From contig NZ_GL877878.1 in the NCBI RefSeq assembly GCF_000194155.1, positions 1,051,118 through 1,115,117 of the forward strand: a stretch of 64,000 bases of DNA. The letters run 5' to 3'. Below, piece by piece: positions 1 through 64,000 of this stretch. Both the position numbers and the translations under genes were made by a program. Each line of letters starts with the position of its first letter. The stretch's first letter is position 1. The stretch is from Saccharopolyspora spinosa NRRL 18395. GTDB lineage: Bacteria; Actinomycetota; Actinomycetes; Mycobacteriales; Pseudonocardiaceae. A model generated the notes under the pieces. The model saw only the letters and a list, made by a program, of their open reading frames with translations, was not told the origin of the DNA and ran no database searches.

Positions 1-741
1 GTACGCCTTCGAGGCGGGGGCGATGAACCCGACACCGGCATCGATCATCGCCGAGACATTGGTGTAGGACACCAGTTTAGAGTCCCCGATCAGCAGGAAC
101 TCCTGGGGCTTGGCCATTTTTTGCAGTTCGGTCATAGCGCCCACTACCTGGGCCACTTCCCCGGCTCCGCCGTCGTAGGCTCGGTGGAAGACCGGCACGC
201 CGCCGTCGCCGGTGGCCGCCAGCCCGGCCTGGATCTGTTTCAGGTCGAGGCGGCGGTCTTTGGGATGCCCGAACTTCGGCGCCGGGTGGTCGGCGTCGAT
301 CTGCTCGTAGGCCCCGTACAGCGAGATCGACGTCATGTCCCAATGAAGCCGGGAAGTGTCCAAACCGAACACGGAGATCGCTTGCGCTCCAACGGATCCC
401 ACGATCCGGTCGAGCTCGGGAGCGATCGCGTCCAGCGCGCGGCCGATCCGGTCGTCGTTGAGCAGTTCGGGGTCAGCGCCGAAGACTTCTTCCACTGCGT
501 GTTCGCGTGCCCACTCGGTCACCCGGACCAGCGGTGCCGGTGAGGTCAACCGGTTGGCGACCAGTGCTTCGATCACCTGCCCGTGGGTCAGATGGGCAAG
601 ATCCCGTATCGGGCAGGCCCGATCGATAATGTCGGCCAGGTCCAGACGGTGACAGTAATCAGCGATCACGGGCAACGCGCCCAGCTGCTTCTCGATGCTC
701 GCACCGACGTACCGGGCCCGTCGCCGTTCACGTTGATCCAC
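1..741 (-). CDS. IS1634-family transposase, 3' end missing (window edge)
   Basis: The minus-strand frame is open from about 792 to the window edge. It reads through family-typical stretches: an N-terminal part with ADYCHRLDLADIIDRACP and LTHGQVIEALVANRL, then FGLDTSRLHWDMTSISLYG, and LIGDSKLVSYTNVSAMIDAG near the edge. The last motif carries an acidic residue of the IS4/IS1634 DDE nuclease domain. I place the start at the GTG at 741 (or the GTG at 780). About 247 codons are visible; the family is usually about 500 or more residues, so half of the catalytic domain is off the edge. It would move the element by cut-and-paste transposition. No frameshift is seen in the visible part. Confidence 0.85.
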   Translation of the reverse strand, partial: MDQRERRRARYVGASIEKQLGALPVIADYCHRLDLADIIDRACPIRDLAHLTHGQVIEALVANRLTSPAPLVRVTEWAREHAVEEVFGADPELLNDDRIGRALDAIAPELDRIVGSVGAQAISVFGLDTSRLHWDMTSISLYGAYEQIDADHPAPKFGHPKDRRLDLKQIQAGLAATGDGGVPVFHRAYDGGAGEVAQVVGAMTELQKMAKPQEFLLIGDSKLVSYTNVSAMIDAGVGFIAPASKAY

Positions 742-830
742 GACCGAACACCCTGTCAGAGCCCTTGAACGGGAAGACACAGGCCCGGCCGATCAACTCA
801 CCTATGCCCATGTGCGGATGACGGGGCTAG
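1..830 (-). mobile_element. IS1634-type insertion sequence, left part outside the window
   Basis: This is the 5' part of an insertion sequence whose transposase is read leftwards off the window edge. Its right boundary lies near 830, inferred from the point where the neighbouring siderophore-interacting protein stops resembling its family. The terminal inverted repeat cannot be confirmed because the other end is not present. Insertion here explains why the host gene is truncated. Confidence 0.75.
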
Positions 831-1302
831 CCGTCGCGGGCGGCGCCCATTCGCAACCCCACATGCGGCCGGTGCCCGGCCGGTCGGGGCCGAGCAGTCC
901 GATCTCGTCGCCGGGTTGCGCGGTCGCCGCCCAGTTCGAGGCCGGGCCGCCGTGGCCGGGGCCGCCGTGCAGCACGAAGTCGACGTCGAGTTCGGCGGGC
1001 TCGCAGCGGTAGGCGCGAACCGTGTAGGTGCGCAGGTTGGGGCGGATCTCGTCGGGCAGCCCCAGCCACCGCTGGTACCAGTCGGGCCCTTCCGGGAAGT
1101 CCGCGAGGTTGCGGCCGGGCTGCGGCAGCACCAGCTTGATCCGCTGGTCGTGCCCGCCCGCGCCGAAGGTGCGCAGGCATTGCGCGCTGAAGCTGATCCG
1201 GACGAAGCTCGGGCCGAGCCGCTGCACCCGCGCGACCTCGACCGGGAACATCCGGTAAACGGGCTTCTGCTCGATCACCTGCGCGGTCCGCGTACCTGTC
1301 AT
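802..1302 (-). pseudogene. Siderophore-interacting protein (SIP), truncated by IS insertion
   Basis: Intact members are about 270-residue FAD enzymes that reduce imported ferric siderophores in the cytoplasm, with an N-terminal FAD domain and a C-terminal NAD(P)H domain. Here the N-terminal part is preserved: MFPVEVARVQRLGPSFVRIS, then RIKLVLP, RTYTVRAYR (FAD-binding RxYT type), FVLHGGPGHGGPASNWA and GDEIGLLGP. Family similarity ends after CEWAPP at about residue 153. The reading frame then runs about 13 codons into IS sequence and stops at 802. The whole nicotinamide-binding half is gone, so the product should be inactive. An iron box lies just upstream. Confidence 0.85.
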
Positions 1303-1325
1303 CCGAAACCTCCCGAGGTCGAATG

Positions 1326-1344
1326 CTAGGTTAGCCTAGCCTTA
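1326..1344. promoter_or_regulatory. IdeR/DmdR-type iron box
   Basis: The 19-bp site matches the actinobacterial iron-box consensus (TTAGGTTAGGCTAACCTAA) at 15 of 19 positions. It lies 24 bp upstream of the SIP start on the minus strand and 20 bp upstream of the TTG start on the plus strand. It could therefore repress both divergent genes when iron is plentiful. The consensus is known; use of this copy is inferred. Confidence 0.75.
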
Positions 1345-1363
1345 CGGAATTGGGGAGGTTGGA

Positions 1364-1459
1364 TTGCGTCGCAAGATCCGAGCCGCTGCCGCGCTGCTCG
1401 TCGCCGTCGGCTCGTTGGCGGCGTCGGCAGATCAGCTGCAGACTCAGCTGGCCCGCTGA
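1364..1459 (+). pseudogene. 5' stub of a secreted or lipoprotein gene next to the iron box
   Basis: A TTG at 1364 follows a GGGAGG ribosome site and opens a 31-codon frame. It begins with basic residues (LRRKIR) and a hydrophobic alanine/leucine/valine stretch, then stops at 1457-1459 without a lipobox or mature domain. The arrangement (iron box, divergent SIP gene) suggests the start of a siderophore-binding lipoprotein gene that was deleted after about 27 codons. The signal peptide is seen; the original identity is inference. Confidence 0.45.
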
Positions 1460-1619
1460 GGGACCACGAGCCTCCGATCCGACCATCCGATGTGGACGGT
1501 GGTGTCGGGTGCTCGTGGCTGGTGGCGCACGCATGGGCCGAGTGAATCCCTGGGATCCGCATCCGCTTGGATGAATCGAAGTCTTGTTGGCGGAACATGC
1601 CGTACGAGGGGTTAGCTCG

Positions 1620-2888
1620 GTGGGAAGTCTTCGATCTCGGATCTCGTCCTGGTTCGTGCGTCGGTATCTCGCGCGCCTGCGCGGGAAAGGGACCGGGGCG
1701 CTGGCGTTGTTGCCGGACGCGGCGTTGATGCCGTTGCGCCGGACCGGCCTGGACCCGGTGCCGGAACTCGGCCTCAAGCGCCAGCAGGAGCCGGTCGCCA
1801 AGCTCCCGGTGCCGTTCGGGCTGAACGTCTGGCTGGTCACCGGCTATCGGGAGGCCAAGATGGTGCTCGGGGACGTCGGCACGTTCAGCAACGACTTCAA
1901 GCACCTCGTCGGCAACGCGGGCGTCCGGGCGGAGGACAACCCCGGTGGCCTCGGCTTCACCGATCCGCCGGACCACACCCGGTTACGCCGCATGCTGACG
2001 CCGGAGTTCACGATGCGCCGGTTGGAGCGGTTGCGGCCGGAGATCCAGGCGATCGTCGGCGAGCGGCTGGACTCGATGGAAGCGGCGGACGGGCCGGTCG
2101 ACCTGGTGCGGGAGTTCGCGATGCCGATCCCGTCGCTGGTGATCTGCGAACTGCTCGGTGTGCCGCACGTGGACCGCGCGGAGTTCCAGCAGCTGAGCGT
2201 GGCGCGGTTCGACCTGTTCGACGGCGTCGCCGCGTCACTCGGCGCGATGTCGCAGTCGTTGGAGTACCTGCACCGGGTGGTCAAGGAGCAGCGCGAGAGC
2301 CCGGGCGACGGACTGCTGGGCGCCCTCATCAAGGAGCACGGCGAGGACGTCACCGATCGTGAGCTGGCGGAGCTCGCGGACGGCGTGCTCACCGGCGGGT
2401 TCGAGACCACGGCCAGCATGCTCTCGCTGGGAGCTCTGGTCATGCTGCAGAACCCGGACCACTTGGCGATGGTCCGCGATGACGATGCCGCCGTCGCCGG
2501 TTTCGTCGAGGAACTGCTGCGCCACCTCACCGTCGTCCAGGTCGCTTTCCCGCGCTTCGCACGAGAGGACGTGGAGATCGGCGGGGTGAAGATCTCGCGC
2601 GGCGACGTCGTGGTGTGCTCGCTGGCCGGCGCGAACCGGGATGACGAGCTCGGGTCGGACCTCGAGCGGCTCGATCCCACGCGTCGTGCCACCTCGCACC
2701 TGGCCTTCGGCTACGGCATCCACCGCTGCGTTGGCGCAGAGCTCGGCCGGTTGGAGCTCCGCGAGGCCTATCCCGCCCTGGTGCGGCGTTTCCCGGACAT
2801 GCGCTTGGCGATTGCCCCCGAGGAGCTGGCCTTCCGGAAGGCTTCGATCGTCTACGGTCTGGAATCCCTGCCCGTCCACCTGAAGTAG
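1620..2888 (+). CDS. Cytochrome P450
   Basis: Soluble bacterial P450 of 422 residues that would hydroxylate or epoxidise an unknown small molecule using electrons from a ferredoxin. The I-helix oxygen-binding motif GGFETT is at residues 259-264. The K-helix ExxR is EELLR at 297-301. The heme-binding loop FGYGIHRCVGAELGR has its cysteine ligand at residue 370. I chose the GTG at 1620 because GAGGGG sits 8 bases upstream; the frame also extends back to a TTG at 1584. No ferredoxin or ferredoxin reductase gene is adjacent, so it must share a redox partner. Nothing nearby shows the substrate. Confidence 0.9.
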   Translation: MGSLRSRISSWFVRRYLARLRGKGTGALALLPDAALMPLRRTGLDPVPELGLKRQQEPVAKLPVPFGLNVWLVTGYREAKMVLGDVGTFSNDFKHLVGNAGVRAEDNPGGLGFTDPPDHTRLRRMLTPEFTMRRLERLRPEIQAIVGERLDSMEAADGPVDLVREFAMPIPSLVICELLGVPHVDRAEFQQLSVARFDLFDGVAASLGAMSQSLEYLHRVVKEQRESPGDGLLGALIKEHGEDVTDRELAELADGVLTGGFETTASMLSLGALVMLQNPDHLAMVRDDDAAVAGFVEELLRHLTVVQVAFPRFAREDVEIGGVKISRGDVVVCSLAGANRDDELGSDLERLDPTRRATSHLAFGYGIHRCVGAELGRLELREAYPALVRRFPDMRLAIAPEELAFRKASIVYGLESLPVHLK

Positions 2889-3043
2889 GCGCACTTAGCT
2901 GTCGAGGGCGGCTTCGATTCGGCCCGGGCGAGCTGATCGCCTTCGGTTCCATCGCGGAGATGGCCGGGTTCTCCTCGCCGGGGGTCGACTTCCCCGGCGA
3001 CCCGGTGATCGCGGGGCGGCCCAGTGGTGTCGACGGCGCGGAA

Positions 3044-3820
3044 CTAGCGCTGGCTCAGTGCGTCGCGCAGTGCCGCGGTGGTCGCGTCCGGGTTGTCGCC
3101 GTTCATCAGGTGGCCTGCTCCGGGGATCTCCCGGTACGTGGCCCGGGGGAGGGCTTCGAGGAGGATGTCGGCCGCCTTCCGGGGGCAGAGCACGTCGTTC
3201 TCGCCGCCGATCACCGTCACCGGGCACTTGATCGCGGCCAGTTCCGGGGTCAGCGGGTTTCCGTGGAGGCCGGCCATCGCGGTCGCCGCGTTCGCGTAGC
3301 CGCGGCCGTCGCCGATGGACTCCGCGCGCCGCGCCACCAGATCATCGACGTCCACTGTGGAGCTTGCGAGCATCGCGGCGGTGTCTTCTCGCAGCCCATC
3401 GAGCACCGCCGCGGCGTCTCCGACCTGTTCGGCTCGCCGTTGGTGGAACTCGGCGGCCGCCCGGCCCACCACCGAGGATGTGCCGAGCACGGCGATGCCG
3501 GTGACCAGGTCCGGGCGCTGTGCGGCGGCGGAGAGCACCACCGTGCCACCCAGCGAGAAGCCCACGCACACCGCAGGACCGGAGACCTCTGTGAGGAAAG
3601 CGATCAGGTCGTCGCGCAGCTGGGCCAAGGTTCCGTCGGCGCCGCCGAGCGTGCTGGCACCGTGCCCGCGCAGGTCGTAGGCGTAAGTGTGGTGGTCGGT
3701 GAACTCGTCCTGCTGGCGCCGCCAACTGCGGTGGTCTTCGGCCAGACCGTGCACGAACACTACGGCCGGGCCGCAACCGTTCGTGCAGTAGTGCGTCTGG
3801 ATGTCGTTCAGCGCGACCAT
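3044..3820 (-). CDS. Alpha/beta hydrolase
   Basis: A 258-residue alpha/beta-hydrolase fold protein. The oxyanion-hole motif VHGLAEDH is at residues 24-30. The nucleophile elbow GFSLGG puts the serine at 89. The acid is probably the aspartate at 209 (GENDVLCP) and the catalytic histidine is at 237 (GAGHLMNG). These fit the 3-oxoadipate-enol-lactonase and BioH/esterase group, but the substrate cannot be told. ATG 3820 is preferred over ATG 3838, which would add six residues. The gene converges with the P450 gene across about 155 bp that holds no clear gene, only a stretch resembling a protein C-terminus on the plus strand. Confidence 0.85.
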   Translation of the reverse strand: MVALNDIQTHYCTNGCGPAVVFVHGLAEDHRSWRRQQDEFTDHHTYAYDLRGHGASTLGGADGTLAQLRDDLIAFLTEVSGPAVCVGFSLGGTVVLSAAAQRPDLVTGIAVLGTSSVVGRAAAEFHQRRAEQVGDAAAVLDGLREDTAAMLASSTVDVDDLVARRAESIGDGRGYANAATAMAGLHGNPLTPELAAIKCPVTVIGGENDVLCPRKAADILLEALPRATYREIPGAGHLMNGDNPDATTAALRDALSQR

Positions 3821-3987
3821 CGCGGTCTGCAAGCCCAATCAACTCCCGGTGTCGGTTGCCGCACCCGATTCTGCGGCGCGTTGCCGCCTGACCCCGCCGT
3901 CCGGGTGGCGCGAGCTTGTCGCGGTTGACGAGGTCGGGCACGCCCTGCCGGGTGATGCCCAGCGAAGACGGTGCTCATGCGGCGAAG

Positions 3988-4206
3988 TTACCGAGAGCCA
4001 CGGACCTCCAGCGACGCCAGCAGGGTGGCCGTGGCCTTCTCGATCTCGTCCACCGCCTGCTCGAAAGCGGGCGCGTTGTGCGCGGCGGGCGCGCGGAACC
4101 CCGAGATCTTGCGGACGTACTGCAATGCGGCCGCCCGGATGTCACCGTCGGTGACGTCATCGGCGTAGGGCGGGCGGAGCGTCTTGATGCTGCGGCACAT
4201 GAACAT
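3988..4206 (-). CDS. DUF2277 family protein
   Basis: A 72-residue protein of the small conserved DUF2277 family, with the family signature MCRSIKTLRPPY near the start, then ALQYVRKISGFRAPAAHN and a C-terminal helix (FEQAVDEIEKATATLLASL). The molecular function of the family is not established. The start is either ATG 4206 or the ATG at 4200 that begins MCRS. It stands alone, with about 150 bp to the hydrolase gene that contain only a degenerate HTH-like remnant. Confidence 0.85.
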   Translation of the reverse strand: MFMCRSIKTLRPPYADDVTDGDIRAAALQYVRKISGFRAPAAHNAPAFEQAVDEIEKATATLLASLEVRGSR

Positions 4207-4414
4207 TCCCTGGTTGGATTTCCCCGGCTCGTACCAGGTCGATGAGCTGCGGACCGAGACGGCTCGGGTGCTGTCCCGGTCATGCTAGCGGCGATGCCCC
4301 GTCTGGGAGGCCCGGTGGGCGCGCCGAAGGCTGAGGCCGTTGGACCCTGGGGAGGCATCGTGGGGCCGCGCAAGCTGAGGAGGCCGAACCCGCCGAGCCT
4401 CTTGTGAGGTGGTC

Positions 4415-5007
4415 ATGCCGAATGCCCACGAGCAGCCCGCTACGGCTGCCGGCGATCGTCGCTTTGCTGGGGTTGGCTGCTGACCTTCGGGGTCCTGACC
4501 GCGATCGCCGGAATTCTAGTCCTGGTGTGGCCGGGACCGGCGATCGTCGCTTTGGCGATCATCGTCGGAGTGCAGTTGTTGGTCGGCGGGATCTTCTGGT
4601 TCGTCGAGGCGGTTAGCGCGCACCTGGAGAATCGCTTCTCCCTGGTCCTGCTTGCCGTGCTGGCCATCATCGCCGGGGTGGTCGTGCTGAGGTCGCCTGT
4701 TGCCTCCGTCGCGCTGTTCCCGCTTGCGCTGGGTCTGTACTGGACTATCAGTGGTGTTGTCGAAACCTTGCACGCCATCGTCGCTGCGGGCCTTCCGGCG
4801 AGGGGATGGGCGATCGCGTCCGGGCTGCTCAGCGTGCTCGCCGGTATCGCCTTGCTGGCCTACCCCGGTCTCGGGCTGGTGACCCTGACCTACATCCTCG
4901 GCATCTGGCTGGTGGTGTACGGGGTTGTCGCCGCTGTCCGCGCAGTTCGAGTGCGGCCGCATGCAGCAGCGGCACCCGCAGCGCAGGCGGGTCCAGCACC
5001 CGCGTAG
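4415..5007 (+). pseudogene. HdeD/DUF308-type membrane protein with an apparent frameshift near 4469-4472
   Basis: HdeD-like proteins are small inner-membrane proteins of about 180-200 residues with six membrane helices, linked to acid or general stress. A good start (ATG 4415 with GAGG 5 bases upstream) opens a hydrophilic leader MPNAHEQPATAAGDRRFAG that meets a stop at 4481. The matching family sequence (GWLLTFGVLTAIAGILVLVW) continues in the -1 frame and runs to 5007. It includes several hydrophobic helices and an Ala/Pro-rich tail. One extra base in the G4 run at 4469-4472 would restore a single protein. The only internal start in the downstream frame (GTG 4525) removes the first helix. 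Either a real null allele or a sequencing error in a homopolymer. Confidence 0.6.
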
Positions 5008-5019
5008 CCGGAGTTAGCC

Positions 5020-5259
5020 ATGAGCAGCAGTCAGCGGAGCCAGCGTTCACCGGACAGGACGCATCATTGGGCGTCCCCCCGCACCATAACGAGTTTGGTG
5101 CTTGTCGTGGCGGCAGTGGTGCTCGTGCTCGAGAACCGGCAAACCGTCGAGATCAGGATCTTCGTGCCGTTGATCACGATGCCGATGTGGACGGCGCTGG
5201 CCGTGATGCTGGTCGTCGGGATCGTCGTCGGGCTCTTGGTGTCCCGTCCCCGGAAGTGA
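5020..5259 (+). CDS. LapA-domain (DUF1049) membrane protein
   Basis: A 79-residue protein with a polar, basic N-terminus followed by two hydrophobic segments (about residues 22-38 and 53-73) joined by the short segment ENRQTVEIRIFVPLITMPMW. The ENxxxVxxxFF-like linker between two helices is typical of lipopolysaccharide-assembly-A/DUF1049 domain proteins. In Gram-positive bacteria their role is unknown. It starts 12 bp after the HdeD-like frame and probably shared its transcript; both are small envelope proteins. Confidence 0.8.
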   Translation: MSSSQRSQRSPDRTHHWASPRTITSLVLVVAAVVLVLENRQTVEIRIFVPLITMPMWTALAVMLVVGIVVGLLVSRPRK

Positions 5260-5362
5260 AGGGCAGCTGTTCGCGTTGGTCGATCTCGCTGACCAGCACG
5301 GTACGTCAACTCGCCTTCTGACGGCGGCCTGAGCTGGCGGGCCGCCCGGGGTGCCAGTGCGC

Positions 5363-5690
5363 TCAGTCCTGGCCGAGCCACAGATCGGGGCCGAAGACCT
5401 CGTAGTGGATGTCGGCCGCCGGGGACAGGCTCAGCAGGGCCGGGCCGGTGGGGGCGGCTACCAGGTCCTCGATGGTGATCGGGTCGAGTGCGGCGTAGAA
5501 GGCGTCCTGAGCGTTGCGCAGCACCGTGCGCAGCCGGCATGCCGACCGCAGCGGGCAAGGCGGATCGTCGTCGCAGCCCACCACATCGCCCACGCCTTCG
5601 AGTTCGCGGACGAGCCGGCCGAGAGATCCGGTGCGCCCCACCTGGGTCAGGGCGAGCCCGCCACCGCGGCCCAGCCGGGGTGGGGGCGCG
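5363..5690 (-). pseudogene. Rrf2/NsrR-type regulator, C-terminal part only
   Basis: The minus-strand frame carries the C-terminal two thirds of an Rrf2 regulator: the RLGRGGGLAL wing-like segment, LGRLVRELEG, then the cysteine cluster CDDDPPCPLRSACRLR and AQDAFYAALDPITIEDLV. NsrR-like members bind an Fe-S cluster with three such cysteines and sense nitric oxide or redox state. The frame reaches a TGA (the terC stop codon region, about 5692) without a start. The first 45-50 residues with the DNA-binding helices are missing and sequence abutting terC has replaced them. A GTG at 5641 could start an 92-residue fragment, which could not bind DNA. Confidence 0.7.
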
Positions 5691-5695
5691 ATGCT

Positions 5696-6697
5696 TCAGT
5701 TCTCGGGCGTGGCTTCTTCGCGGCGGCGAGCGACCAGGCTCGTCAGGGTGACGGCCGCGAGGACGAGCACGATCACCGCCAGCGACATGGGGGTGGGGAT
5801 CTCAGGCACGGCCGGCCAGATTCCGTGGGCCCAGTGCAGCACCAGCTTCACGCCGATGAAGCCGAGGATGATCGCCAATCCGTGGTCGAGGTGGGTGATC
5901 TTGGCCAACGCGGTGCGCAGCACGAAATACAGGGCGCGCAGTCCGAGCAGGGCGAAGGCGTTGGTGGTGAACACCAGGTAGGGGTCGCCGGTGATGCCGT
6001 AGACGGCGGGCACCGAATCGACGGCGAACACGACGTCGGTGGCGAACACCGCGACCACCACGACGGCCAGCGGGGTCAGGGCGCGCCGCCCGCCCTCGCG
6101 CACCGCGAGGCGAGGTCCTCGGTAGTCGTCGGTGACGGGCATCAGCCTGCGCAGGAGCCGCACCGATCGCAGTTGCGAGACGTCGCGGTCGAAGGCGGAT
6201 CCCGTCAGGGCCTCGTGGAGGACCTTGATCGCGGTGGCGAACAGGATCGCGCCGAACACCAGGAAAGCCCAGGCTCCCGCCTGGAGCAGGGCGGCGCCGA
6301 GTGCGATGAAGATCCCGCGCAGCACCAGCGCGCCGACGATGCCGTAGAGCAGGACGCGTTGCTGCAGTTCGTCGGGTACGGCGAAGCCCGCCAGCAGCAG
6401 CATGAACACGAACAAGTTGTCCACGGACAGGGATTTCTCCACGACGAACCCGGTGAAGAACTCCAGCGCCGAGGTCCCGCCGAACGCGGCCCACAGGACC
6501 AGGGTGAAGACCAGGGGCAGCGCGAGGTAGAACACCGACCAGCCCACGGCCTCGCGGAGCCCGACCTCGTGAGGGCGGCGGGTGATGACGAAATCAAGGG
6601 CCAGCAAACCGAGCAGGAAGGCGATGCTGGCCATCCAGATCCAGGCAGAACCGATCAACGGCTCCGAGGGCGGGGTGGTGACCGTATAGCTGGGCAT
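5696..6697 (-). CDS. TerC family membrane protein (probable Mn2+ exporter)
   Basis: A 333-residue polytopic membrane protein of the TerC/Alx group, which exports Mn2+ or other metals. It has about nine hydrophobic segments and both conserved acidic motifs: VVEKSLSVDNLFVFMLL in the third to fourth segment and ATDVVFAVDSVPAV in the second half. ATG 6697 begins MPSYTVTTPP, as in family members; the longer frame upstream encodes no membrane protein and overlaps a probable riboswitch. It ends next to the truncated Rrf2 gene. A manganese riboswitch in the leader would raise expression when Mn2+ is high. Confidence 0.9.
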   Translation of the reverse strand: MPSYTVTTPPSEPLIGSAWIWMASIAFLLGLLALDFVITRRPHEVGLREAVGWSVFYLALPLVFTLVLWAAFGGTSALEFFTGFVVEKSLSVDNLFVFMLLLAGFAVPDELQQRVLLYGIVGALVLRGIFIALGAALLQAGAWAFLVFGAILFATAIKVLHEALTGSAFDRDVSQLRSVRLLRRLMPVTDDYRGPRLAVREGGRRALTPLAVVVVAVFATDVVFAVDSVPAVYGITGDPYLVFTTNAFALLGLRALYFVLRTALAKITHLDHGLAIILGFIGVKLVLHWAHGIWPAVPEIPTPMSLAVIVLVLAAVTLTSLVARRREEATPEN

Positions 6698-6705
6698 GAC
6701 GGCTC

Positions 6706-6822
6706 CCGAACAGCGCGTGGCGTTCGGGTCTCCTTCGCCCTGCCGTGCGGGCGGCCTACCGGGGACACCGTGGGGTGTCCGTGTTGACCGGTCGAGCCTG
6801 TCGAAGTACTCCCCCAGGTCAG
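6706..6822 (-). promoter_or_regulatory. yybP-ykoY (manganese) riboswitch in the terC leader
   Basis: Read on the minus strand, the leader starts with the conserved GGGGGAGTA element (6807-6815). It then has GGTCAAC, a paired CCCCACGG/GG region and a GAAGGAGACCCG element close to the start of terC. The GGGGAGUA box, the GUCAAC element and the GAGACC-type 3' box in this order, in front of a TerC gene, are the hallmarks of the yybP-ykoY class. This class senses Mn2+ and turns on exporters. The exact 3' limit and switching helix were not folded. Confidence 0.7.
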
Positions 6823-6878
6823 TATTCGGGGCAAGGCTCCAGGCTGCAAAAGCGGTCCGTGTCGCGGTGCCTCGATCG

Positions 6879-7268
6879 CTACGCCTCGGGTTGGCGTCGT
6901 GCTCTGAGGTCGCCCGAGGTGTGCAGGTCGACGCTTTCAATCGCGGTCCAGTACCGGGTGGCGTCAGTGACGGCCAGGGCCAACTCGTGGCTGAGCCTGG
7001 CCAGGTGGGTTCCGGCGAGCCTGAGCTCGTCGCCGGGGTGATCGCTGGTCTTGGCCCGCTCCAAATCCTGTTCGTCGAAGCGCCCCACCTGTTCGGCCAG
7101 CACGGAGCTCAGTTGGCTGAGCTCGGCGAGCGTACCCACGATCGCCGAGCCGAAGGCGTGGAGTTCGTTCAAGGACGGCTGCGGGGTCCTGGCCTGCAGG
7201 CTCGCGGACTCCGCCACAGCGTCCCGCCCGCGGTGCAGCGCTTCCAGCGGATGTTCGTGCTCGGGCAT
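6879..7268 (-). CDS. Hypothetical protein, helical
   Basis: A 129-residue protein with no family I recognise. ATG 7268 follows GAGGAGG at a good distance, so the start is firm. The sequence is rich in Ala, Leu, Glu and Arg and looks almost wholly helical. Segments such as FGSAIVGTLAELSQLSSVLAEQ and LAGTHLARLSHELALAVTDA have a heptad-like pattern, so it may form a helical bundle or coiled coil. It has no signal peptide, membrane segment or cysteine. It sits between terC and a fatty-acid desaturase gene on the same strand. Confidence 0.7.
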   Translation of the reverse strand: MPEHEHPLEALHRGRDAVAESASLQARTPQPSLNELHAFGSAIVGTLAELSQLSSVLAEQVGRFDEQDLERAKTSDHPGDELRLAGTHLARLSHELALAVTDATRYWTAIESVDLHTSGDLRARRQPEA

Positions 7269-7384
7269 GGGAGATGCCTCCTCGGCTGAGTGACGACTCC
7301 AGCGGTTGCGGAGCGGGGAAGCCCTGTTCGGAGGCTTCGCTGCCCGGTGGCGCAGGAAAGCGTGGTACCGCTGAAGTACCCGAT

Positions 7385-8362
7385 TTAGCTGCCCGACCCC
7401 CGTGTAAGGCGTCGACCAGGTGCGCGGCAGTCGTCGACGGACAACCGGGCGAGGCGCCGGGCCGTTGGCCAACGGACGTGGGTGACCCAACCGAGCTTCT
7501 CGAAGATCCGGATCAGCCACGCGGAGATGTCGATCTGGCCAGGTCGGACGCCGTGCCGAGCGCAGGTCGGGTCGGCGTGGTGCAGGTTGTGCCACGACTC
7601 GCCCATGCTCAGCAGGGCGAGCGGCCAGAAGTTGGCCGCTTTGTCGCGGCTGCGGAACGGGCGCTCCCCGAACATGTGGCAGATCGAGTTCACCGACCAG
7701 GTCACGTGGTGCAGGAAGGCGACGCGGACCAACCCGGCCCAGAAGAAGGACGTCGCGGCACCCCACCAGGTGCCGGTGATCAAGCCGCCGCACAACGCGG
7801 GCAGCGCGAACGTGGCCACGGTCAGCGGCCCGAACAACCGGTGCACCAGCCGGATGTCGGGGTCGGCCAGCAGATCGGGCGCGAACCGCTTCTGGTTCGT
7901 CAGATCCCGGTCGAAGATCCAGCCCATGTGCGCGTGCCAGAACCCCCGCGCCAACGCGACGGGAGACGTGCCGAACGCCCACGGCGAGTGCGGATCGCCC
8001 TCCCGGTCGGCGAACGCGTGGTGCCTGCGATGATCTGCGACCCAATGCAGGATCGGTCCCTGGACCGCCATGCTGCCCGCGACGGCGAGCGCGATGCGCA
8101 TCCAGCGCTTGGAGCGGAACGCGCCGTGCGTGAAGTAGCGGTGGTAGCCGACCGTCACGCCGAGGATGGTGAACACGTACCAGCCGGCGGCGAGCAGCGC
8201 ATCCCACCAGCGCAAGCCCCACCCCCACATCAGCGGCACAGCCGCGACCAAGGCAAGGAACGGCACGAGGATGAACGCGTAGACCGACAGGTGCGGGGCC
8301 AGCGGTCTGCGCCCGGCCAGCATCGGTTGGGGATTCGACTCGGACACGTCGCTGGCGACCAT
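7385..8362 (-). CDS. Acyl-CoA/fatty-acid desaturase (membrane diiron)
   Basis: A 325-residue membrane desaturase of the Delta9/stearoyl-CoA type. It would put a double bond into acyl chains using a diiron centre, O2 and an electron donor. The three histidine boxes are present: HRYFTH at 74-79, HRRHH at 111-115 and HNLHH at 258-262. Four hydrophobic helices lie around residues 25-70 and 175-215. ATG 8362 (MVASDVSESN) is chosen; GAGG lies 12 bases upstream, and the longer frame back to 8602 is not typical of the family. It likely tunes membrane fluidity. The 291 bp upstream hold no gene; I see no clear promoter there. Confidence 0.9.
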   Translation of the reverse strand: MVASDVSESNPQPMLAGRRPLAPHLSVYAFILVPFLALVAAVPLMWGWGLRWWDALLAAGWYVFTILGVTVGYHRYFTHGAFRSKRWMRIALAVAGSMAVQGPILHWVADHRRHHAFADREGDPHSPWAFGTSPVALARGFWHAHMGWIFDRDLTNQKRFAPDLLADPDIRLVHRLFGPLTVATFALPALCGGLITGTWWGAATSFFWAGLVRVAFLHHVTWSVNSICHMFGERPFRSRDKAANFWPLALLSMGESWHNLHHADPTCARHGVRPGQIDISAWLIRIFEKLGWVTHVRWPTARRLARLSVDDCRAPGRRLTRGSGS

Positions 8363-8653
8363 TGCAGCAGAAACCTCGAATCCGCCTAGTCGGAAGCTCC
8401 GCCACCACCGACCGGGAGGCAGCCGTTCACGCACCACACAACCGGCAAGGGGCACGAAGAGCAACGAACCGCCCGGCAAGCATTGGTGAACGCGAGTGAA
8501 GAGCTTGGTGTCGAGACACTGCCGCAGGTCGTGGGCGGCCCAGCGGCACGGTCCGGAGCTAGCCAGGTTCCCCTCATCAACGTGCGACAATGTACATCGC
8601 AATTTTGATGCAAGGGACCCTGTTGCGCTGGATGGCGAGACGCCGGCGCGGGA

Positions 8654-9868
8654 TCACGTCGCCTGCGAGGACCGCCTGGGGCTGAACCCGCTCGCTGCTG
8701 CCGTGAGCAGCAGCGCGGCCCCGAGGAAGTAGACGGCGGTGATGCCGAGCCAGTCGGCGAGCACGCCGCCCATGAGGAGGCTGACCAACCTGCCTGTTTG
8801 GAACAGCGCGTCGAATCCGGCGAAGACGCGACCTCGCGCTGCCTCGCCGGTGTGGGTTTGCACCAGGCTGGTGAAGGTTATGGTGCCAGCCGATGTGCTC
8901 AGGCCGTAGAACAGCAGCGCCGCAGCCGCCAACAGGGGCCACGTCGTCAGGGCCAGCAGCACGTCGACCAAGCCGCGAACGCCGTATGCACCGAAGACGA
9001 TGCCCGGCCGGACCGGGCCGCGCATGATCCGCGTCAGCAGGGCGGGGCCGGCGAGGGCACCGACGGCGATAGAGGCCAAGAGCCAGCCGAAACCCTGCGG
9101 TCCCAGACCGAGCCGTTCCCGGATCAGGACGACGAGCAGGGCGCTGGTCGCTCCGGCCGACAATGCGGCAAGCAACTGCGCCGTGGCCAGTGACCGCATC
9201 AGCCGGTCGGCGACGAGCAGCCGCACGCCGTCGAGGGCGTCGCGCGCCCAGCCCTGCGAGGTTGTGCCGACGCGGTGACCGGGAACCGCCAAGCCGGTGA
9301 GCAGCATGGCGCTGATGGCGAACGATGCGGCGTTGACCCAGAACGCGGCGGCGTAACCGGCCACGGCGGCGAGTGCGCCGGCCAGCGGTGCGAGCGCTAT
9401 CTGGGCGACGATCGCAGTGGTCCAGATGCCGGAGTTGGCGGCAACGAGTTCGCGTTCGCCGACCAGTGCCGGTAGCAGGCTGTTGGCTGCGGGGTTGAAG
9501 AACACCGTGGCAGCCGAGAGCGCGAACGCGATCGCATAGACCGCTCCCAGGTGAGTACCGACCAGAGGCAGCAACGCGGCGAGGGTCATGCGGACGAGGT
9601 CGGCTGCGATCATGATGCGGCGTCGGGGCAGGCGATCGACCACGACGCCGGCCACGGGCGCGAACAGCAGCACTGGCACGACGTCGGCGATCACCACTCC
9701 CGCCACGCCCAGACCCGAGCCCGTGCGGTCCAGGACCAGCAGGAGCAGCGTCACCCCGGCCAGGATGTCCCCGGCGCGCGAGATCACCGCAGCGCCCCAC
9801 CACCTCCGGTAGATGGGCCGCCCGAGCAACTCCCGCACCGTGATCCGGCCCGGTTCTGCCGCTGGCAC
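8654..9868 (-). CDS. MFS exporter (EntS-like group)
   Basis: A 404-residue major facilitator protein with about 12 hydrophobic helices. The loop between helices 2 and 3 reads GVVVDRLPRRRIMI, the family D-R-x-x-R-R signature. It fits the MFS_3/enterobactin-exporter-like group, whose members export peptides, siderophores or drugs. It lies 121 bp downstream of the PqqD gene and on the same strand as two small peptide genes. Export of the product of that locus is the simplest inference, though a general drug efflux role is equally allowed by sequence. Confidence 0.85.
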   Translation of the reverse strand: MPAAEPGRITVRELLGRPIYRRWWGAAVISRAGDILAGVTLLLLVLDRTGSGLGVAGVVIADVVPVLLFAPVAGVVVDRLPRRRIMIAADLVRMTLAALLPLVGTHLGAVYAIAFALSAATVFFNPAANSLLPALVGERELVAANSGIWTTAIVAQIALAPLAGALAAVAGYAAAFWVNAASFAISAMLLTGLAVPGHRVGTTSQGWARDALDGVRLLVADRLMRSLATAQLLAALSAGATSALLVVLIRERLGLGPQGFGWLLASIAVGALAGPALLTRIMRGPVRPGIVFGAYGVRGLVDVLLALTTWPLLAAAALLFYGLSTSAGTITFTSLVQTHTGEAARGRVFAGFDALFQTGRLVSLLMGGVLADWLGITAVYFLGAALLLTAAASGFSPRRSSQAT

Positions 9869-9989
9869 AGATGTCCTCCCGCAGCTTCCCGACGGTGTGA
9901 GGGCAGGACCTGTTGTTCAGTAGGCCGGGTTGAGCGGGTTGGGGCAGCAGGGGCAGCGGGCACGCGCATGGGCCCGCGGCCCGGACGGA

Positions 9990-10271
9990 TCAGTCACCGT
10001 CGAGTTCCACCCACCGCTTGGCGACGAGGCGGGCGAGGAAGTTCGCCACGTCGTCGTCGGCCACGTGGTCGTAGCGGTCGCGCAGCTTCTCCACGATCTC
10101 GGCGACCGTGCGCCGTCCGTCGCACAGGTGCAGGGTGGTCGCGCCGGTCAGGTTCAGCACCGTCGCAGCTTCGGGCACCTGCAGCATGTACTGCTTCCGC
10201 GCCCGGTCGAAGCCCAAGCGCACGTGCGAGGCCAATTTTGGCTGGCTCGATGGTTGTAGTGCTGTGCTCAT
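9990..10271 (-). CDS. pqqD: PqqD-family peptide chaperone (RiPP recognition element)
   Basis: A 93-residue PqqD-type protein. PqqD binds the PqqA leader peptide and presents it to the radical-SAM enzyme PqqE; the same fold is the RiPP recognition element. The family pattern is clear: HVRLGFDRARKQYMLQVPEAA forms the three-strand part, VLNLTGATTLHLCDGRRTVAEIV matches the L..CDG.RTV.EIV signature, and the rest is the C-terminal helix pair. It follows the PqqA-like peptide gene after a 33-bp hairpin. No pqqB, pqqC or pqqE gene lies in this window, so its partner enzyme must be elsewhere. Confidence 0.85.
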   Translation of the reverse strand: MSTALQPSSQPKLASHVRLGFDRARKQYMLQVPEAATVLNLTGATTLHLCDGRRTVAEIVEKLRDRYDHVADDDVANFLARLVAKRWVELDGD

Positions 10272-10423
10272 CGCCGTCTCAGTTCACTCGGTCCGGAAAG
10301 CTCGGTCTGCGGACCTGCGTCAGCGAGCAGGTTTCTCGAGGTGGTCTGCTCGTCGACGCAGGGGCCATTGCTGGTGTTCGGTGCTCGCTGGATATCGGCA
10401 AGGCCGGGCCGGAGTTCTCGCGA

Positions 10424-10456
10424 CATGGGCGCCGGCCTCCGCGACCGGCGCCCATG
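10424..10456 (-). terminator. Hairpin between the pqqA-like and pqqD genes
   Basis: A perfect 12-bp stem (10424-10435 with 10445-10456) encloses a 9-nt loop. It lies 31 bp after the PqqA-like stop codon on the minus strand and has no U tract. It could act as a partial terminator or a 3' stabiliser, giving more peptide mRNA than pqqD mRNA. Confidence 0.65.
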
Positions 10457-10486
10457 TGCGAGCGCTGTCGGTGCTCCCGACCGCCG

Positions 10487-10624
10487 CTAGTCCTCCATCC
10501 GCGAGACGTACATCGTCACTTCGGACGCGCACGCGAGTTCTTCGAAGTCCGGGGCTTCCCAGTGGACTTCCTCGAACTTCGGGGGCTCCCATTCAAGGGT
10601 CGTCCGAGTGGTATCGGAATCCAT
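10487..10624 (-). CDS. pqqA: PqqA-like precursor peptide
   Basis: A 45-residue acidic peptide gene with GGAGG 8-9 bases before ATG 10624. Near the C-terminus it has EVTMY (Glu35 to Tyr39). This is the PqqA motif in which PqqE joins glutamate to tyrosine on the way to pyrroloquinoline quinone, and the two residues keep the required spacing. Upstream the leader has an internal repeat, EWEPPKFEEV followed by HWEAPDFEEL, and is longer than the 23-30 residues usual in Gram-negatives. The peptide ends SRMED. It is followed by hairpin, pqqD and an MFS gene. It could be a true PQQ precursor with the other genes elsewhere, or the precursor of a related peptide. Confidence 0.8.
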   Translation of the reverse strand: MDSDTTRTTLEWEPPKFEEVHWEAPDFEELACASEVTMYVSRMED

Positions 10625-10664
10625 GATCGGCACCTCCGCGTTGCGGACTTCACCGTCTTGCAGG

Positions 10665-10696
10665 GGAGCTTCCGCCTGCGGGCAGGCGGAAGCTCC
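10665..10696 (-). terminator. Strong hairpin after the Trp/Gly-rich peptide gene
   Basis: A perfect 15-bp stem (10665-10679 with 10682-10696) with a very short loop lies 40 bp downstream of the Trp/Gly-rich peptide frame and 41 bp upstream of the PqqA-like start, read on the minus strand. It is a likely intrinsic terminator or attenuator. PqqA-like expression would then depend on read-through or its own promoter. Confidence 0.7.
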
Positions 10697-10735
10697 GCGG
10701 TTGATAAAGGCCGGTTTGCGGGCTGAAAGCTCTTG

Positions 10736-10891
10736 CTAGTCGGATGAGATTGGTGGTGTCAGGGCGCGATCAGCAGCCCCAGCCGCCCCAACCCCAGCCG
10801 CCCCAGCCCCAGCCGCCCCAGCCGCGCCCCAGCCTCCGCCGCGGCCGCCCCAGCCGCCGCCGCGGGAGCTGAAAATCGTGCTGATCTTCAT
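10736..10891 (-). CDS. Gly/Trp-rich small peptide, possibly frameshifted precursor
   Basis: ATG 10891 with GAGGG 7 bases upstream opens MKISTIFSSRGGGWGGRGGG and ends as a 51-residue peptide at 10736. In that frame the second half is Ala/Gly-rich. In the next frame the same bases encode a regular Trp-Gly repeat (RGWGGWGWGGWGWGGWGC) ending at a TGA at 10770. A single base change in length near 10823-10830, within slippage-prone repeats, would join the leader to the Trp-Gly repeat and give a peptide of about 40 residues ending in cysteine. The gene precedes the PqqA-like gene. Function unknown; a ribosomally made, modified peptide is a possibility. Confidence 0.5.
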   Translation of the reverse strand: MKISTIFSSRGGGWGGRGGGWGAAGAAGAGAAGVGAAGAADRALTPPISSD

Positions 10892-11560
10892 CGTGATCCC
10901 TCATCTTTTCAGAAGGGTTCAACGATTTTCGTTGGACCTTCGGATGTTGCTTTGCAACCAACAACGCCGGTGTCGTTCCGAAAAGCGTCAGCCCGGGATG
11001 GTCGGGAATGTGCACTCAGCCGGAATCGGTTGACCCGAACAGCCGTGTCACCGACTGCTCTGCGTGGTGTTGCACTTGCAACTTTAGAGTTAAAGGGTGG
11101 TCTCAACAGGGGACTTTCGTCCTCAGCACGATCTGTAGCCCCTTTGGTTGCGCTACGTATTCAGGTGTCGTGCCGAGGCGGCCGGTTCAGGCTTACCGCA
11201 ACTCTGCGGCGGAAGCCAACGTGCTGGTCGCGAAATCGCGTGCTAGGAGAATCCACTTGCTATGAGAATCCACCGTGGAATGCGCTCGCGGGATCTGCGC
11301 GCGATTTCCAGCTGTCGGCGGCACCTGCGCGCGACCGGCGGCGTCGATCACCACCATGCTCCTAGCCCGGCTTTCGTGCTTGACGGGTAAGAGCTTGGGC
11401 AACGGCGCTGACCGCTCGCTGACCGCTCGCTGACCGCTCGCTGACCGCTCGCTGAAGGGCCGCTGACGGGTGCTTTTCAGGGTCGGGCGGCGGGCGCTGC
11501 GCGGTAATGTGGACGCCGCGCAGTGCCCGCGCGCGTGGGACGAAGGGACCGCGAACGACC
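10892..11560. other. Gene-poor interval upstream of the peptide operon
   Basis: About 670 bp between the divergent peptide operon and the MBL-fold gene. I find no convincing protein. The stretch 10920-11110 is richer in A and T than its surroundings and is the likely place for the promoter of the minus-strand peptide genes. A tandem 11-bp repeat lies at 11406-11455. Confidence 0.5.
11406..11455. repeat. 11-bp tandem repeat, 4.5 copies
   Basis: Four perfect copies of CGCTGACCGCT run head to tail from 11406 to 11449, followed by a half copy. They end about 105 bp before the start of the MBL-fold gene. The spacing is one helical turn, so a protein bound to each copy would face the same side of the DNA. 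Slippage-made minisatellite is the alternative. Confidence 0.85.
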
Positions 11561-12370
11561 ATGACCGCCTCGATGATGCCGATCTGCGCCACCTGCGGCA
11601 TGCAGTACGCCCGACCGCGGCCGGACTGCCCGGTTTGCGAGGACGAGCGCCAGTACGTGCCGCCGGGCGGTCAGCAGTGGACGGACCTCGCGAGCGTGCG
11701 CTCCGACGAGCGCACCGCGCTGATCCGCGAACAGGGCGAGGTGCTCGGGATCGGCTGCGAGCCGCGGTTCGCCATCGGCCAGCGCGCGCTGCTGCTGCGC
11801 ACCGACGCAGGCAACGTGCTCTGGGACTGCGTGTCCTATTTGGATGATGAAATCATCAGCACCATCAACGATCTCGGCGGCCTGATCGGCATCGCGATCA
11901 GCCACCCGCACTACTACACCACGATGGTGGAGTGGGCCCGCGCCTTCGACGTACCGGTGCACCTGCACGCCAACGACCAGCAGTGGATCGGCCGCCCGGA
12001 CCCCTCGATCCGGCTGTGGGAGGGCACGACCAGCGAGCTCGCGCCCGGCCTGACGCTGATCAACCTCGGTGTGCACTTCGCAGGCGGCACGGTGCTGCAC
12101 TGGGACCGCGGCGACGGGGCGCTGTTCACCGGCGACATCGTGCAGGTCATCCCCGATCGCACGCACGTGGCCTTCATGTACAGCTACCCGAACCTGATCC
12201 CGGAACGCCCCAGCGTCGTCCGCCGCGCCGCGCAGCTGCTCGAGCCCTACCGCTTCGACGCGCTCTACGGGGCCTGGTGGGATGCGGTGATCCCCACCGA
12301 CGCGCACGGCATCGTCCAGCGCTCCGCCGCCCGCTACCTCCGCTACGCCCTGGACGACGTCGAGAGCTGA
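11561..12370 (+). CDS. MBL-fold metallohydrolase-like protein with N-terminal zinc ribbon
   Basis: A 269-residue protein. The first 30 residues hold two CxxC pairs (CATC and CPVC), a likely zinc ribbon. The rest is a metallo-beta-lactamase fold: GNVLWDC, the metal-site region SHPHYYTTM, a later HLHAND, the H-bearing segment LGVHFAGGTVLHW, and FTGDIVQVIPDRTHVAFMYS. The usual HxHxDH motif is altered to HPHYY, so metal binding or activity may differ from glyoxalase II. The substrate is unknown. ATG 11561 is chosen; ATG 11573/11576 would drop four or five residues. It converges with the archease gene with only 5 bp between the stop codons. Confidence 0.8.
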   Translation: MTASMMPICATCGMQYARPRPDCPVCEDERQYVPPGGQQWTDLASVRSDERTALIREQGEVLGIGCEPRFAIGQRALLLRTDAGNVLWDCVSYLDDEIISTINDLGGLIGIAISHPHYYTTMVEWARAFDVPVHLHANDQQWIGRPDPSIRLWEGTTSELAPGLTLINLGVHFAGGTVLHWDRGDGALFTGDIVQVIPDRTHVAFMYSYPNLIPERPSVVRRAAQLLEPYRFDALYGAWWDAVIPTDAHGIVQRSAARYLRYALDDVES

Positions 12371-12375
12371 GCGGC

Positions 12376-12786
12376 TCAGACGTCGATGGTCGCAGCGCAG
12401 TGCCAGCCGCGAGGGTCGTGCTCGATCTGAAGTTCGTTCAGCGAAACGGCTTTGGGGGCGGCACCGATGATCTCGGCGCGTGCCACCGCGACGTTGGCGA
12501 GTTCCAGCGCGATGCCGGTGGCGCGCGGCCGGACGCGGATGCCCAGCGGTACGGTGCCTTCCGCGTCCAGCAGGTAGATGATCTCGTCGAGCACCGCGAG
12601 TAGGAGTTGCTCGTCGGTGCCGTCGAATTCGGCGGTTCTGGTGCTTTCCGCCTCCTCCACCGCGACCTCGGCGAAGGCGGCCACCAACGCGCGGGCCGCT
12701 TCCGTCAGGCATTGCTCGCGCGTCGAACCCCACGCCTCGAACCGGATGTCGGCGGTGTGCGGCAGGAAGCGGAACCCGCCGCTCAC
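12376..12786 (-). CDS. Archease
   Basis: A 136-residue archease (MTH1598/TM1083 family), the protein cofactor that helps RtcB form its guanylated intermediate and turn over. Family marks are FRFLPHTADIRFEAWG at the N-terminus with the conserved aspartate, LLLAVLDEIIYLLDAEG in the middle, and the C-terminal H-D segment ending IDV. The gene follows rtcB on the same strand, 24 bp after its stop, so the two form an operon. Together they form an RNA ligation unit for ends with 2',3'-cyclic phosphate or 3'-phosphate. Confidence 0.92.
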   Translation of the reverse strand: MSGGFRFLPHTADIRFEAWGSTREQCLTEAARALVAAFAEVAVEEAESTRTAEFDGTDEQLLLAVLDEIIYLLDAEGTVPLGIRVRPRATGIALELANVAVARAEIIGAAPKAVSLNELQIEHDPRGWHCAATIDV

Positions 12787-12810
12787 CCCTTCACCAGCGG
12801 ACCCCGCCGC

Positions 12811-14223
12811 TCACCCCTTCACCACACCCAGCGGCACGAGCCTGGCGATGCGGCGGCACAGCCCGGCTCCTTCGGCGACGGCGACGACGGCGTCGACGTC
12901 CTTGTAGGCGGTCGGCGCCTCCTCGGCGAGCCCGCGAGCGGAACTGCCGCGGACGACGATGCCGTCGTGCTCCAGGTCCCGGCGCAGGCGGCGGGGATCC
13001 GTCGTGCGGATCGCCTGGTGCCGGCTCTGCGTGCGTCCGGCACCGTGGCACGTCGAAAAGAACGCATCACCGGTCGGCACGCCGGTGAGCACATAGGACG
13101 CCGTGCCCATCGAACCGGGGATCAGCACCGGCTGCCCTGCTGCCCGCAGGCCCGGCGGCAGTTCCGGGTGCCCGGGCGGCAGCGCGCGCGTGGCTCCCTT
13201 GCGGTGCACGCACAGCGTTCGCCGCTGGCCCTCCACCTCGTGCGTCTCGATCTTGGCGAGGTTGTGCGAGATGTCGTAGACGAGGTCGAGCCCGCAGCCG
13301 GTCGCCTTCCGCAGCACCTCGCCGGCGGCGACGCCGAGTACGTGGCGATTCGCGCGAGCGTAATTCGCCGCTGCGGCCATCGCGCCGAGGTAAGCGCGAC
13401 CCGCCGGCGAATCGACCGGCGTGCACGCCAACTGACGATCCGGGACGGTCAGGCCGTAATCGGCCATGCTCTCGTCCATGCTGCGCACGTGGTCGGTGCA
13501 GATCTGGTGGCCGAGCCCACGGGAACCGCAGTGGATCATCACGCACAGCTGGTCGAGGCGGAGCCCGAAGGCCCCGGCGACGCCCTCGTCGTAGATCTCG
13601 GCGACCGCCTGGACCTCCAGGAAGTGGTTGCCGGACCCGAGGCTGCCGACCTGCCCGAGCCCCCGGTCCCGCGCGCGGGCGCTGACCCGACCCGGCTCCG
13701 CGTCGGCCACCGCGCCGCCGTCCTCGCAGCGCTCCAGGTCGCGTGGCGTGCCGCGCCCGCGCGCGACGGCGTAGTGGCACCCCTCTTCCAGCAACCGGTC
13801 GAGGCCCTCGCGGTGCAGCTCCCACACCGCGCCCCGGCCCGCCCCGCGCGGCGTGGCCCGGCTGAGTCCGTCCATGATCCGCTCGGCGACTCGGTGGAAG
13901 TCCGACCGGTCCAGCTCGGCGGCCAGCAGCCGCACCCCGCAGGAGATGTCGAACCCGACGCCACCCGGTGAAACGACGCCGCCGGCGCGGATGTCGGTGG
14001 CCGCGACGCCGCCGATCGGGAATCCGTAGCCCCAGTGCATGTCCGGCATGGCGTACGACGCGCCGACGATGCCGGGCAGGGCGGCGACGTTGACGACCTG
14101 CTCGAGCGCGCCGTCGCCCTTCGGCGGTAGGAGTCGCCGCGACGCGAATACCACCCCCGGCACGCGCATCGCGCCGTGTTGTTCGATCCGGAACCGGTAC
14201 GGTGTTTCCTCGACGAGCTCCAC
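12811..14223 (-). CDS. rtcB: RNA ligase RtcB
   Basis: GTP- and Mn2+-dependent RNA ligase, 470 residues from GTG 14223. It joins RNA 3'-phosphate or cyclic phosphate ends to 5'-OH ends. Conserved elements in order: [13 protein letters not shown] at 60-72, [12 protein letters not shown] with metal ligands Asp92 and Cys95, GSGNHFLE with His200, [10 protein letters not shown] at 231-240, and CHGAGR with His393 as the nucleophile that takes GMP. The frame extends upstream to 14310, but family members start near [11 protein letters not shown]. Archease follows. No RtcR-type sigma54 regulator is nearby, so control differs from E. coli. Confidence 0.93.
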
Positions 14224-14350
14224 CCCGGACCTCCCGCGTTCCTCCGCCCCGGCAGTACCCACCGGGGCCCGGCCCGACACGCGCCCGGTTACGGCACCGG
14301 TTCGCTTCAACCGCGTTGGCGACGAGATCGGGTGACCCCGCGGCGCGTGC

Positions 14351-15700
14351 TCACCCTCGGTTTGATGGCTTGGCGGGCTCGTCCTCCTCGCGGGGGAGTG
14401 GGGGAGCGGACGCCGGGTCGGCGAGGGTGGCTCGGGCCCGGTCGCGGTCCAGCGCGCCGTCCCACTTGGACACGATGAACGTCGCCACGCAGTTGCCCAG
14501 CAGGTTGGTGACGACCCGCATGGTGTCCATGATCCGGTCCGCGCCGAGCATCAGCGCGACCGCGGCGACCGGTATGACGCCGACCGCGGACGCCGTCGCC
14601 GACAGGGCGATGAACGCCGAGCCGGGGACTCCGGCCATGCCCTTGGAGGTGAGGATCAGCACCAGCACCACGGTGATCTGCTGCCCTAGGGTGAGGTCCA
14701 CGCCGACGGCCTGAGCCATGAACAGCGTCGCCAGCGACAGGTAGATCGACGCGCCGTCGAGGTTGAACGAGTACCCGGTCGGAATGACCAGCCCGACCGC
14801 CTCCTTGCGGCATCCCGCGCGTTCCAGCTTCTCCATGATCCGCGGCATCACGACCTCGCTGGACGCGGTGCCCACGGCCAGCGCGAACTCCTCGCGCGTA
14901 TAGCGCAGGAACCGTAGGAGGCTCAGCCCGGTGAACGCCTTGAGCAGCATGCTGAGCACGATGCAGAACAGCAGCGCGGCGCCGTAGCAGGCGCCGATGA
15001 GGGTGGCGTAGGTGCCCAGCGAAGACAGCCCGTACTGGCCGATGAGGTAGGCCATCGAACCGAACACCGCGATCGGGGCCAGCCGCATCACGTAGCCGAT
15101 GATCTTGAAGATGATCTCGCCGGTCTGCTCGATGAAGGCGAAGACCTGCGGCGCGCGCCCGATGCCGATGTGCAGCAGCCCGGCCGCGAACAGAACCGCC
15201 AGCAGCAGCACCTGCAGCAGTTCGTTGTCGGCGAAGGCCGCCACCGCGCTTTCCGGGATCATGTGCAGCACGAACTGAGCCGGGCCGGGCATCTGCTCGC
15301 CGTGGGTCTTGGCGGTCACGCCGGAGGCGTCCAGCGTCGCCGGGTCGACGTTGAGCCCTGCGCCGGGCTGGATGACGTTCCCGGCGATGAGGCCGAGTGC
15401 GAGGGCGGCGGTGGTGACGACCTCGAAGTAGATCAGCGCCTTGAGCCCGATCCGCCCGACCGACCGCATGTCGCCGGCCTTGGCGATGCCGACCACGACT
15501 ACGCAGAAGATCAGCGGCGCGATCACCATCTTGATCAGCCGGATGAACCCGTCGCCGATCGGCTTGAGGGCACCGCCGAAGTCGGGCCAGAAGTGCCCGA
15601 CGGCGATGCCGAGGACTGCCGCGATGAGGACCTGGACGAACAGCGAAGACAGCACCCTTGACACGCGGCCGCGCTGGACCGGCGACGTCGGCTGAGCCAT
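14351..15700 (-). CDS. dctA: C4-dicarboxylate:cation symporter DctA
   Basis: A 449-residue member of the DAACS family, which takes up succinate, fumarate and malate (or glutamate) with Na+ or H+. About eight helices plus two re-entrant loops are visible. Signature regions are [38 protein letters not shown] (serine-rich hairpin), [16 protein letters not shown] and [20 protein letters not shown], all conserved in DctA/GltP. The C-terminal tail is hydrophilic. The gene is alone in its orientation with a candidate promoter about 70 bp upstream; no DctBD two-component pair is seen. Confidence 0.93.
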
Positions 15701-15765
15701 GTCGGTCTCCGATTTTCTTATTGTGGAAGTATACTTTTGAAGTTGTCTCCTGTGGCTGGTCCGGG

Positions 15766-15794
15766 AGTTTGCGTGCTGCCGGGATCCGCGTCAA
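15766..15794 (-). promoter_or_regulatory. Candidate promoter of dctA
   Basis: Read on the minus strand, TTGACG (15794-15789) is followed after 17 bases by CAAACT (15771-15766), about 65 bp before the dctA start codon. The -35 box and spacing are good; the -10 box is weak. A GGAGA ribosome site precedes the ATG. Confidence 0.4.
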
Positions 15795-15898
15795 GGGAAC
15801 GAATGTGAGCGCGATTCCGAGTTTCCTTCGGGGCGGCTTTGAGCTGCGGTTTCGGCGTTGCCGCCATGCCTGACTGGAGTGAATCCGGATTGGTTACA

Positions 15899-17110
15899 TC
15901 ACGGTTCGAGGTAGATGAACCCGCCGGAGTCGAGGGTGCGCCGCCGGAGGATCTCGTTGCCGTCGAGCATCCGCCGGAGGGCCGCGCCGTCGTCGGCGGG
16001 GGCGGTGCGCAGCAGGGCGAAGAGGAACGCGACCGGCTCGTCGGGCAGCCTGCACTGCGGCGTGCGGATGGCGTTGGTGTGGAACGGGTACAGCAGCACC
16101 AAACCACCGTCAGGGACGCCGAGATCGGCCGGATCGAGGGCCCGCATCGTCTCGGCGATCACCTCGTCGGCCGCCGAATCGGGCAGGATCGCGTTCAGCC
16201 ACGGGTGCGGCTGGTGCCACGCCCCGGTCTCGCGGAGCAGGGCCTCGTGCGGGGCCATCGCGTCGAGGAACTCGAAGTACTCCTGGTCCAGGCATTCCTC
16301 GGTGCGGTGCCGCAGGCCGTGGCCGGTGAACGAGGGCGGAGTCCAGGTGTAGTGGGTGGCGACGTCGAGCAGGTACTGCCAACCGGAGCCGTCGTCGGCC
16401 GGTTTCGCCAGGCCTTCCAGGTGGTCGAACTCGCGCCCGGCGATCAGCCGCCGCTGGTCGGTCAGGAAGTCCGGGAGGCTGTCGTAGCCGAGCAGCCGAC
16501 GGCTGACCCGCTCGGGAGCCGGCGTCAGTCGCAGCGTCGCGCGCAGGATGATGCCGTGCCGGCCGTGGCCGCCGCGGACGGCGTCGAACAGCGCCCGGTC
16601 CTCGGCGGCGGAGCAAGTTCGGATCGTGCCGTCTGGCGTGCGGACTTCGAGTTCGAGCACGTTGTCGGCCTGCAGGCCGTGCCGGTGGCTCGCGCCGCCG
16701 ATACCGCCCACGGAGAGCGTTCCGCCGACGGAGAGTTCGAGGTAGTCGGTCAGCACCGGCGGGGTGCGGCCCAGCGCGAGGGACGCCCGCAGCACCTCGC
16801 TCCAGCGGGCGCCCGCGTCGACGGTGATCCGGTCGTGGTCGACGTGGTGCACGGCGCGGAATCCGCTGGTGTCGATGACGATCCCGCCCTCGACCTGGGT
16901 CGCGCCCGTCGCCGAGTGCCCCTGACCGCGCACTGCGTACGGCAGCTCCCGGGCTTCGGCGTGTTCGACCGCCGCGACGATCTCGTCGACTGTGGACGGT
17001 CGCGCCACCGCGCGCGGGCGTAGGCGCACGAGGTGCCCCCAGTCGTCGGCGGCGCGGTCGCGGGATTCCTCGTCGGCGTGTAGGTGCGGGGTGGGCTCGG
17101 AGGTCGACAC
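15899..17110 (-). CDS. FAD-linked oxidase (cytokinin-dehydrogenase-like), short C-terminus
   Basis: A 403-residue flavoprotein of the FAD_binding_4 group. The PP-loop region reads RPSTVDEIVAAVEHAEA, then VRGQGHSATG and GGTLSVGGIGGASHRHGLQADNV, which wraps the FAD. The second half matches the substrate domain of cytokinin dehydrogenase-like oxidases (HPWLNAILP, then GLVLLYPFHTNAI). Relatives usually have about 50-70 more residues with a closing motif near LTPGQ; here the frame ends at FIYLEP. The gene may be clipped at its 3' end, where it meets the dctA promoter region. The substrate is unknown. A 22-bp palindrome lies 41 bp before the start. Confidence 0.75.
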   Translation of the reverse strand: MSTSEPTPHLHADEESRDRAADDWGHLVRLRPRAVARPSTVDEIVAAVEHAEARELPYAVRGQGHSATGATQVEGGIVIDTSGFRAVHHVDHDRITVDAGARWSEVLRASLALGRTPPVLTDYLELSVGGTLSVGGIGGASHRHGLQADNVLELEVRTPDGTIRTCSAAEDRALFDAVRGGHGRHGIILRATLRLTPAPERVSRRLLGYDSLPDFLTDQRRLIAGREFDHLEGLAKPADDGSGWQYLLDVATHYTWTPPSFTGHGLRHRTEECLDQEYFEFLDAMAPHEALLRETGAWHQPHPWLNAILPDSAADEVIAETMRALDPADLGVPDGGLVLLYPFHTNAIRTPQCRLPDEPVAFLFALLRTAPADDGAALRRMLDGNEILRRRTLDSGGFIYLEP

Positions 17111-17150
17111 CGGTGTCCTCGCTCGTCGGTCCCAGGACGCTGCTGGACCT

Positions 17151-17172
17151 GGCGATCATGCTCAAGATCGCC
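17151..17172. promoter_or_regulatory. 22-bp inverted repeat, operator-like
   Basis: GGCGATC and GATCGCC form a perfect 7-bp inverted repeat with an 8-bp spacer, centred about 51 bp upstream of the FAD-linked oxidase start. Arm length and spacing suit a dimeric TetR, GntR or MarR repressor. No such regulator gene is adjacent. Confidence 0.5.
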
Positions 17173-17355
17173 AGATTGGTCGAATCATAATCCATCACGA
17201 GTAGCACACAATGAGTCAAATGCACTGGTGGGCCGGGAGGATGACGGCGGGCATCACGGCGTTTCCCAGCGTCTTCCCAGGTAGTTCACGCGGCCCTCCC
17301 GCACGGCCGAACTAGTTTGACCGCAGATCTGAACCGTTGCGTTGGAGTGGGGTCC

Positions 17356-17844
17356 ATGAGAGTGCTGGCTGCACGGGAGCCGGGGGCGCTTGCCCCGGTG
17401 GCAGCCGATCCGCCTGGCACGGCCAAGCGCGACAACGTCGTCGGCCAGGCCGTGCTGTTCACCGTCGTGGGCGTGCTCGCGACCGCTGCGAACGCCGTGC
17501 TCTACGTGCTGCTGCGGGAGATCTTCCCGACGGGTGCCTCGAACTTGTGCTCGCTGCTGATCACGACCGCGGCCAGCAGCATGGCGCACCGCCACTTCGC
17601 GTTCGCCGGCCGGGACGAGCACCCGATCCGCATGCACCTGCAGACCCTCGCGGTGTTCCTCTTCTACTGCGTCTCGAACAACATCGCGCTGGACTTGCTC
17701 GGCCTGGCCGTCGAAGACCCCTCCAGCGTGACGGAAGCCGCCGCGGTCGCGGCGATGAGCATTCTCGGTGGCACCACGCGCTTCGTGGTGATGCGGCTCT
17801 GGGTGTTCAGCCGCTCAAGGGCGCGTCGCTCCAGCTGGCAGTAG
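17356..17844 (+). CDS. GtrA-like membrane protein
   Basis: A 162-residue protein with four hydrophobic helices, the layout of the GtrA/DPMS family that helps flip or handle polyprenyl-linked sugars. The first helix reads QAVLFTVVGVLATAANAVLYVLL, followed by NLCSLLITTAASSMAHRHFAFAG with the R-x-F-x-F pattern typical of the family. The C-terminus is basic. ATG 17356 is preferred to the upstream in-frame TTG. It faces the left end of the putative biosynthetic cluster, converging with it across about 145 bp without a gene; membership in the cluster is unlikely. Confidence 0.8.
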   Translation: MRVLAAREPGALAPVAADPPGTAKRDNVVGQAVLFTVVGVLATAANAVLYVLLREIFPTGASNLCSLLITTAASSMAHRHFAFAGRDEHPIRMHLQTLAVFLFYCVSNNIALDLLGLAVEDPSSVTEAAAVAAMSILGGTTRFVVMRLWVFSRSRARRSSWQ

Positions 17845-17988
17845 AGCCCTGCGTCGCCGGTGCGGGGTGGTGCTGCGGTCGCCAGGTCGCCGTCCGAGCG
17901 GCCAGGCGACCGCCGATGTGCGCGAGCACTTCGACCAGCCCACGCACCGCTGCTACGAGAACCGGGGAACCTCCGGCCACCCGACCTA

Positions 17989-18999
17989 CTAGCCGGTCTT
18001 GACGATCTGGAACTTCTCCACGAGTGCGGTGCGCAACCTCGGCGGGATAAGCGGGTGGTCGAAGCCCCGGTCGGCGAGATCGAACGGGCCGGCGACGTAG
18101 GCCTCGGCGAGCGTGGGTAGCACCGTGAATTCGTCGACGGCGACGGATTGCACGACCTCCGCCATTGTGGGGGAGTCCGGCAGGGCAGCCGCACCCCACT
18201 CCGCGATCCGCGGCAGTCTCCGCAGCCGGTTGACCGCGAGTCGCCGGAGGGACTCCCGGTACAGGGCGCTCGTGCGGCCGGCGTCGGCCAGAGCGATGAA
18301 CTCGCAAGACATGGCGACGGCCTCCGCGATGAGCAGGCCTTCTCCGAATTGCAGTTTGGCCGCTGCGGCCGGACCACTGTGCTCGGTGAGTTCAGCCAGG
18401 TGGTCCATGTGCGAGGCCATGTGCAGGTGCAGGCCCCAGCGCACGACGCGAGTTGCGGCGGTGCGTTGCTTAGCGACGACGACCAGGGTTGGTCGATCGT
18501 TGTCCACCAGCCATTCCCGCCATACGAGTTCCGCAGGAAGATCGGTATCGACGCAGTCGTGGCCGGTGCGTCCCAGCACACGTGTGCGGGCGTTGCGGTC
18601 CAGTTCGGCGGCGACTTCCGCTGCATCGGCCGGCTCGGTGTGCTCCTCGTCCCACCCTTCTGGCGTGCAGCTGTCGACAAAGCGTGCCAGCTGCGCCGCA
18701 CGGGCGCGGACCGCGGGGCGGGGCCACGGGGGTTCGGGATCTTGCTTGCGGTCCGCCACGTAGTCGACCGGCGCATCTGCGGGGAAGCCGCGTATCCGGC
18801 GGAGCCGGTCGGCGAACCGTGAGTACACGGGGGGCGAAGTCAGGACAAAATCGTCCACTGCGGACACCAGGAGTGGGTCTTTCGATGTCCGGGCCGCCAG
18901 CAGCAGTTCTGCCAGGTTGCGGGCGCGCCAGTCATCCGCCTCGGTGTCCGTGGCGGGAACGTTCGTGGCGAGCTGGATGAGCACGTCGGCGGGTGTCAT
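17989..18999 (-). CDS. Protein of unknown family in the biosynthetic cluster
   Basis: A 336-residue soluble protein that I do not recognise. ATG 18999 overlaps the stop of the upstream dioxygenase gene by 4 bases, so the two are translationally coupled. The sequence is largely helical. It contains HLHMASHMDHLAELTEH near residue 205 and, after it, EGLLIAEAVAMSCEFIALAD, a histidine/glutamate pattern that could bind metal. This would suit a heme-oxygenase-like diiron enzyme or a metallohydrolase, but neither is shown. The C-terminal part (LPTLAEAYVAGPFDLADRGF) gives no clue. Coupling to a dioxygenase suggests a catalytic or accessory role in the pathway. Confidence 0.75.
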   Translation of the reverse strand: MTPADVLIQLATNVPATDTEADDWRARNLAELLLAARTSKDPLLVSAVDDFVLTSPPVYSRFADRLRRIRGFPADAPVDYVADRKQDPEPPWPRPAVRARAAQLARFVDSCTPEGWDEEHTEPADAAEVAAELDRNARTRVLGRTGHDCVDTDLPAELVWREWLVDNDRPTLVVVAKQRTAATRVVRWGLHLHMASHMDHLAELTEHSGPAAAAKLQFGEGLLIAEAVAMSCEFIALADAGRTSALYRESLRRLAVNRLRRLPRIAEWGAAALPDSPTMAEVVQSVAVDEFTVLPTLAEAYVAGPFDLADRGFDHPLIPPRLRTALVEKFQIVKTG

Positions 19000-19664
19000 C
19001 GGATGACCAGCCTGACGCGCAAGATGAGCCGTCGGGGGTCGGAGAACCACGTCCGTCCGTGCAGGACGCGTTCGTTGTCGCAGATGAGCACGCTGTCGGT
19101 GCCAAGCACGAACTCACCTGCATCGGGGTGCGAGTCGAGGTGTTCGTCGAAGTCGGTCGCCACGGAGCGCAGCGAGGAATCCACGTCGAGGTTGTCGACC
19201 CGCCATCGGATCCTTCCGTCCTCCCTGGACACCGGGCGTGGTATGTCCGGTTCACCGCCGAACGTGGCTGGCGGAATCCATCGCCAGACGGGTTTTCGCA
19301 GCAGAGCGGACATTTCCGCCGGGAGGCCGGAAAGTGCTTTCCGGGCTTGCAGCACACGGCTTGCTCCGCCGTCTTCGGCGGGGCGCACGCAGAACAGTGC
19401 GAATCGCTGCTCGGGTTCCGCCCGGTAGGCGGCGTCGGTGTGGAAGCGTGCCTCGCCGGCGCGCACGCTGAACGTATCGGTTGACCCAGACTTCCGCGGT
19501 GTCACCGGCCAGATGGCCTGCCCTCCGTCGCGATCCGAGGCCGTTCCATAACGGCTCGCGATTCGTTCCACCACCCGGTAGTCCACGTCGGATCCATCGG
19601 TGAAACCGGCATTGTGGATCAATGCCCAACCTTGATTTGTTAGAGTTTCGAGCACGGAGGTCAT
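18996..19664 (-). CDS. Fe(II)/2-oxoglutarate dioxygenase (TauD type) 1
   Basis: A 222-residue TauD/TfdA-fold enzyme. The iron ligands are His75 and Asp77 in RFHTDAAY and a distal histidine near 202 in ERVLHGRTWF. An arginine about 10-14 residues later (RRLILRVRL) would hold 2-oxoglutarate. It is short compared with TauD (about 280) but all ligands are present. It would hydroxylate, desaturate or otherwise oxidise an unactivated carbon of the pathway intermediate. ATG 19664 follows GGAGG closely. It is divergent from the FMN oxidase gene; the 262 bp between them should hold both promoters. Confidence 0.85.
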   Translation of the reverse strand: MTSVLETLTNQGWALIHNAGFTDGSDVDYRVVERIASRYGTASDRDGGQAIWPVTPRKSGSTDTFSVRAGEARFHTDAAYRAEPEQRFALFCVRPAEDGGASRVLQARKALSGLPAEMSALLRKPVWRWIPPATFGGEPDIPRPVSREDGRIRWRVDNLDVDSSLRSVATDFDEHLDSHPDAGEFVLGTDSVLICDNERVLHGRTWFSDPRRLILRVRLVIR

Positions 19665-19926
19665 GGTTGCCTTTCCATGGTCCTTATGCCTGGGGCAATC
19701 GTGCCTGCCGGATAGTACGGCCCACAATGGTCCATGTGGGTGGCGCTTCGCTTGCGCCACAACCCGTTCGGCCGATGAGAGCGGTCTGGCAGGCCAGGTG
19801 CAAAACTTCGTACGCGACCAAGCGGCTGACGGGCCTGTGATGTAGATCTGACGATTGTTGCGCCAGATGAGTGATGTTGGGATCGGGTGGTGCGGTACTT
19901 GCTGGAAATTGGGCAGACTCGCCGTC

Positions 19927-21069
19927 ATGACGGGATTCGCTAATTATCAGCGCGAAATCGTCCAACTCGGTAAAGACGGAGAATCGCTTCCTTTTACGAC
20001 TGATCTGGCCGCCCTGGAGGGCGCTGTTCGAGCCAAGGTGCCAGCCGGACCGTACTGGTACGTGGCAGGCGGTGCCGGGACGGGTGCCACTGTGCGCGCC
20101 AACCGCGCGGCGTTCGAGCGTTGGCGGATCGTGCCAAGGATGCTCCGGAATGCCGACCGCAGAGACCTGAGCACCACGGTGCTCGGCATGCACCTGCCTG
20201 CCCCGGTGCTATTGGCACCCGTCGGTGTTCAATCCATACTGCACCAGGAGGCGGAACTCGCGAGCACACGTGCGGCCGCAGAACTGGGTCTTCCATCGGT
20301 GCTCTCCTCGTCATCGTCGCGGACTCTGGAAGAGGTCGCTTCGGCCGGTTGTGACGCGCCGAGGTGGATGCAGTTGTACTGGTCGAGCGACCGCGAGGTC
20401 TGCGCCAGCATCCTCGACCGCGGCAAGCGCGCTGGCTTCTCCGCCCTAGTGGTCACTGTCGACACCTGGACCCGGGGTTGGCGACCTCACGAAATGGACA
20501 GGGGCTACTATCCCGCTGCGCAGGGAATCGGCATGGCGATCCCGTTTTCCGATCCTGTCTTCCGAAAGCCGCCGGAAGAGGATCTCTCCGCGGCACTCGA
20601 GGTGTGGCAGCGCATGCCCACTGATGCCGGCAAGAGCTGGCAGCAGTTCTCCTTCCTGCGCGATCACTGGTCCGGCCCGATCGTGGTGAAAGGAATCCTG
20701 CATCCCGACGACGCGCGCCGTGCCGTGGCGAGCGGGGCCGATGGGATCGTCGTCTCCAACCACGGAGGACGCCAGGTCGACGGTGCCGTAGGTGCGTTGG
20801 AGATGCTCCCCGAGGTCGTCGACGCGGTCGGCGCGGAGGTAGACGTATTGTTCGATTCCGGAATCCGGACCGGTGCCGATGTCATCAAAGCCCTCGCTCT
20901 GGGAGCGAAAGCCGTGCTGGTCGGCCGACCCTACGTGTACGGGCTCGCTCAAGCGGGCGAGGCGGGCGTGCTCCACGTGCTGCGCAGCCTGCTCGCGGAC
21001 ATCGACATCACGCTCGGGCTTGTCGGATACCGCAGCCCGGCTGAGCTCGACCGAGATGCGCTGCGCTGA
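19927..21069 (+). CDS. FMN-dependent 2-hydroxy-acid oxidase
   Basis: A 380-residue enzyme of the glycolate oxidase/lactate monooxygenase/mandelate dehydrogenase family. It would oxidise a 2-hydroxy acid to the 2-oxo acid. FMN and substrate residues are in place: YVAGGAGTG at 45-53, PVLLAPVGVQ at 93-102, Lys255 in IVVKGI, and the catalytic SNHGGRQ with His279 and Arg282, then LFDSGIRTGADVIKALALGA. ATG 19927 starts MTGFANYQRE; a longer frame to 19855 lacks family similarity. A 2-oxo acid product fits well with the aminotransferase in the same cluster. It is followed 44 bp later by the aldolase gene. Confidence 0.9.
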   Translation: MTGFANYQREIVQLGKDGESLPFTTDLAALEGAVRAKVPAGPYWYVAGGAGTGATVRANRAAFERWRIVPRMLRNADRRDLSTTVLGMHLPAPVLLAPVGVQSILHQEAELASTRAAAELGLPSVLSSSSSRTLEEVASAGCDAPRWMQLYWSSDREVCASILDRGKRAGFSALVVTVDTWTRGWRPHEMDRGYYPAAQGIGMAIPFSDPVFRKPPEEDLSAALEVWQRMPTDAGKSWQQFSFLRDHWSGPIVVKGILHPDDARRAVASGADGIVVSNHGGRQVDGAVGALEMLPEVVDAVGAEVDVLFDSGIRTGADVIKALALGAKAVLVGRPYVYGLAQAGEAGVLHVLRSLLADIDITLGLVGYRSPAELDRDALR

Positions 21070-21113
21070 CATCACCCAGCTCCCCGGCCGTACACAGGGT
21101 TGGAGAAGACACC

Positions 21114-22109
21114 TTGAACTTTCCCGTCAGCCTCGTCGACTGCACGTTGCGTGAAGTCGAGTACGAAACCCACCTCACCCTCACCGAGTCCGTCCAAATC
21201 GCGGCGGAGCTCTCCGATGCCGGGGTTCACTACCTCGAGATTGCCGACGAGGACGCTCCGTCCCGGGCCGATCTGGAGATCGAGGACTATGTCGGCGCGA
21301 TTGCGCAGGCGGCCCCCCGATCCACCGTGGCCATCATGGTCTACCCGGGTGCGTCCCAGGAGACCATCGCGCGAGCGGTTGCGGCTGGCGCGGGCTGCGT
21401 ACGCCTGGCCGCGAACATCACCGAGGCCGCAGACATTCTTCCCTTGGCCGCCAGCGTGAAGGAACTCGGTGTCCAGCTGATCACCTTCAACGCCATGAAG
21501 ACCTATGCGGTGCTTCCCGCCGAAGCGGTCCGCATTGCCGAGGACGCCCGCGCTGCCGGGGTGGATGTCTTCTACACGGCTGATTCCGCTGGCTGCATGC
21601 TGCCTGGAGAGGTCACGGGCCTGCTCCGGTTGTTGCGGGACCGGGGGATCGCCACCGGGTTCCACGGCCACGACAACACCGCCCTCGCCGTGGCGAATTC
21701 CCTGGCGGCGCTGGACGCCGGTGCTGTGATGGTCGATGGCACGCTTCGCGGGGCCGGCCGTAGCGCTGGCAACGCGCAGCTTGAAGTACTCGTCAAAGCC
21801 GCACAACGCGGCGGATCCCTGTCTGGTGTAGATGGTGATCTGCTGGCCCGGAAGTCCGAGGATCTCGTCGCAGGCCGCCGGTTGCGGGATCGCGGGGTGT
21901 CCTATTTGGATATCGCGATCGGAGAAGGCCGCTTCCACACCGAGCGGCTGGCTTTGGCCCGCGAGGTCGCCGAGAGCTGCGGCGTGCCGCTGCCGGACTT
22001 GGTCCGGGAAGTCGGCCGCCGCGATCCGGTGCGGCCGTCGCGTGAGCTGATGGAAGCAGCCGCCGAGGACCTGTGCACCTCGCGGGACTTCGTTGGGGAG
22101 CGGGTCTGA
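21114..22109 (+). CDS. DRE-TIM metallolyase, aldolase-like (HMGL family)
   Basis: A 331-residue TIM-barrel enzyme of the HMG-CoA lyase/4-hydroxy-2-oxovalerate aldolase superfamily. The metal and catalytic motif is DCTLRE at residues 9-14 (usual form DGTLRD) and the metal-binding GFHGHDN places His184 and His186. The C-terminal dehydrogenase-contact domain of DmpG-type aldolases is not evident, and no acylating aldehyde dehydrogenase gene is next to it. It would make or break a C-C bond beside a 2-oxo acid. The TTG start at 21114 has a GGAG site upstream. It forms an operon with the FMN oxidase gene. Confidence 0.85.
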   Translation: MNFPVSLVDCTLREVEYETHLTLTESVQIAAELSDAGVHYLEIADEDAPSRADLEIEDYVGAIAQAAPRSTVAIMVYPGASQETIARAVAAGAGCVRLAANITEAADILPLAASVKELGVQLITFNAMKTYAVLPAEAVRIAEDARAAGVDVFYTADSAGCMLPGEVTGLLRLLRDRGIATGFHGHDNTALAVANSLAALDAGAVMVDGTLRGAGRSAGNAQLEVLVKAAQRGGSLSGVDGDLLARKSEDLVAGRRLRDRGVSYLDIAIGEGRFHTERLALAREVAESCGVPLPDLVREVGRRDPVRPSRELMEAAAEDLCTSRDFVGERV

Positions 22110-22116
22110 CTGACCT

Positions 22117-22181
22117 GTGCTGCGGGGTGGTTCGCCGCGGAGACAAGCCCGCTGAACCACCCCGTCCGGCCCGCGCAGCAC
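22117..22181. terminator. Two-part hairpin between convergent genes
   Basis: An outer arm (GTGCTGCG at 22117-22124 with CGCAGCAC at 22174-22181) and an inner perfect arm (22125-22133 with 22154-22162, GGGTGGTTC type) form a long stem. It lies between the convergent aldolase and dioxygenase-2 genes and would serve as a bidirectional terminator. Confidence 0.75.
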
Positions 22182-22212
22182 GCCGCCCGCGAGGGCCGGA
22201 TAACCGTGCACG

Positions 22213-22947
22213 CTAATGAGCTTCGGCGATGTGGATTCGGCGCAGGTGGCGATGTGGATCAGCGAAGGCGGTGCGGGCGTGCAGTAGGCGCCAGTTGTCC
22301 CAGATCACCATGTCGTTGCGCTGATAGCTGATCGCTAGGTGTTGTTCGTCGAAGAGCCGCTGCCAGGCCGACTGCAGCGCGGCGACGGGATCGGTGTCAT
22401 CGCGCACGATGTTGTTGACCGAGAATCTCACTACCGTGCTCCCGCGGTGCTCGTCCAGCAGCGGGTGCCGGAAGGCGATGCCGAGTTCGCCGTGCGGGTT
22501 CGTCCAGTCGTACTCGGTCTTCTCCAGGTGTTGGCGGTTCTGCTCGGACAACCCCGCCAGCCACGGCCGGGTGTCCGCCAGAGTTGTTTCCCCGCCGTCC
22601 CCAGCCGGGGGATGCACGCACCAAAGGGCCAGGTAACGCGGCGGAAGCCCTAGCAGGTCATAGCCCTCGGTGTGCGGCGCGAACGCTTTGGTGCTGCCTG
22701 GGTAGTAGACGCCGTCTGCCGTGGGCGCGGGTCTGACCTCGGCCACGAGAGCACCGTCGTGGTGCGGCATGAGCGGACCCAGTCGACGACCGAACGCCAC
22801 GGGGTCGAAGTCGTCCGGCAGGCCTGTCAGGTGGACGTAGCCATGTTCGTCCATGAGGCTTTGGAAAGTCTTCTCGAAGAGTACGTCGGGAACGGGTTTT
22901 CCGTTGGCATCAGTCCGGTGGAGGACGCTGAGTGGTGAACGACCCAT
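22213..22947 (-). CDS. Fe(II)/2-oxoglutarate dioxygenase 2, HxE type
   Basis: A 244-residue TauD/clavaminate-synthase-fold enzyme. The first iron motif is HTE (His92, Glu94 in APHTEGYD), not the common HxD; clavaminate synthase also uses HxE. The distal histidine is in RLLHARTAF, followed by HLRRIHI, which supplies the 2-oxoglutarate arginine. WCVHPPAGDGGETTLAD is typical of the family. I start at ATG 22947, with GGGAG 5 bases upstream, rather than ATG 22995. It probably performs a second oxidation in the pathway. A terminator hairpin separates it from the GcvT-like gene upstream, so it may have its own promoter or rely on read-through. Confidence 0.85.
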   Translation of the reverse strand: MGRSPLSVLHRTDANGKPVPDVLFEKTFQSLMDEHGYVHLTGLPDDFDPVAFGRRLGPLMPHHDGALVAEVRPAPTADGVYYPGSTKAFAPHTEGYDLLGLPPRYLALWCVHPPAGDGGETTLADTRPWLAGLSEQNRQHLEKTEYDWTNPHGELGIAFRHPLLDEHRGSTVVRFSVNNIVRDDTDPVAALQSAWQRLFDEQHLAISYQRNDMVIWDNWRLLHARTAFADPHRHLRRIHIAEAH

Positions 22948-23009
22948 GTCCCACTCCCTTCGGTCGATGTGCACTCTCGGGTGCGTCGTGCTCAAGGCGG
23001 GCGGTAAAA

Positions 23010-23038
23010 GGGGCCGGGGTTGGTGCTGCCCCGGCCCC
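23010..23038 (-). terminator. Intrinsic-type hairpin after the GcvT-like gene
   Basis: A perfect 10-bp GC stem (23010-23019 with 23029-23038) with a 9-nt loop is followed on the minus strand by TTTTACCGCC. Stem plus short T run fit a Rho-independent terminator placed 27 bp after the GcvT-like stop codon. Confidence 0.75.
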
Positions 23039-23064
23039 GCTCCGTCGGTGCGTACGGCCGTTGC

Positions 23065-24312
23065 CTAGGGCGCGGTGGGGAGGGCTGGGAACGGAATAGT
23101 GCTGACCTGCCAGCGTGAGCCAGCGGCGTGCACGACCGCACCCGGTTGGCAGTCTGGTGCCAGGTGGGCGAACGCCAGCACACGGCCTTCCCGCGGAGAA
23201 GGTGCGGCTGACGTGACGTATCCCAGGAAGCCGCCGCTGTCGTCGAGCACCTCGTCACCCACCAGCGGGCAGCCGGCCTTCGGGTCGGCAGCGTGCAAAC
23301 CGGCCAGCCACAGTCGTTGCGAACCGCGGCTTTTCAGCAGCCCGTCGCGACCGATGTAGTCGCGGTTGTCGTGGTCGTCGGACAGCATCCAACCCGCTCC
23401 GATCTCGAACAGGGTGGTGCCGATGTGCACGTCTACCGGGAAGAGGCCGAAGGTGATGTCACGGCACTCCATTCGGTAGATGGTGAGCAGTTCCCAGCCG
23501 CACGGGGTGATCTCGGGCCGTTCGGTGACGAGCTGCCGCCACACCGCAGCCAGCACCTCTGCGGACGCCCAGACCTCGTAACCGATGACGCTCCTGAGCA
23601 CTCGGGCCTGGCCACCGACGAGCGTTCGCACCTGGCAGGACTGGAAGTTGCGCAGATCGGCGATCACGCCTCGGTCCGCATCCTCGACGAGGCTCTGCAC
23701 CGCTTGCAAGCGCTTGGGCCCCTTGATGTTGAAGCTGAAGACCTCGCTGGGCAGGATGCTGACCTCGGTGAAGAACTCGGCAGTGCGGCGCAGCCAGCCC
23801 GGCTCCTTTCCGCCGCCGCAGGACAGCAGGAACTCCTCCGGACCGGTGCGGACGACGACAGCTTCCTCGTCGACCGTTCCGGCGGGTGTGGTGAACAGCA
23901 CGAATCTCGCGGAACCGAGTGGCAGATCTGACACCTTGCGTGGGGAAAGTGCGTCCAACAACGCCCCGGCGTCGCTGCCCGAAACCTCGAGGTAGCACAT
24001 CGCGGACGCGATGAAAGCGCCTGCGCCGTGGGTCACCGCGCGGTACTGCTGGTCCAGATCGACCTCGCGCCAGCCCCAGGCGCCGATCACGTTGTCGCCG
24101 AGGACGGTCCACTTCGTGACCCCGCCGAGCAGTGCGTCCGTCGCGTGCAGGATCCCTCCAGGATCGACGCGGCGCAGTTTAAGGACGTTCTGCATGACTG
24201 GCAGTTCCGCTGGTTCAATATTGCTCCATACCATGCCCGATTGGGCTAGCGGGTTCCGAATTTCCGGATTCCATTCACGAGGTGTAAAGCCTACGTCCCG
24301 TAGCGTCTGCAC
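23065..24312 (-). CDS. GcvT-like aminomethyltransferase/demethylase-fold protein
   Basis: A 415-residue member of the folate-binding GcvT superfamily, which includes glycine-cleavage T protein, LigM O-demethylase and DMSP demethylase. It has a distinct N-terminal extension (about residues 1-75, with WGWREVDLDQQYRAV), then the barrel domain: YLEVSGSDAGALLDALSPRKVSDLPLG, FSFNIKGPKRLQAV, and the YxVW-like GYEVWASAEVLAAVWRQLV. The C-terminal domain follows (DDSGGFLGYVTSAAPSPREG). No gcvP or gcvH is nearby, so it is not part of glycine cleavage. In this cluster it could remove or move a one-carbon group via tetrahydrofolate, or use the fold for an unrelated reaction. Confidence 0.8.
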   Translation of the reverse strand: MQTLRDVGFTPREWNPEIRNPLAQSGMVWSNIEPAELPVMQNVLKLRRVDPGGILHATDALLGGVTKWTVLGDNVIGAWGWREVDLDQQYRAVTHGAGAFIASAMCYLEVSGSDAGALLDALSPRKVSDLPLGSARFVLFTTPAGTVDEEAVVVRTGPEEFLLSCGGGKEPGWLRRTAEFFTEVSILPSEVFSFNIKGPKRLQAVQSLVEDADRGVIADLRNFQSCQVRTLVGGQARVLRSVIGYEVWASAEVLAAVWRQLVTERPEITPCGWELLTIYRMECRDITFGLFPVDVHIGTTLFEIGAGWMLSDDHDNRDYIGRDGLLKSRGSQRLWLAGLHAADPKAGCPLVGDEVLDDSGGFLGYVTSAAPSPREGRVLAFAHLAPDCQPGAVVHAAGSRWQVSTIPFPALPTAP

Positions 24313-24606
24313 GGGGCGATGCTAGCCGGATTTTGATTCCACGCATTGCTACAGGCAGGTGAATCACATCATCCGCCGATCGGACGCGTTGACGAGTGGG
24401 GCTCAACGGTGGGACATTCTTCCAGGTTTGCTCCCGGGATGGTTGCTCAAACATCCATTATGGACAACTTCATCTGCCATTTTTCGAAGTAACCCGCAGG
24501 TGAGGATTCCCTGACAAGGTCCTGCGGACCCGGAACGGTAGTTGGTTGCGGCTCGGGGGAACAACGTCGGCCCCAACGGTTCTTGCGCGAGTCAAGGAAG
24601 GCACCC

Positions 24607-25548
24607 ATGAATGAAACCCACGCACCGCTGGTCTGGTGGCACGGTGAGGTCGTGCCCTGGGACCAGGCCCGTATTCCGGTCACTGCGCTGCGCGGGTTGA
24701 CCGTGTTCGACGGCCTCCGTGCGTACTGGCGGCCGGAGGAAAAGCGGTTCGCCGTGGTGCAGGTGGACGGCCACCTGAATCGCCTCCGTTCGGCCGCCGA
24801 GCTGCTGCACGTTCCGGAGAACGGTTTGATTGACCAGTTGGACAAGGGAATGGGCGATCTCCTGGCGGCGACCAGCTTCCGCGAGGACGTCTACCTACGG
24901 CTGACCGTCTACATCGACTCCGGCCGGTCCAATGTGTACCCTGACGCGCTGTCGCCGGGGCAGTCGCTGGATGAGTTCGCCCCGATGGATTCGTTCATCT
25001 CGTTGCACCAGATCGGTCCCCGCTTCGATGAGCCGATCAGCTGCGTGGTCAGCTCCTGGCAGCGCACCCAGGACACGTCCTTCCCGGTGCTGGTGAAGAC
25101 TGGTGCGTCCTACGCGGCGCTGAGGCTGGCCCGGGTCGAGGCGAAGAAGGCGGGAGCCGACCAGGCGATCCTGCTCAACAACCGCGGCATGGTGGCGGAA
25201 ACCGCCGAAGCGGTGATCTTCATGGTCCGCCACGGCCGGCTGTACACGCCTCCGCTGTCCGACGGAGTCCTGGACAGCCTGACCCGGGAGACCGTGATCC
25301 AGCTGGCCCGCAGAGAACTCGCTCTTACGGTCGAGGAGTGTTCGATCACCCGCTCTGAGCTGTACACCGCCGACGAGGTCTTCATCTGTGGTACATGGGA
25401 GGAGATCCGGGTCGTCGGCTCGATCGACGGCCACCGGCCCCGCAACCCGGAAGCCCCGATCTCCCACGCGTTGCGCCAGGCCTACCTCGACATGTGCACC
25501 GGGCGGCGCCCTCCGATCGAACCCGACTTCGTGCGATTGCTGCCTTGA
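24607..25548 (+). CDS. PLP class IV aminotransferase (branched-chain type)
   Basis: A 313-residue fold-type IV aminotransferase like IlvE. The PLP lysine is Lys164 in FPVLVKTGASYAALRLA. MVAETAEAVIF carries the conserved glutamate, and LSDGVLDSLTRETVIQLA binds the cofactor phosphate. VTALRGLTVFDGLRAYW at the N-terminus is family-typical (DG.FEG/GLR). It would move an amino group between glutamate and a 2-oxo acid, giving the amino-acid product or starting material. ATG 24607 is chosen; the frame runs back to 24583. It leads the three-gene plus-strand operon and is divergent from the GcvT-like gene, with 294 bp of presumed promoter DNA between. Confidence 0.9.
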   Translation: MNETHAPLVWWHGEVVPWDQARIPVTALRGLTVFDGLRAYWRPEEKRFAVVQVDGHLNRLRSAAELLHVPENGLIDQLDKGMGDLLAATSFREDVYLRLTVYIDSGRSNVYPDALSPGQSLDEFAPMDSFISLHQIGPRFDEPISCVVSSWQRTQDTSFPVLVKTGASYAALRLARVEAKKAGADQAILLNNRGMVAETAEAVIFMVRHGRLYTPPLSDGVLDSLTRETVIQLARRELALTVEECSITRSELYTADEVFICGTWEEIRVVGSIDGHRPRNPEAPISHALRQAYLDMCTGRRPPIEPDFVRLLP

Positions 25549-25577
25549 CGGAACCAGCATTGCAGAGGTGAGAACAG

Positions 25578-26789
25578 GTGCGCGACCAAAAACTGCGTCC
25601 CGGTGCATTAACCGCGACGCCGGGCGGAGCACCCGACCCGCGGGAGACCATGCGGGTGCTACCTGGATTCCTCCAACCCACCCTCACGTGGCTCACCGGC
25701 AAACCGCTAGGAGACCAGCGGCCGTGGCAGCTCAAGCCGCTGCACCACCTGTGGGCCAGCGTGCTGCCCATTGTCGCGGGAATCGCGCTGGGAGCTGCGG
25801 TGGTGGGCGAGGGGTGGTGGATGCTGTTGCTGCCGGCCTCCTGGCTGCTGACCACGCACGGCATCCGGAAGCTGCGGGTGATGATCGTCCACCAGTGTTC
25901 GCACGCGAACTTCCTGCGGCACAAGCAGATCGACAGCGCGATCGGCAGCGCGATCGCGTTGCTGCTGGTGACGCAGGAGTACGGCGAGTACAAGAGTGAG
26001 CACGTCAGCGACCACCACTCGAGCAACCACATGACGTTGAAGGACCCCACCGTCCAGTTCCTGATGCTGGTCCTGGGCATGCGGGTAGGCATGACCCGCA
26101 GGCAACTGTGGCGCAGAATGCTCGCGGGTGTCTTCTCGCCGCGTCTGCAGGCGAAGGCGACTTGCTCGCGGGTCGCCTCGCACTTCCGTGGCACCGCTGC
26201 CTGGTACCGGGCGCTGTTCCTGGCGCTGGTCGGCGGGCAGCTCATGGTGGTCATCGCACTCGGGATCTGGGTCGAGTACCTCGTCGTGTGGGTGTTCCCC
26301 CTGGTGTTCCTGTTCAACGCGGCAGCCACGATCCGCCTTTCGTCGCGACACATCTTCCCGGCCCGCGGACCGGTGCCTAAGGGGCGCGCAACGCTGGCCG
26401 GGTATACCCACGGCGTCTTCTTCGGCGAAGCCGCGCCCGGCCCCGAGGTGCCGGGTGTCCGGCGAGTCCTGAGCTGGTCGCGGTGGTGGCTGCGGATGCT
26501 GTTCGTGCACCTGCCGGCGCGCCTGTTCGTCTTCGTCGGCGACGGGCCGTGCCATGACTACCACCACCGGTTCCCACGCTCGCGGGACTGGGCGAACTAC
26601 ATCTTCGCCCGGCACCGCGACATCGCCGCCGGGCATCCAGGCTGGCCGCCCTACACCGAAGTGTGGGGACTGGTGGCCGCCATCAACGCGGTGTTCACCA
26701 CGCTGAGCGCGGCAGACCTGCGGTTGTACGACGTCTCCCAGGTCACGTCGGTTAGCCGGCAGGAACTCCTGTCGGCCTTCGAAGAGTAG
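25578..26789 (+). CDS. Fatty-acid-desaturase-like membrane diiron enzyme
   Basis: A 403-residue integral membrane protein. The histidine clusters are HQCSH at 105-109, HVSDHH plus His151 around 142-151, and HDYHH near 323 (GPCHDYHHRF). Hydrophobic segments lie around 60-95, 120-132, 213-240 and 240-260. This is the desaturase/hydroxylase superfamily, but the sequence differs from the lipid desaturase at 7385-8362 in box spacing and length. In biosynthetic clusters such enzymes can desaturate or hydroxylate amino-acid or acyl substrates. GTG 25578 starts 29 bp after the aminotransferase stop, so the genes are co-transcribed. Confidence 0.8.
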   Translation: MRDQKLRPGALTATPGGAPDPRETMRVLPGFLQPTLTWLTGKPLGDQRPWQLKPLHHLWASVLPIVAGIALGAAVVGEGWWMLLLPASWLLTTHGIRKLRVMIVHQCSHANFLRHKQIDSAIGSAIALLLVTQEYGEYKSEHVSDHHSSNHMTLKDPTVQFLMLVLGMRVGMTRRQLWRRMLAGVFSPRLQAKATCSRVASHFRGTAAWYRALFLALVGGQLMVVIALGIWVEYLVVWVFPLVFLFNAAATIRLSSRHIFPARGPVPKGRATLAGYTHGVFFGEAAPGPEVPGVRRVLSWSRWWLRMLFVHLPARLFVFVGDGPCHDYHHRFPRSRDWANYIFARHRDIAAGHPGWPPYTEVWGLVAAINAVFTTLSAADLRLYDVSQVTSVSRQELLSAFEE

Positions 26790-26819
26790 TCCCGCAACGC
26801 GGAGGGCTTGCGACGCGCC

Positions 26820-27875
26820 ATGCAGAACACGAAGCACTCATCCTTCTCCGCTGTCGAAATCCTGCCCGGCACCACCATGCAGGAGTACCTCGACGAGCTC
26901 CGGATCCGCCACCCGAGGTTGTACGAGCGCCTTGACCTGGCACGGCTGGACCCAACGCAGCTCGCCCGGATATACGAGGCCCTGGACTGCTTCGCCTCGC
27001 CGTTCGACACCAAGGAACACGGCGGTCGCGGTGACGCCTATCGCAGCACCCAGCTCAAACATCCCCTGGTACGTGCACGGGGGATCAGCAACCTGTGCCA
27101 GCTGGCCATACCGGGGGACAGCAGCCCCGCCCGCAGCTTCCTGCTCGACGCGCTCGGTGGCAACGGAACCATGACGCGAGCGATGCGGCTGCTCCAGGCA
27201 GCCACAGGTCCCGCCATCTTCACCGGAGACGTGGCCGCCCCGATGATCGCCGACGCCTTGGCGCAAGGGCTCCCAGCCGTGCGGCAATCCACGCAGCGGT
27301 GGCTGTTCCGGGATGCGGCACTCGATGGCGTCATCTTCGCCTACGGCACCCACCACATTCCCGTCGACGAGCGTCCCCAGGCGATGGCGGAAGCCCATCG
27401 GGTGCTCCGGCCAGGTGGGCAGATCGTCGTGCACGACTTCGAGGAGGGCAGCACCACGGCTCGCTGGTACAGCGAAGCCCTGGACCGCTACACCTACACC
27501 GGGCACAAGCACGAGCACTTTCTTCGCGAGGAAATGCATGAGTTGCTCTCCGGCGCGGGCTTCCACGACGTGCGGGTCCGGTACCTGTACGATCCGTGCG
27601 TCGTAGATGCTGACTCCCCCGCAGCGGCCCGGCGTGGCGTGATCAACTACATGTACGACCTATTCGCGCTGGCGAAGCTCGTTCCCCCGGACGCGTTGGA
27701 CGACGAGGACTCCTGGATGATCGTCGATGAGGTCGTCCGTCGCTACGCCACCTTCGGTCCAGAGGAACGAGCCAGGCTTGGAGCGCAGGTGGCGGAGCTG
27801 ACCGTCCGCCCGGCCGGCCGAGGTTTCCGGGCCGAACTCCCCAGGGTGGCGCTCGTCGCGACCGCAACCCGTTGA
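26820..27875 (+). CDS. SAM-dependent methyltransferase
   Basis: A 351-residue class I methyltransferase. A unique N-terminal region (about 1-100) precedes motif I, FLLDALGGNGTMTRAMRLL, an altered form of the usual D-x-G-x-G. Then come an acidic motif II (FTGDV), the motif IV region LDGVIFAYGTHHI, and the post-motif segment MAEAHRVLRPGGQIVVHDFE, which is strong evidence for the fold. ATG 26820 is chosen; an in-frame TTG at 26808 lies too near the GGAGGG site. The substrate is unknown; O- or N-methylation of the pathway product is likely. It is the third gene of the plus-strand operon. Confidence 0.85.
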   Translation: MQNTKHSSFSAVEILPGTTMQEYLDELRIRHPRLYERLDLARLDPTQLARIYEALDCFASPFDTKEHGGRGDAYRSTQLKHPLVRARGISNLCQLAIPGDSSPARSFLLDALGGNGTMTRAMRLLQAATGPAIFTGDVAAPMIADALAQGLPAVRQSTQRWLFRDAALDGVIFAYGTHHIPVDERPQAMAEAHRVLRPGGQIVVHDFEEGSTTARWYSEALDRYTYTGHKHEHFLREEMHELLSGAGFHDVRVRYLYDPCVVDADSPAAARRGVINYMYDLFALAKLVPPDALDDEDSWMIVDEVVRRYATFGPEERARLGAQVAELTVRPAGRGFRAELPRVALVATATR

Positions 27876-28020
27876 GCCCTGTCCGAAAGCGAGTCTCGGC
27901 AGCTCCTGAGGATCCGTGAGTGTTTTGGGTCGCTCACATGTGTCCACAATAGATGGACCGGGAAGGTGGCTGCGCGCGGCGCGGGAAGATGCTGACGTAA
28001 GCCTCGTTCGCGGAGTTGGC

Positions 28021-28827
28021 TCACGAGTGTTCGTAGTGGGCCGTTGGTGGCAGGGCGAGGGCCCGGGGGGAGCCCAAGGCTCGGGAGAGGCCGCGGGCCG
28101 CTGCTCGGACCGCGGGGACCAGGGCAATCGGGTCGCTGGTCTCGGCCGGCACCACAATGGATAGTGCCGCCACCACCTCGTCGGTGTCGCCGTGGACCGG
28201 GGCCGCCACCGAGAGGGTGGACAGTTCGATCTGGCGGTCGCTGATGGCGAAGCCGTTCTTCCTGATGCCGGCGAGGATTCCGCGCAGCTGCCTCGGGTTG
28301 GCGATCGTCTTGTCCGTGAAGCGCTTCATCGGCTCGTCCAAGACCGCCTCCTGCAGCTCGCGGTCGGCGTGCGCCAGCAGGACCAGGCCGACTCCGGTGG
28401 CGTGCAGCGGCAACCGGCCGCCCGGCCGGGACACCACCGGTACCGCGTCGCGGCCCGAAATGCGTTCGAGGTAGACCACCTCGTGGCCGTCGAGGACGCC
28501 GAGCTGCACGTTCTGGCGGGTGGCCTCGTAGAGGTCACCGAGGAACGGCATGGCGACCTGACGCAGGAACGTGCCACGCGGGGTCAGTGCCGCGAGCTCG
28601 TAGATCCGGAGCCCTATGCGGTAGCGGCCGTCGGCGTCGCGCTCCAGGGCGCCCCACCCGGCGAGCTCGCCGACCAGCCGGTGCGTGGTCGTCAGCGACA
28701 GGCCGCTGTGACGGCTGATCGCGGACAGCGTCAGCGATGGTCGATCCGGTGCGAAGGTCTCCAGGATCCGGAACAACCGGGACGCCACGGTCGGCGCACC
28801 GGCCCCACCCGCGCCGCGCTCGCCCAT
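28021..28827 (-). CDS. IclR family transcriptional regulator
   Basis: A 268-residue IclR regulator: N-terminal winged helix (VASRLFRILETF, LSAISRHSGLSLTTTHRLVGELAGWGAL) and a C-terminal effector domain (YLERISGRDAVPVVSRPGGRLPLHATGVG, with the family glycine-arginine segment, and GFAISDRQIELSTLSVAAPV). ATG 28827 begins MGERG after GGGGGTGT. It is convergent with the methyltransferase gene across 145 bp. It is the only regulator at the edge of the biosynthetic set, so it might control it in response to a small acid, but no site pair supports that yet. Confidence 0.88.
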   Translation of the reverse strand: MGERGAGGAGAPTVASRLFRILETFAPDRPSLTLSAISRHSGLSLTTTHRLVGELAGWGALERDADGRYRIGLRIYELAALTPRGTFLRQVAMPFLGDLYEATRQNVQLGVLDGHEVVYLERISGRDAVPVVSRPGGRLPLHATGVGLVLLAHADRELQEAVLDEPMKRFTDKTIANPRQLRGILAGIRKNGFAISDRQIELSTLSVAAPVHGDTDEVVAALSIVVPAETSDPIALVPAVRAAARGLSRALGSPRALALPPTAHYEHS

Positions 28828-29184
28828 GACACCCCCGCACTCCGACCAGCCCATTGTGACCCGGCCTGGTAAGTGAGGCGAAGTCAACCGTTGCCCGCGC
28901 GCGACGCGTGCTCGGCCCGTTACCGCACGCCAGCGATGCGTCGCGCGTCCCGCTCCGGGTTCACTCGCTGGCGATGAGCACCTGGCTGATCTGGATGGGG
29001 GCGGACCTCGACGAGGGTTTCCAGCTCGATCCGGAAACGCCTTTGATCAACGTGAAAGTCATGTCGATCACGGTAGTTAAGGCTTCGTCCGCATCGGACC
29101 GGTTCCACCCGGACAGCCCAGCTCCCGCGCCGAGAGTCAGCTCACATCGGCCCGTCTTGACGCCCGCTGCGGTGGATCTCACCG
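28828..29184. other. Interval with no intact gene
   Basis: This 357-bp stretch holds no complete gene. On the minus strand, 28961-29110 reads like the C-terminal end of a lost protein (SGWNRSDADEALTTVIDMTF and onward to a stop), with no start or family match that I can name. Together with the two fragments that follow it suggests past deletion next to the arabinosyltransferase gene. Confidence 0.4.
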
Positions 29185-29412
29185 ATGGTGCGCCGAGTCG
29201 GCGACCGTCGGCCCGCCCGCACCCGGCTCCTGGCCTGGGTTGACGAGTACGTGCGGTTCCCGCGGGTCGTGGTGGCCCAGAGCGGCCGGGTGGTGGCCGA
29301 GAAGCGACTGCCGTGGCCCGCCGCGCCGGGGCGCGTTCTCCGCATCCCCGGCGAGCTACTCGACGCCGCCCGCCCCGGCGAGGGCGACGTGCACATCTCG
29401 CTGCGCCGATGA
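29185..29412 (+). pseudogene. Fragment resembling the C-terminus of a flavoprotein oxidoreductase
   Basis: A 75-codon frame. Its middle, RVVVAQSGRVVAEKRLPWPAAPGRVLRIPGELLD, resembles the C-terminal beta-rich tail of an actinobacterial FAD-dependent oxidoreductase family, recalled from memory and so not certain. No FAD-binding part lies upstream. Its stop codon overlaps the ATG of the next frame (ATGA). That coupling suggests both are relics of an operon cut away on the left. Confidence 0.35.
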
Positions 29413-29582
29413 CCACCGGAACCGCCGTCGTCGACCTCGACGGCGTGCTGTACGCGGCGGACACGTTCGCCGAACTGGCGATCCACCTGGTCAACGCGGG
29501 CAGCGCACTGGTCCGCAGAGCGGCGGAGCGGCTGGGTGCCGCACCAGAAGCCGTGCGGTGGGGAACCGGAAAGCATTGCTGA
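29409..29582 (+). pseudogene. N-terminal stub of a HAD-superfamily hydrolase
   Basis: A 57-residue frame from ATG 29409 starts TAVVDLDGVLYAADTFAELA. Its DLDGVL is the HAD nucleophile motif I (DxDGV), after which the rest of the domain (motifs II-IV) is missing and the frame stops at 29582. It overlaps the preceding fragment by 4 bases. It is likely a deletion remnant and could not be an active phosphatase. Confidence 0.5.
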
Positions 29583-29698
29583 ACGTGCGGTACCGGTGTC
29601 GCAGTGCGATCATCGCCGCGCCGGTTATCGGTCCCGCAGCGCGCCTCATTAAGCTCTTCGGGATTGGGTTCTTTCCGGAAGAATGAGGTGGCGGTCGC

Positions 29699-32600
29699 GT
29701 GACTCAGCGGTCGGTGCAGGTCACGCGTCGCGGTCCGGCGTCGAAATCCGCCGGTCGCTGGGCGGCGTTGCTGGGCCTGATCTCCGCGCTGCTGGCGCTG
29801 GCGGTGCCGTTCCTGCCGGTCGAGCACGAGGTCACGACATTGCAGTGGCCGACCGCGCAGGGCACGAAACCGGTCTCGGCGCCGCTGGCCAGCCACGCGC
29901 CGCTGTGGCTCGCTGCGGAGGTGCCGTGCGCGGCGGCGCGGAGCCTGGATGCGCGCATCGACGGGCCGGGTGTGCTGATCGCCACGAACGCGCCGTCGTC
30001 GGAGTACGGCGGGCTGACCGGGATGACCCTGCAGGTCGACGCCGGGCAGGTCACGCTTTGGTCGAAGGGGCACCATGCCGGCACCGCCGCCCTGCCCGAG
30101 GGCGACTGCACCATCTCCGTGCACTCGGACGCGACCGGCACGCAGGCCGGCGTGGGCGGGCTTCCGCTGGCCGCGTTGCCCGGCGATCAGCGGCCGCAGC
30201 TGACCGGCATCTACTCGCAGCTCGACGCCGCGATCGATGACGTTCGCGGCCTGGATTTCCAGGCGCGGGTGGACAACCGCTTCGCGAGCCAGGCGACTCC
30301 GCTGAAGGTCGCCGTGATGGTGCTGGCCGTCCTGGCGTTCCTTGGTTCGATGATCGCGTTGCGTCGCCTGGAGATCCGGCGGGCGCCGCGCCTGGTCCCG
30401 CCGGGGTGGTGGCGGCCGGACGTCCGCGACGTCGTCGTGCTCGGCGCGCTGGGCGTGTGGTGGCTGATCGGCGCGATGACCGCAGACGACGGCTACATCC
30501 TGACCATGCTGCGCGCGGCCGACAGCGCCGGGTACGTCACCAACTACTTCCGCTGGTTCGGCAACCCGGAATCGCCCTTCGGGTGGTTCTACGAGATCTA
30601 CGCGCTGTGGGTGCAGATCTCGCCCGCGACGCCGTGGGTGCGGTTGCCCGCGCTGTTCCTCGGGGTCGTCAGCTGGCTGCTTGTCAGCCGCGGCGTGCTG
30701 CCGCGGCTCGGGCAGCAGGTGGGGGGCAGCAAGTCCGCGGGCTGGGCCGCGGCGGCGGTGTTCCTGGCCTTCTGGCTGCCCTACAACAACGGTCTCCGGC
30801 CGGAACCGGTCGTCGTGGCGTTCTTCCTGCTCGCGCTTTGCGCAGTCGAGCGGGCGGTGGCCACCCGGCGGCTGACTCCGGCCGTTCTCGGGCTCGTCGT
30901 GGCGGCGATGGGCCTGGGCGCGAACCCACATGGAATGGTCGCGGTGCTGCCGTTCGTCGTGGCCGCGAAGCCGCTGCTCCGGATGCTGTGGCAGCGCGTG
31001 CGGGAACGCGGCGCGCTGCCGGTGCTGGCCCCCGTCGCGGCGGCCGGCCTGGTGATCCTCGTCGGCGTCTTCTTCGACCAGACCCTGCAGTCAGTGCTGG
31101 ACTCGGTGGCGCTGAAGACCAAGTTCGGCCCGAACGAGCAGTGGTACGAGGAGCTCAGCCGCTACAACCGGCTGTTCGGGCCGTGGCCGGACGGGTCGTT
31201 GACGCGCCGGTTCCCGGTGCTGCTTCTGGTCCTGTGCCTCGTGGCGAGCGGAGTGGTGCTGCTGCGCCGGCACAAGATCCGCGGCGCCGCGCTGGGCCCG
31301 AGCCGTCGCGTGCTGGCGGTGGCCGCGCTGAGCTTCGTGGTGCTGGCCATGACGCCCACGAAGCACACGCACCACTTCGGGATCCTCGCCGGGATCGGTG
31401 CGGTGGTGGCCGCGCTGACTGCGTTGGCGACGAGCGCGGCCGTGCTGCGATCCCGGCGCAACCGGGCGGGCTTCTTCGCCGGTCTCATGGTCATCTGCGC
31501 CTTCTCCGTCACCGGCACGAACTCGTGGTGGTACGTCTCGGGTTGGGGCGTTCCGTGGTTCGACCGGGCGCCGAGCCTCGACGGGCGAAGCGCGAGCACG
31601 TACTTCCTGGCGGCAGCGGCGGTGGCTGGTGTCGTCGCCACGGTCGAGCACCTGCGGCACGACGAGCTCCCGGTCATCACGCCTGCCGCACGGCGCCGGG
31701 TGGTCAGCCTCGGCGCTGCTCCGCTGACGATCACCTGCGCGATCCTGCTGCTCGGTGAGGTGGCGCTGTTCACCGCGGGAATGCAGCGGCAGCGCGGCGG
31801 TTACAGCCTGGGCGCGGACAACATCAAGCAGCTAGCCGGTTCCAGCTGCGGGCTCTCCGACTACGTCGGCGTCGAGACCGATCCCCGGCGAGGTGTGCTC
31901 ACCGTGTCGCCCTTCCAGCCGGCTGCGGAGAGCGCGGAGTCGGCGAGCCGGCGCACCAAGCCGAAGCCCACCGACTACCTCGCTGCCACCGCGGTCGGCT
32001 TCCACCGCTTCGGCTACCCCGGGGGCAAGCAATGGACCCCGCCGTTCGGGTTCGGCGGCGACGACGCGCCGGTGTGGGGCACGTTCGCCGCCGACGGCCC
32101 CGTCACCGGTGAGCTGCGCACCCCCTGGTACGACCTGCCGCCGCAGGCCACCAGCGGTGAAGCCCCCGTCGTGCTGTCCTTCGGCGGCGACGCCACCGGC
32201 GTGAACTCGCTCGGCGTCGAATGGGGCCGAGACACCCCGCAGGGCTTCGAGATCATCGGCCAGGTCGACATCGCCCAGCTCAGCGGCATGTGGTGGGATC
32301 GCCGGTTCATCGTGGACGGTGCGACGAAGGTCCGGGTGGTGGGCGTCGACCGGAAGATCGACAGCGGTGGCTGGATGGCGGTCAGCGCGCCGCGCGTCCC
32401 GCAGTTGACCAGCATGACCAAGGTGATCGGCGACGCCCCCGCCTTCGTGGAATGGACCGCCGCACTGGTGCACCCGTGCCTGAACCTCGCGCGACTGCAC
32501 AACGGGATCGTGGAGATGCCGCGGTTCCGGGTCGCCGGTGGCGGGATTCTGCGCGACATGGGCCAGAGCTGGTCGGCGCCGGGGGCGGGCGGCCCGTTCG

Positions 32601-32875
32601 GTTGGCTCAACGCGGCGGCCAGCGTCCGCGTGATGCCGACCTACCTCGAAGGCGATCTGCACCGCGACTGGGGCTCGCTGTACCTGGTGGACTCCTACCA
32701 GTCCGACGCGCTCCCGGCGGAGGCCGCGATGGAGGTCCACTCCGAAACGCATTGGGGTCTTTGGAGCCCGGGACCGCTGACGAAGGCCGTGAAGCTGCCC
32801 GGCGGCGCGCCCAGCTCCAGCGGGCGCACCGATCTCAGCCCGCTGGGCCCGGTCCCGGCCGGCGACGCTGCGTGA
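29699..32875 (+). CDS. Arabinosyltransferase (EmbA/B/C family)
   Basis: A 1058-residue membrane glycosyltransferase of the Emb (GT53) family. It adds arabinose from decaprenylphosphoryl-arabinose to cell-wall arabinan. The order fits the family: short cytoplasmic start, first helix, an extracytoplasmic N-terminal domain (about 45-205), and about 12 more helices to about residue 690. The acidic catalytic motif TADDGYILTMLRAADSAGYV lies at about residue 260, then the proline-rich motif and a C-terminal carbohydrate-binding domain (about 700-1058). The start is GTG 29699 with a GAGG site about 11 bases upstream. Its presence points to an arabinogalactan wall. Which Emb paralogue it equals cannot be told from one copy. 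Confidence 0.93.
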   Translation: MTQRSVQVTRRGPASKSAGRWAALLGLISALLALAVPFLPVEHEVTTLQWPTAQGTKPVSAPLASHAPLWLAAEVPCAAARSLDARIDGPGVLIATNAPSSEYGGLTGMTLQVDAGQVTLWSKGHHAGTAALPEGDCTISVHSDATGTQAGVGGLPLAALPGDQRPQLTGIYSQLDAAIDDVRGLDFQARVDNRFASQATPLKVAVMVLAVLAFLGSMIALRRLEIRRAPRLVPPGWWRPDVRDVVVLGALGVWWLIGAMTADDGYILTMLRAADSAGYVTNYFRWFGNPESPFGWFYEIYALWVQISPATPWVRLPALFLGVVSWLLVSRGVLPRLGQQVGGSKSAGWAAAAVFLAFWLPYNNGLRPEPVVVAFFLLALCAVERAVATRRLTPAVLGLVVAAMGLGANPHGMVAVLPFVVAAKPLLRMLWQRVRERGALPVLAPVAAAGLVILVGVFFDQTLQSVLDSVALKTKFGPNEQWYEELSRYNRLFGPWPDGSLTRRFPVLLLVLCLVASGVVLLRRHKIRGAALGPSRRVLAVAALSFVVLAMTPTKHTHHFGILAGIGAVVAALTALATSAAVLRSRRNRAGFFAGLMVICAFSVTGTNSWWYVSGWGVPWFDRAPSLDGRSASTYFLAAAAVAGVVATVEHLRHDELPVITPAARRRVVSLGAAPLTITCAILLLGEVALFTAGMQRQRGGYSLGADNIKQLAGSSCGLSDYVGVETDPRRGVLTVSPFQPAAESAESASRRTKPKPTDYLAATAVGFHRFGYPGGKQWTPPFGFGGDDAPVWGTFAADGPVTGELRTPWYDLPPQATSGEAPVVLSFGGDATGVNSLGVEWGRDTPQGFEIIGQVDIAQLSGMWWDRRFIVDGATKVRVVGVDRKIDSGGWMAVSAPRVPQLTSMTKVIGDAPAFVEWTAALVHPCLNLARLHNGIVEMPRFRVAGGGILRDMGQSWSAPGAGGPFGWLNAAASVRVMPTYLEGDLHRDWGSLYLVDSYQSDALPAEAAMEVHSETHWGLWSPGPLTKAVKLPGGAPSSSGRTDLSPLGPVPAGDAA

Positions 32876-33132
32876 TCCGATGTGAGCATCGCCATGTCTG
32901 AGGGGTGGAGGCGACCTAGATCGCTTAGGATCGCTAACAGTTGAGGTGTGCTGGTGCACCGGCACCCGACGGGACTTCCGCCGCAGCTGGTGCCGCTGGC
33001 GCGGCCAACGCTGGAACCCCTTAGCACGGAAGAAAAAAGAATGCCTCGCGCTCGACAGCGGTCGGCCCGGCAACGCTCGGCCACCACCTTTGTCTACTGT
33101 GGATTCGATGCGACCGCAGCAGCGGAGGCGTC

Positions 33133-34053
33133 GTGGGTGGCGTGATCGAGGGCTTCGGCGTCATCGCCGCCATCGTGCTGATCGGCTACCTGCTCGGCCG
33201 CACCAAAGCACTCGGCGAGAACGGGCGCGACGTGCTGACCCGGTTGTCGTTCTACGTCGGAACTCCCGCGCTGCTGCTGAAGATGCTGTCGGAATCCGAC
33301 GTCTCGATCATCTTCTCGACCCCGCTGCTGGTCAGCGCCTTGAGCACGTTCGCAGCCGCGGGCCTGTTCGTGCTGGTTGGCGTGCTGCGCCGGTGGAACG
33401 TCCGCCGCACGACCATCGGTGCCCTGTGCTCCAGCTACGTCAACGCCGGCAACCTCGGCATCCCGATCGCCGTGTACGTGCTCGGCGATGCGACGCTGGT
33501 GGCTCCGGTGATGCTGTTCCAGCTGCTGGTGATGACGCCGATCGGCCTGACCGTGATCGACTTCTCGCAGGCGGGGGAGCGTTCCTCGGCGTGGCTGCGG
33601 ATCCTCGCGCCGTTCCGCAACCCAATCGTCATCTGCTCGCTGATCGGCGTCGGGATCTCGTTGAGCGGCTGGCGGATCCCGGCGCCGGTGCTGGAGCCGA
33701 TCGGCCTGCTCGGGCACTTGTCCGTGCCGACGGTGCTGCTCGCGTTCGGCATCTCGTTGCACGGCAGCGCAATGCCCGCGGGTGGTACGGAGCGGTGGCC
33801 GGTGCTGCTGTCGGTCGTGTTGAAGTCGGTCGTGCACCCGGTGATCGCCTGGGCGATCGGGGTGGGCCTGTTCGGGCTGGAAGGCGCATCGTTGTTCGCC
33901 GCTGTGGTGATCTCCGCGCTTCCGGCGGCGCAGAACCTCTTCGTCTACGCCTCTCACTACAACGTGGGCATGCGGCTGGCCCGCGAATCGATCCTGCTGT
34001 CGACGATCCTGTCCGTGCCAGTGCTTTTCACCGTCACGGCACTGCTTGGTTGA
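33133..34053 (+). CDS. AEC (auxin efflux carrier-like) family transporter
   Basis: A 306-residue membrane protein with about ten hydrophobic helices. Family features are the N-terminal VLIGYLLGRTKALGENGRDVLTRL, the central SYVNAGNLGIPIAVYVLGD with the conserved Asn-x-Gly, and ISALPAAQNLFVYASHYN near the C-terminus. AEC members move organic acids such as malate or malonate, or auxin in plants; the substrate here is unknown. GTG 33133 has GGAGG upstream. The 257 bp before it, after the arabinosyltransferase stop, contain no gene that I can support. Confidence 0.88.
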   Translation: MGGVIEGFGVIAAIVLIGYLLGRTKALGENGRDVLTRLSFYVGTPALLLKMLSESDVSIIFSTPLLVSALSTFAAAGLFVLVGVLRRWNVRRTTIGALCSSYVNAGNLGIPIAVYVLGDATLVAPVMLFQLLVMTPIGLTVIDFSQAGERSSAWLRILAPFRNPIVICSLIGVGISLSGWRIPAPVLEPIGLLGHLSVPTVLLAFGISLHGSAMPAGGTERWPVLLSVVLKSVVHPVIAWAIGVGLFGLEGASLFAAVVISALPAAQNLFVYASHYNVGMRLARESILLSTILSVPVLFTVTALLG

Positions 34054-34231
34054 CGTGGAGACCGCGCGTTGCACTACGACGGTCACGCGGTCGAAACCCC
34101 TTGGCAGAAAAGGTATGCCGCCCGCTTCGCCGCAACGCCCGATCGCGGCTCCACTTCGGACTGAGCCGAGTTCCGGCGGCGGCCATCGAGACTCGCGCGG
34201 CCGGCTTCGCCGTCGGCGACCCGTCGCTTGC

Positions 34232-34513
34232 TCATGCCCGCTGCGTCGGGTCACCGCTGGTTTCGCCGAGGAGTTCTCCGCACAGTTCCAGGCCGACTCG
34301 GCGGACACCGGCGGGTAGCTCGCCGCGGCTGGCGGCGAGTGCGAGCTCGTCGAGGAAACCCACCAGCACATATCGGCCGTAGGGCACGATCGGCGCCCGG
34401 CCGACGGCGCTCTCGGCCTGCTGGCGACGGGCCCGGCGGCGAACGGATTCAGCGGCCCGGGCGATGAGGTCGTGGTCGGTTCGCCGTTGGCGGAGCTGTG
34501 CTTGCGTTGCCAC
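34232..34513 (-). CDS. Small hypothetical protein, Arg-rich
   Basis: A 93-residue frame starting at GTG 34513 with a basic, Gln/Arg-rich N-terminal half (residues 1-35) and a helical second half, YVLVGFLDELALAASRGELP. No family is recognised and the ribosome site is weak, so it may not be expressed. It is alone between the AEC transporter and dehydratase genes, with 170-180 bp of non-coding DNA on each side. Confidence 0.4.
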   Translation of the reverse strand: MATQAQLRQRRTDHDLIARAAESVRRRARRQQAESAVGRAPIVPYGRYVLVGFLDELALAASRGELPAGVRRVGLELCGELLGETSGDPTQRA

Positions 34514-34686
34514 GGACAGTCAGCCCCGCCCGTGGTAGGCGTGCGCTTCGCGGAGCGGTAATTGCGCACGCAAGTAATCGAACATGAGTTCTAGTCTGGC
34601 AAAGTCCTTCCTTGATCGCATCTCGACGATGACGTGCGCTTTTGCCGCCCTGGGCCGCCGGGCCGGTCAGGGGCGGGCGGGGGCCG

Positions 34687-35532
34687 TCACCGGAAGGTCA
34701 CCGTCGCCTCGGCCATCACGTCGTCGGGCGCGGTCCGCACCGTCATGCCCCCGTCCGGGCCGCCGCAGACCAGCACGGGATCCCCGGCGAACACCGGGCG
34801 CCGCAGCCGGTAGGTCACGCCCGCGATCTCCCGCCCCCAGGCCTGCTGCCGGGCCAGTTCGGTCATCAGCAGCACCAGGATCGGGCCGTGCACCACGAGG
34901 CCCGGGTAGGACTCGACCTCGCGCGCGTACGGCGCGTCGTAGTGGATGCGGTGCGCGTTCGCGGTCAACGCGCTGAACCGGAACAGCCGCACCGGGTCGC
35001 CGGTGAAGGCCTGCTGCCACGGCGCGTCCGAGGCGGGCAGCTCGGTGGGCCGTGGTGCGCCCGGGCTCTTGGTCGGACTCTCCCCGCTGCGGTAGACGAA
35101 ATCCTGCTCCTCGGCGAATCGGACCTCGCCGTCCTGCCGGTACTCGCCGCGCACCGTCACGAATGCCATCTCACCGGAGCGGCCCTGCTTGACTGCCACG
35201 TTGGCCAGCGACGACGTGCGCTCGGCCGGCACGCCCAGCCGCAGCGGGCCGGTGACCGAGAGGCGGCCGCCGGCGAACATCCGCCGCCGGTTCGGGATGG
35301 GTGGCAGGAAGTGACCGCGGGTCGGGTGCCCGTCCGCGCCGAGTTCGCTGTGCTGCGGCCAGTCCAGGAAGTGGATCCAGTGCCACAGCGGCGGCAGTGC
35401 ATCGGTGCCGGCGAACTTCTTGGGCGTCTCCAGCACCGCTGCCAGTGCCCGCGACGGCTCCGGGGACATAGCGTCCGCGTCCACCAGCGGCTCGGGCCGC
35501 CAACCCTGCAGGTAGGTGTCGAGACCGGGCAC
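34687..35532 (-). CDS. FAS1/HTD2-like MaoC-type dehydratase (mesaconyl-C4-CoA hydratase-like)
   Basis: A 281-residue hot-dog-fold protein of the HTD2/FAS1-dehydratase group, which includes mesaconyl-C4-CoA and itaconyl-CoA hydratases. The N-terminal half has LPPLWHWIHFLDW and a GGRLSVTGPLRLG segment. The C-terminal half has the active-site helix region FSALTANAHRIHYDAPYARE, with Asn/His in place of the MaoC D-x-H, and GLVVHGPILVLLM. GTG 35532 is firmly set by AGGAGG 6 bases upstream. It would add or remove water across a CoA ester. It is divergent from the acyl-CoA dehydrogenase gene and near a two-subunit CoA-transferase, pointing to a branched or dicarboxylic acid pathway. Confidence 0.82.
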   Translation of the reverse strand: MPGLDTYLQGWRPEPLVDADAMSPEPSRALAAVLETPKKFAGTDALPPLWHWIHFLDWPQHSELGADGHPTRGHFLPPIPNRRRMFAGGRLSVTGPLRLGVPAERTSSLANVAVKQGRSGEMAFVTVRGEYRQDGEVRFAEEQDFVYRSGESPTKSPGAPRPTELPASDAPWQQAFTGDPVRLFRFSALTANAHRIHYDAPYAREVESYPGLVVHGPILVLLMTELARQQAWGREIAGVTYRLRRPVFAGDPVLVCGGPDGGMTVRTAPDDVMAEATVTFR

Positions 35533-35578
35533 GGGTCCTCCTTTCGGCTCGGGCCCGCGCGGGCCCGGCCGACGCTGA

Positions 35579-35591
35579 TTGGCCGTACAAA
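35579..35591. repeat. 13-bp direct repeat, copy 1 (operator candidate)
   Basis: TTGGCCGTACAAA occurs here and again at 35714-35726, a perfect direct repeat 135 bp apart in the divergent control region between the dehydratase and acyl-CoA dehydrogenase genes. This copy is 47 bp upstream of the dehydratase start, where an operator would sit. Confidence 0.6.
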
Positions 35592-35713
35592 CTCGCAGCC
35601 AGTCTGTGCGCACCGGCGCGCGCCGTCAACGAGGCGATGACACCGGTGTCAGTGATTCCGCCAACAGGTGCCGTTGCTGGCGGAAGGCCGAGGGTCTTGA
35701 CCCGGCGGCGCAT

Positions 35714-35726
35714 TTGGCCGTACAAA
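35714..35726. repeat. 13-bp direct repeat, copy 2 (operator candidate)
   Basis: Second perfect copy of TTGGCCGTACAAA, about 122 bp upstream of the acyl-CoA dehydrogenase start. The surrounding 315-bp control region also holds an in-frame leader-like reading frame (35579-35851) whose stop overlaps the dehydrogenase start, but no recognised gene. Confidence 0.6.
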
Positions 35727-35847
35727 TATGGGGCGAAGAAGGACTGTTCACCGGCGAAGTGGACATCGAGGTCGAACACGACGGTCCGGCCCTGCGGGTT
35801 CGGCTCGCGCAGCCGCTGAGTTTCTGCCACCGCAAGGGAGCAATGCA

Positions 35848-37050
35848 TTGAGCACATTGGACATCCTCAGCGACGACGAGAAGCTGGCCGTGGAAACGGT
35901 GCGCGACTTCGTCGACAAGTCCGTCAAACCGGTGGTGCAGGCGCTGGAGCACTCCAACACCTATCCCGCAGCCCTCATCGAGCAGATGAAGGAACTGGGC
36001 ATCTTCGGGCTCGCGATCCCCGAGGAGTACGGCGGCACACCGGTTTCCACGCCGTGCTACGTGCTGATCGTCGAGGAGCTGGCGCGCGGCTGGATGAGCT
36101 TGGCCGGCGCGATGGGCGGGCACACCGTGGTGTCGAAGCTGCTGCTGCACTTCGGCACCGAGGAGCAGAAGCGCAAGTACCTGCCGAAGATGGCCACCGG
36201 CGAGATCCGCGCGACGATGGCGCTGACCGAGCCAGGCGGCGGCTCCGATCTGCAGGCGATGACCACCAACGCCCGCCGCGACGACGGGGGCACCTCCCAC
36301 TCGGGCGAAGCAGGGAGTGGGGGAGAGTACGTGGTCAACGGGGCCAAGACCTGGATCACGAACTCGCGCCGCTCGCAGCTGATCGCGCTGATGTGCAAGA
36401 CCGATCCGGCCGCGACCCCGGTGCACAAGGGCATCTCGATCCTGCTCGTCGAGCCCGGCCCGGGCCTGACGGTCTCGCGCGATCTGCCCAAGCTTGGTTA
36501 CAAGGGCGTGGAGAGCTGCGAGCTGTCCTTCGACGACCACCGCGCCCCGGCGTCCGCGCTGCTCGGCGGCGAAGAGGGCCAGGGCTTCGCGCAGATGATG
36601 AAGGGCCTGGAGACCGGCCGCATCCAGGTCGCTTCCCGCGCGCTAGGCGTGGGCAAGGCGGCGCTGGAGGACGCGCTGCGCTATTCCCAGGAGCGGGAGA
36701 GCTTCGGCAAGCCGATCTGGAAGCACCAATCGGTGGGCAACTACCTGGCGGACATGGCCACCAAGCTCACCGCCGCCCGCCAGCTCACCCTGCACGCCGC
36801 CCGCGAGTACGACGCGGGCCGCAGGGTGGACATGGAGGCGGGCATGGCCAAGCTGTTCGCTTCGGAGGTGGCTATGGAGATCGCGCTGAACGCGGTGCGC
36901 ATCCACGGCGGCTACGGCTACTCGACGGAGTTCGATGTGGAGCGCTACTTCCGCGATGCGCCGCTGATGATCGTCGGCGAGGGCACCAACGAGATCCAGC
37001 GCAACGTCATCGCCGCCCAGCTGGTCAACCGTGGTGGCCTCGACGCCTGA
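35848..37050 (+). CDS. Acyl-CoA dehydrogenase
   Basis: A 400-residue FAD enzyme that makes the 2,3-double bond of an acyl-CoA. It has the helical N-terminal domain (VRDFVDKSVKPVVQALE, GLAIPEEYGGTP), the ATMALTEPGGGSDL FAD/substrate segment and the C-terminal YFRDAPLMIVGEGTNEIQR, which supplies the catalytic glutamate and FAD contacts. A glycine/serine-rich insertion (about residues 142-155) lengthens the beta domain. The start is the TTG at 35848 after GGGAG. A short upstream frame stops with TGA overlapping this TTG, suggesting coupled translation. The substrate is probably short or branched, judged by its CoA-transferase and hydratase neighbours. Confidence 0.9.
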   Translation: MSTLDILSDDEKLAVETVRDFVDKSVKPVVQALEHSNTYPAALIEQMKELGIFGLAIPEEYGGTPVSTPCYVLIVEELARGWMSLAGAMGGHTVVSKLLLHFGTEEQKRKYLPKMATGEIRATMALTEPGGGSDLQAMTTNARRDDGGTSHSGEAGSGGEYVVNGAKTWITNSRRSQLIALMCKTDPAATPVHKGISILLVEPGPGLTVSRDLPKLGYKGVESCELSFDDHRAPASALLGGEEGQGFAQMMKGLETGRIQVASRALGVGKAALEDALRYSQERESFGKPIWKHQSVGNYLADMATKLTAARQLTLHAAREYDAGRRVDMEAGMAKLFASEVAMEIALNAVRIHGGYGYSTEFDVERYFRDAPLMIVGEGTNEIQRNVIAAQLVNRGGLDA

Positions 37051-37281
37051 TCCCGATGCCGACGATTTCCCGTCAACGCACACCGGGACGGTTCCGCTAC
37101 CGCCAGGGGCGACAGCCGGGAGGTGGACCCCTGCGATCGCCCTGACCCCCGCAGGCACCCGGGTCAGGTGAGCCGTTGGCGGAGCTCGGCGAGGCATCGC
37201 GCGGCGCAGTCCGGCTCGGCGCGCCAGCACGTTGTCCGATCGCCGACACCTCGCCGTTCTCGACCCACAAGGCCCTGGTAC

Positions 37282-38109
37282 TCAGCAACGCCCGGGGCGT
37301 GGACCGGGATCGCTTCTACGGAGGTAGACGCGGTCCGGGTCGACGTCTTCGCGGAGCAGGCGGAGTTCCGCCTCCGTGGGCGGTTCGATGGTGGCGAGGT
37401 CGTCGGCGATCTGGAGGTCCCAGCCGGTGGCCGCGCGGACCTGGTCCACCGTGACGCCGGGGTGCGTCGCCAGCAGCCGCAGCTCCTCGCCGACGCCTTC
37501 GCGGGCCAGGATGCCGAGGTCGGTGATCACCCGCGTGACCCCCGAGCCCAGCGGCCGGATCCCGTCCCGCAGCGCCCGGTCCGGGCCCGGCGAGGTGCAG
37601 AAGTCCAGTTCGGAGGTAAAGGAGCGCCGGTCGTGGCGGCGCATCACCACGAACACCTCGCGGGCGTTGGCCATCACCTCCACGGCCCCGCCCGCGCCGG
37701 GCAGTCGCACCTTCGGCGCGTGCCAGTCGCCGATGACCGACGAATTCAGATTGCCCCATTTGTCGATCTGCGCGGCGCCGAGGAACCCGACGTCGATCCG
37801 GCCGCCCTGCAGCACGTAACCGAACAGCGCCGTCATCGGCAGCACCGCCTCGGAGTCGGTGATCAGCACCGCGTCGGCGATCGTCTCGGGCAGGTGCGAC
37901 GGGTGCGCCCCGCAGACCCCGGACTCGTAGACGATCTCGATGCCGGGCGCGACGGTCTGCTGTGCCAGCGACACCGCGAGCGTCGGCAACCCGATCCCGG
38001 CGAAGACGGTGTTCTTGCCGACCAGCTCCCGCGACGCGACCACGGCGAGCAGTTCCGAAGAAGTGACGTCCACAGTGGACTCCCTCGAACCGGTGGACCC
38101 GGCGTTCAT
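37282..38109 (-). CDS. CoA-transferase subunit B (glutaconate-CoA-transferase type)
   Basis: A 275-residue class I CoA-transferase beta subunit. The conserved catalytic-glutamate region is YESGVCGAHPSHLPETIAD, in the place of the E-x-G active-site loop, and GGRIDVGFLGAAQIDKWGNLNSS and PGAGGAVEVMANA follow. It pairs with the alpha subunit gene 25 bp upstream to move CoA between acids. The start is ATG 38109; GTG 38073 is possible. IpdB, which acts in steroid-ring breakdown, belongs to this family, so either a small dicarboxylate or a ring-derived acid is possible. Confidence 0.87.
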   Translation of the reverse strand: MNAGSTGSRESTVDVTSSELLAVVASRELVGKNTVFAGIGLPTLAVSLAQQTVAPGIEIVYESGVCGAHPSHLPETIADAVLITDSEAVLPMTALFGYVLQGGRIDVGFLGAAQIDKWGNLNSSVIGDWHAPKVRLPGAGGAVEVMANAREVFVVMRRHDRRSFTSELDFCTSPGPDRALRDGIRPLGSGVTRVITDLGILAREGVGEELRLLATHPGVTVDQVRAATGWDLQIADDLATIEPPTEAELRLLREDVDPDRVYLRRSDPGPRPGRC

Positions 38110-38134
38110 CGCGACAAACCTCGCGTCCCGCCGG

Positions 38135-39106
38135 TCAGAGCCGACGTCCGTAGTTGACCGGTTCGCTCCACGCCTCGCCCACGGCCAGACCCGCCCAGTG
38201 CTCGTCGCCGAGCTTCGCGACGTACTCGGCGTGGTCGCGGGTGCCGCGGATCCACTCGTCCAGCCAGTCCCGCAGCCGTTCGGGGTCCTTGCTGATCTGC
38301 GACCAGCCGCGGTAGAAGTCGCCGTCCCGGTCGTAGTAGCCCTGCGCGAAGGCCGGGTGCGCGCCGCGCGGGCACTTCACCACCGCGTCCACCGCGTGCG
38401 CCGGGATGACCGTGCGGTTGGGGTCGGAGCGGATCACCTCGTCGGCGACGACTTCCTCGACCACGATGATCGCCCGCTTCGCGGCGTAGACGGCCTCGGC
38501 CTGGATCCCGGTCAGGCCCCAGATCTGGGTGTTGCCCGCCCGGTCGGCGCGCTGCGCGTGCACGATTGTGACGTCCGGGGACAACGGCGGCACCACGTAG
38601 ATCTGCTCGGTCTCGCCGTCCGGTCCGGGGTAGGGCGAGGTGACCTTGCGGATTCCCGGGTTGACCGACGGCACGTCGCTGCCGCCGTAGGAGCGCAGCG
38701 GGTAGAACGGCAGCCGCTGGGCACCGGCCAGGTAGCGGCAGATCATGCCGTAGTGGCTGTACTCCTCGAACTCCAGTGGCTTGGGCTGCCCGGTCTCGAT
38801 GCGGCGGCGCAACTCGCCGAGCGAGCCGGCGGTGGAGTTGCCGACGAACGACGAAACCAGCTTGCGGACGCAGCCGCCGGCGATGAGCTGATCGGTGACG
38901 ATGTCGGCGGTCAGCCGGGCGATGGTGAGGTCCTTGCGGCCCTGCCTGATGATCTCGTGCCCGGCCGCGGTGGGGATCAGGTGCGTGAAGCCCTCGAGCG
39001 CCACCGTCGACCCGTCGGCGACGAATGCGGCGATCGCGTCCCGCATCGTCACGGTCTTGTCGGGCCGGGGGACCGGCTGCGTCGACTCGGCGACCGGGTT
39101 CTGCAT
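38135..39106 (-). CDS. CoA-transferase subunit A (glutaconate-CoA-transferase type)
   Basis: A 323-residue alpha subunit with KTVTMRDAIAAFVADGSTVALEGFTHLIPTAAGHEIIRQG at the N-terminus, SSFVGNSTAGSLGELRRRIE, the YPLRSYGGSDV segment and HAQRADRAGNTQIWG, all typical of GctA/IpdA proteins. ATG 39106 (MQNPVAES) is chosen; the longer frame to 39196 crosses the promoter region. It is transcribed with subunit B and divergently from a LysR gene 139 bp away, which is the classical arrangement for local LysR control by a pathway acid. Confidence 0.88.
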   Translation of the reverse strand: MQNPVAESTQPVPRPDKTVTMRDAIAAFVADGSTVALEGFTHLIPTAAGHEIIRQGRKDLTIARLTADIVTDQLIAGGCVRKLVSSFVGNSTAGSLGELRRRIETGQPKPLEFEEYSHYGMICRYLAGAQRLPFYPLRSYGGSDVPSVNPGIRKVTSPYPGPDGETEQIYVVPPLSPDVTIVHAQRADRAGNTQIWGLTGIQAEAVYAAKRAIIVVEEVVADEVIRSDPNRTVIPAHAVDAVVKCPRGAHPAFAQGYYDRDGDFYRGWSQISKDPERLRDWLDEWIRGTRDHAEYVAKLGDEHWAGLAVGEAWSEPVNYGRRL

Positions 39107-39245
39107 CGTCGGGGCTCCTCGGTGTTCGCTTCGGGTACGCGTCACCTTGCCAGCCAGCATTGATAACTGTCTAATACTGAATTGGTGTCGGATCAAGAGG
39201 CATTTCTTATGGATTCCCCGGGCGTGGGGTGAGCCGAGGTCGATC
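39107..39245. promoter_or_regulatory. Divergent control region, LysR gene / CoA-transferase operon
   Basis: A 139-bp intergenic region that is locally AT-rich around 39160-39210. It contains the imperfect inverted element ATTGATAACTGTCTAATACT and AATTGG nearby, with T-N11-A spacings as in LysR boxes. This makes it the probable binding site of the LysR protein encoded to the right. The exact footprint is not determined. Confidence 0.4.
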
Positions 39246-40160
39246 GTGGAGCTGCGCTACCTGACCGCATTCGTCGCCGTCGCCGAAGAACTCCACTTCG
39301 GCCGGGCCGCCAAGCGGCTGCAGATGGCGCAACCGCCGCTGAGCCAGCAGATCCGGCACCTGGAGAAGGAGCTCGGCGTCCAGCTCTTCGAGCGCAACAC
39401 CCGGTCCGTGCGGCTCACCAGCGCCGGCGAGTCGTTCCTGGAGCCCGCCCGCGCGGCGCTCGACGACGTCGACATCGCGGTGCGCGCGGCGAAAGCGGCC
39501 GGGCGCGGGGAGTACGGCCGGGTCACCGTCGGCTTCGCCGGCGCGTCAAGCCACGAGTCCCTGCCGCGGCTGACCCGCGCGGTGCGCGCCGCCCACCCCG
39601 GCCTGGAACTCGTAATGCGCGGCCAGACCTACGCGAACGTGGCGCTGGCGAAGGTGGCCGACGGTTCGCTGGACCTGGGCTTCGTGCGGCTGCCGGTCAA
39701 CCAGGTGGGCTCGCCGACGCCCGGCGTGCAGACCCGGGTGATCGAGGTCGAGGAGCTGATCTGCGCGCTCCCGACCGATCACCCGCTGGCCGTGAGGGAG
39801 AGCATCTCGATCGAGGACCTGGCCGACGAGCCGTTCGTCAGCTTCCCGTCCAACGCCGGGTCGACGGTGCGCGACGCGTTGGTCAAGGCGTGCGTGTCGG
39901 CCGGCTTCAACCCGCGCGTGGTCCAGGAGGCGCCGGATTCCTACACGATCCTCGCACTGGTCGCCGCAGGTGTCGGCGTGACGCTGACGCTTACGTCCTG
40001 CCAGCACATCCAGCAGAGCGGCACCGCGTACCGGCCGCTGGCGGGCGCGCCGATGCGGCTGCACGCCGCGCTTGCCTGGCGCACCAACAACACCTCCGCC
40101 GCTCTGCGCACGGTCCTCGGTATCGCCGAGGAAGCCCTGCCCACTCCCGAGGACGGTTGA
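39246..40160 (+). CDS. LysR family transcriptional regulator
   Basis: A 304-residue LysR regulator. N-terminal HTH: MELRYLTAFVAVAEELHFGRAAKRLQMAQPPLSQQIRHLEKELGVQLF. Residues 90-300 form the effector domain (VTVGFAGASSHESLPRLTRAV, LGFVRLPV, GVGVTLTL). The start is GTG 39246; the sequence VELRYLTAF is the usual LysR beginning, and the long upstream frame overlaps the CoA-transferase gene. It resembles the BenM/CatM subgroup in helix sequence. It likely activates the divergent CoA-transferase genes when the pathway substrate is present. Confidence 0.92.
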   Translation: MELRYLTAFVAVAEELHFGRAAKRLQMAQPPLSQQIRHLEKELGVQLFERNTRSVRLTSAGESFLEPARAALDDVDIAVRAAKAAGRGEYGRVTVGFAGASSHESLPRLTRAVRAAHPGLELVMRGQTYANVALAKVADGSLDLGFVRLPVNQVGSPTPGVQTRVIEVEELICALPTDHPLAVRESISIEDLADEPFVSFPSNAGSTVRDALVKACVSAGFNPRVVQEAPDSYTILALVAAGVGVTLTLTSCQHIQQSGTAYRPLAGAPMRLHAALAWRTNNTSAALRTVLGIAEEALPTPEDG

Positions 40161-40346
40161 TCGTCCGTCCCACCAGGGCTGCGGTCGTAGGCCGCGGCAT
40201 CGACGGAAGCTCCGGTCGGGACGGGGCGGGGTTCGAGCAGGCGCTCGATGACGTGCACGCACGACAAAGATCACCCACTCGCCGTGTCCGGGATGAATCC
40301 GTGGGTAGCCTGTGCGCCACAGGTGTCGGGCTGGAGGATGAGTCGG

Positions 40347-41141
40347 ATGAACGGGGTGGCGGCTGCGGCGGGCACCGGGCCGGGCGGTGAAGGACGGGCA
40401 TACCAGCAGATCGTCGACGCGGTGGAGAGCGAGCTCGCCAGCGGTGCCCTGCGGCCCGGCGACCGGCTGCCCAGCGAGCGGGAGATGGTCGCGCGCTACG
40501 GCGTCAGCCGTCCGACGGTGCGCGAAGCGCTGCGCGTGCTGGAGCATTCCGGACTGGTGAAGTCCAGGCACGGCGACCGGTCCGGGCCGCTGCTGCTGGA
40601 TCCGGCTGGCGGGCCGTTGCGCGACACCTTGGAGCGGATCGCCCGGTTGCACGGCTGCACCGCAGGTGAGCTGGTCGGGTACCGGATGATGCTGGAGTCC
40701 ACGGCCAACCAGCTCGCGGCTTGCCTGCGCACCGACGAGCAGTTGGCTGCGATCCGGGAGCGCCTGGCGGCGATGAGCGCGGCGATCGAGCGCGGGCCGA
40801 AGGACTTCGGCGCGGCCGACTTCGACTTCCACGAGGAGGTCACCGAGGCCAGCCGCAACACGCTGATCCAGTACAGCCTGCGCGCTGCCCGGCAGGCGGC
40901 GCTGGTGCAGATCGAGGACAAGATCCTCCGGGCGCGGGACGAGCGCGCGCAGATGCGGGAGTCGTTGCGCCACCACGAGATGGTGTTCGAGGCGATCGAG
41001 GCGGGGGACGGCGAGCGTGCCGGGCGGCTGGCCCGGCACAGCATCTTCGGCTACTACCGCGACTACCTCGACGAAACCGAACGCACCGCCCTCGCCGGGC
41101 TCTGCTCGGACGAAAACCCGTTCCGCACGCGCCGGTCCTGA
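40347..41141 (+). CDS. GntR family regulator (FadR/FCD subfamily)
   Basis: A 264-residue GntR regulator. The winged helix is YQQIVDAVESELASGALRPGDRLPSEREMVARYGVSRPTVREALRVLEHSGLV. The C-terminal FCD domain is all helical with the metal-binding pattern D-F-H (FDFHEEVTEAS) and later HHEMVFEAIEAGDGERAGRLARHSI. ATG 40347 has GAGG 9 bases upstream; ATG 40338 is too close. FCD proteins sense short organic acids through a bound metal. It could co-regulate the CoA-ester locus to its left and might read the 13-bp repeats there. Confidence 0.9.
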   Translation: MNGVAAAAGTGPGGEGRAYQQIVDAVESELASGALRPGDRLPSEREMVARYGVSRPTVREALRVLEHSGLVKSRHGDRSGPLLLDPAGGPLRDTLERIARLHGCTAGELVGYRMMLESTANQLAACLRTDEQLAAIRERLAAMSAAIERGPKDFGAADFDFHEEVTEASRNTLIQYSLRAARQAALVQIEDKILRARDERAQMRESLRHHEMVFEAIEAGDGERAGRLARHSIFGYYRDYLDETERTALAGLCSDENPFRTRRS

Positions 41142-41194
41142 CGCGTCCCCGTTCGGCTGCGAACGTCTCCGTTCGGCTGGCATGATTGACTTTC

Positions 41195-41455
41195 ATGGGT
41201 TTGTTCCGATCGACGCCGAAGCTTGCCACGGTGCTGGGACGGGCTTTCCGGTGCCTGGTGTGCGGCTGCTCGGAGTTCTGGGACCGCGAGGTCAAGCTGA
41301 ACACCAGCGCCGCCGAGTTCTTCGACCTGGCATGGGCGAACCGCTCCGCGCTGGGACTGATCTGCGCGCGGTGCGGCTACGTGCACGAATTCGCCGGGCG
41401 CGACAAGCCCGAGCTCTGGAAGCTGGACAAGGGCTATCCGGCCGGAGCCGAATGA
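41195..41455 (+). CDS. Small zinc-ribbon protein
   Basis: An 86-residue protein with two CxxC pairs, CLVC at about residue 20 and CARC near 58, separated by about 35 residues: a likely treble-clef or zinc-ribbon fold. Similar short actinobacterial proteins are annotated as DNA-binding without proof. ATG 41195 begins MGLFRSTPKL; an in-frame TTG 9 bases upstream is an alternative. Its 3' end overlaps the convergent pseudouridine synthase gene by 22 bp. Confidence 0.75.
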   Translation: MGLFRSTPKLATVLGRAFRCLVCGCSEFWDREVKLNTSAAEFFDLAWANRSALGLICARCGYVHEFAGRDKPELWKLDKGYPAGAE

Positions 41456-42372
41456 CCGTCTGCGCCGGACCAGGCCGCCAGGATCCGGCGGGATTCGAAG
41501 CGGCGCCGCCGACCGCTGATCGGATCGGTGAACTCCAGCGCCTTGGCGAGGAGCTGCAGGGGAGTGGTGAAGTCGTCGGCGGCGCGGTCGCGGACGGTGG
41601 GGTAGAGGTCGTCGCCGACGATCGGGATGCCGAGGCTGTTGAGGTGCACACGCAGCTGGTGGGTCCGGCCGGTGCGCGGCAGCAGCCGGTAGCGGCCGAG
41701 GCCGTCGCGGTGCTCGATCAGCTCGATGCGCGTTTCGCTGTTCGGCTCGCCGGGTTCCTCCCGGGCGGCCAGCACGCCGCGATGCTTGACGATCCGGCTG
41801 TGCACCGTGCGCGGCATCGCCAAGCCCGGGTCGAAGGGGGCGACGGCCTCATATTCCTTGTGCACCAAGCGGTCGTGGAACAGGGTCTGGTAGGCGCCGC
41901 GCAGTTCGGGCTTGAGCACGAACATGACCAGCCCGGCGGTCAGCCGGTCCAACCGGTGCGCCGGGCTGAGCCGAGGCAGGTCGAGGTCTCGCCGCAGCCG
42001 TACCAGCGCGGTCTCCACGACGTGCCCGCCGCGGGGTGTGGTGGCCAAGAAGTGCGGCTTGTCCACGACCAGCAGGTCGTCGTCGCGGTGCAGAACGTCC
42101 AGGCCGAACGGCACCGGTGCCTCGTCGGGCAGGTCACGGTGGAACCAGATGAACCCGCCGGGCGTGAACGGTGCGTCGGGCCCGAGCGGGCCGCTGACGC
42201 CGACGATCCGGCCTTCGCGGAGCATGGCGTCGATGCGTTCCGGGGCGAGCTTCGGTATCCGGTCGACAAGGTGGTCCCGGACAGTGGCCCAGTGGCCCTC
42301 GGCGGGCAGTCGCAACCGGACGGGGTCCAGGCCGTGCCGCTGGGGCAGCGGAGACTTGAGCTTGCGTCGCAT
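41434..42372 (-). CDS. RluA-family pseudouridine synthase
   Basis: A 312-residue pseudouridine synthase that isomerises uridine in rRNA or tRNA. The catalytic motif is HRLDRLTAGLVMF, with the nucleophilic aspartate in HRLDR. VLHRDDDLLVVDKPHFLATTPRGGH precedes it, and GRTHQLRVHLNSLGIPIVGDDLYP closes the fold. The N-terminal part (LVDRIPKLAPERIDAMLREGRI) looks like an S4-related domain. ATG 42372 (MRRKLKSPLPQ) is chosen. The exact RNA target is not deducible. Confidence 0.9.
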   Translation of the reverse strand: MRRKLKSPLPQRHGLDPVRLRLPAEGHWATVRDHLVDRIPKLAPERIDAMLREGRIVGVSGPLGPDAPFTPGGFIWFHRDLPDEAPVPFGLDVLHRDDDLLVVDKPHFLATTPRGGHVVETALVRLRRDLDLPRLSPAHRLDRLTAGLVMFVLKPELRGAYQTLFHDRLVHKEYEAVAPFDPGLAMPRTVHSRIVKHRGVLAAREEPGEPNSETRIELIEHRDGLGRYRLLPRTGRTHQLRVHLNSLGIPIVGDDLYPTVRDRAADDFTTPLQLLAKALEFTDPISGRRRRFESRRILAAWSGADGHSAPAG

Positions 42373-42666
42373 CGCCCCACCAGCGTAACCGGCGGTAAGA
42401 GCCGGAGTTTGTAGCCCTCGTGCGAGGCCTTGGCGATGGCCCACTCGAACATCTCGCGCCCGAGGTCGTCGGCGGTTCGCCCGGCGCGCAGGTACTTCCC
42501 GGATCCGGTGGAGCGCGCAGCCGGCACCCGCACGAAACCTCCACTGTGGACTCTGCTGCGAGATCCGCCGTTGACGACCCTAGCGTGGCACATGAACGCG
42601 ATGACCCGGAGCGCGAGCCGGCTGGCCTTTGGCATGATCGTCGGGGACTCCGGAGGAGGGAAGGGT

Positions 42667-43827
42667 ATGCCCGAAGTCGCGACCGATCGGCGGCCGGTGG
42701 CGGCCCGGCTGGCGGTGGCCACGCTGTTCCTGGTCAACGGCGCGAGCTTCGCCAGCGTCGTGCCCCGCTACCCGGAGCTCAAGGACGCCCTGTCGCTGTC
42801 CAACGCCGCGCTGGGCACCGCGATCGCCACGCTGGCCCTGGGTTCGCTGGTCGCGGGACTGCTGGCCGGGCCGATCCTGGCCCGGTGGCGCTCGGCGAGC
42901 GTCGCGGTCGGCTGTTCGGTGCTGCTGGCCGCCGATCTCGTGCTGATCGGGTTGGCGGCGCAGTGGTGGCAGCTCGCTGCGGCCCTGTTCTTCGCGGGCG
43001 CGCTGGACGCGGTCGTGGACGTGGCGATGAACGCGCACGGGCTTCGGGTGCAGCGGCGCTACGGGCGATCGATCGTGAACTCCTTCCACGGCATGTGGAG
43101 CTTCGGCGCGATCATCGGCGGCCTGGCGGGCTCGTTGGCGGCGGGAGCGGCCCTACCGCTGCCCGTGCACCTCGGCGGCGCCGCCGTCGTGCTGTCCGCC
43201 GTCGCGATCACCTCCACGCGGTTCCTACTGCCCGGACATGACGACGCCGAACGGGAAAGGAGACCGCGAGCCCGGCCGCGCTTCACGCTGCTGCTCGCCC
43301 TGCTGGCGCTGGGCCTGTTGTGCGCTGCGGCGGCGGTGGTCGAGGACACGGCGGCGTCGTGGGGCGCGGTGTACATGCGCGATTCGCTGGGCGCGGCCCC
43401 GGTGTTGGCGGGGCTGGTGTTCGTCGCGTTGCAGGCCGCGCAGACGGTCGGCAGGTTCTCCGGCGACCGGTTGGTGGACCGCTTTGGCAACCGGGCGGTG
43501 GCCCGCATCGGCGGGATCGCGGTGCTCGTGGGCGTCGGTGCGGCGCTCGTCTGGCCGTCCATCCCCATGACGCTGGTCGGATTCGCGGTGGCGGGCTGGG
43601 GGGTCGCCACGATCATCCCGGCCGGGTTCCACGCCGCGGACGAACTTCCCTGCCTGTCCTCGGGTGCCGGGATCGCGGTCGTCAGCTGGGTCTACCGGCT
43701 CGGGGTGCTGGCCGTGCCGCCCGTCGTCGGGCTGCTCGCCGATGCGGTCAGCCTGCGCGTGGGGCTGGTGATCGTTCCGGTCGCGGGCGGGCTGATCGTG
43801 CTGCTGGCCTCGCGCCTGCCCCGCTGA
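42667..43827 (+). CDS. MFS transporter (FucP/YbjJ-like)
   Basis: A 386-residue transporter with 12 helices in two halves. The N-terminal half has SFASVVPRYPELKDALSLSNAALGTAIATLALGSLVAG and the conserved GALDAVVDVAMNAHGLRVQRRYGRSIVNSFHGMWSFG, which marks the YbjJ/YfkF branch. The second half starts at about 205 after a charged loop. Members may export sugars or drugs; the substrate is unknown. ATG 42667 follows GGAGGGAAGGG. It is alone on its strand. Confidence 0.87.
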   Translation: MPEVATDRRPVAARLAVATLFLVNGASFASVVPRYPELKDALSLSNAALGTAIATLALGSLVAGLLAGPILARWRSASVAVGCSVLLAADLVLIGLAAQWWQLAAALFFAGALDAVVDVAMNAHGLRVQRRYGRSIVNSFHGMWSFGAIIGGLAGSLAAGAALPLPVHLGGAAVVLSAVAITSTRFLLPGHDDAERERRPRARPRFTLLLALLALGLLCAAAAVVEDTAASWGAVYMRDSLGAAPVLAGLVFVALQAAQTVGRFSGDRLVDRFGNRAVARIGGIAVLVGVGAALVWPSIPMTLVGFAVAGWGVATIIPAGFHAADELPCLSSGAGIAVVSWVYRLGVLAVPPVVGLLADAVSLRVGLVIVPVAGGLIVLLASRLPR

Positions 43828-43902
43828 CCCGTCAGGGCAGCTTTCCGCCGCAGGCGAGCGCTTGGACCGCGCCGCCGGTCCGGGGCATTTCTTCGCTGCC
43901 GG

Positions 43903-44070
43903 TCAGCCGAGCAGTTTGGCGAAGAACCAGCCGACCCGGCTGACCTTGCGGATCCGCGGGTTGTCGGCCACGCCGTGGATCTCCCACTGCTGCCCGCACT
44001 CGTCGCAACGCCACAAGCCGATCCGGCTGGTGTCGGGTTCGCAGGGGTGGCCGCGGCGACCTCGTCTCAT
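43903..44070 (-). CDS. Small cysteine-containing protein (zinc-ribbon-like)
   Basis: A 55-residue frame from ATG 44070: MRRGRRGHPCEPDTSRIGLW, then RCDECGQQWEIHG and a basic tail with VGWFFAKLLG. A CxxC pair and an upstream cysteine/histidine suggest a single zinc site. Short proteins of this type are common in actinomycetes. The gene stands convergent with the MFS gene to its left. The ribosome site is not clear, so expression is uncertain. Confidence 0.5.
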   Translation of the reverse strand: MRRGRRGHPCEPDTSRIGLWRCDECGQQWEIHGVADNPRIRKVSRVGWFFAKLLG

Positions 44071-44217
44071 GCACCGATAACACCACACACGGTGCCCGCA
44101 GTGGCCCGAATCGGTTCCGGAAGATCGGGTGAAACCGTGACTTTCGGCCTTACCGCGCGTGCACGCCAGCCCCGTACCCTCATCGGCGGTGTTGCACGTC
44201 GGGGAGAGGGGCACCAG

Positions 44218-44388
44218 GTGACGCTGCGGGAGTTGGTCGAGCAGATGGAACGGCGCTGGGAAGAGCTGATGACCCTGCGCGCGAGCCCGGACATGTACGG
44301 CAGCGAGAGCCTGGACGGCCAGCTCTCCGAGCTGGAGCTGTGGCTGCTGCGGATGCACCGCCTGACCGCGGGGATCTCCGCCGCATGA
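44218..44388 (+). CDS. Small helical protein
   Basis: A 56-residue frame with a GTG start and a GGGGAGAGGGG site just upstream. The product is one or two amphipathic helices (LRELVEQMERRWEELMTLRAS, then QLSELELWLLRMHRLTAGI). No family is recognised. The strong ribosome site and the helical composition support a real gene; it stands alone between a small minus-strand gene and an MFS gene. Confidence 0.55.
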   Translation: MTLRELVEQMERRWEELMTLRASPDMYGSESLDGQLSELELWLLRMHRLTAGISAA

Positions 44389-44451
44389 CAGGACTCCCGG
44401 AGGTGCGCGGGGTCCGGATCAGCTGAGTCCATTGACAGATCGGTTGTCGGG

Positions 44452-45921
44452 TCAGGTGGCCTGGTCGCGATTCTTGCCGAACTGGCAGGTGCAGGGGTCC
44501 TGGCAGGCGTGGTTGACACCCGGCAGCGGATAGGCGTCGACCTTCCGCGCGCGGTCGATCGTCAGCCACGCAAGTACGCCGCCGGCCGCGCACATGGCCG
44601 CCGAGATCAGCATGGCCCGGCCGAAGCCGGGGCCGAGCGGGGCACCCGCTCCGGTGTGCGACAACCCGGCGATCACCGGGAGCACCGCGACCGCGAGCAG
44701 CCCGGCCAGACGGGATATGGCGTTGTTCACGCCTGAGGCGACACCGGCGTTGTCCGGGCTGACCGAGGCGAGCACAGCCGAGGTCAGCGGCGCCACCGTG
44801 ATGGACAGGCCGACGCCGAAGACCAGGACACCCGGCAACACGCCGCTCAGGTACGTGCTGCCGGGCACCGCCAACGTCATCAGCGCCAGGCCGACGGCGC
44901 AGATGAGCGGGCCGATGGTCATCGGCACGCGCGGGCCGGTGCGCTGCGCGAGAGCACCCACGCGGCCGGACATCAGCAGCATGATGATCGTGATCGGCAA
45001 CGTCGCGATCCCGGCGGCCAGCGCGGGGTAGCCCATCGATTGCTGCAACTGCAGGGACAGCAGGAACAACGCACCGCTCAGAGCCGCGTAGACGGTGAAG
45101 GTCGTGAGGTTCGCTCCGGTGAACTGCGCGGAGCGGAACAACGAAAGCGGCAGCAGCGGATCCGGGTGGCGCAGCTCGATCAGCGGGAAGGCCACCAGTG
45201 CGACCACGCCGACTACGGCCGCTCCCGCGGAGACCGCGTCCAGCCCCTTCGTCGGGATCTCGATCAGGGCGTACACGGCGCCGGCCAGGCCGACGGTCAC
45301 AGCGATCGCGCCGAAGACGTCCAGGCGACCGGCCGCAGCCGGGTTTCGGCTCTCCGGCACGTGCCGCAGCGCGAGCAGCGCCGCTGCCGCGATGGGGACG
45401 TTGATGAAGAACACCCACCGCCAGGACGCCGCGTCCACCAGCCAGCCACCCGCGAACGGCCCGATCGCCGACGACATGCCGGTCAACCCGGCCCAGCGGC
45501 CGACCGCCTCGCCGCGGTCGTCGTGCCGGATGGCGGAGTTGATCAGCGCGAGGCTGCCGGGCACCAGCAACGCCCCGCCGACGCCTTGCAGCAGGCGCGC
45601 GACGATCAATGCCGTGCCGCCGGGCGCCAGGCCGCACCCCAGCGACGCCAGGGTGAACAGCACCAACCCGAGGACGTACACCCGTCGGCGGCCGTAGCGG
45701 TCGCCGAGCGCGCCGCCGAGCAGCAACAACGCGCTGAGCGTGAGCAGGTAGGCGTCCAGCACCCACTGCAGGACACTGAGGTCACCGCCGATGTCCCGGC
45801 CGATCGCCGGCAACGCGACGTTGACGACCGAACCGTCGAGGAACGCCACACCGGAACCGAGGATCGTGGCGACGAGGATCCAGCGTCCCGGCTGGGAGCG
45901 CAGGGCTACAGCGGTGGTCAC
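44452..45921 (-). CDS. MFS drug/proton antiporter, DHA2 type
   Basis: A 489-residue, 14-helix transporter of the EmrB/QacA group. LDGSVVNVALPAIGRDIG at the N-terminus and LGGALGDRYGRRRVYVLG after the second helix are the family signatures, and GGALLVPGSLALINSAIR is motif C-like. It probably exports toxic organic compounds. The C-terminal tail is unusual in holding three cysteines in a short span (CQDPCTCQFG), which may bind a metal. The gene stands 39 bp from the stop of the P450 gene transcribed in the same direction, so the two may share a transcript. Confidence 0.9.
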   Translation of the reverse strand: MTTAVALRSQPGRWILVATILGSGVAFLDGSVVNVALPAIGRDIGGDLSVLQWVLDAYLLTLSALLLLGGALGDRYGRRRVYVLGLVLFTLASLGCGLAPGGTALIVARLLQGVGGALLVPGSLALINSAIRHDDRGEAVGRWAGLTGMSSAIGPFAGGWLVDAASWRWVFFINVPIAAAALLALRHVPESRNPAAAGRLDVFGAIAVTVGLAGAVYALIEIPTKGLDAVSAGAAVVGVVALVAFPLIELRHPDPLLPLSLFRSAQFTGANLTTFTVYAALSGALFLLSLQLQQSMGYPALAAGIATLPITIIMLLMSGRVGALAQRTGPRVPMTIGPLICAVGLALMTLAVPGSTYLSGVLPGVLVFGVGLSITVAPLTSAVLASVSPDNAGVASGVNNAISRLAGLLAVAVLPVIAGLSHTGAGAPLGPGFGRAMLISAAMCAAGGVLAWLTIDRARKVDAYPLPGVNHACQDPCTCQFGKNRDQAT

Positions 45922-45960
45922 CGCACGACCATAATGCGCGTGCCCAGGCCCCGCCCTCGA

Positions 45961-47226
45961 TCACCTGCTACCCGGCGGGAACGCCACCGGCAGGTGCTTG
46001 ATCCCGTTGATGAAGTTCGATACCAGGCGTTCGACCGGCCCCGTCACCCGCAGATCGCGCATTCGCCACAGCGCCTCGCGGTAGAACGCCCGCAGCTGCA
46101 GCCGGGCGAAATGCGCACCCAGGCACACGTGCGGGCCGTTGCCGAAGGCTACGTGGTCGTTGGGCGTGCGCCGGACGTCGAAGCGGTGCGGGTCGGGGAA
46201 CTGCTGATCGTCGAAATGCGCCGAGCAGTGGAACACCACGACCTTGTCCCCGGCGGCGATGCGCTGACCGCCCAGCTCGGTGTCGGTGGTCGCGGTGCGG
46301 CGGAAGCTGAGCACCGGTGGATGGAAGCGCAGCGACTCCTCCACGGCGGAGTCCAGCAGCGCCGGATCGTCGAGCAGCAGCCGCAACTGGCCGGAATTCT
46401 CCGCGAAGGCGAGCATCCCGCCCGGCAGCGCGCTGCGCACGGTGTCGTTGCCGGCCACCGAGAGCAGGAAGAAGAACATCTCCAGCTCGGCGTCGGCCAG
46501 CCCGCGCCCGTCCAGCTCGGCGGTGGCCAGCGCGGTCATCACGTCATCGGCGGGGTTGCGGCGCTTGAACGCCGCGAGGTCCTGGGCGAAGGCGAACATG
46601 TCGGCCAGCATCGTCGGCGAGCGCGGGTTGACCGGCTTGCCGTCCGGGCCGCGGGTCACCTCGGAGTGCTCCGGGTCCTGGTAGCCGATCACCCGGTTGG
46701 TCCACTCCAGCAGCATCCGCCGGTCCGACTCCGGCACACCGAGGAGGTCGGCGAGGTTGCGCAGCGGGTAGTCGTCGGTGACCTCCACCGGCAGATCGCA
46801 CTCGCCGCGCTCGATCACCGCGTCGACCAGCTGGCGGGCCCGCTCGGCGACCTCGTGCCGGAACCGGTCGATCCGCCGCGGTGTGAACGCCCGGCTGACG
46901 AGGCGGCGCAACCGCCCGTGCTCCGGTGGGTCGAGGTTGAGCATCATGCTGCGGATGAACGGCAGGTCCGCCGGGTCGGGATCGCGGATCTGCGTGGCGC
47001 CCAGCCAGGACGAGTAGACCTCGGCGGACTTCAGCACGGCGACGACGTCGGTGTACCGGGTGACGGCCCAGAACCCGGGCCCGGCCGGCCAGTCGCCGAT
47101 CTCGTGCTCCGCCTGCCAGCTCACCGGCGCGTGCCGGCGCAGCCAGGCGAAGTCCTCGTGCGGCACGCCGTCGGCGTACCTGCGCGGATCGAACACGTCC
47201 GGGACGTGGGCGGGGGGCGCTGCCAT
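45961..47226 (-). CDS. Cytochrome P450 (CYP124/CYP125/CYP142-like group)
   Basis: A 421-residue P450. The I-helix reads AGNDTVR at 258-264, with Asn-Asp where most have E/D-T. The ExxR is EESLR at 296-300 and the heme loop FGNGPHVCLGAHFARLQ has the cysteine at 368. LNLDPPEHGRLRRLVSRAFTPR and PDPHRFDVRRTPNDHVAFG are typical of the mycobacterial CYP124/125/142 group that oxidises the ends of sterol or methyl-branched lipid side chains. Lipid or terpenoid oxidation is therefore plausible. It lies upstream of the DHA2 transporter and is divergent from an IclR gene. Confidence 0.88.
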   Translation of the reverse strand: MAAPPAHVPDVFDPRRYADGVPHEDFAWLRRHAPVSWQAEHEIGDWPAGPGFWAVTRYTDVVAVLKSAEVYSSWLGATQIRDPDPADLPFIRSMMLNLDPPEHGRLRRLVSRAFTPRRIDRFRHEVAERARQLVDAVIERGECDLPVEVTDDYPLRNLADLLGVPESDRRMLLEWTNRVIGYQDPEHSEVTRGPDGKPVNPRSPTMLADMFAFAQDLAAFKRRNPADDVMTALATAELDGRGLADAELEMFFFLLSVAGNDTVRSALPGGMLAFAENSGQLRLLLDDPALLDSAVEESLRFHPPVLSFRRTATTDTELGGQRIAAGDKVVVFHCSAHFDDQQFPDPHRFDVRRTPNDHVAFGNGPHVCLGAHFARLQLRAFYREALWRMRDLRVTGPVERLVSNFINGIKHLPVAFPPGSR

Positions 47227-47557
47227 GCTGACTCCTTCACCGTCTTCCAGTCCTGGAGCCTATGGCCGGATTCGTCTCGCGCGGCAGCGCAAGCGGTGGA
47301 ACTTCGGTGCCGCCAACGCCCGCCCATTCGTCCTAAGTGGATTATCCGAGCGCCGGAAGCGCCAGCCCGACCGCAGGAATTCGCGGGTCGGGTGCACCAA
47401 TAATCCGTTCGATATTCCGGACGACGTTCGCTGGATCGTATGGCTGGCCGGGTTGGGTGGTCAAGCGCTTGAGCTGGTGTTGGCCGATACCGGGTACGAT
47501 GTTCGAAATATCGGTCAAACAGCGGCCGGTTGAGACGTGACAGGGGGGAGCGAACGC
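47227..47557. promoter_or_regulatory. Divergent control region between P450 and IclR genes
   Basis: A 331-bp region without a gene. It contains TTCGATATTCCGG (from 47408) and, near the IclR start, GTTCGAAATATCGG (from 47502). Their CGATATT/AATATCG cores are inverted relative to each other. Sites of this kind, one close to each divergent gene, suit autoregulation by the IclR protein and control of the P450. Prediction only. Confidence 0.4.
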
Positions 47558-48334
47558 GTGGCACGAGCGGTACCTGCCGTGGAACGGGCCTTCGACGTCC
47601 TGGAGCTGTTCCTGGACGCCCACGAGCTGAGCGCGCCGGAGATCACCGCGCAGCTGGGCCTGCCGCGCACCACGGTGCACGAGCTGGTCGGCACGCTCAG
47701 CGAGCGCGGCTACCTGATGCCCGCGGGGCGCGGCAGCAACCGGTTCCGGCTGGGAATGCGCGGCTTTCAGCTGGGCGCGGCCTACGCTGAGCGGCTGGAC
47801 CTCGCCCGCGAGGGCCAGCTCGTCGCCGAGGACATCGCCGAGCGCTGCCAGGAAACGGTGCACGTCGGGGTGCGAGACGGGGCGGACGTGCTGTACGTGG
47901 CCAAGGTCGACAGCAGCCACCCGGTGCGGATGGTCTCGGCCGTGGGCCGGCGGCTGCCCGCGCATTGCACCGCGCTCGGCAAGGTGCTGCTGGCGGCGCT
48001 GCCGCACGCAGAGGTCGACGAGCTCTACGGCAACCGCCGGCTGGATGCGATGACCGAGCACAGCATCACCACCCGCAAGGCGCTGCGCCAAGAGCTCGAC
48101 GCCATCGCGAAGGACGGCGTGGCGCGCGAGTACTGCGAGTCCAACGAGTCGGTGGCCTGCGTCGCGGCGCCAGTGTGCGACGAGTCCGGCGAGGTAGTCG
48201 CCGCGATGAGCATCTCGGTGCCGATCCTGCGCTGGAACGACGAGACCGAAGCGGCGCTGCGCGAACTCGTCCGCGAAGGCGCGGCCGCCCTGTCCGAATG
48301 CCTGGGCCACACCGGCTCCCGAACTCTTCTCTAG
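47558..48334 (+). CDS. IclR family transcriptional regulator
   Basis: A 258-residue IclR regulator. The HTH is VERAFDVLELFLDAHELSAPEITAQLGLPRTTVHELVGTLSERGYL. The effector domain includes VHVGVRDGADVLYVAKVDSSHPVRMVSAVGRRLPAHCTALGKVLLA and EYCESNESVACVAAPVCDESGEVV. GTG 47558 is chosen because a GGGGGGA site is about 10 bases upstream; GTG 47537 would add seven residues. It is divergent from the P450/DHA2 genes and may respond to a P450 substrate. Its stop overlaps the convergent USP gene by 4 bases. Confidence 0.9.
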   Translation: MARAVPAVERAFDVLELFLDAHELSAPEITAQLGLPRTTVHELVGTLSERGYLMPAGRGSNRFRLGMRGFQLGAAYAERLDLAREGQLVAEDIAERCQETVHVGVRDGADVLYVAKVDSSHPVRMVSAVGRRLPAHCTALGKVLLAALPHAEVDELYGNRRLDAMTEHSITTRKALRQELDAIAKDGVAREYCESNESVACVAAPVCDESGEVVAAMSISVPILRWNDETEAALRELVREGAAALSECLGHTGSRTLL

Positions 48335-48765
48335 TGCCGGACGATCACCACCGGGCATTTCGCGTGTTGGGCGCAGCGCTGGCTCACCGAGCCGAGCAGC
48401 GCGCCGTAGAAGCTGCCGTGGCCGCGGCTGCCGACCACCAGCAGGTCGGCGCCCTCGGAGGCGTCCAGCAGCGTCTGCGCCGCGTGCCCGTGGGTGAGCT
48501 CGCGCTCCACCGGGACCGGCGGGCTCATCTCGTGCTCGATCTCGTCGACGGTGTCGTGGAGGCTCTTGCGCGCGGACTCCTCGAAGTCGTCCGGTGGCAT
48601 CGGGCCACCCTCCCAGCTGTAGAAGGCGGGGTACTCCCAGGAGGTGACCGCGTGCACCACGGCCCCGGAAAGCGCCGCTTGCTTCAGCGCCCACCGCAGG
48701 GCGCACATGGACGACTCCGAGCCGTCCACGCCGACGACGATCTTGCGCTGGGTTCCGCTGTTCAT
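48331..48765 (-). CDS. Universal stress protein (UspA domain)
   Basis: A 144-residue single UspA domain. It starts RKIVVGVDGSESSMCALRWAL and ends with the ATP-binding motif VVGSRGHGSFYGALLGSVSQ (G-2x-G-9x-G-S) and CPVVIVRH. It should bind ATP and be induced in stress or slow growth. ATG 48765 (MNSGTQRKI) is chosen. The 39 bp between it and the SDR gene on the same strand suggest co-transcription. Confidence 0.92.
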   Translation of the reverse strand: MNSGTQRKIVVGVDGSESSMCALRWALKQAALSGAVVHAVTSWEYPAFYSWEGGPMPPDDFEESARKSLHDTVDEIEHEMSPPVPVERELTHGHAAQTLLDASEGADLLVVGSRGHGSFYGALLGSVSQRCAQHAKCPVVIVRH

Positions 48766-48803
48766 GGCGCCAGCCTCCAGTTCGACGATCCGCTGTGGCG
48801 GGT

Positions 48804-49637
48804 TCAGCCGCGGGCCTGTTCGATGAGCTTGCCGGAGAGTTCTCGCAGCCGCGTCCTGCCCTGCTCGTCGTAGGCCTGCTCGAGCGCGCGGCACGCGCGG
48901 GTCACATGGAAGTACTCCCCGGTGACCTCGTCCAGTCCCGGATCCGCGACCAGCCGCATCGTCGCCTCGACGCCTTCGGCGATCGTGCCCAGCGGACTCA
49001 CGCCGGCCTCGCGGACCATCGCGGTGTTCATGTAGGTCGCTGGGTGCAGCGCGTTGACCGTCACGCCGTGGCCGCGAAGCTCTTCGGCCAGGTCGAAGGT
49101 GAACATGATCTGCGCGAGCTTGCTCTGCGCGTACGCCCGGGCACCGATGTAGTTCTCGGTCATCATCGGGTCGTCGAAGTCGATCGGGTGCTGACCGGCC
49201 GAGGCGACGTTGACCACCCGGGCCGGTGCCGAGGCGAGCAGTAGCGGCTGCAGCAGATGCGTCAGGTGGTAGCCGGCCAGGTAGTTCACCGCGAACCGCA
49301 GTTCGATGCCGTCCGGGCTCTCCTCGCGCCGGCCGCCCGGGGGCCCGGAACCGATGCCCGCGTTGTTCACCAGCACATCCAACCGGTCGCAGCGCAGCTG
49401 CACGTCGTTGGCCAGCCGTTCGACCTGGCGCAGCTCAGCGAGGTCGGCAAGCACCACGTCGAGGCGGTCGGAGCCGGTGGCCGCCGCGATCTCCGCGCGC
49501 GTTTCCTCGGCTAGCTCCGCGCTGCGCCCGTGTATCAGTACCCGGGACCCGCTCTTGGCGAGCTGGTGGGCAAGGGCCCGTCCGAGCCCGCTGGTCGCGC
49601 CCGTGACCAGGATGCAGCGCTGGCTGGGAGTGCGCAC
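48804..49637 (-). CDS. Short-chain dehydrogenase/reductase
   Basis: A 277-residue SDR. The nucleotide-binding motif is TGATSGLGRALA, followed by LIHGRS (NADP-type arginine), VLVNNAGIGSG, the active-site serine in NVASAG and Tyr-x-x-x-Lys in YAQSKLAQ. This fits the retinol-dehydrogenase/WWOX-like group. The substrate is unknown. The start is GTG 49637 (VRTPSQRC); ATG 49670 would add 11 residues. It lies upstream of the USP gene. Confidence 0.9.
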   Translation of the reverse strand: MRTPSQRCILVTGATSGLGRALAHQLAKSGSRVLIHGRSAELAEETRAEIAAATGSDRLDVVLADLAELRQVERLANDVQLRCDRLDVLVNNAGIGSGPPGGRREESPDGIELRFAVNYLAGYHLTHLLQPLLLASAPARVVNVASAGQHPIDFDDPMMTENYIGARAYAQSKLAQIMFTFDLAEELRGHGVTVNALHPATYMNTAMVREAGVSPLGTIAEGVEATMRLVADPGLDEVTGEYFHVTRACRALEQAYDEQGRTRLRELSGKLIEQARG

Positions 49638-49905
49638 GGTTGCTCCGAACTGTCGGGAGTTGATTACCACCAGTGTGCGGATGAGGTTCCGCTGTTGTCA
49701 TCAGCGCATGCGTGTCGTATCTGATAGCCCCCGACCTGAGTACCCCGAAAGCGGTGTGTCGCAGGAAGTCCACTGAGGACATCGAGACCGGCGGCACAGA
49801 TCGTGCAGTCCTTACCCGAGTGGGTGCTTGTAACTGTGGGTAACGCGCGATACACCTGGGGACGGTGTGGCGCCGCTACACCCGAACCTCGCCGAGGGAG
49901 CGACC

Positions 49906-51072
49906 ATGACCACCAACGAGGAGAGCTCCACCGGACGTTATCTGGTGCTGCTGGAAGACAATTCGACGATCATCGGAACCCGCGAGCTGACGCGTCTGAC
50001 GGGCATCCGCTGCGCCAACACCGCCGACGCGGCCGGCGCGGCACCGGGGGAGCTGTTCCGCGGCGCGGGCGGGATCGTGCTGCATCAACTTGGCATCGCG
50101 CTGATCAGCGCCGACCCGGACCAGGCCGCGGCGCTCGAACGCGCGTCCCGGGAGACCAGCACGATCGCGGCGTTCGAGCAGGAGCGCAGGGTGTTCGCCA
50201 TCGGCGCGGAAGCGCAGGTGGAGGACGGCGAGTTCACGTGGGGCCTGCAGGCGGTGCGCGCCGACCACGCGCAGCCCACCGGCAAGGGCGTCCGGGTCGC
50301 GGTGCTTGACACCGGCCTGGACCTCAAGCACCCCGACTTCGCCGACCGGGACATCGTCACCGGGTCCTTCGTGGATGGCCAGGACGTGCAGGACGGCCAC
50401 GGGCACGGCACGCACGTGATCGGCACCTCCTGCGGTCCGCGGGCCTCGCAGGCCGGACCCGGCTACGGCATCGCTTCGGAGGCCAGCATCTACGCGGGCA
50501 AGGTGCTCGGCGACGACGGCTCCGGAACCGACAGCGGCATCCTCTCCGGCATCGAGTGGGCGATCTCCAACGGAGCCGCCGTGGTGTCGATGTCGCTCGG
50601 CGCGCCGACGCAGCCTGGTGAGCCGTTCTCCGCGTCCTTCGAACGGGTCGCCCAGCGCGCTATGGAGCGCGGCACGCTGATCATCGCCGCCGCCGGCAAC
50701 GAGAGCCAGCGTTCCGCCGGGACGGTCGCGCCGGTCGGGCACCCGGCGAACTGCCCGTCGATCCTGGCGGTCGGCGCGATCGACTCGCAGCTGCAGATCG
50801 CGGACTTCTCCAGCGGCACCGTCGACGAGATCGGCCAGGTGGACCTGGTCGGCCCCGGCGTCGACGTCTACTCGAGCTGGCCGGGGGCGGAGCGCTACCG
50901 GAAGCTCAGCGGAACCAGCATGGCCACCCCGCACGTCGCCGGTGTCGCGGCGCTGTACGCGCAGCAGTACCCGGAGCGGGCGTGGGGTCTGTGGGCTCGG
51001 CTGTCGCAGACCGCACATCGGCTACCGCTCGCATCGACCGACGTCGGTGCGGGCGTGGTCAAGGCGCCGTAG
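49906..51072 (+). CDS. Subtilisin-like serine protease (S8) without signal peptide
   Basis: A 388-residue S8 protease. An N-terminal region (1-115) is followed by the catalytic domain: Asp135 in VAVLDTGLD, His167 in GHGHGTHVIGT, the oxyanion asparagine 265 in AAAGNES and Ser338 in LSGTSMATPHVAG. There is no hydrophobic signal sequence at ATG 49906 or in the upstream extension, so the enzyme would stay inside unless exported by another route. The N-terminal region could be a propeptide or a targeting domain. It stands alone in its orientation. Related signal-less subtilases occur in RiPP and defence loci; no such partner is next to it. Confidence 0.88.
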   Translation: MTTNEESSTGRYLVLLEDNSTIIGTRELTRLTGIRCANTADAAGAAPGELFRGAGGIVLHQLGIALISADPDQAAALERASRETSTIAAFEQERRVFAIGAEAQVEDGEFTWGLQAVRADHAQPTGKGVRVAVLDTGLDLKHPDFADRDIVTGSFVDGQDVQDGHGHGTHVIGTSCGPRASQAGPGYGIASEASIYAGKVLGDDGSGTDSGILSGIEWAISNGAAVVSMSLGAPTQPGEPFSASFERVAQRAMERGTLIIAAAGNESQRSAGTVAPVGHPANCPSILAVGAIDSQLQIADFSSGTVDEIGQVDLVGPGVDVYSSWPGAERYRKLSGTSMATPHVAGVAALYAQQYPERAWGLWARLSQTAHRLPLASTDVGAGVVKAP

Positions 51073-51092
51073 CTGCCGGGGTCGCCGCGCGG

Positions 51093-51491
51093 TCAGTCGT
51101 CATCGATGGCCTGCGCGGCGACCTTCGCGCAGTTGCCGAGGTCTTCGGCGGCGGCCGCGGCCTGGTCGAGCGCGACGTGCACTGCCGACGGCTCGGCGGC
51201 GTTCAGGGTCTCGTAACTGGAGGCCAGTATGTCGAGCTGCCGGGCAAGCCGGGCCCCCGCCGTGGTGACGGCCAGCAACGCTTCCCGCGCCGCAGTGATT
51301 TCGGCCGGTGTCCTGGCCTCGGGGGCATTCTCCAACTTGCCGCCGGCCTGCGCGATCATTTCGGCGGTCGCGTTGACGTCCTGCCAGCGCGCCGGCGTTC
51401 CGCTCTCCATCTGGTCGCCCCCCGCAAGCGCCGGTACCGGCGCATTGTCAGCAGTTTCCGCCCCTGGTGGGACGCCCGTCACCGGATTCAC
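51093..51491 (-). CDS. Hypothetical helical protein
   Basis: A 132-residue Ala/Glu-rich protein with no recognised family. It looks like a long helix pair (AGARLARQLDILASSYETLNA and HVALDQAAAAAEDLGNCAKVAAQAID). Its ATG overlaps the stop of the upstream gene by 4 bases (ATGA), so translation is coupled to the ChaB/plasmid-stabilisation-like protein. No signal peptide or membrane segment. Confidence 0.65.
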   Translation of the reverse strand: MNPVTGVPPGAETADNAPVPALAGGDQMESGTPARWQDVNATAEMIAQAGGKLENAPEARTPAEITAAREALLAVTTAGARLARQLDILASSYETLNAAEPSAVHVALDQAAAAAEDLGNCAKVAAQAIDDD

Positions 51492-51871
51492 CCGCCCGAA
51501 CGGCGGGAACCCGCGGTCAGCCGAGTAGAGCTGTTGCTTGGTTCGACCGCCCCCCGTTCCAGCTCCGCCTTGGTCATCTTCGAGCGGCCCTTGATGTCGG
51601 CGCGCTGCGCGTCCGCGTAGAGCTGTTGCTTGGTTCGACCGCCCGGCCCGGAGCCGGATCCGGAGCGCAGTCCACCGCGGCGTTGCGGGGGGATGTCCTG
51701 CGTGGCGGTTTCGCTCCGCTGCTGGGATTCACCGGCCTGCGCCCGGTTCTTGTTGACCGTCCGCGCCGCGATCTCTTCGGCGCGGTCCTCGCTGCTGCCG
51801 CGCTCCATCGCCTGGCTCTTGATGTGCTCGTACTGTCGTTCCTCTTTCTCGGTCCAGCTCTGCTGCGGCAT
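51488..51871 (-). CDS. ChaB/plasmid-stabilisation-like small protein, altered C-terminus
   Basis: A 127-residue hydrophilic protein. WTEKEERQYEHIKSQAMERG, then EEIAARTVNKNRAQAGES, RRGGLRSGSGS and KQQLYADAQRADIKGRSKMTKAELERG match a common actinobacterial family often annotated as plasmid-stabilisation protein, with a Rho_N/SAP-like end also seen in the Ku tail at 62698. After KAELERG the usual end (AL.R) is replaced by a different tail because of a 28-bp direct repeat (51525-51552 and 51617-51644) that changes frame. ATG 51871. The cellular role is not established. Confidence 0.65.
   Translation of the reverse strand: MPQQSWTEKEERQYEHIKSQAMERGSSEDRAEEIAARTVNKNRAQAGESQQRSETATQDIPPQRRGGLRSGSGSGPGGRTKQQLYADAQRADIKGRSKMTKAELERGAVEPSNSSTRLTAGSRRSGG
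51525..51644. repeat. 28-bp direct repeat pair, 92 bp apart
   Basis: The 28-bp sequence at 51525-51552 recurs exactly at 51617-51644. Both copies lie in the 3' part of the ChaB-like gene. The period of 92 bp is not a multiple of three, so the duplication put the gene's 3' end out of frame and gave the protein a new tail. Looks like a recent local duplication. Confidence 0.8.
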
Positions 51872-51939
51872 TCCCGCTCACCTCGCCTCCGCAGTTCGTC
51901 GAGTCACGACGTGCTTCGCGTACCCGGTGCGAGCGGTTG

Positions 51940-52911
51940 TCACACGTTGGTGCGACGGGAGAGGAGGCGCGCTGCGACGACCGCGCCGAGAGCACCTGCG
52001 GCGACCTCCAGGCGGCGCGGGCCGGAAACCGCGAGCCGTCGCCGGAACACGTCGTACCCGGACTCCACGATGCGGTCGAGGATCTCGCCGTACAACGTGA
52101 ACGCGGTGCGCACGCACGGCCGCGACCAGGGGGCGAGCAGGGCGATGCCAGGTTCCGCGGCCCGGTACTTCGAGCGGGTGCGGGCGACCTGGTCGGCGAG
52201 CGCCCGGCGCACCGGGAGGTCTGGCCGGCCGGCCTCCCGGCACCAGACGAGCCGCTCCTGGTCGACGCCGAACACCGCCAGTTCCTCCAGCGGCAGGTAG
52301 ACCCGGCCGCGGTCGAGGTCCTCGCCGACATCGCGCAGGAAGTTGGTGAGCTGGAAAGCACCGCCCAGCGCCGCGGCGTAGGGCTCGGCCTCGCCTGCCG
52401 GGCACACCGTGCCGAATACCGGGAGCAACTGGAGGCCGATCACCGCCGCCGAGCCGTGGATATAGGCGTCCAGTGCAGCCCGCGTCGGGTACGAGCGGAC
52501 GGTCAGGTCCATCCGCATCGAGGCCATGAAGTCGGTGAACAGCGTCGGGTCGATGTGGTGCCGGGCGACGGTGTCGACGAGCGCGGCGAGGATCGGGTGT
52601 TCGCTGTTACCGGCGCGCAGACCGGCTCGCAGCTTGTCGTCCAGTTGGTCCACTGCCTGCTGCCGGTCCCGGACCGTGCGCGACTCGTCGGTGTCGTCGA
52701 CGATGTCGTCCACCCACCGCGCGAAGCCGTACAGCGCGTGCACTGCGGGCCGTTGCGCCGGGGCCAGCAGCCGGGTCGCGAGGAAGTAGGTGCGGCCGTG
52801 CGCGGCGTTGAGCACCCGGCACCGCTGGTAGGCGGGGCGCAGATGCGGCTGGACGCCTGCGGCGTCGAGCTCGCGGCGCGCCGCCGCCCGCGGCCAGGTG
52901 CCCGTGTCCAT
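51940..52911 (-). CDS. Phytoene/squalene synthase family protein
   Basis: A 323-residue trans-isoprenyl diphosphate synthase that joins two prenyl diphosphates head to head. The two Asp-rich motifs are present: DDIVDDTDE in the ARWVDDIVDD segment and LRDVGEDLDRGRVYLP in the second half. RTYFLATRLLAP matches the family N-terminal signature. Phytoene is the most likely product, squalene is possible. No desaturase, cyclase or GGPP synthase gene is adjacent, so the rest of the pathway must be elsewhere. The start is ATG 52911. Confidence 0.87.
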   Translation of the reverse strand: MDTGTWPRAAARRELDAAGVQPHLRPAYQRCRVLNAAHGRTYFLATRLLAPAQRPAVHALYGFARWVDDIVDDTDESRTVRDRQQAVDQLDDKLRAGLRAGNSEHPILAALVDTVARHHIDPTLFTDFMASMRMDLTVRSYPTRAALDAYIHGSAAVIGLQLLPVFGTVCPAGEAEPYAAALGGAFQLTNFLRDVGEDLDRGRVYLPLEELAVFGVDQERLVWCREAGRPDLPVRRALADQVARTRSKYRAAEPGIALLAPWSRPCVRTAFTLYGEILDRIVESGYDVFRRRLAVSGPRRLEVAAGALGAVVAARLLSRRTNV

Positions 52912-53002
52912 ACCGGGAATCTCAGCACACGGAGTGCGCGAGCGTGCGTACGGTGGGCATCCGCGGTGAACCCGGTCACTACCACAGTCCGATTAGGACG
53001 CT

Positions 53003-53635
53003 TCAGCCGAGCCCGCTCTCGGCGAGGGCCTCGTCGAGCCCGTCGAGCAGGACCACGCCGAGGGTGTTCGCAACCGAGCCGGTCGCCAGCTCGCTGCGGA
53101 GCCGGTAGGCGAGCAATCGCACCCGGCGCGGGTCCGGCCGGTCCTGCCGCGCGGCCTCGCGCAGCCGCCGTGCGATCAATTCGATCTCGGCGGTGTCGCC
53201 GTAGCGGGCGTGCACCGTCGGTAGCGTGAGGAGCACGACCTTGGCCACCCGGGTCAGCCCGGTGAAATCGGGGCTGGGAGCGGGTGCCGGCGAAGGCTGG
53301 GCGGGCACCACCGGTGCCGGGGGCTCGTCGAGCAGCGCGACCGACTGCGCCCGCGCCCACGAACCGATGTCCCCGCCGTGCCGGCCGGCGCAGATCAGCC
53401 CGGAGCCGGTCAGGCCGGCGCGGGCGGGTGCGCCCTGCTGTCCGGTTCCGCTGGTGGCGATCAGCTCCTGGTCCCGCAGCGTCCGCACGACTTCGGCGAG
53501 TTCGGCCCATGACGGCTGCAGCGTCGCGGCCTCGGCCGCCGGGCTGTCGAAGAAACCCGCGACCTCGGGCCGGAATCGGTCGTCCTCGTAGAGGTAGCGG
53601 AGGAAGGCGCGAGCGAGCGACTCAAGCCGTGACAC
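53003..53635 (-). CDS. Hypothetical protein with helical N-terminal domain
   Basis: A 210-residue protein of no family I can name. GTG 53635 has GGAGG 6 bases upstream, so the gene is real. The N-terminal part (LARAFLRYLYEDDRFRPEVAGFFD, then WAELAEVVRTLRDQELI) resembles a winged-helix or bundle domain. A central Pro/Ala linker follows (about residues 105-130), then a C-terminal helical part (ANTLGVVLLDGLDEAL). The segment LTGSGLICAGRHGGDIGSW contains conserved-looking glycines. It may be a two-domain regulatory or stress protein. Confidence 0.6.
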   Translation of the reverse strand: MSRLESLARAFLRYLYEDDRFRPEVAGFFDSPAAEAATLQPSWAELAEVVRTLRDQELIATSGTGQQGAPARAGLTGSGLICAGRHGGDIGSWARAQSVALLDEPPAPVVPAQPSPAPAPSPDFTGLTRVAKVVLLTLPTVHARYGDTAEIELIARRLREAARQDRPDPRRVRLLAYRLRSELATGSVANTLGVVLLDGLDEALAESGLG

Positions 53636-54104
53636 GGTTGGCCTCCAGGTTGCTCGTCCAGGGTGCAGGGCGAGGGGGAGGGCGGACCCGGGTCCTGCCG
53701 AAGACCGCAGAACGCACCGGCGCGCAGCCGGTTTCGGAATCATGGTTGCCGCTGTCCCCAGTTTCAGCGGATCCGCCATGCGACCGCCGGGTTGCGGTCG
53801 GTCACATCGCAGCAGCGTAAGCGGACCCTGGCCGTGATCGCAGGGGTCTTTTGTCACCCACAAGTTGGGGATTGCGATGCCAGGGTGTAACTGTCCATTG
53901 TGTTCAATGTCGGCACAATCCGCGCCACTGCGCAGAAAGGGGCTGGAGTGACGCGGGGGACCGCCGACCGCGACCACATCCAACGCCGCGACCGACGGCC
54001 GGTCGCGCGTTCGGAACCCCCTGCATTCCACGCGCGCCGCAGGCGCTCCAGACGGCGTGGTCGAGACCCGCGTGGATGATCGTCATGCCGGGAGTTCCAG
54101 AAAT
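53636..54104. other. Interval with no gene seen
   Basis: About 470 bp between the hypothetical protein and the TetR gene. I see no protein with codon use or composition like its neighbours and no clear hairpin. The stretch around 53890-53920 (TGTAACTGTCCATTGTGTTC) is AT-richer and may hold a promoter. Confidence 0.4.
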
Positions 54105-54752
54105 TTATCCCGCGCGAGATCCGGAATCGCCGGGCGAGTGCTCGTCGGCGCTGGTCCGCAGGCCGTCGAAGGCGATCTTGGTGACCGCGTCGGCGAGCTG
54201 CGAGGCCCGCAGGCCGCGGCTGGGCTTGTACCACTCGATGATCGAGTTGACCATGCCGAACAGCAGCCGGCTGGTCAGTGCCGGGTCGACGTCCGGCCGG
54301 ATGCTGCCCTCCGCCTCGGCCTGCTTGACGAGGTCACTGACCACCTGGTCGAATTCGCGGCGCCGGGTCAGCGCCTGCCGCTCAACCTTGGTGTTGCCCC
54401 GCACCCGCAGCAGGAGCGTGACGAACGGCAGTTCGTCGACGAGCACCTCGATGCTGCGCCGGACCACGTGCTCCAGCCGGTCGATGGTCTTGCCGGTGGT
54501 CGACGCCTCTTCCTCGGTGACCGCGAACAGCGCGTCCAGCGCCCGGTTGACGCTCAGCCGCAGCAGTTCGTCCTTGCTGGACACGTGGTAGTAGATCGCC
54601 GACTTGGTGATGCCCAGCCGGCGGGAGAGGTCCTCCATGCTGGTGCCCTCGTAGCCGCGCTCGTTGAACACCCGGACGGAGACGTCCAGCAGCCGACCGA
54701 GGTCGTAGCCCGGCCGACCCCGGCGATTCGCGCGCCTAGCGTTCCCCGACAT
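54105..54752 (-). CDS. paaR: TetR family repressor, PaaR-like
   Basis: A 215-residue TetR regulator. HTH: LDVSVRVFNERGYEGTSMEDLSRRLGITKSAIYYHVSSKDELLRL. The C-terminal ligand domain (residues 60-200) includes LLFGMVNSIIEWYKPSRG. It is next to paaK on the same strand and belongs to the group that controls phenylacetate genes in actinobacteria in response to phenylacetyl-CoA. Two sites in the paaI-paaZ region fit such a repressor. The gene name is by context and similarity. Confidence 0.82.
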   Translation of the reverse strand: MSGNARRANRRGRPGYDLGRLLDVSVRVFNERGYEGTSMEDLSRRLGITKSAIYYHVSSKDELLRLSVNRALDALFAVTEEEASTTGKTIDRLEHVVRRSIEVLVDELPFVTLLLRVRGNTKVERQALTRRREFDQVVSDLVKQAEAEGSIRPDVDPALTSRLLFGMVNSIIEWYKPSRGLRASQLADAVTKIAFDGLRTSADEHSPGDSGSRAG

Positions 54753-54765
54753 GGCTCGCAGTATT

Positions 54766-56109
54766 TCAGCCTGCGGATCCGGATTCGCGGCGGTCCACGA
54801 GGCGGCACAGCTTGCCCACCGATCGCTCCAGCGTGTCCGGATCCACCACGGTGACCTCGGTGCTGATGCCGACGCCCTCCTTGATCGCGCGGACCAGCTC
54901 GGCGCCGGCCGGATCCCGGCGGTCGCCCGGGCAGTCGGTGCGGGCCTCCACCCGAACCGTCATCCGGTCCATCCGGCCCTCGCGGGTGAGCACCAGCTGG
55001 AAGTGCGGCGACAGGCCGTCGGTGCGCAGCACCAGCTCCTCGATCTGGGTGGGGTAGACGTTGACGCCGCGCAGGATGATCATGTCGTCGCTGCGGCCGG
55101 TGATCTTGGTCATCCGCCGCATCGGCCGGGCCGTGCCGGGCAGCAGCCGGGTCAGGTCCCGGGTGCGGTAGCGGATGACCGGCATGGCCTGCTTGGTCAG
55201 CGAGGTGAACACGAGTTCGCCCTCGGTGCCGTCGGGCAGCACTGCCTCGGTGAACGGGTCGATCACCTCGGGGTAGAAGTGGTCCTCCCAGATGTGCAGC
55301 CCGTCTTTGGTCTCCACGCACTCGTTGGCCACGCCGGGGCCCATCACTTCGGACAGGCCGTAGATGTCGACCGCGTCGATGTCCAGCCGTTCCTCGATCT
55401 CCTGCCGCATCTGCTCGGTCCACGGCTCGGCGCCGAAGATGCCGATCTCGAGCGAGGTGCTGCGCGGGTCGATGCCCTGCCGCTCGAACTCGTCGATGAG
55501 GGTGAGCATGTAGGACGGGGTGACCATGATGATCTCGGGCCGGAAGTCCTGGATGATCTGCACCTGCCGGGCGGTCATCCCACCGGAGGCCGGGATGACG
55601 GTGCACCCGAGCCGCTCGGCCCCGTAGTGCGCGCCGAGCCCGCCCGTGAACAAGCCGTACCCGTAGGAGACGTGCACCTTGTGGCCCGGCCGCCCGCCCG
55701 CGGCGCGGATGGAGCGCGCCACCACATCGGCCCAGGCGTCCAGGTCCTGCTCGGTGTAGCCGACGACGGTCGGCTTGCCCGTCGTGCCGCTGGAGGCGTG
55801 CAGCCGCCGGACCTGATCCATCGGCACGGCGAGCAAGCCGAACGGGTAGTTGTCCCGCAGGTCCTGCTTGGTGGTGTGCGGGAACTTCGCCAGGTCGGCC
55901 AAGCGCTGGCAGTCCGCCGGCCGGACGCCCGCCGCGTCGAACTTGCTGCGGTACAGCGGCACGTTCTCGTAGGCGTGGTGCAGGGTGCGCTGCAGGCGTT
56001 CCAGCTGCACCGCGGCGAGTTCGTCGGCGGAGTACCGCTCGGCGGGGTCGAGGTCGGCCGGATCCGGCGCGGTTCCGAGCCGGCGCGGCGCGCCCGTCGT
56101 CGCTGTCAT
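54766..56109 (-). CDS. paaK: Phenylacetate-CoA ligase PaaK
   Basis: A 447-residue adenylate-forming enzyme that makes phenylacetyl-CoA from phenylacetate, ATP and CoA, the entry step of the pathway. The P-loop is LHASSGTTGKPTVVGYT at about 119-135. IYGLSEVMGPGVANEC binds the adenylate, and YRTRDLTRLLPG with ITGRSDDMIILRGVNVYPTQIEE forms the hinge and C-terminal domain. Its ATG overlaps the stop of paaI by 4 bases, so it is translationally coupled to it. Length and motifs match E. coli PaaK. Confidence 0.95.
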   Translation of the reverse strand: MTATTGAPRRLGTAPDPADLDPAERYSADELAAVQLERLQRTLHHAYENVPLYRSKFDAAGVRPADCQRLADLAKFPHTTKQDLRDNYPFGLLAVPMDQVRRLHASSGTTGKPTVVGYTEQDLDAWADVVARSIRAAGGRPGHKVHVSYGYGLFTGGLGAHYGAERLGCTVIPASGGMTARQVQIIQDFRPEIIMVTPSYMLTLIDEFERQGIDPRSTSLEIGIFGAEPWTEQMRQEIEERLDIDAVDIYGLSEVMGPGVANECVETKDGLHIWEDHFYPEVIDPFTEAVLPDGTEGELVFTSLTKQAMPVIRYRTRDLTRLLPGTARPMRRMTKITGRSDDMIILRGVNVYPTQIEELVLRTDGLSPHFQLVLTREGRMDRMTVRVEARTDCPGDRRDPAGAELVRAIKEGVGISTEVTVVDPDTLERSVGKLCRLVDRRESGSAG

Positions 56110-56549
56110 GGCTTAGCTCCTTCGGGCTGGTGTTCGGGTGCGCCGTTCAACGAGCGGCTGTGGCCCCGGAATTCGGCGATCAGCTCGTCACCGCGGTGCA
56201 CGGACACGTCGTAGATCCCGCTGCGGCCGAACCGGGTTCGTTCCTCGGCGCGGGCGACCAGCAGGTCGCCGCCGCGGGCGGGGCGGATGAAAGTGATGTC
56301 CGCGCGTGCCGCGACCGTCGTCGGTCCGTGGCTGTTGCAGGCGCAGGCGAAGGTCGTGTCGGCCAGCAGGAAAATGTAGCCGCCGTGGGCGATCCCGTGG
56401 CCGTTGACCATCGCGTCGGTGATCCGCATCCGGGCCTGGGCGAATCCGCTGCCGGTCTCGACGAGCTCGATGCCCAGCGCCTGCGAGGCGCGGTCGTCGT
56501 CGAACATGGCCTGAGCCGGGTCGCGCGTCGTCGTGCCGGGCTCCTGCAC
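56106..56549 (-). CDS. paaI: Hydroxyphenylacetyl-CoA thioesterase PaaI
   Basis: A 147-residue hot-dog thioesterase. It rescues CoA from dead-end ring-hydroxylated or phenylacetyl-CoA esters. The catalytic segment is VNGHGIAHGGYIFLLADTTFACACNS, with the aspartate in LAD as in PaaI enzymes. ITFIRPARGGDLLVARAEE closes the fold. It leads the minus-strand paaI-paaK operon; the start ATG 56549 is 18 bp from the left operator-like site. Confidence 0.92.
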   Translation of the reverse strand: MQEPGTTTRDPAQAMFDDDRASQALGIELVETGSGFAQARMRITDAMVNGHGIAHGGYIFLLADTTFACACNSHGPTTVAARADITFIRPARGGDLLVARAEERTRFGRSGIYDVSVHRGDELIAEFRGHSRSLNGAPEHQPEGAKP

Positions 56550-56566
56550 TGGGTCACCACCTCGTA

Positions 56567-56584
56567 ACCGAACGAACAGTCGGT
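56567..56584. promoter_or_regulatory. PaaR operator candidate 1
   Basis: ACCGAACGAACAGTCGGT is an imperfect palindrome (ACCGA/TCGGT arms) 18 bp upstream of paaI, of the type bound by PaaR-like TetR proteins (ACCG...CGGT). It matches the second site in the same region at 13 of 15 core bases. Confidence 0.65.
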
Positions 56585-56707
56585 AATTAATCCTGTGTCG
56601 CGTGATCCTGTCAAGGGTTCCCGGCGAAGCTGGTCCCCCTGGCTCGGTAAAGCAGAATTTAGCTGCATCAGGTGGTGCGCAACAGTCTTGACGAGTGCTA
56701 CTTTTTC

Positions 56708-56723
56708 GAACGAACGGTCAGTT
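56708..56723. promoter_or_regulatory. PaaR operator candidate 2
   Basis: The core GAACGAACGGTCAGT resembles candidate 1 (GAACGAACAGTCGGT) with two changes. It sits 29 bp upstream of paaZ, where a bound repressor would block transcription of paaZABCDE. The two sites are 140 bp apart in the divergent region, one near each operon. Confidence 0.65.
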
Positions 56724-56751
56724 AAAGAACCAGTCGGAGGAGGTCGGGCGA

Positions 56752-58794
56752 ATGGCTGCCCTGCGAAGCTACGTCAACGGCGACTGGCACGCGCCGTCGG
56801 ACAACGGGGTGCCGTTGCACGATGCGGTGACCGGTGAGGAGGTCGCGCGGGTCTCCTCGGCGGGGATCGACATGGGCGCGGTGCTGGCGCACGGGCGCAG
56901 CCGGGGCGGCCCGGCGCTGGCGGAACTGACGTTCCACCAGCGCGCCGCGCTGCTGAAGAGCCTCGCCTCGCACCTGCGCGAGCACCGCGAGGAGCTGTAC
57001 GCGCTGTCGGCCCGCACCGGCGCCACGCTCGGCGACTCCAAGTTCGACATCGACGGCGGCATCGGGGTGCTGTTCGGCTACTCCAGCAAGGGCCGCCGGG
57101 AACTGCCCAACAGTACGGTTTACGTCGACGGCGCCCTCGAGCCGCTGAGCAAGGGCGGCACGTTCGTCGGGCAGCACATCTGCACGCCGCTGACGGGCGT
57201 CGCGGTGCAGATCAACGCGTTCAACTTCCCGGTGTGGGGACCGCTGGAGAAGTTCGCGCCCGCCTTCCTGGCGGGGGTGCCCAGCCTGATCAAACCGGCC
57301 AGCCAGACCGCGTACCTCACGCACCGGCTGGTGGAGCTGATGGTCGCCTCCGGGCTGCTGCCGGACGGCTCGCTGCAGCTGGTCTGCGGCAGCGTCGGCG
57401 ACCTGTTCGAGCACCTCACCGACCAGGACCTGGTGTCGTTCACCGGCTCGGCCTCGACCGGCCAGCGGTTGCGCGCCCACCCGGTGGTGGCGGCGAACTC
57501 GGTGCGGTTCAACGTCGAGGCCGACTCGCTGAACTGCTCGATCCTGGGCCCGGACGCCGCGCCGGGCACCGACGAGTTCGCCCTCTTCGTCAAGCAGCTG
57601 GTCACCGAGATGACGGTCAAGGCCGGGCAGAAGTGCACCGCGATCCGGCGGGCGCTGGTGCCGGCGAACCTGATCGACGAAGTGGTCGCGGCCGCCAAGG
57701 AGCGGTTGGCGAAGGTAGTCGTCGGCAACCCCGCCTCGCCGGAGGTCCGGATGGGGGCGCTGGCCAGCCTGGAGCAGCGCGAAGAGGTGCGGCGGTCGCT
57801 GAAGGCGCTGCTGGAGGCCGGAACACTGGTGCACGGAGACCCCGGGCGGGTCGACGTCGTGGACGCCGACGCGGAGCGTGGTGCGTTCCTGCCGCCGCTG
57901 CTGGTCCGATGTGACGACCCGGACCAGCCGCAGCCGCACGAGGTCGAGGCCTTCGGCCCGGTCAGTACGGTGATGCCGTACGAGACTGCGGCGCAGGCCG
58001 TGGAGCTGGCGCGCCGCGGCAAGGGCAGCCTCGCCGGTTCCGTGGTGACCGCCGACGCGGAGTTCGCGCGCGAGGTGGTGCTGGGCGCGGCATCGCGGCA
58101 CGGCCGGATGCTGGTGCTCAACCGGCACAACGCCGGCGAGAACACCGGGCACGGGTCGCCGTTGCCCGCGCTGGTTCACGGTGGACCGGGGCGCGCCGGT
58201 GGCGGCGAGGAGATGGGTGGCGTTCGTGGCGTGCTGCACCACATGCAGCGGACCGCGGTGCAGGCCGACCCGGCGACACTGACCGCGATCACCGGGCAGT
58301 GGGTGACCGGAACTCCCCGCAACATCACCGAAAAGCACCCGTTCCGCAAGCACCTCGGCGAACTGCGCATCGGTGACACGGTGGTCGCCGGGCCGCGCAC
58401 CGTGACGCTGGACGACGTCGAGCACTTCGCCGAGTTCACCGGCGACACCTTCTATGCGCACACCGACGAGGAAGCGGCGCGGGCCAACCCGTTCTTCGAC
58501 GGCCGCGTGGCGCACGGCTACCTGGTGGTGTCCTTCGCCGCCGGGCTGTTCGTGGATCCCGGCCCGGGACCGGTGCTGGCCAACTACGGCCTGGAGAACC
58601 TCCGGTTCCTCACGCCGACCTACCCTGGTGACGAGATCACCGTGACCATGACCGCTAAGCAGATCACTCCGCGGGTCGGCGCCGAGCACGGCGAGGTCCG
58701 CTGGGACGTGGACGTGACCAACCAGGACGGCGCCTCGGTGGCGAAGTACGACGTGCTGACGCTGGTGGCCAAGCGACCGGAGGAGCAGGGGTGA
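56752..58794 (+). CDS. paaZ: PaaZ: oxepin-CoA hydrolase / semialdehyde dehydrogenase
   Basis: A 680-residue fusion that opens the oxepin-CoA ring and oxidises the aldehyde formed. The N-terminal aldehyde dehydrogenase domain (1-530) has the glutamate in FNVEADSLN and the nucleophile cysteine in [11 protein letters not shown]. The C-terminal MaoC-type R-hydratase domain (540-680) has the catalytic pair in [12 protein letters not shown] and [14 protein letters not shown]. Both activities appear intact. ATG 56752 follows GGAGGAGG. Its stop overlaps the paaA GTG by 4 bases, and it heads the plus-strand operon. In many actinomycetes paaZ is elsewhere; here it leads. Confidence 0.95.
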
Positions 58795-59762
58795 CCAAGA
58801 CGACCACGGCGGACCGGCTCGACGACGCCGAGCTGCAGCGGCACTTCGAGGAGCGGATCGCGCACGACCAGCGCATCGAGCCGCGGGACTGGATGCCCGA
58901 GGGCTACCGCAAGACCCTGGTGCGGCAGATCGCCCAGCACGCGCACTCCGAGATCATCGGCATGCAGCCGGAGGGCAACTGGCTGACCCGCGCCCCGAGC
59001 CTGCGGCGCAAGGCGATCCTGCTCGCGAAGGTGCAGGACGAGGCGGGGCACGGGCTCTACCTGTACTCCGCGGCCGAAACTCTCGGGGTGGACCGCTCGG
59101 AGCTGACCGAGAAGCTCATCGACCGGCGGCAGAAGTACTCGTCGATCTTCAACTACCCGACGCTGAACTTCGCCGACATCGGCGTCATCGGGTGGCTGGT
59201 CGACGGGGCGGCGATCTGCAACCAGGTGCCGCTGTGCCGCAGCTCCTTCGGTCCTTACGCGCGGGCTATGGTGCGGATCTGCAAGGAGGAATCGTTCCAC
59301 CAGCGGCAGGGCTACGAGCTGCTGATGACGATGATGCGCGGCACCGCGGAACAGCGGGAGATGGTGCAGGACGCGACGAACCGCTGGTGGTGGCCGTCGC
59401 TGATGATGTTCGGCCCGCCGGACGGCGACTCGCCCAACACCCAGCAGTCTATGGGGTGGCGGATCAAGCGGCACACCAACGACGAGCTCCGGCAGAAGTT
59501 CGTCGACATGACCGTGCCGCAGGCCGAGGCGCTCGGCGTCACGGTGCCCGACCCGGCGCTGCGCTGGAACGACGAGCGTGGGCACTACGACTTCGGCGAG
59601 CCGGACTGGTCCGAGCTCAAGCAGGTCATCGCCGGGGACGGGCCCTGCAACGAGGAGCGGTTGGCCCGGCGCCGGGCCGCGCACGAGGAAGGGCAGTGGG
59701 TGCGGGACGCGGCAGCGGCCCACGCCGCCATGCAGGCCACACGGGAGGAGGCTGCGCGATGA
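58791..59762 (+). CDS. paaA: Phenylacetyl-CoA epoxidase catalytic subunit PaaA
   Basis: A 323-residue diiron monooxygenase subunit that epoxidises the ring of phenylacetyl-CoA with O2. The two iron-binding helices contain [10 protein letters not shown] and [15 protein letters not shown] (ExxH type), with further glutamates before each. The C-terminal part [15 protein letters not shown] is typical of PaaA. The start is GTG 58791, overlapping the paaZ stop. It works in a complex with PaaB, PaaC and the reductase PaaE encoded downstream. Confidence 0.95.
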
Positions 59763-60070
59763 GTTCGGACGCCGAGACCGGTGCACCGCGGTCCTCGTGG
59801 CCGCTGTTCGAGGTTTTCGTCCGCGGGAAGCGGGGTTTGAACCACGTGCACGTGGGCTCGCTGCACGCCGCAGACGAGCAGATGGCGCTGCACAACGCCC
59901 GCAACCTCTACACCCGCCGCAACGAGGGCGTGAGCATCTGGGTGGTGCGGGCGGACGCGATCACCGCGTCGAGCCCGGACGAGAAGGACCCGTTCTTCGC
60001 GCCCAGCGGCGACAAGGTGTACCGGCACCCCACGTTCTACCGCATCCCCGACAACGTTCCGCACATGTGA
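59759..60070 (+). CDS. paaB: Phenylacetyl-CoA epoxidase subunit PaaB
   Basis: A 103-residue subunit of the epoxidase complex. It bridges the PaaAC dimers and does not bind iron. [49 protein letters not shown] is highly typical of PaaB. The ATG overlaps the paaA stop by 4 bases. The N-terminus has a short extra polar stretch ([12 protein letters not shown]). Confidence 0.95.
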
Positions 60071-60080
60071 GGTCGGCCTG

Positions 60081-60971
60081 ATGTCGTTCGACAACGCCTA
60101 CGAGGCGCTGACCGCCGCGGAGTCCGACAGCGAGTCCCGCTGGGCATTCGGCACCGGCTTCGACGATCCGCTGTCCGGAATGGACACCACGCTGCCGGAC
60201 GGCGTGGACGGCGCCGCGTTCGCCCGGTACTGCCTGATGCTCGGCGACGACGCGCTGATCGCCTCGCAACGGCTGACCGAGTGGGTCACCAACGCGCCGG
60301 AACTGGAGGACGAGCTGGCGCTGGCCAACATCGCGCTCGACCTGCTGGGCCAGGCGCGGCTGCTGCTGGCCCGCGCCGGGCAGGCCGACGGCAGCGGGCG
60401 CGGCGAGGACGAGCTGGCGTACTTCCGGGACGAGCGGGAGTTCCGCAACGTGCGGCTGGTCGAGCCGCCCAACGGCGACTTCGCGCACACCATCGCCCGG
60501 CTGCTGGCGTTCTCGACATGGCGCCTCGCGCTGTTCGCCCGGCTCGCCGACTCGCGCGATCCGGTGCTGGCGGCAATCGCGGCCAAGGGCGCCAAGGAGT
60601 TGGCCTACCACCGCGAGTACACGGCACAGTGGACGGTCCGGCTCGGCGACGGCACCGAGGTGTCGCACGCGCGGATGCAGCAGGGGCTCGACGCGGTTTG
60701 GCCGCTGGTCGACGAACTGTTCGTGCCGAACGCGACCGACCGGGAGATGGTCGCGGCCGGCGTCGGCACCGACCCGGCGCAGGTGCGCGCCGAGTTCGAC
60801 GACGTGCTGGAGCAGGTCGTCGCCGCGGCCACCTTGCAGCGACCCGAGGCGTCGGCGCTGGCCAGGGTGGCCGAGCAGACCGGCCGGGACGGCATCCACA
60901 CCGAGCATCTGGGCGACCTGCTCGCGGAGATGCAGAGCCTGGCCCGAGCGCACCCGGAGGCGACATGGTGA
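60081..60971 (+). CDS. paaC: Phenylacetyl-CoA epoxidase structural subunit PaaC
   Basis: A 296-residue ferritin-like subunit that supports PaaA but has lost most diiron ligands. It starts 10 bp after paaB; FARYCLMLGDDALIASQRLTEW, ANIALDLLGQARLLLARAG and KELAYHREYTAQWTVRLGDG are family-typical. The C-terminus (IHTEHLGDLLAEMQSLARAHP) is standard. The paaD ATG lies inside its last codons. Confidence 0.93.
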   Translation: MSFDNAYEALTAAESDSESRWAFGTGFDDPLSGMDTTLPDGVDGAAFARYCLMLGDDALIASQRLTEWVTNAPELEDELALANIALDLLGQARLLLARAGQADGSGRGEDELAYFRDEREFRNVRLVEPPNGDFAHTIARLLAFSTWRLALFARLADSRDPVLAAIAAKGAKELAYHREYTAQWTVRLGDGTEVSHARMQQGLDAVWPLVDELFVPNATDREMVAAGVGTDPAQVRAEFDDVLEQVVAAATLQRPEASALARVAEQTGRDGIHTEHLGDLLAEMQSLARAHPEATW

Positions 60972-61483
60972 CGAGCACGAAGCCGGACCTCCGGCACGCC
61001 CGGGCGGTTGCCGAGTCGGTCACCGACCCCGAGTTGCCGGTGCTGACACTGGCCGACCTCGGGGTCCTGCGCGACGTCGAGCTGGCCGGGGACGGGAAGG
61101 TCGTCGTGTCGATCACGCCCACCTACTCGGGCTGCCCGGCGATGCGCGAGATGCGCGCGGACCTCAGCAACCGGCTGAGCGAGGCCGGTTTCGCCGACGT
61201 CGAGGTGTGCACCGTGCTGGACCCGCCGTGGACCACCGACTGGATCAGCCCGGCAGGGCGGCAGAAGCTCGCCGAGTACGGCATCGCCCCTCCGGGGGCC
61301 GCTCCGCAGCACGCTGCCGGCCCGGTGCCGCTGACGCTGACCCCGCCGCGGTCCCGGGTCCGCTGCCCGCAGTGCGGTTCGCCGGACACCGAGCAGGTCT
61401 CGCAGTTCGGCGCGACCGCGTGCAAGGCGCTGCGCCGATGCCGCTCGTGCCACGAACCTTTCGAGCACATCAAGGAGATCTGA
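60965..61483 (+). CDS. paaD: PaaD, Fe-S maturation-type protein
   Basis: A 172-residue protein needed for an active epoxidase, probably through Fe-S assembly on PaaE. The N-terminal MIP18/DUF59 domain reads SVTDPELPVLTLADLGVLRDVEL and PTYSGCPAMREMR with the conserved cysteine. The C-terminal zinc-ribbon has two CxxC pairs (CPQCGSPDT, CRSCHEPFEHIKE). The ATG overlaps the end of paaC by 7 bases. Length and domain order match E. coli PaaD. Confidence 0.93.
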   Translation: MVTSTKPDLRHARAVAESVTDPELPVLTLADLGVLRDVELAGDGKVVVSITPTYSGCPAMREMRADLSNRLSEAGFADVEVCTVLDPPWTTDWISPAGRQKLAEYGIAPPGAAPQHAAGPVPLTLTPPRSRVRCPQCGSPDTEQVSQFGATACKALRRCRSCHEPFEHIKEI

Positions 61484-61484
61484 C

Positions 61485-62603
61485 GTGGTCCGTCCCGCCC
61501 CCGTCGACGCACCCGAGGCCCCCGCACCGGAGCGGACCGGCCGTCGTCGCACGTTGTTCCACCCGCTGCGGGTCAGCCACGTGGAGCGGCTGTGCGAAGA
61601 CGCGGTCGCCGTCAGCTTCGACGTCCCACTGGAGCTCGCCGAGGATTTCGCCTTCAAACCGGGCCAATCGCTGACGCTGCGCCGCGGGGTCGACGGCCGC
61701 GAGGAGCGCCGGTCGTACTCGATCTGCGCCCCGCACGGCGCAACGCCCCGGATCGGCGTGCGCCACGTGCCGGGCGGGTTGTTCTCCAGCTGGCTGGTGC
61801 AGGAGGTGCGGCCCGGCGACGAGATCGAAGTGCTGCCGCCGACGGGCAGCTTCACCCCGGACCTGACGACGCCCGAGCGGCACGTGTGCATCGCCGCCGG
61901 ATCGGGGATCACGCCCGTGCTGTCCATCGCGGCGTCGGTGCTGCGCGAGACGGACGCGACCGTCACGCTGCTCTACGGCAATCGGCGCAGCGACACAGTG
62001 ATGTTCGCCGACGAGCTCGCCGACCTGAAGGACCGCTACCCGACGCGGCTGGAGCTGGTTCACGTGCTCTCGCGGGAACCACGCGAGTCGGAGCTGTTCA
62101 CCGGCCGGTTGGACGCGGCGAAGATCCGGGCGATGCTGTCCACACTGGTCGAGGCCGACTCGGTGGACCAGTGGTGGCTGTGCGGGCCGTTCGGCATGGT
62201 CAGCGATGCGCAGGACGTGCTGCGCGAAAGCGGCGTCGCGAACGAACGAATCCACCAGGAGCTGTTCTACGTCGAGGACGTGCCGCCGGAACCGGCGCGC
62301 CACGAGGAGCCGACGGTGGAGGGGCCGACGAGCGAGGTCACGGTGGTGCTCGACGGCCGTTCGACGCCGATGTCGCTGCCCCGCGACGTCCCGGTCCTGG
62401 ACGCCGCCCAACGGGTCCGCCCCGACCTGCCGTTCGCCTGCAAGGGCGGCGTCTGCGGAACCTGCCGGGCGAAGGTCACCTGCGGCGAGGTCCGCATGCG
62501 CCGCAACTTCGCCCTGGAGGAATCGGAAGTGGCGGAAGGCTTCGTCCTCACCTGCCAATCGCTGCCGACCACCGACACGGTCACGGTCGACTTCGACGCC
62601 TGA
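61485..62603 (+). CDS. paaE: Phenylacetyl-CoA epoxidase reductase PaaE
   Basis: A 372-residue flavin/Fe-S reductase that passes electrons from NADPH to PaaA. The FAD segment is RRSYSICAPHG, the nucleotide segment is AAGSGITPVLSIAASVL and LLYGNRRSD, and the C-terminal plant-type 2Fe-2S domain has CKGGVCGTCRAKVTCG plus a later cysteine in VLTCQS, giving four ligands. GTG 61485 starts 1 bp after the paaD stop. It ends the operon; paaF, paaG, paaH and paaJ are not in this window and must lie elsewhere. Confidence 0.95.
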   Translation: MVRPAPVDAPEAPAPERTGRRRTLFHPLRVSHVERLCEDAVAVSFDVPLELAEDFAFKPGQSLTLRRGVDGREERRSYSICAPHGATPRIGVRHVPGGLFSSWLVQEVRPGDEIEVLPPTGSFTPDLTTPERHVCIAAGSGITPVLSIAASVLRETDATVTLLYGNRRSDTVMFADELADLKDRYPTRLELVHVLSREPRESELFTGRLDAAKIRAMLSTLVEADSVDQWWLCGPFGMVSDAQDVLRESGVANERIHQELFYVEDVPPEPARHEEPTVEGPTSEVTVVLDGRSTPMSLPRDVPVLDAAQRVRPDLPFACKGGVCGTCRAKVTCGEVRMRRNFALEESEVAEGFVLTCQSLPTTDTVTVDFDA

Positions 62604-62697
62604 TGACGTGCCCGGCCACCCGTGTGGGACCGCAGGACCGGACCGCTCAGGTGCACCGTCCCCGCTGGCAGACCGTCCCAGGTGGTGTGCACTGTGG

Positions 62698-63663
62698 TCA
62701 GGAGGCCTTGCGGGAGCGGCGGCCGTCGGTGCCGGTGGGCTTCTCCGTCGCCTCGGCGACCGCCTTCTCGAGTTCGGCCCGCTTCATCTTGGAGCGGCCC
62801 TTGATACCCAGCCGTTTGGCCCGGTCGTCGAGCTCGGCCTTGCTCAGCTCCGAAAGGTTCTCCTCGGCTCGCGCGGGCTTGCGGCCCTTGCGCGCCTCGT
62901 CGACGCTGCGCCGCAGCGCCTCGGTCAGGTCGATGACGTCCGTCGGCTTCGGCGGTGCCTCGGCCGCCTCCACCTCGCCGCCGCGCGCCTTCTCCGCCAG
63001 CAGGTCCTCGACCTTCACGGTGTAGGTGTCCTCGTACTGCTCCGGTTCCCACGGCCCGCTCATCGACTCGATGATCGTGGTCGCCATCTGCAGCTCCTTC
63101 TCCGACGGCTTCGCCTGCTCGCCGTCCTCTCCGACCAGCTCGCCCGGATCGCGGACTTCGTCGGCGAAGAACAGGGTGTTCAGCGCCAGCACGTTGTCGT
63201 CGGCGCGCACCGCCGTGAGGTATTGCTTGCCCCGCAGCACGAAGGTCGCGATTCCCGCTTGGCTGGTTTCGTGCATCGCCCGGCGCAGCAGGTTGTAGGG
63301 CCGGAAGTGCTCCTTGCTGTTGGGGGCCAGCCAGTAGGTCTTCTGGAAGTGCACGGGGTCGATCTCGGTGATGTCGACGAAGGTCGTGATGTCGATGGTG
63401 CGGGAGCGGCCGGGGGCGATCTCGTCGAGTTCGGACTGCTCGACGGTGATGACCCCGCCGTCGAACTCGCGGCCCTTGACGATGTCGTTGTAGCCGACTT
63501 CTTTGCCGGTGCGTTCGTTGACGCGCTTGTAGCGGATCCGGTCGGTGGTCCCGCGCTCGTACTGGTGGAACTGGATCGTGTGGTCCTCGGTCGCTGCGTA
63601 GAGCCCGACCGGGATGGTGACGAGGCCGAAGTTGATCGAGCCGGTCCAGATCTTCCGCGGCAT
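62698..63663 (-). CDS. ku: Ku protein (NHEJ)
   Basis: A 321-residue bacterial Ku that rings DNA ends for non-homologous end joining. It starts MPRKIWTGSINFGLVTIPVGLY and keeps the core signatures (NERTGKEVGYNDIVKGREFD, LRGKQYLTAVRA, EPEQYEDTYTVKVEDLL). A basic C-terminal extension of about 70 residues includes LSKAELDDRAKRLGIKGRSK, a Rho_N/SAP-like motif, then a Lys/Arg tail that likely binds DNA. ATG 63663 is chosen over ATG 63711. No LigD gene is in the window. Confidence 0.93.
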   Translation of the reverse strand: MPRKIWTGSINFGLVTIPVGLYAATEDHTIQFHQYERGTTDRIRYKRVNERTGKEVGYNDIVKGREFDGGVITVEQSELDEIAPGRSRTIDITTFVDITEIDPVHFQKTYWLAPNSKEHFRPYNLLRRAMHETSQAGIATFVLRGKQYLTAVRADDNVLALNTLFFADEVRDPGELVGEDGEQAKPSEKELQMATTIIESMSGPWEPEQYEDTYTVKVEDLLAEKARGGEVEAAEAPPKPTDVIDLTEALRRSVDEARKGRKPARAEENLSELSKAELDDRAKRLGIKGRSKMKRAELEKAVAEATEKPTGTDGRRSRKAS

Positions 63664-63744
63664 GGCTGCCTCCCATCGCCCCGGCGCCCGAGCGCCACCG
63701 GTGTTCACCATGCGGTGGTGGGCGCAAGATCGCAGAATTCCTGC

Positions 63745-64000
63745 TCATCGCCGTGGCGTCGAGTCGCTCCCGGTATTTCCCGGAGCCGGGGGTGGAGAAA
63801 CAACGCGATGTGTGCCGTCGGCCAGCCGTTGCGTCCGGCCGCGGCGAGCGAGCAGTTCCAGCAAGGGAACCGCAACCCGGCGCGACGTGTCCAGCGCCTG
63901 CCTGGCCTGGCTGAGGGTAAACGGCTCGGGCAGCTGCGCCAAGCGCGGAACGGCCGCTTGTTCGGCGTCCGGCAGGAGCACCAGGCCCGGGGCCAGGCGC
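63745..64000 (-). CDS. selB: SelB (selenocysteine elongation factor), C-terminal end only
   Basis: The frame enters from the right edge and ends at 63745. The visible 84 or so residues are a winged-helix domain: PEPFTLSQARQALDTSRRVAVPLLELLARRGRTQRLADGTHRVV. This fits the last of the four SelB winged helices, which binds the SECIS RNA hairpin (LGTSRK.A.PLLE pattern). The GTPase domains are outside. If correct, the organism makes selenoproteins, with selA/selC expected nearby to the right. No tRNA-Sec is seen in the window. Confidence 0.75.
   Translation of the reverse strand, partial: RLAPGLVLLPDAEQAAVPRLAQLPEPFTLSQARQALDTSRRVAVPLLELLARRGRTQRLADGTHRVVSPPPAPGNTGSDSTPRR

What the first reader, a model, noticed from the sequence alone, without database searches (positions are those of the whole stretch)
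17989..28827. Candidate undescribed amino-acid-type biosynthetic cluster
Nine enzyme genes and an IclR regulator, with two couplings and clean terminators, combine 2-hydroxy-acid oxidation, 2-oxo-acid aldol chemistry, transamination, two Fe/2OG oxidations, a membrane diiron oxidation, methylation and a GcvT fold. There is no NRPS, PKS, ATP-grasp or exporter. A logical route is hydroxy acid to oxo acid to C-C bond change to amino acid, then oxidation and methylation, giving a free non-protein amino acid. I know no described cluster with this set.
Basis: partly seen in the sequence, partly recalled or inferred. Interest (0 to 1): 0.88.

Follow-up and report, generated by a model that had tools for sequence, protein, structure and literature searches.

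The report
Rare orphan small-molecule gene cluster

Summary
The genes are real. Eight of nine fall in known enzyme families (two TauD-type Fe/2OG, FMN 2-hydroxy-acid oxidase, DmpG-like HMGL protein, GcvT-like, BCAT-like, GntB-like membrane diiron, SAM methyltransferase). The ninth, hyp1, has no Pfam or NCBIfam match but an invariant HxxxHxDH...E motif. One same-genus genome (G007) holds all nine in the same order (91-96% protein identity where measured; GcvT frameshifted there). A third (G015) keeps four, two with deletions through their motifs. The HMGL gene is in 3 of 22 genus and 3 of 390 family genomes searched. dN/dS against G007 is about 0.22 (seven genes); seven of nine genes have unusually low third-position GC. 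So this is a rare unit under selection, probably acquired, not a chance neighbourhood. The IclR gene is not part of it: in two relatives lacking the cluster it sits beside pobA. Most likely the unit makes a small non-protein amino acid: 2-oxo acid, aldol step, transamination, then desaturation or hydroxylation and methylation. The chemistry is inferred; no product is shown. The genome is very probably Saccharopolyspora spinosa NRRL 18395. No described cluster with this set turned up in eight literature searches; MIBiG could not be searched.

The parts
17989..18999 (-). hyp1, 336 aa, no known family; H210/H214/D216/H217, E243, E250 (numbering of the 353-aa ORF) invariant in four aligned sequences, a candidate metal site
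   Evidence: no Pfam/NCBIfam match; alignment (this protein, G007, Arthrobacter plasmid, G663); Arthrobacter homologue 32%
18996..19664 (-). OGa, TauD-type Fe/2OG enzyme, HTD...H; ATGA overlap with hyp1
   Evidence: PF02668 E 2.4e-16; motif and overlap from sequence
19927..21069 (+). FMN-dependent 2-hydroxy-acid oxidase, closest among solved structures to lactate oxidases and lactate 2-monooxygenase
   Evidence: PF01070 E 3.3e-121; PDB 7f22, 6dvh
21114..22109 (+). HMGL-like protein, DmpG-like over its length, TTG start; HxH metal motif kept, Tyr at the position of DmpG His21
   Evidence: TIGR03217 151 bits; alignment to 8ih7 and 4jn6
22112..22205 (.). hairpin between convergent HMGL and OGb genes, likely terminator
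   Evidence: -54.4 kcal/mol, z -4.25
22213..22995 (-). OGb, TauD-type Fe/2OG enzyme with HTE...H
   Evidence: PF02668 E 1e-26
22998..23062 (-). hairpin with UUUU after GcvT, before OGb
   Evidence: z -2.06
23065..24312 (-). GcvT-like protein; Pfam match starts at residue 88; Asp position kept (GTVDEE), canonical TGYTGExG(F/Y)E segment not kept (RSVIGYE)
   Evidence: PF01571 E 8.8e-26; alignment to 1woo, 1yx2, 3a8i
24607..25548 (+). BCAT-like class IV aminotransferase
   Evidence: PF01063 E 2e-38; PRK06606 212.5 bits, cutoff 279
25578..26789 (+). membrane diiron oxygenase/desaturase, GntB-like, eight invariant His
   Evidence: NF041365 GntB E 2.6e-10; alignment of eight sequences
26820..27875 (+). 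SAM-dependent methyltransferase, class I
   Evidence: PF08241 E 2.2e-09

Best explanation
A nine-gene, probably horizontally acquired biosynthetic unit for a small, free, non-protein amino acid. Proposed route (inferred): the FMN oxidase makes a 2-oxo acid from a 2-hydroxy acid; the DmpG-like protein joins a 2-oxo acid to an aldehyde, giving a 4-hydroxy-2-oxo acid; the BCAT-like enzyme turns it into a gamma-hydroxy-alpha-amino acid; the GntB-like membrane diiron enzyme, encoded between aminotransferase and methyltransferase, hydroxylates or desaturates it; the methyltransferase caps an O or N. The two Fe/2OG enzymes oxidise further, one of them coupled to hyp1. The GcvT-like protein gives or removes a one-carbon unit with folate. 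Shown: gene families, grouping, selection, sporadic distribution. Inferred: direction, order, substrates, product.
For: Families. Nine-gene block kept in order in G007. In G015 only HMGL, FMN, OGa and hyp1 are seen, OGa and hyp1 with deletions that remove their metal motifs, and desaturase and GcvT give no match in that genome. dN/dS 0.22 pooled over seven genes. Seven of nine genes have GC3 0.735-0.818, below 13 Pfam-supported genes around them (0.859-0.935); BCAT (0.857) and desaturase (0.876) are not clearly low. HMGL gene in 3 of 22 genus and 3 of 390 family genomes. Desaturase relatives lie beside MutE-type glutamate mutase genes in two genomes, beside a haem-oxygenase-like oxidase and a 2OG enzyme, with an NRPS-type gene about 11 kb off, in Agrobacterium vitis, and in a Massilia NRPS cluster. 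This protein and the six relatives scanned all score best with GntB.
Against: No product, expression or activity data. No exporter or resistance gene seen in the unit. The HMGL protein has Tyr where DmpG has its catalytic His and an REVEY segment closer to the REGEQ of CoA-dependent condensing enzymes (roles and motif recalled; alignment), so the aldol step is uncertain. The GcvT-like protein lacks a canonical motif. The G007 copy of GcvT carries a frameshift, which may be an assembly error or decay. OGb has the weakest constraint (0.44). Two of six desaturase relatives have no informative amino-acid neighbours (Klebsiella; Paraburkholderia record unannotated).
Confidence: 0.55

Rival explanations
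1. A catabolic cassette that breaks down an N- or O-methylated amino or hydroxy acid: Fe/2OG hydroxylation, GcvT-type demethylation to folate, retro-aldol cleavage by the HMGL protein, transamination and 2-hydroxy-acid oxidation.
For: Both TauD-type proteins weakly match gamma-butyrobetaine dioxygenase; GcvT relatives include demethylases and sarcosine oxidase; DmpG-type aldolases are known from degradation of aromatics (recalled).
Against: A SAM methyltransferase and a GntB-like oxygenase are not typical of degradation (knowledge); no uptake gene lies among the nine; several relatives of the desaturase sit in biosynthetic clusters; the adjacent catabolic-type IclR goes with pobA in relatives.
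Confidence: 0.2
2. Two separate units side by side: hyp1/OGa/FMN/HMGL, and OGb/GcvT/BCAT/desaturase/MT, with separate functions.
For: G015 keeps only the first four in the stretch read; a hyp1 relative sits with a TauD enzyme without the rest on an Arthrobacter plasmid; a hairpin divides the two sets.
Against: In G015 the kept half is itself decaying; both halves are together in G007 with similar divergence.
Confidence: 0.15
3. A fragment of a larger pathway whose scaffold enzymes (for example an NRPS) lie elsewhere in the genome, the nine genes supplying a building block.
For: Relatives of the desaturase occur in or near NRPS clusters.
Against: No scaffold gene within the block or its G007 copy; the rest of the genome was not searched for a partner.
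Confidence: 0.1

Closest known systems
Nikkomycin NikB aldolase plus aminotransferase module (recalled; the listing named no paper on it)
   Same: DmpG-type aldolase with an aminotransferase, giving a gamma-hydroxy amino acid
   Different: No NikA-type acylating aldehyde dehydrogenase here; Tyr in place of the DmpG His; no nucleoside genes. No sequence comparison with NikB was made.
Rhizobitoxine desaturase RtxC (PMC6304460, passages seen)
   Same: A desaturase acting in the last step to an enol-ether amino acid
   Different: RtxC itself was not compared with this protein; no RtxA-type gene among the nine
Guanitoxin GntB (NF041365; PMC10367076, passages seen)
   Same: Best-scoring NCBIfam model for the desaturase (E 2.6e-10); membrane enzyme of an amino-acid pathway
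   Different: 40 bits against a cutoff of 380, so not an orthologue
GcvT / TMAO demethylase / DMSP demethylase superfamily
   Same: GcvT folate-binding domain and the Asp position
   Different: Far below the cutoffs; closest protein found is a lone one on Salmonella IncFIB plasmids (39%), which shares GTVD(E/D)EAV and TPCGW
PobR-type IclR regulators
   Same: The flanking gene 28021-28887
   Different: Not part of the unit

Membership tests
DmpG 4-hydroxy-2-oxovalerate aldolase | Reaches the NCBIfam cutoff (TIGR03217) | tested here: not met
   151 bits against 286
DmpG 4-hydroxy-2-oxovalerate aldolase | Catalytic His21 (numbering and role recalled) | tested here: not met
   Tyr17 at that position; HxH kept (H184, H186); Asp18 position is Glu14
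Membrane diiron oxygenases of the GntB kind | Eight-His motif | tested here: met
   H105, H109, H142, H146, H258, H326, H329, H330 invariant in eight sequences
GntB L-arginine hydroxylase | NCBIfam equivalog cutoff | tested here: not met
   40.2 bits against 380
RtxC dihydrorhizobitoxine desaturase | Sequence similarity to RtxC | not tested
   RtxC sequence was not at hand
FMN 2-hydroxy-acid oxidases | Pfam FMN_dh and active-site Lys, His, Arg segments | tested here: met
   E 3.3e-121; VVKGI and SNHGGR in the sequence (roles recalled)
Canonical GcvT | NCBIfam cutoff and TGYTGExG(F/Y)E segment | tested here: not met
   TIGR00528 71.7 bits against 235.85; segment not kept
Branched-chain aminotransferase (PRK06606) | NCBIfam cutoff | tested here: not met
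   212.5 bits against 279
PobR regulator (flanking IclR) | Synteny with pobA in relatives | tested here: met
   IclR next to a 4-hydroxybenzoate 3-monooxygenase in both loci read, G001 and G009; own pobA 45.7 kb away
PobR regulator (flanking IclR) | NCBIfam TIGR02431 cutoff | tested here: not met
   142.9 bits against 284.75, best model all the same
Any MIBiG cluster | Close match to a described cluster | not testable with these tools
   MIBiG not available; literature searches only

The most novel reading that the evidence does not exclude
The cluster makes an enol-ether (alkoxyvinylglycine-type) amino acid by a new route: aldol formation of a 4-hydroxy-2-oxo acid, transamination, O-methylation and RtxC-like beta,gamma-desaturation, matching the BCAT-desaturase-MT gene order. 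It would be an actinobacterial counterpart of rhizobitoxine built without RtxA, with hyp1/OGa as a new two-protein metal oxidation module.
Probability: 0.12. Interest if true: 0.8.

Novelty: new variant of a known kind. Interest (0 to 1): 0.5.

Why it matters
If confirmed, it is an uncharacterised amino-acid pathway in what is very probably the industrial spinosad producer and in one close relative, with no core enzyme of the kind that cluster finders look for (inference). It also brings a protein with no named family (hyp1) that occurs beside TauD-type Fe/2OG enzymes in two distant settings, and a GcvT-like protein of unknown chemistry. Each is directly testable by deletion and metabolomics.

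Tried and rejected
Rejected: IclR as cluster regulator. Rejected: chance neighbourhood. Rejected: lipid desaturation; no Pfam FA_desaturase match, GntB model best, and the true fatty-acid desaturase at 7385-8602 shows no significant similarity (E 0.28). Anti-phage role for hyp1, GcvT and desaturase: no PADLOC match.

Led nowhere: two scans of genome contigs (35 and 43 pattern stretches, none confirmed as relatives; the patterns are short exact peptides, so this is weak evidence of absence). Structure of hyp1 (mean pLDDT 42), not used for any fold search. Search for the Salmonella GcvT gene in E. coli genomes (no match). HMGL search in 297 genomes of another family (none; the tool warns that an empty answer without a genome known to match shows nothing). 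Literature on NikB and on GcvT-like biosynthetic enzymes. Repeat search: only weak, scattered repeats, nothing marking the ends of the block.

Limits and corrections: FMN and hyp1 were left out of the dN/dS count, so it covers seven of nine genes, GcvT only over its last 341 codons and HMGL over 324. My first GC3 comparison used 15 hand-picked genes, nine of them from a list already filtered at GC3 above 0.82. A recount without the filter gave, outside the cluster, 36 ORFs of 250 aa or more above 0.82 (0.823-0.957) and 46 at or below it; most of these 46 lie largely over the first set, but one (53003-54031, 0.813) overlaps none and may be a real gene, and five more overlap by less than half. 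I therefore compare with 13 Pfam-supported genes only. BCAT, MT and OGb were not searched for in G015 beyond the 20 kb fetched. Of the eight other genomes with an IclR orthologue of at least 80% identity, three of the neighbourhoods fetched besides G009 were available (G001, G004, G012) and only G001 and G009 were read.
Full report
What is there. On the minus strand: hyp1 (17989-18999) and OGa (18996-19664), overlapping as ATGA. On the plus strand: FMN 2-hydroxy-acid oxidase (19927-21069) and HMGL protein (21114-22109). On the minus strand: OGb (22213-22995) and GcvT-like (23065-24312). On the plus strand: BCAT-like (24607-25548), membrane diiron (25578-26789) and methyltransferase (26820-27875). 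The start sites are my choice from the sequence. Two divergent gaps, 19665-19926 and 24313-24606, are the likely promoter regions (inference; the sigma-70 scan found 1 site against 0.9 expected, and not there). Hairpins lie between HMGL and OGb and after GcvT, none after MT.

Which genome. G000 has 8,581,920 bases in 22 contigs. A passage of PMC8292330 gives the S. spinosa NRRL 18395 shotgun sequence as NZ_GL877878-NZ_GL877899, which counts 22, and I recall the same genome length for that strain. The genome is therefore very probably that strain. The relative G007 may be S. pogona: a passage of PMC11162802 puts the two species in one group with the largest genomes of the genus, up to 9.6 Mb. 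These names are inference; the handles bear none.

Is it a unit? The HMGL gene occurs in 3 of 22 genomes of the genus, 3 of 390 of the family (the same three, own genome included), 1 of 266 sampled from the class (own only) and 0 of 297 of another family (no positive control). GcvT was found in 1 of 296 class genomes (own), hyp1 in 2 of 394 (own, and one match of 37% over residues 166-298, E 1.2e-7), the desaturase in 3 of 296 (own and two at 48%). In G007 all nine genes follow in the same order. Protein identity there is 95% for HMGL, 93% for hyp1, 96% for the desaturase and, for GcvT, 91% over residues 1-54 and 96% over 52-415, in two different frames. In G015 the HMGL protein (84%), the FMN oxidase, a shortened OGa and a shortened hyp1 remain. 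The hyp1 deletion removes the HxxxHxDH stretch and OGa lacks its HxD stretch. Desaturase (E up to 0.01) and GcvT (E up to 1e-20) give no match in G015.

Selection and origin. Between the window and G007, seven genes give pooled dS 0.091, dN 0.020, ratio 0.22 (range 0.15-0.44); the flanking dctA gene gives dS 0.098, ratio 0.07. So the block and its left flank have diverged for similar time. GC3 is 0.735-0.818 in seven of the nine genes, 0.857 in BCAT and 0.876 in the desaturase. Thirteen Pfam-supported genes outside the unit have 0.859-0.935. Searches drew on a filtered list; the unfiltered recount is (see Tried and rejected). This fits acquisition followed by shared descent, but moderately: two genes are not clearly low. 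In G007 the left flank (RtcB, dctA, GtrA and a remnant of the FAD oxidase) is the same and the right flank differs.

The IclR gene. Orthologues of at least 80% identity occur in eight other genus genomes, none with the HMGL gene. In G001 and G009 the order is an arabinosyltransferase-like gene, IclR, pobA, with one extra open frame between the first two in G001 (pobA confirmed as 4-hydroxybenzoate 3-monooxygenase; the window's own arabinosyltransferase by Pfam). In the window's genome pobA lies 45.7 kb from the IclR gene. IclR scores best with the PcaR/PcaU/PobR model, below its cutoff. The simplest reading is that a stretch of about 46 kb holding the cluster came to lie between pobR and pobA (inference).

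Enzymes. The desaturase has an eight-His pattern, invariant in eight aligned sequences. It and the six relatives scanned have GntB as best NCBIfam model, at 33-58 bits against a cutoff of 380. Relatives lie beside MutE-type glutamate mutase genes in G571 and G522 (the G522 protein is at 351 bits against 390), beside a haem-oxygenase-like oxidase and a 2OG enzyme in A. vitis and in a Massilia NRPS cluster. The Klebsiella relative has an AzlCD-type amino-acid exporter pair beside it and no biosynthetic genes among those listed; the Paraburkholderia record has no annotation. The HMGL protein matches DmpG along its length but has Tyr where DmpG has its catalytic His (role recalled), so aldol and CoA-dependent condensation are both possible. 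The GcvT-like protein keeps the Asp position and does not keep the TGYTGE segment. It shares GTVD(E/D)EAV and TPCGW with a 39% relative standing alone on Salmonella plasmids. hyp1 has relatives in G663 and on the conjugative Arthrobacter plasmid pZXY23, where it sits with a TauD enzyme (28% to OGa), a FolE2-type GTP cyclohydrolase and a class III aminotransferase.

How it most likely works. The families fit a route from 2-hydroxy acid to 2-oxo acid, C-C bond formation with an aldehyde, transamination, then oxidation, desaturation and methylation of the amino acid. Precedents are NikB plus aminotransferase in nikkomycin (recalled, not found) and RtxC in rhizobitoxine (passages of PMC6304460). 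None of the steps is shown. A catabolic reading is the main rival.

Known or new. The eight literature searches that ran listed no cluster with this set; I saw listings and, for five papers, passages. They cover only open-licence papers, and MIBiG and supplementary tables could not be searched. A passage of PMC12713090 reports 37 antiSMASH regions in S. spinosa NHF132; whether this locus is one of them I could not see. I file it as a new variant of a known kind: an orphan amino-acid-type gene cluster with an unusual enzyme set.

Noticed in passing
L021 9732-14419 (Arthrobacter pZXY23): Small operon TauD - FolE2-type GTP cyclohydrolase - hyp1 homologue - class III aminotransferase on a conjugative plasmid, function unknown.
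   Followed up: partly
L016 and L022 11812-13029 (Salmonella IncFIB plasmids): A lone GcvT-like gene, 39% identical to the cluster's, next to a ParD/RelE pair; no match in the E. coli collection by blastn.
   Followed up: partly
L014 and L015: In two genomes of another family a relative of the desaturase sits next to a MutE-type glutamate mutase gene and a quinone-oxidoreductase-like gene; L015 also has LysX/ArgE-like, exporter-like and decarboxylase-like genes by eye. Possibly another undescribed amino-acid cluster.
   Followed up: partly
window 7385-8602: A conventional fatty-acid desaturase (PF00487) beside an MFS transporter, not related to the cluster's desaturase.
   Followed up: yes
L006 41-7663: A 2540-residue open frame with repeated segments of unknown kind, near the decayed half-cluster in G015.
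   Followed up: no
window 15899-17110: FAD oxidase with a cytokinin-dehydrogenase-like domain, intact here but reduced to a remnant in G007.
   Followed up: partly
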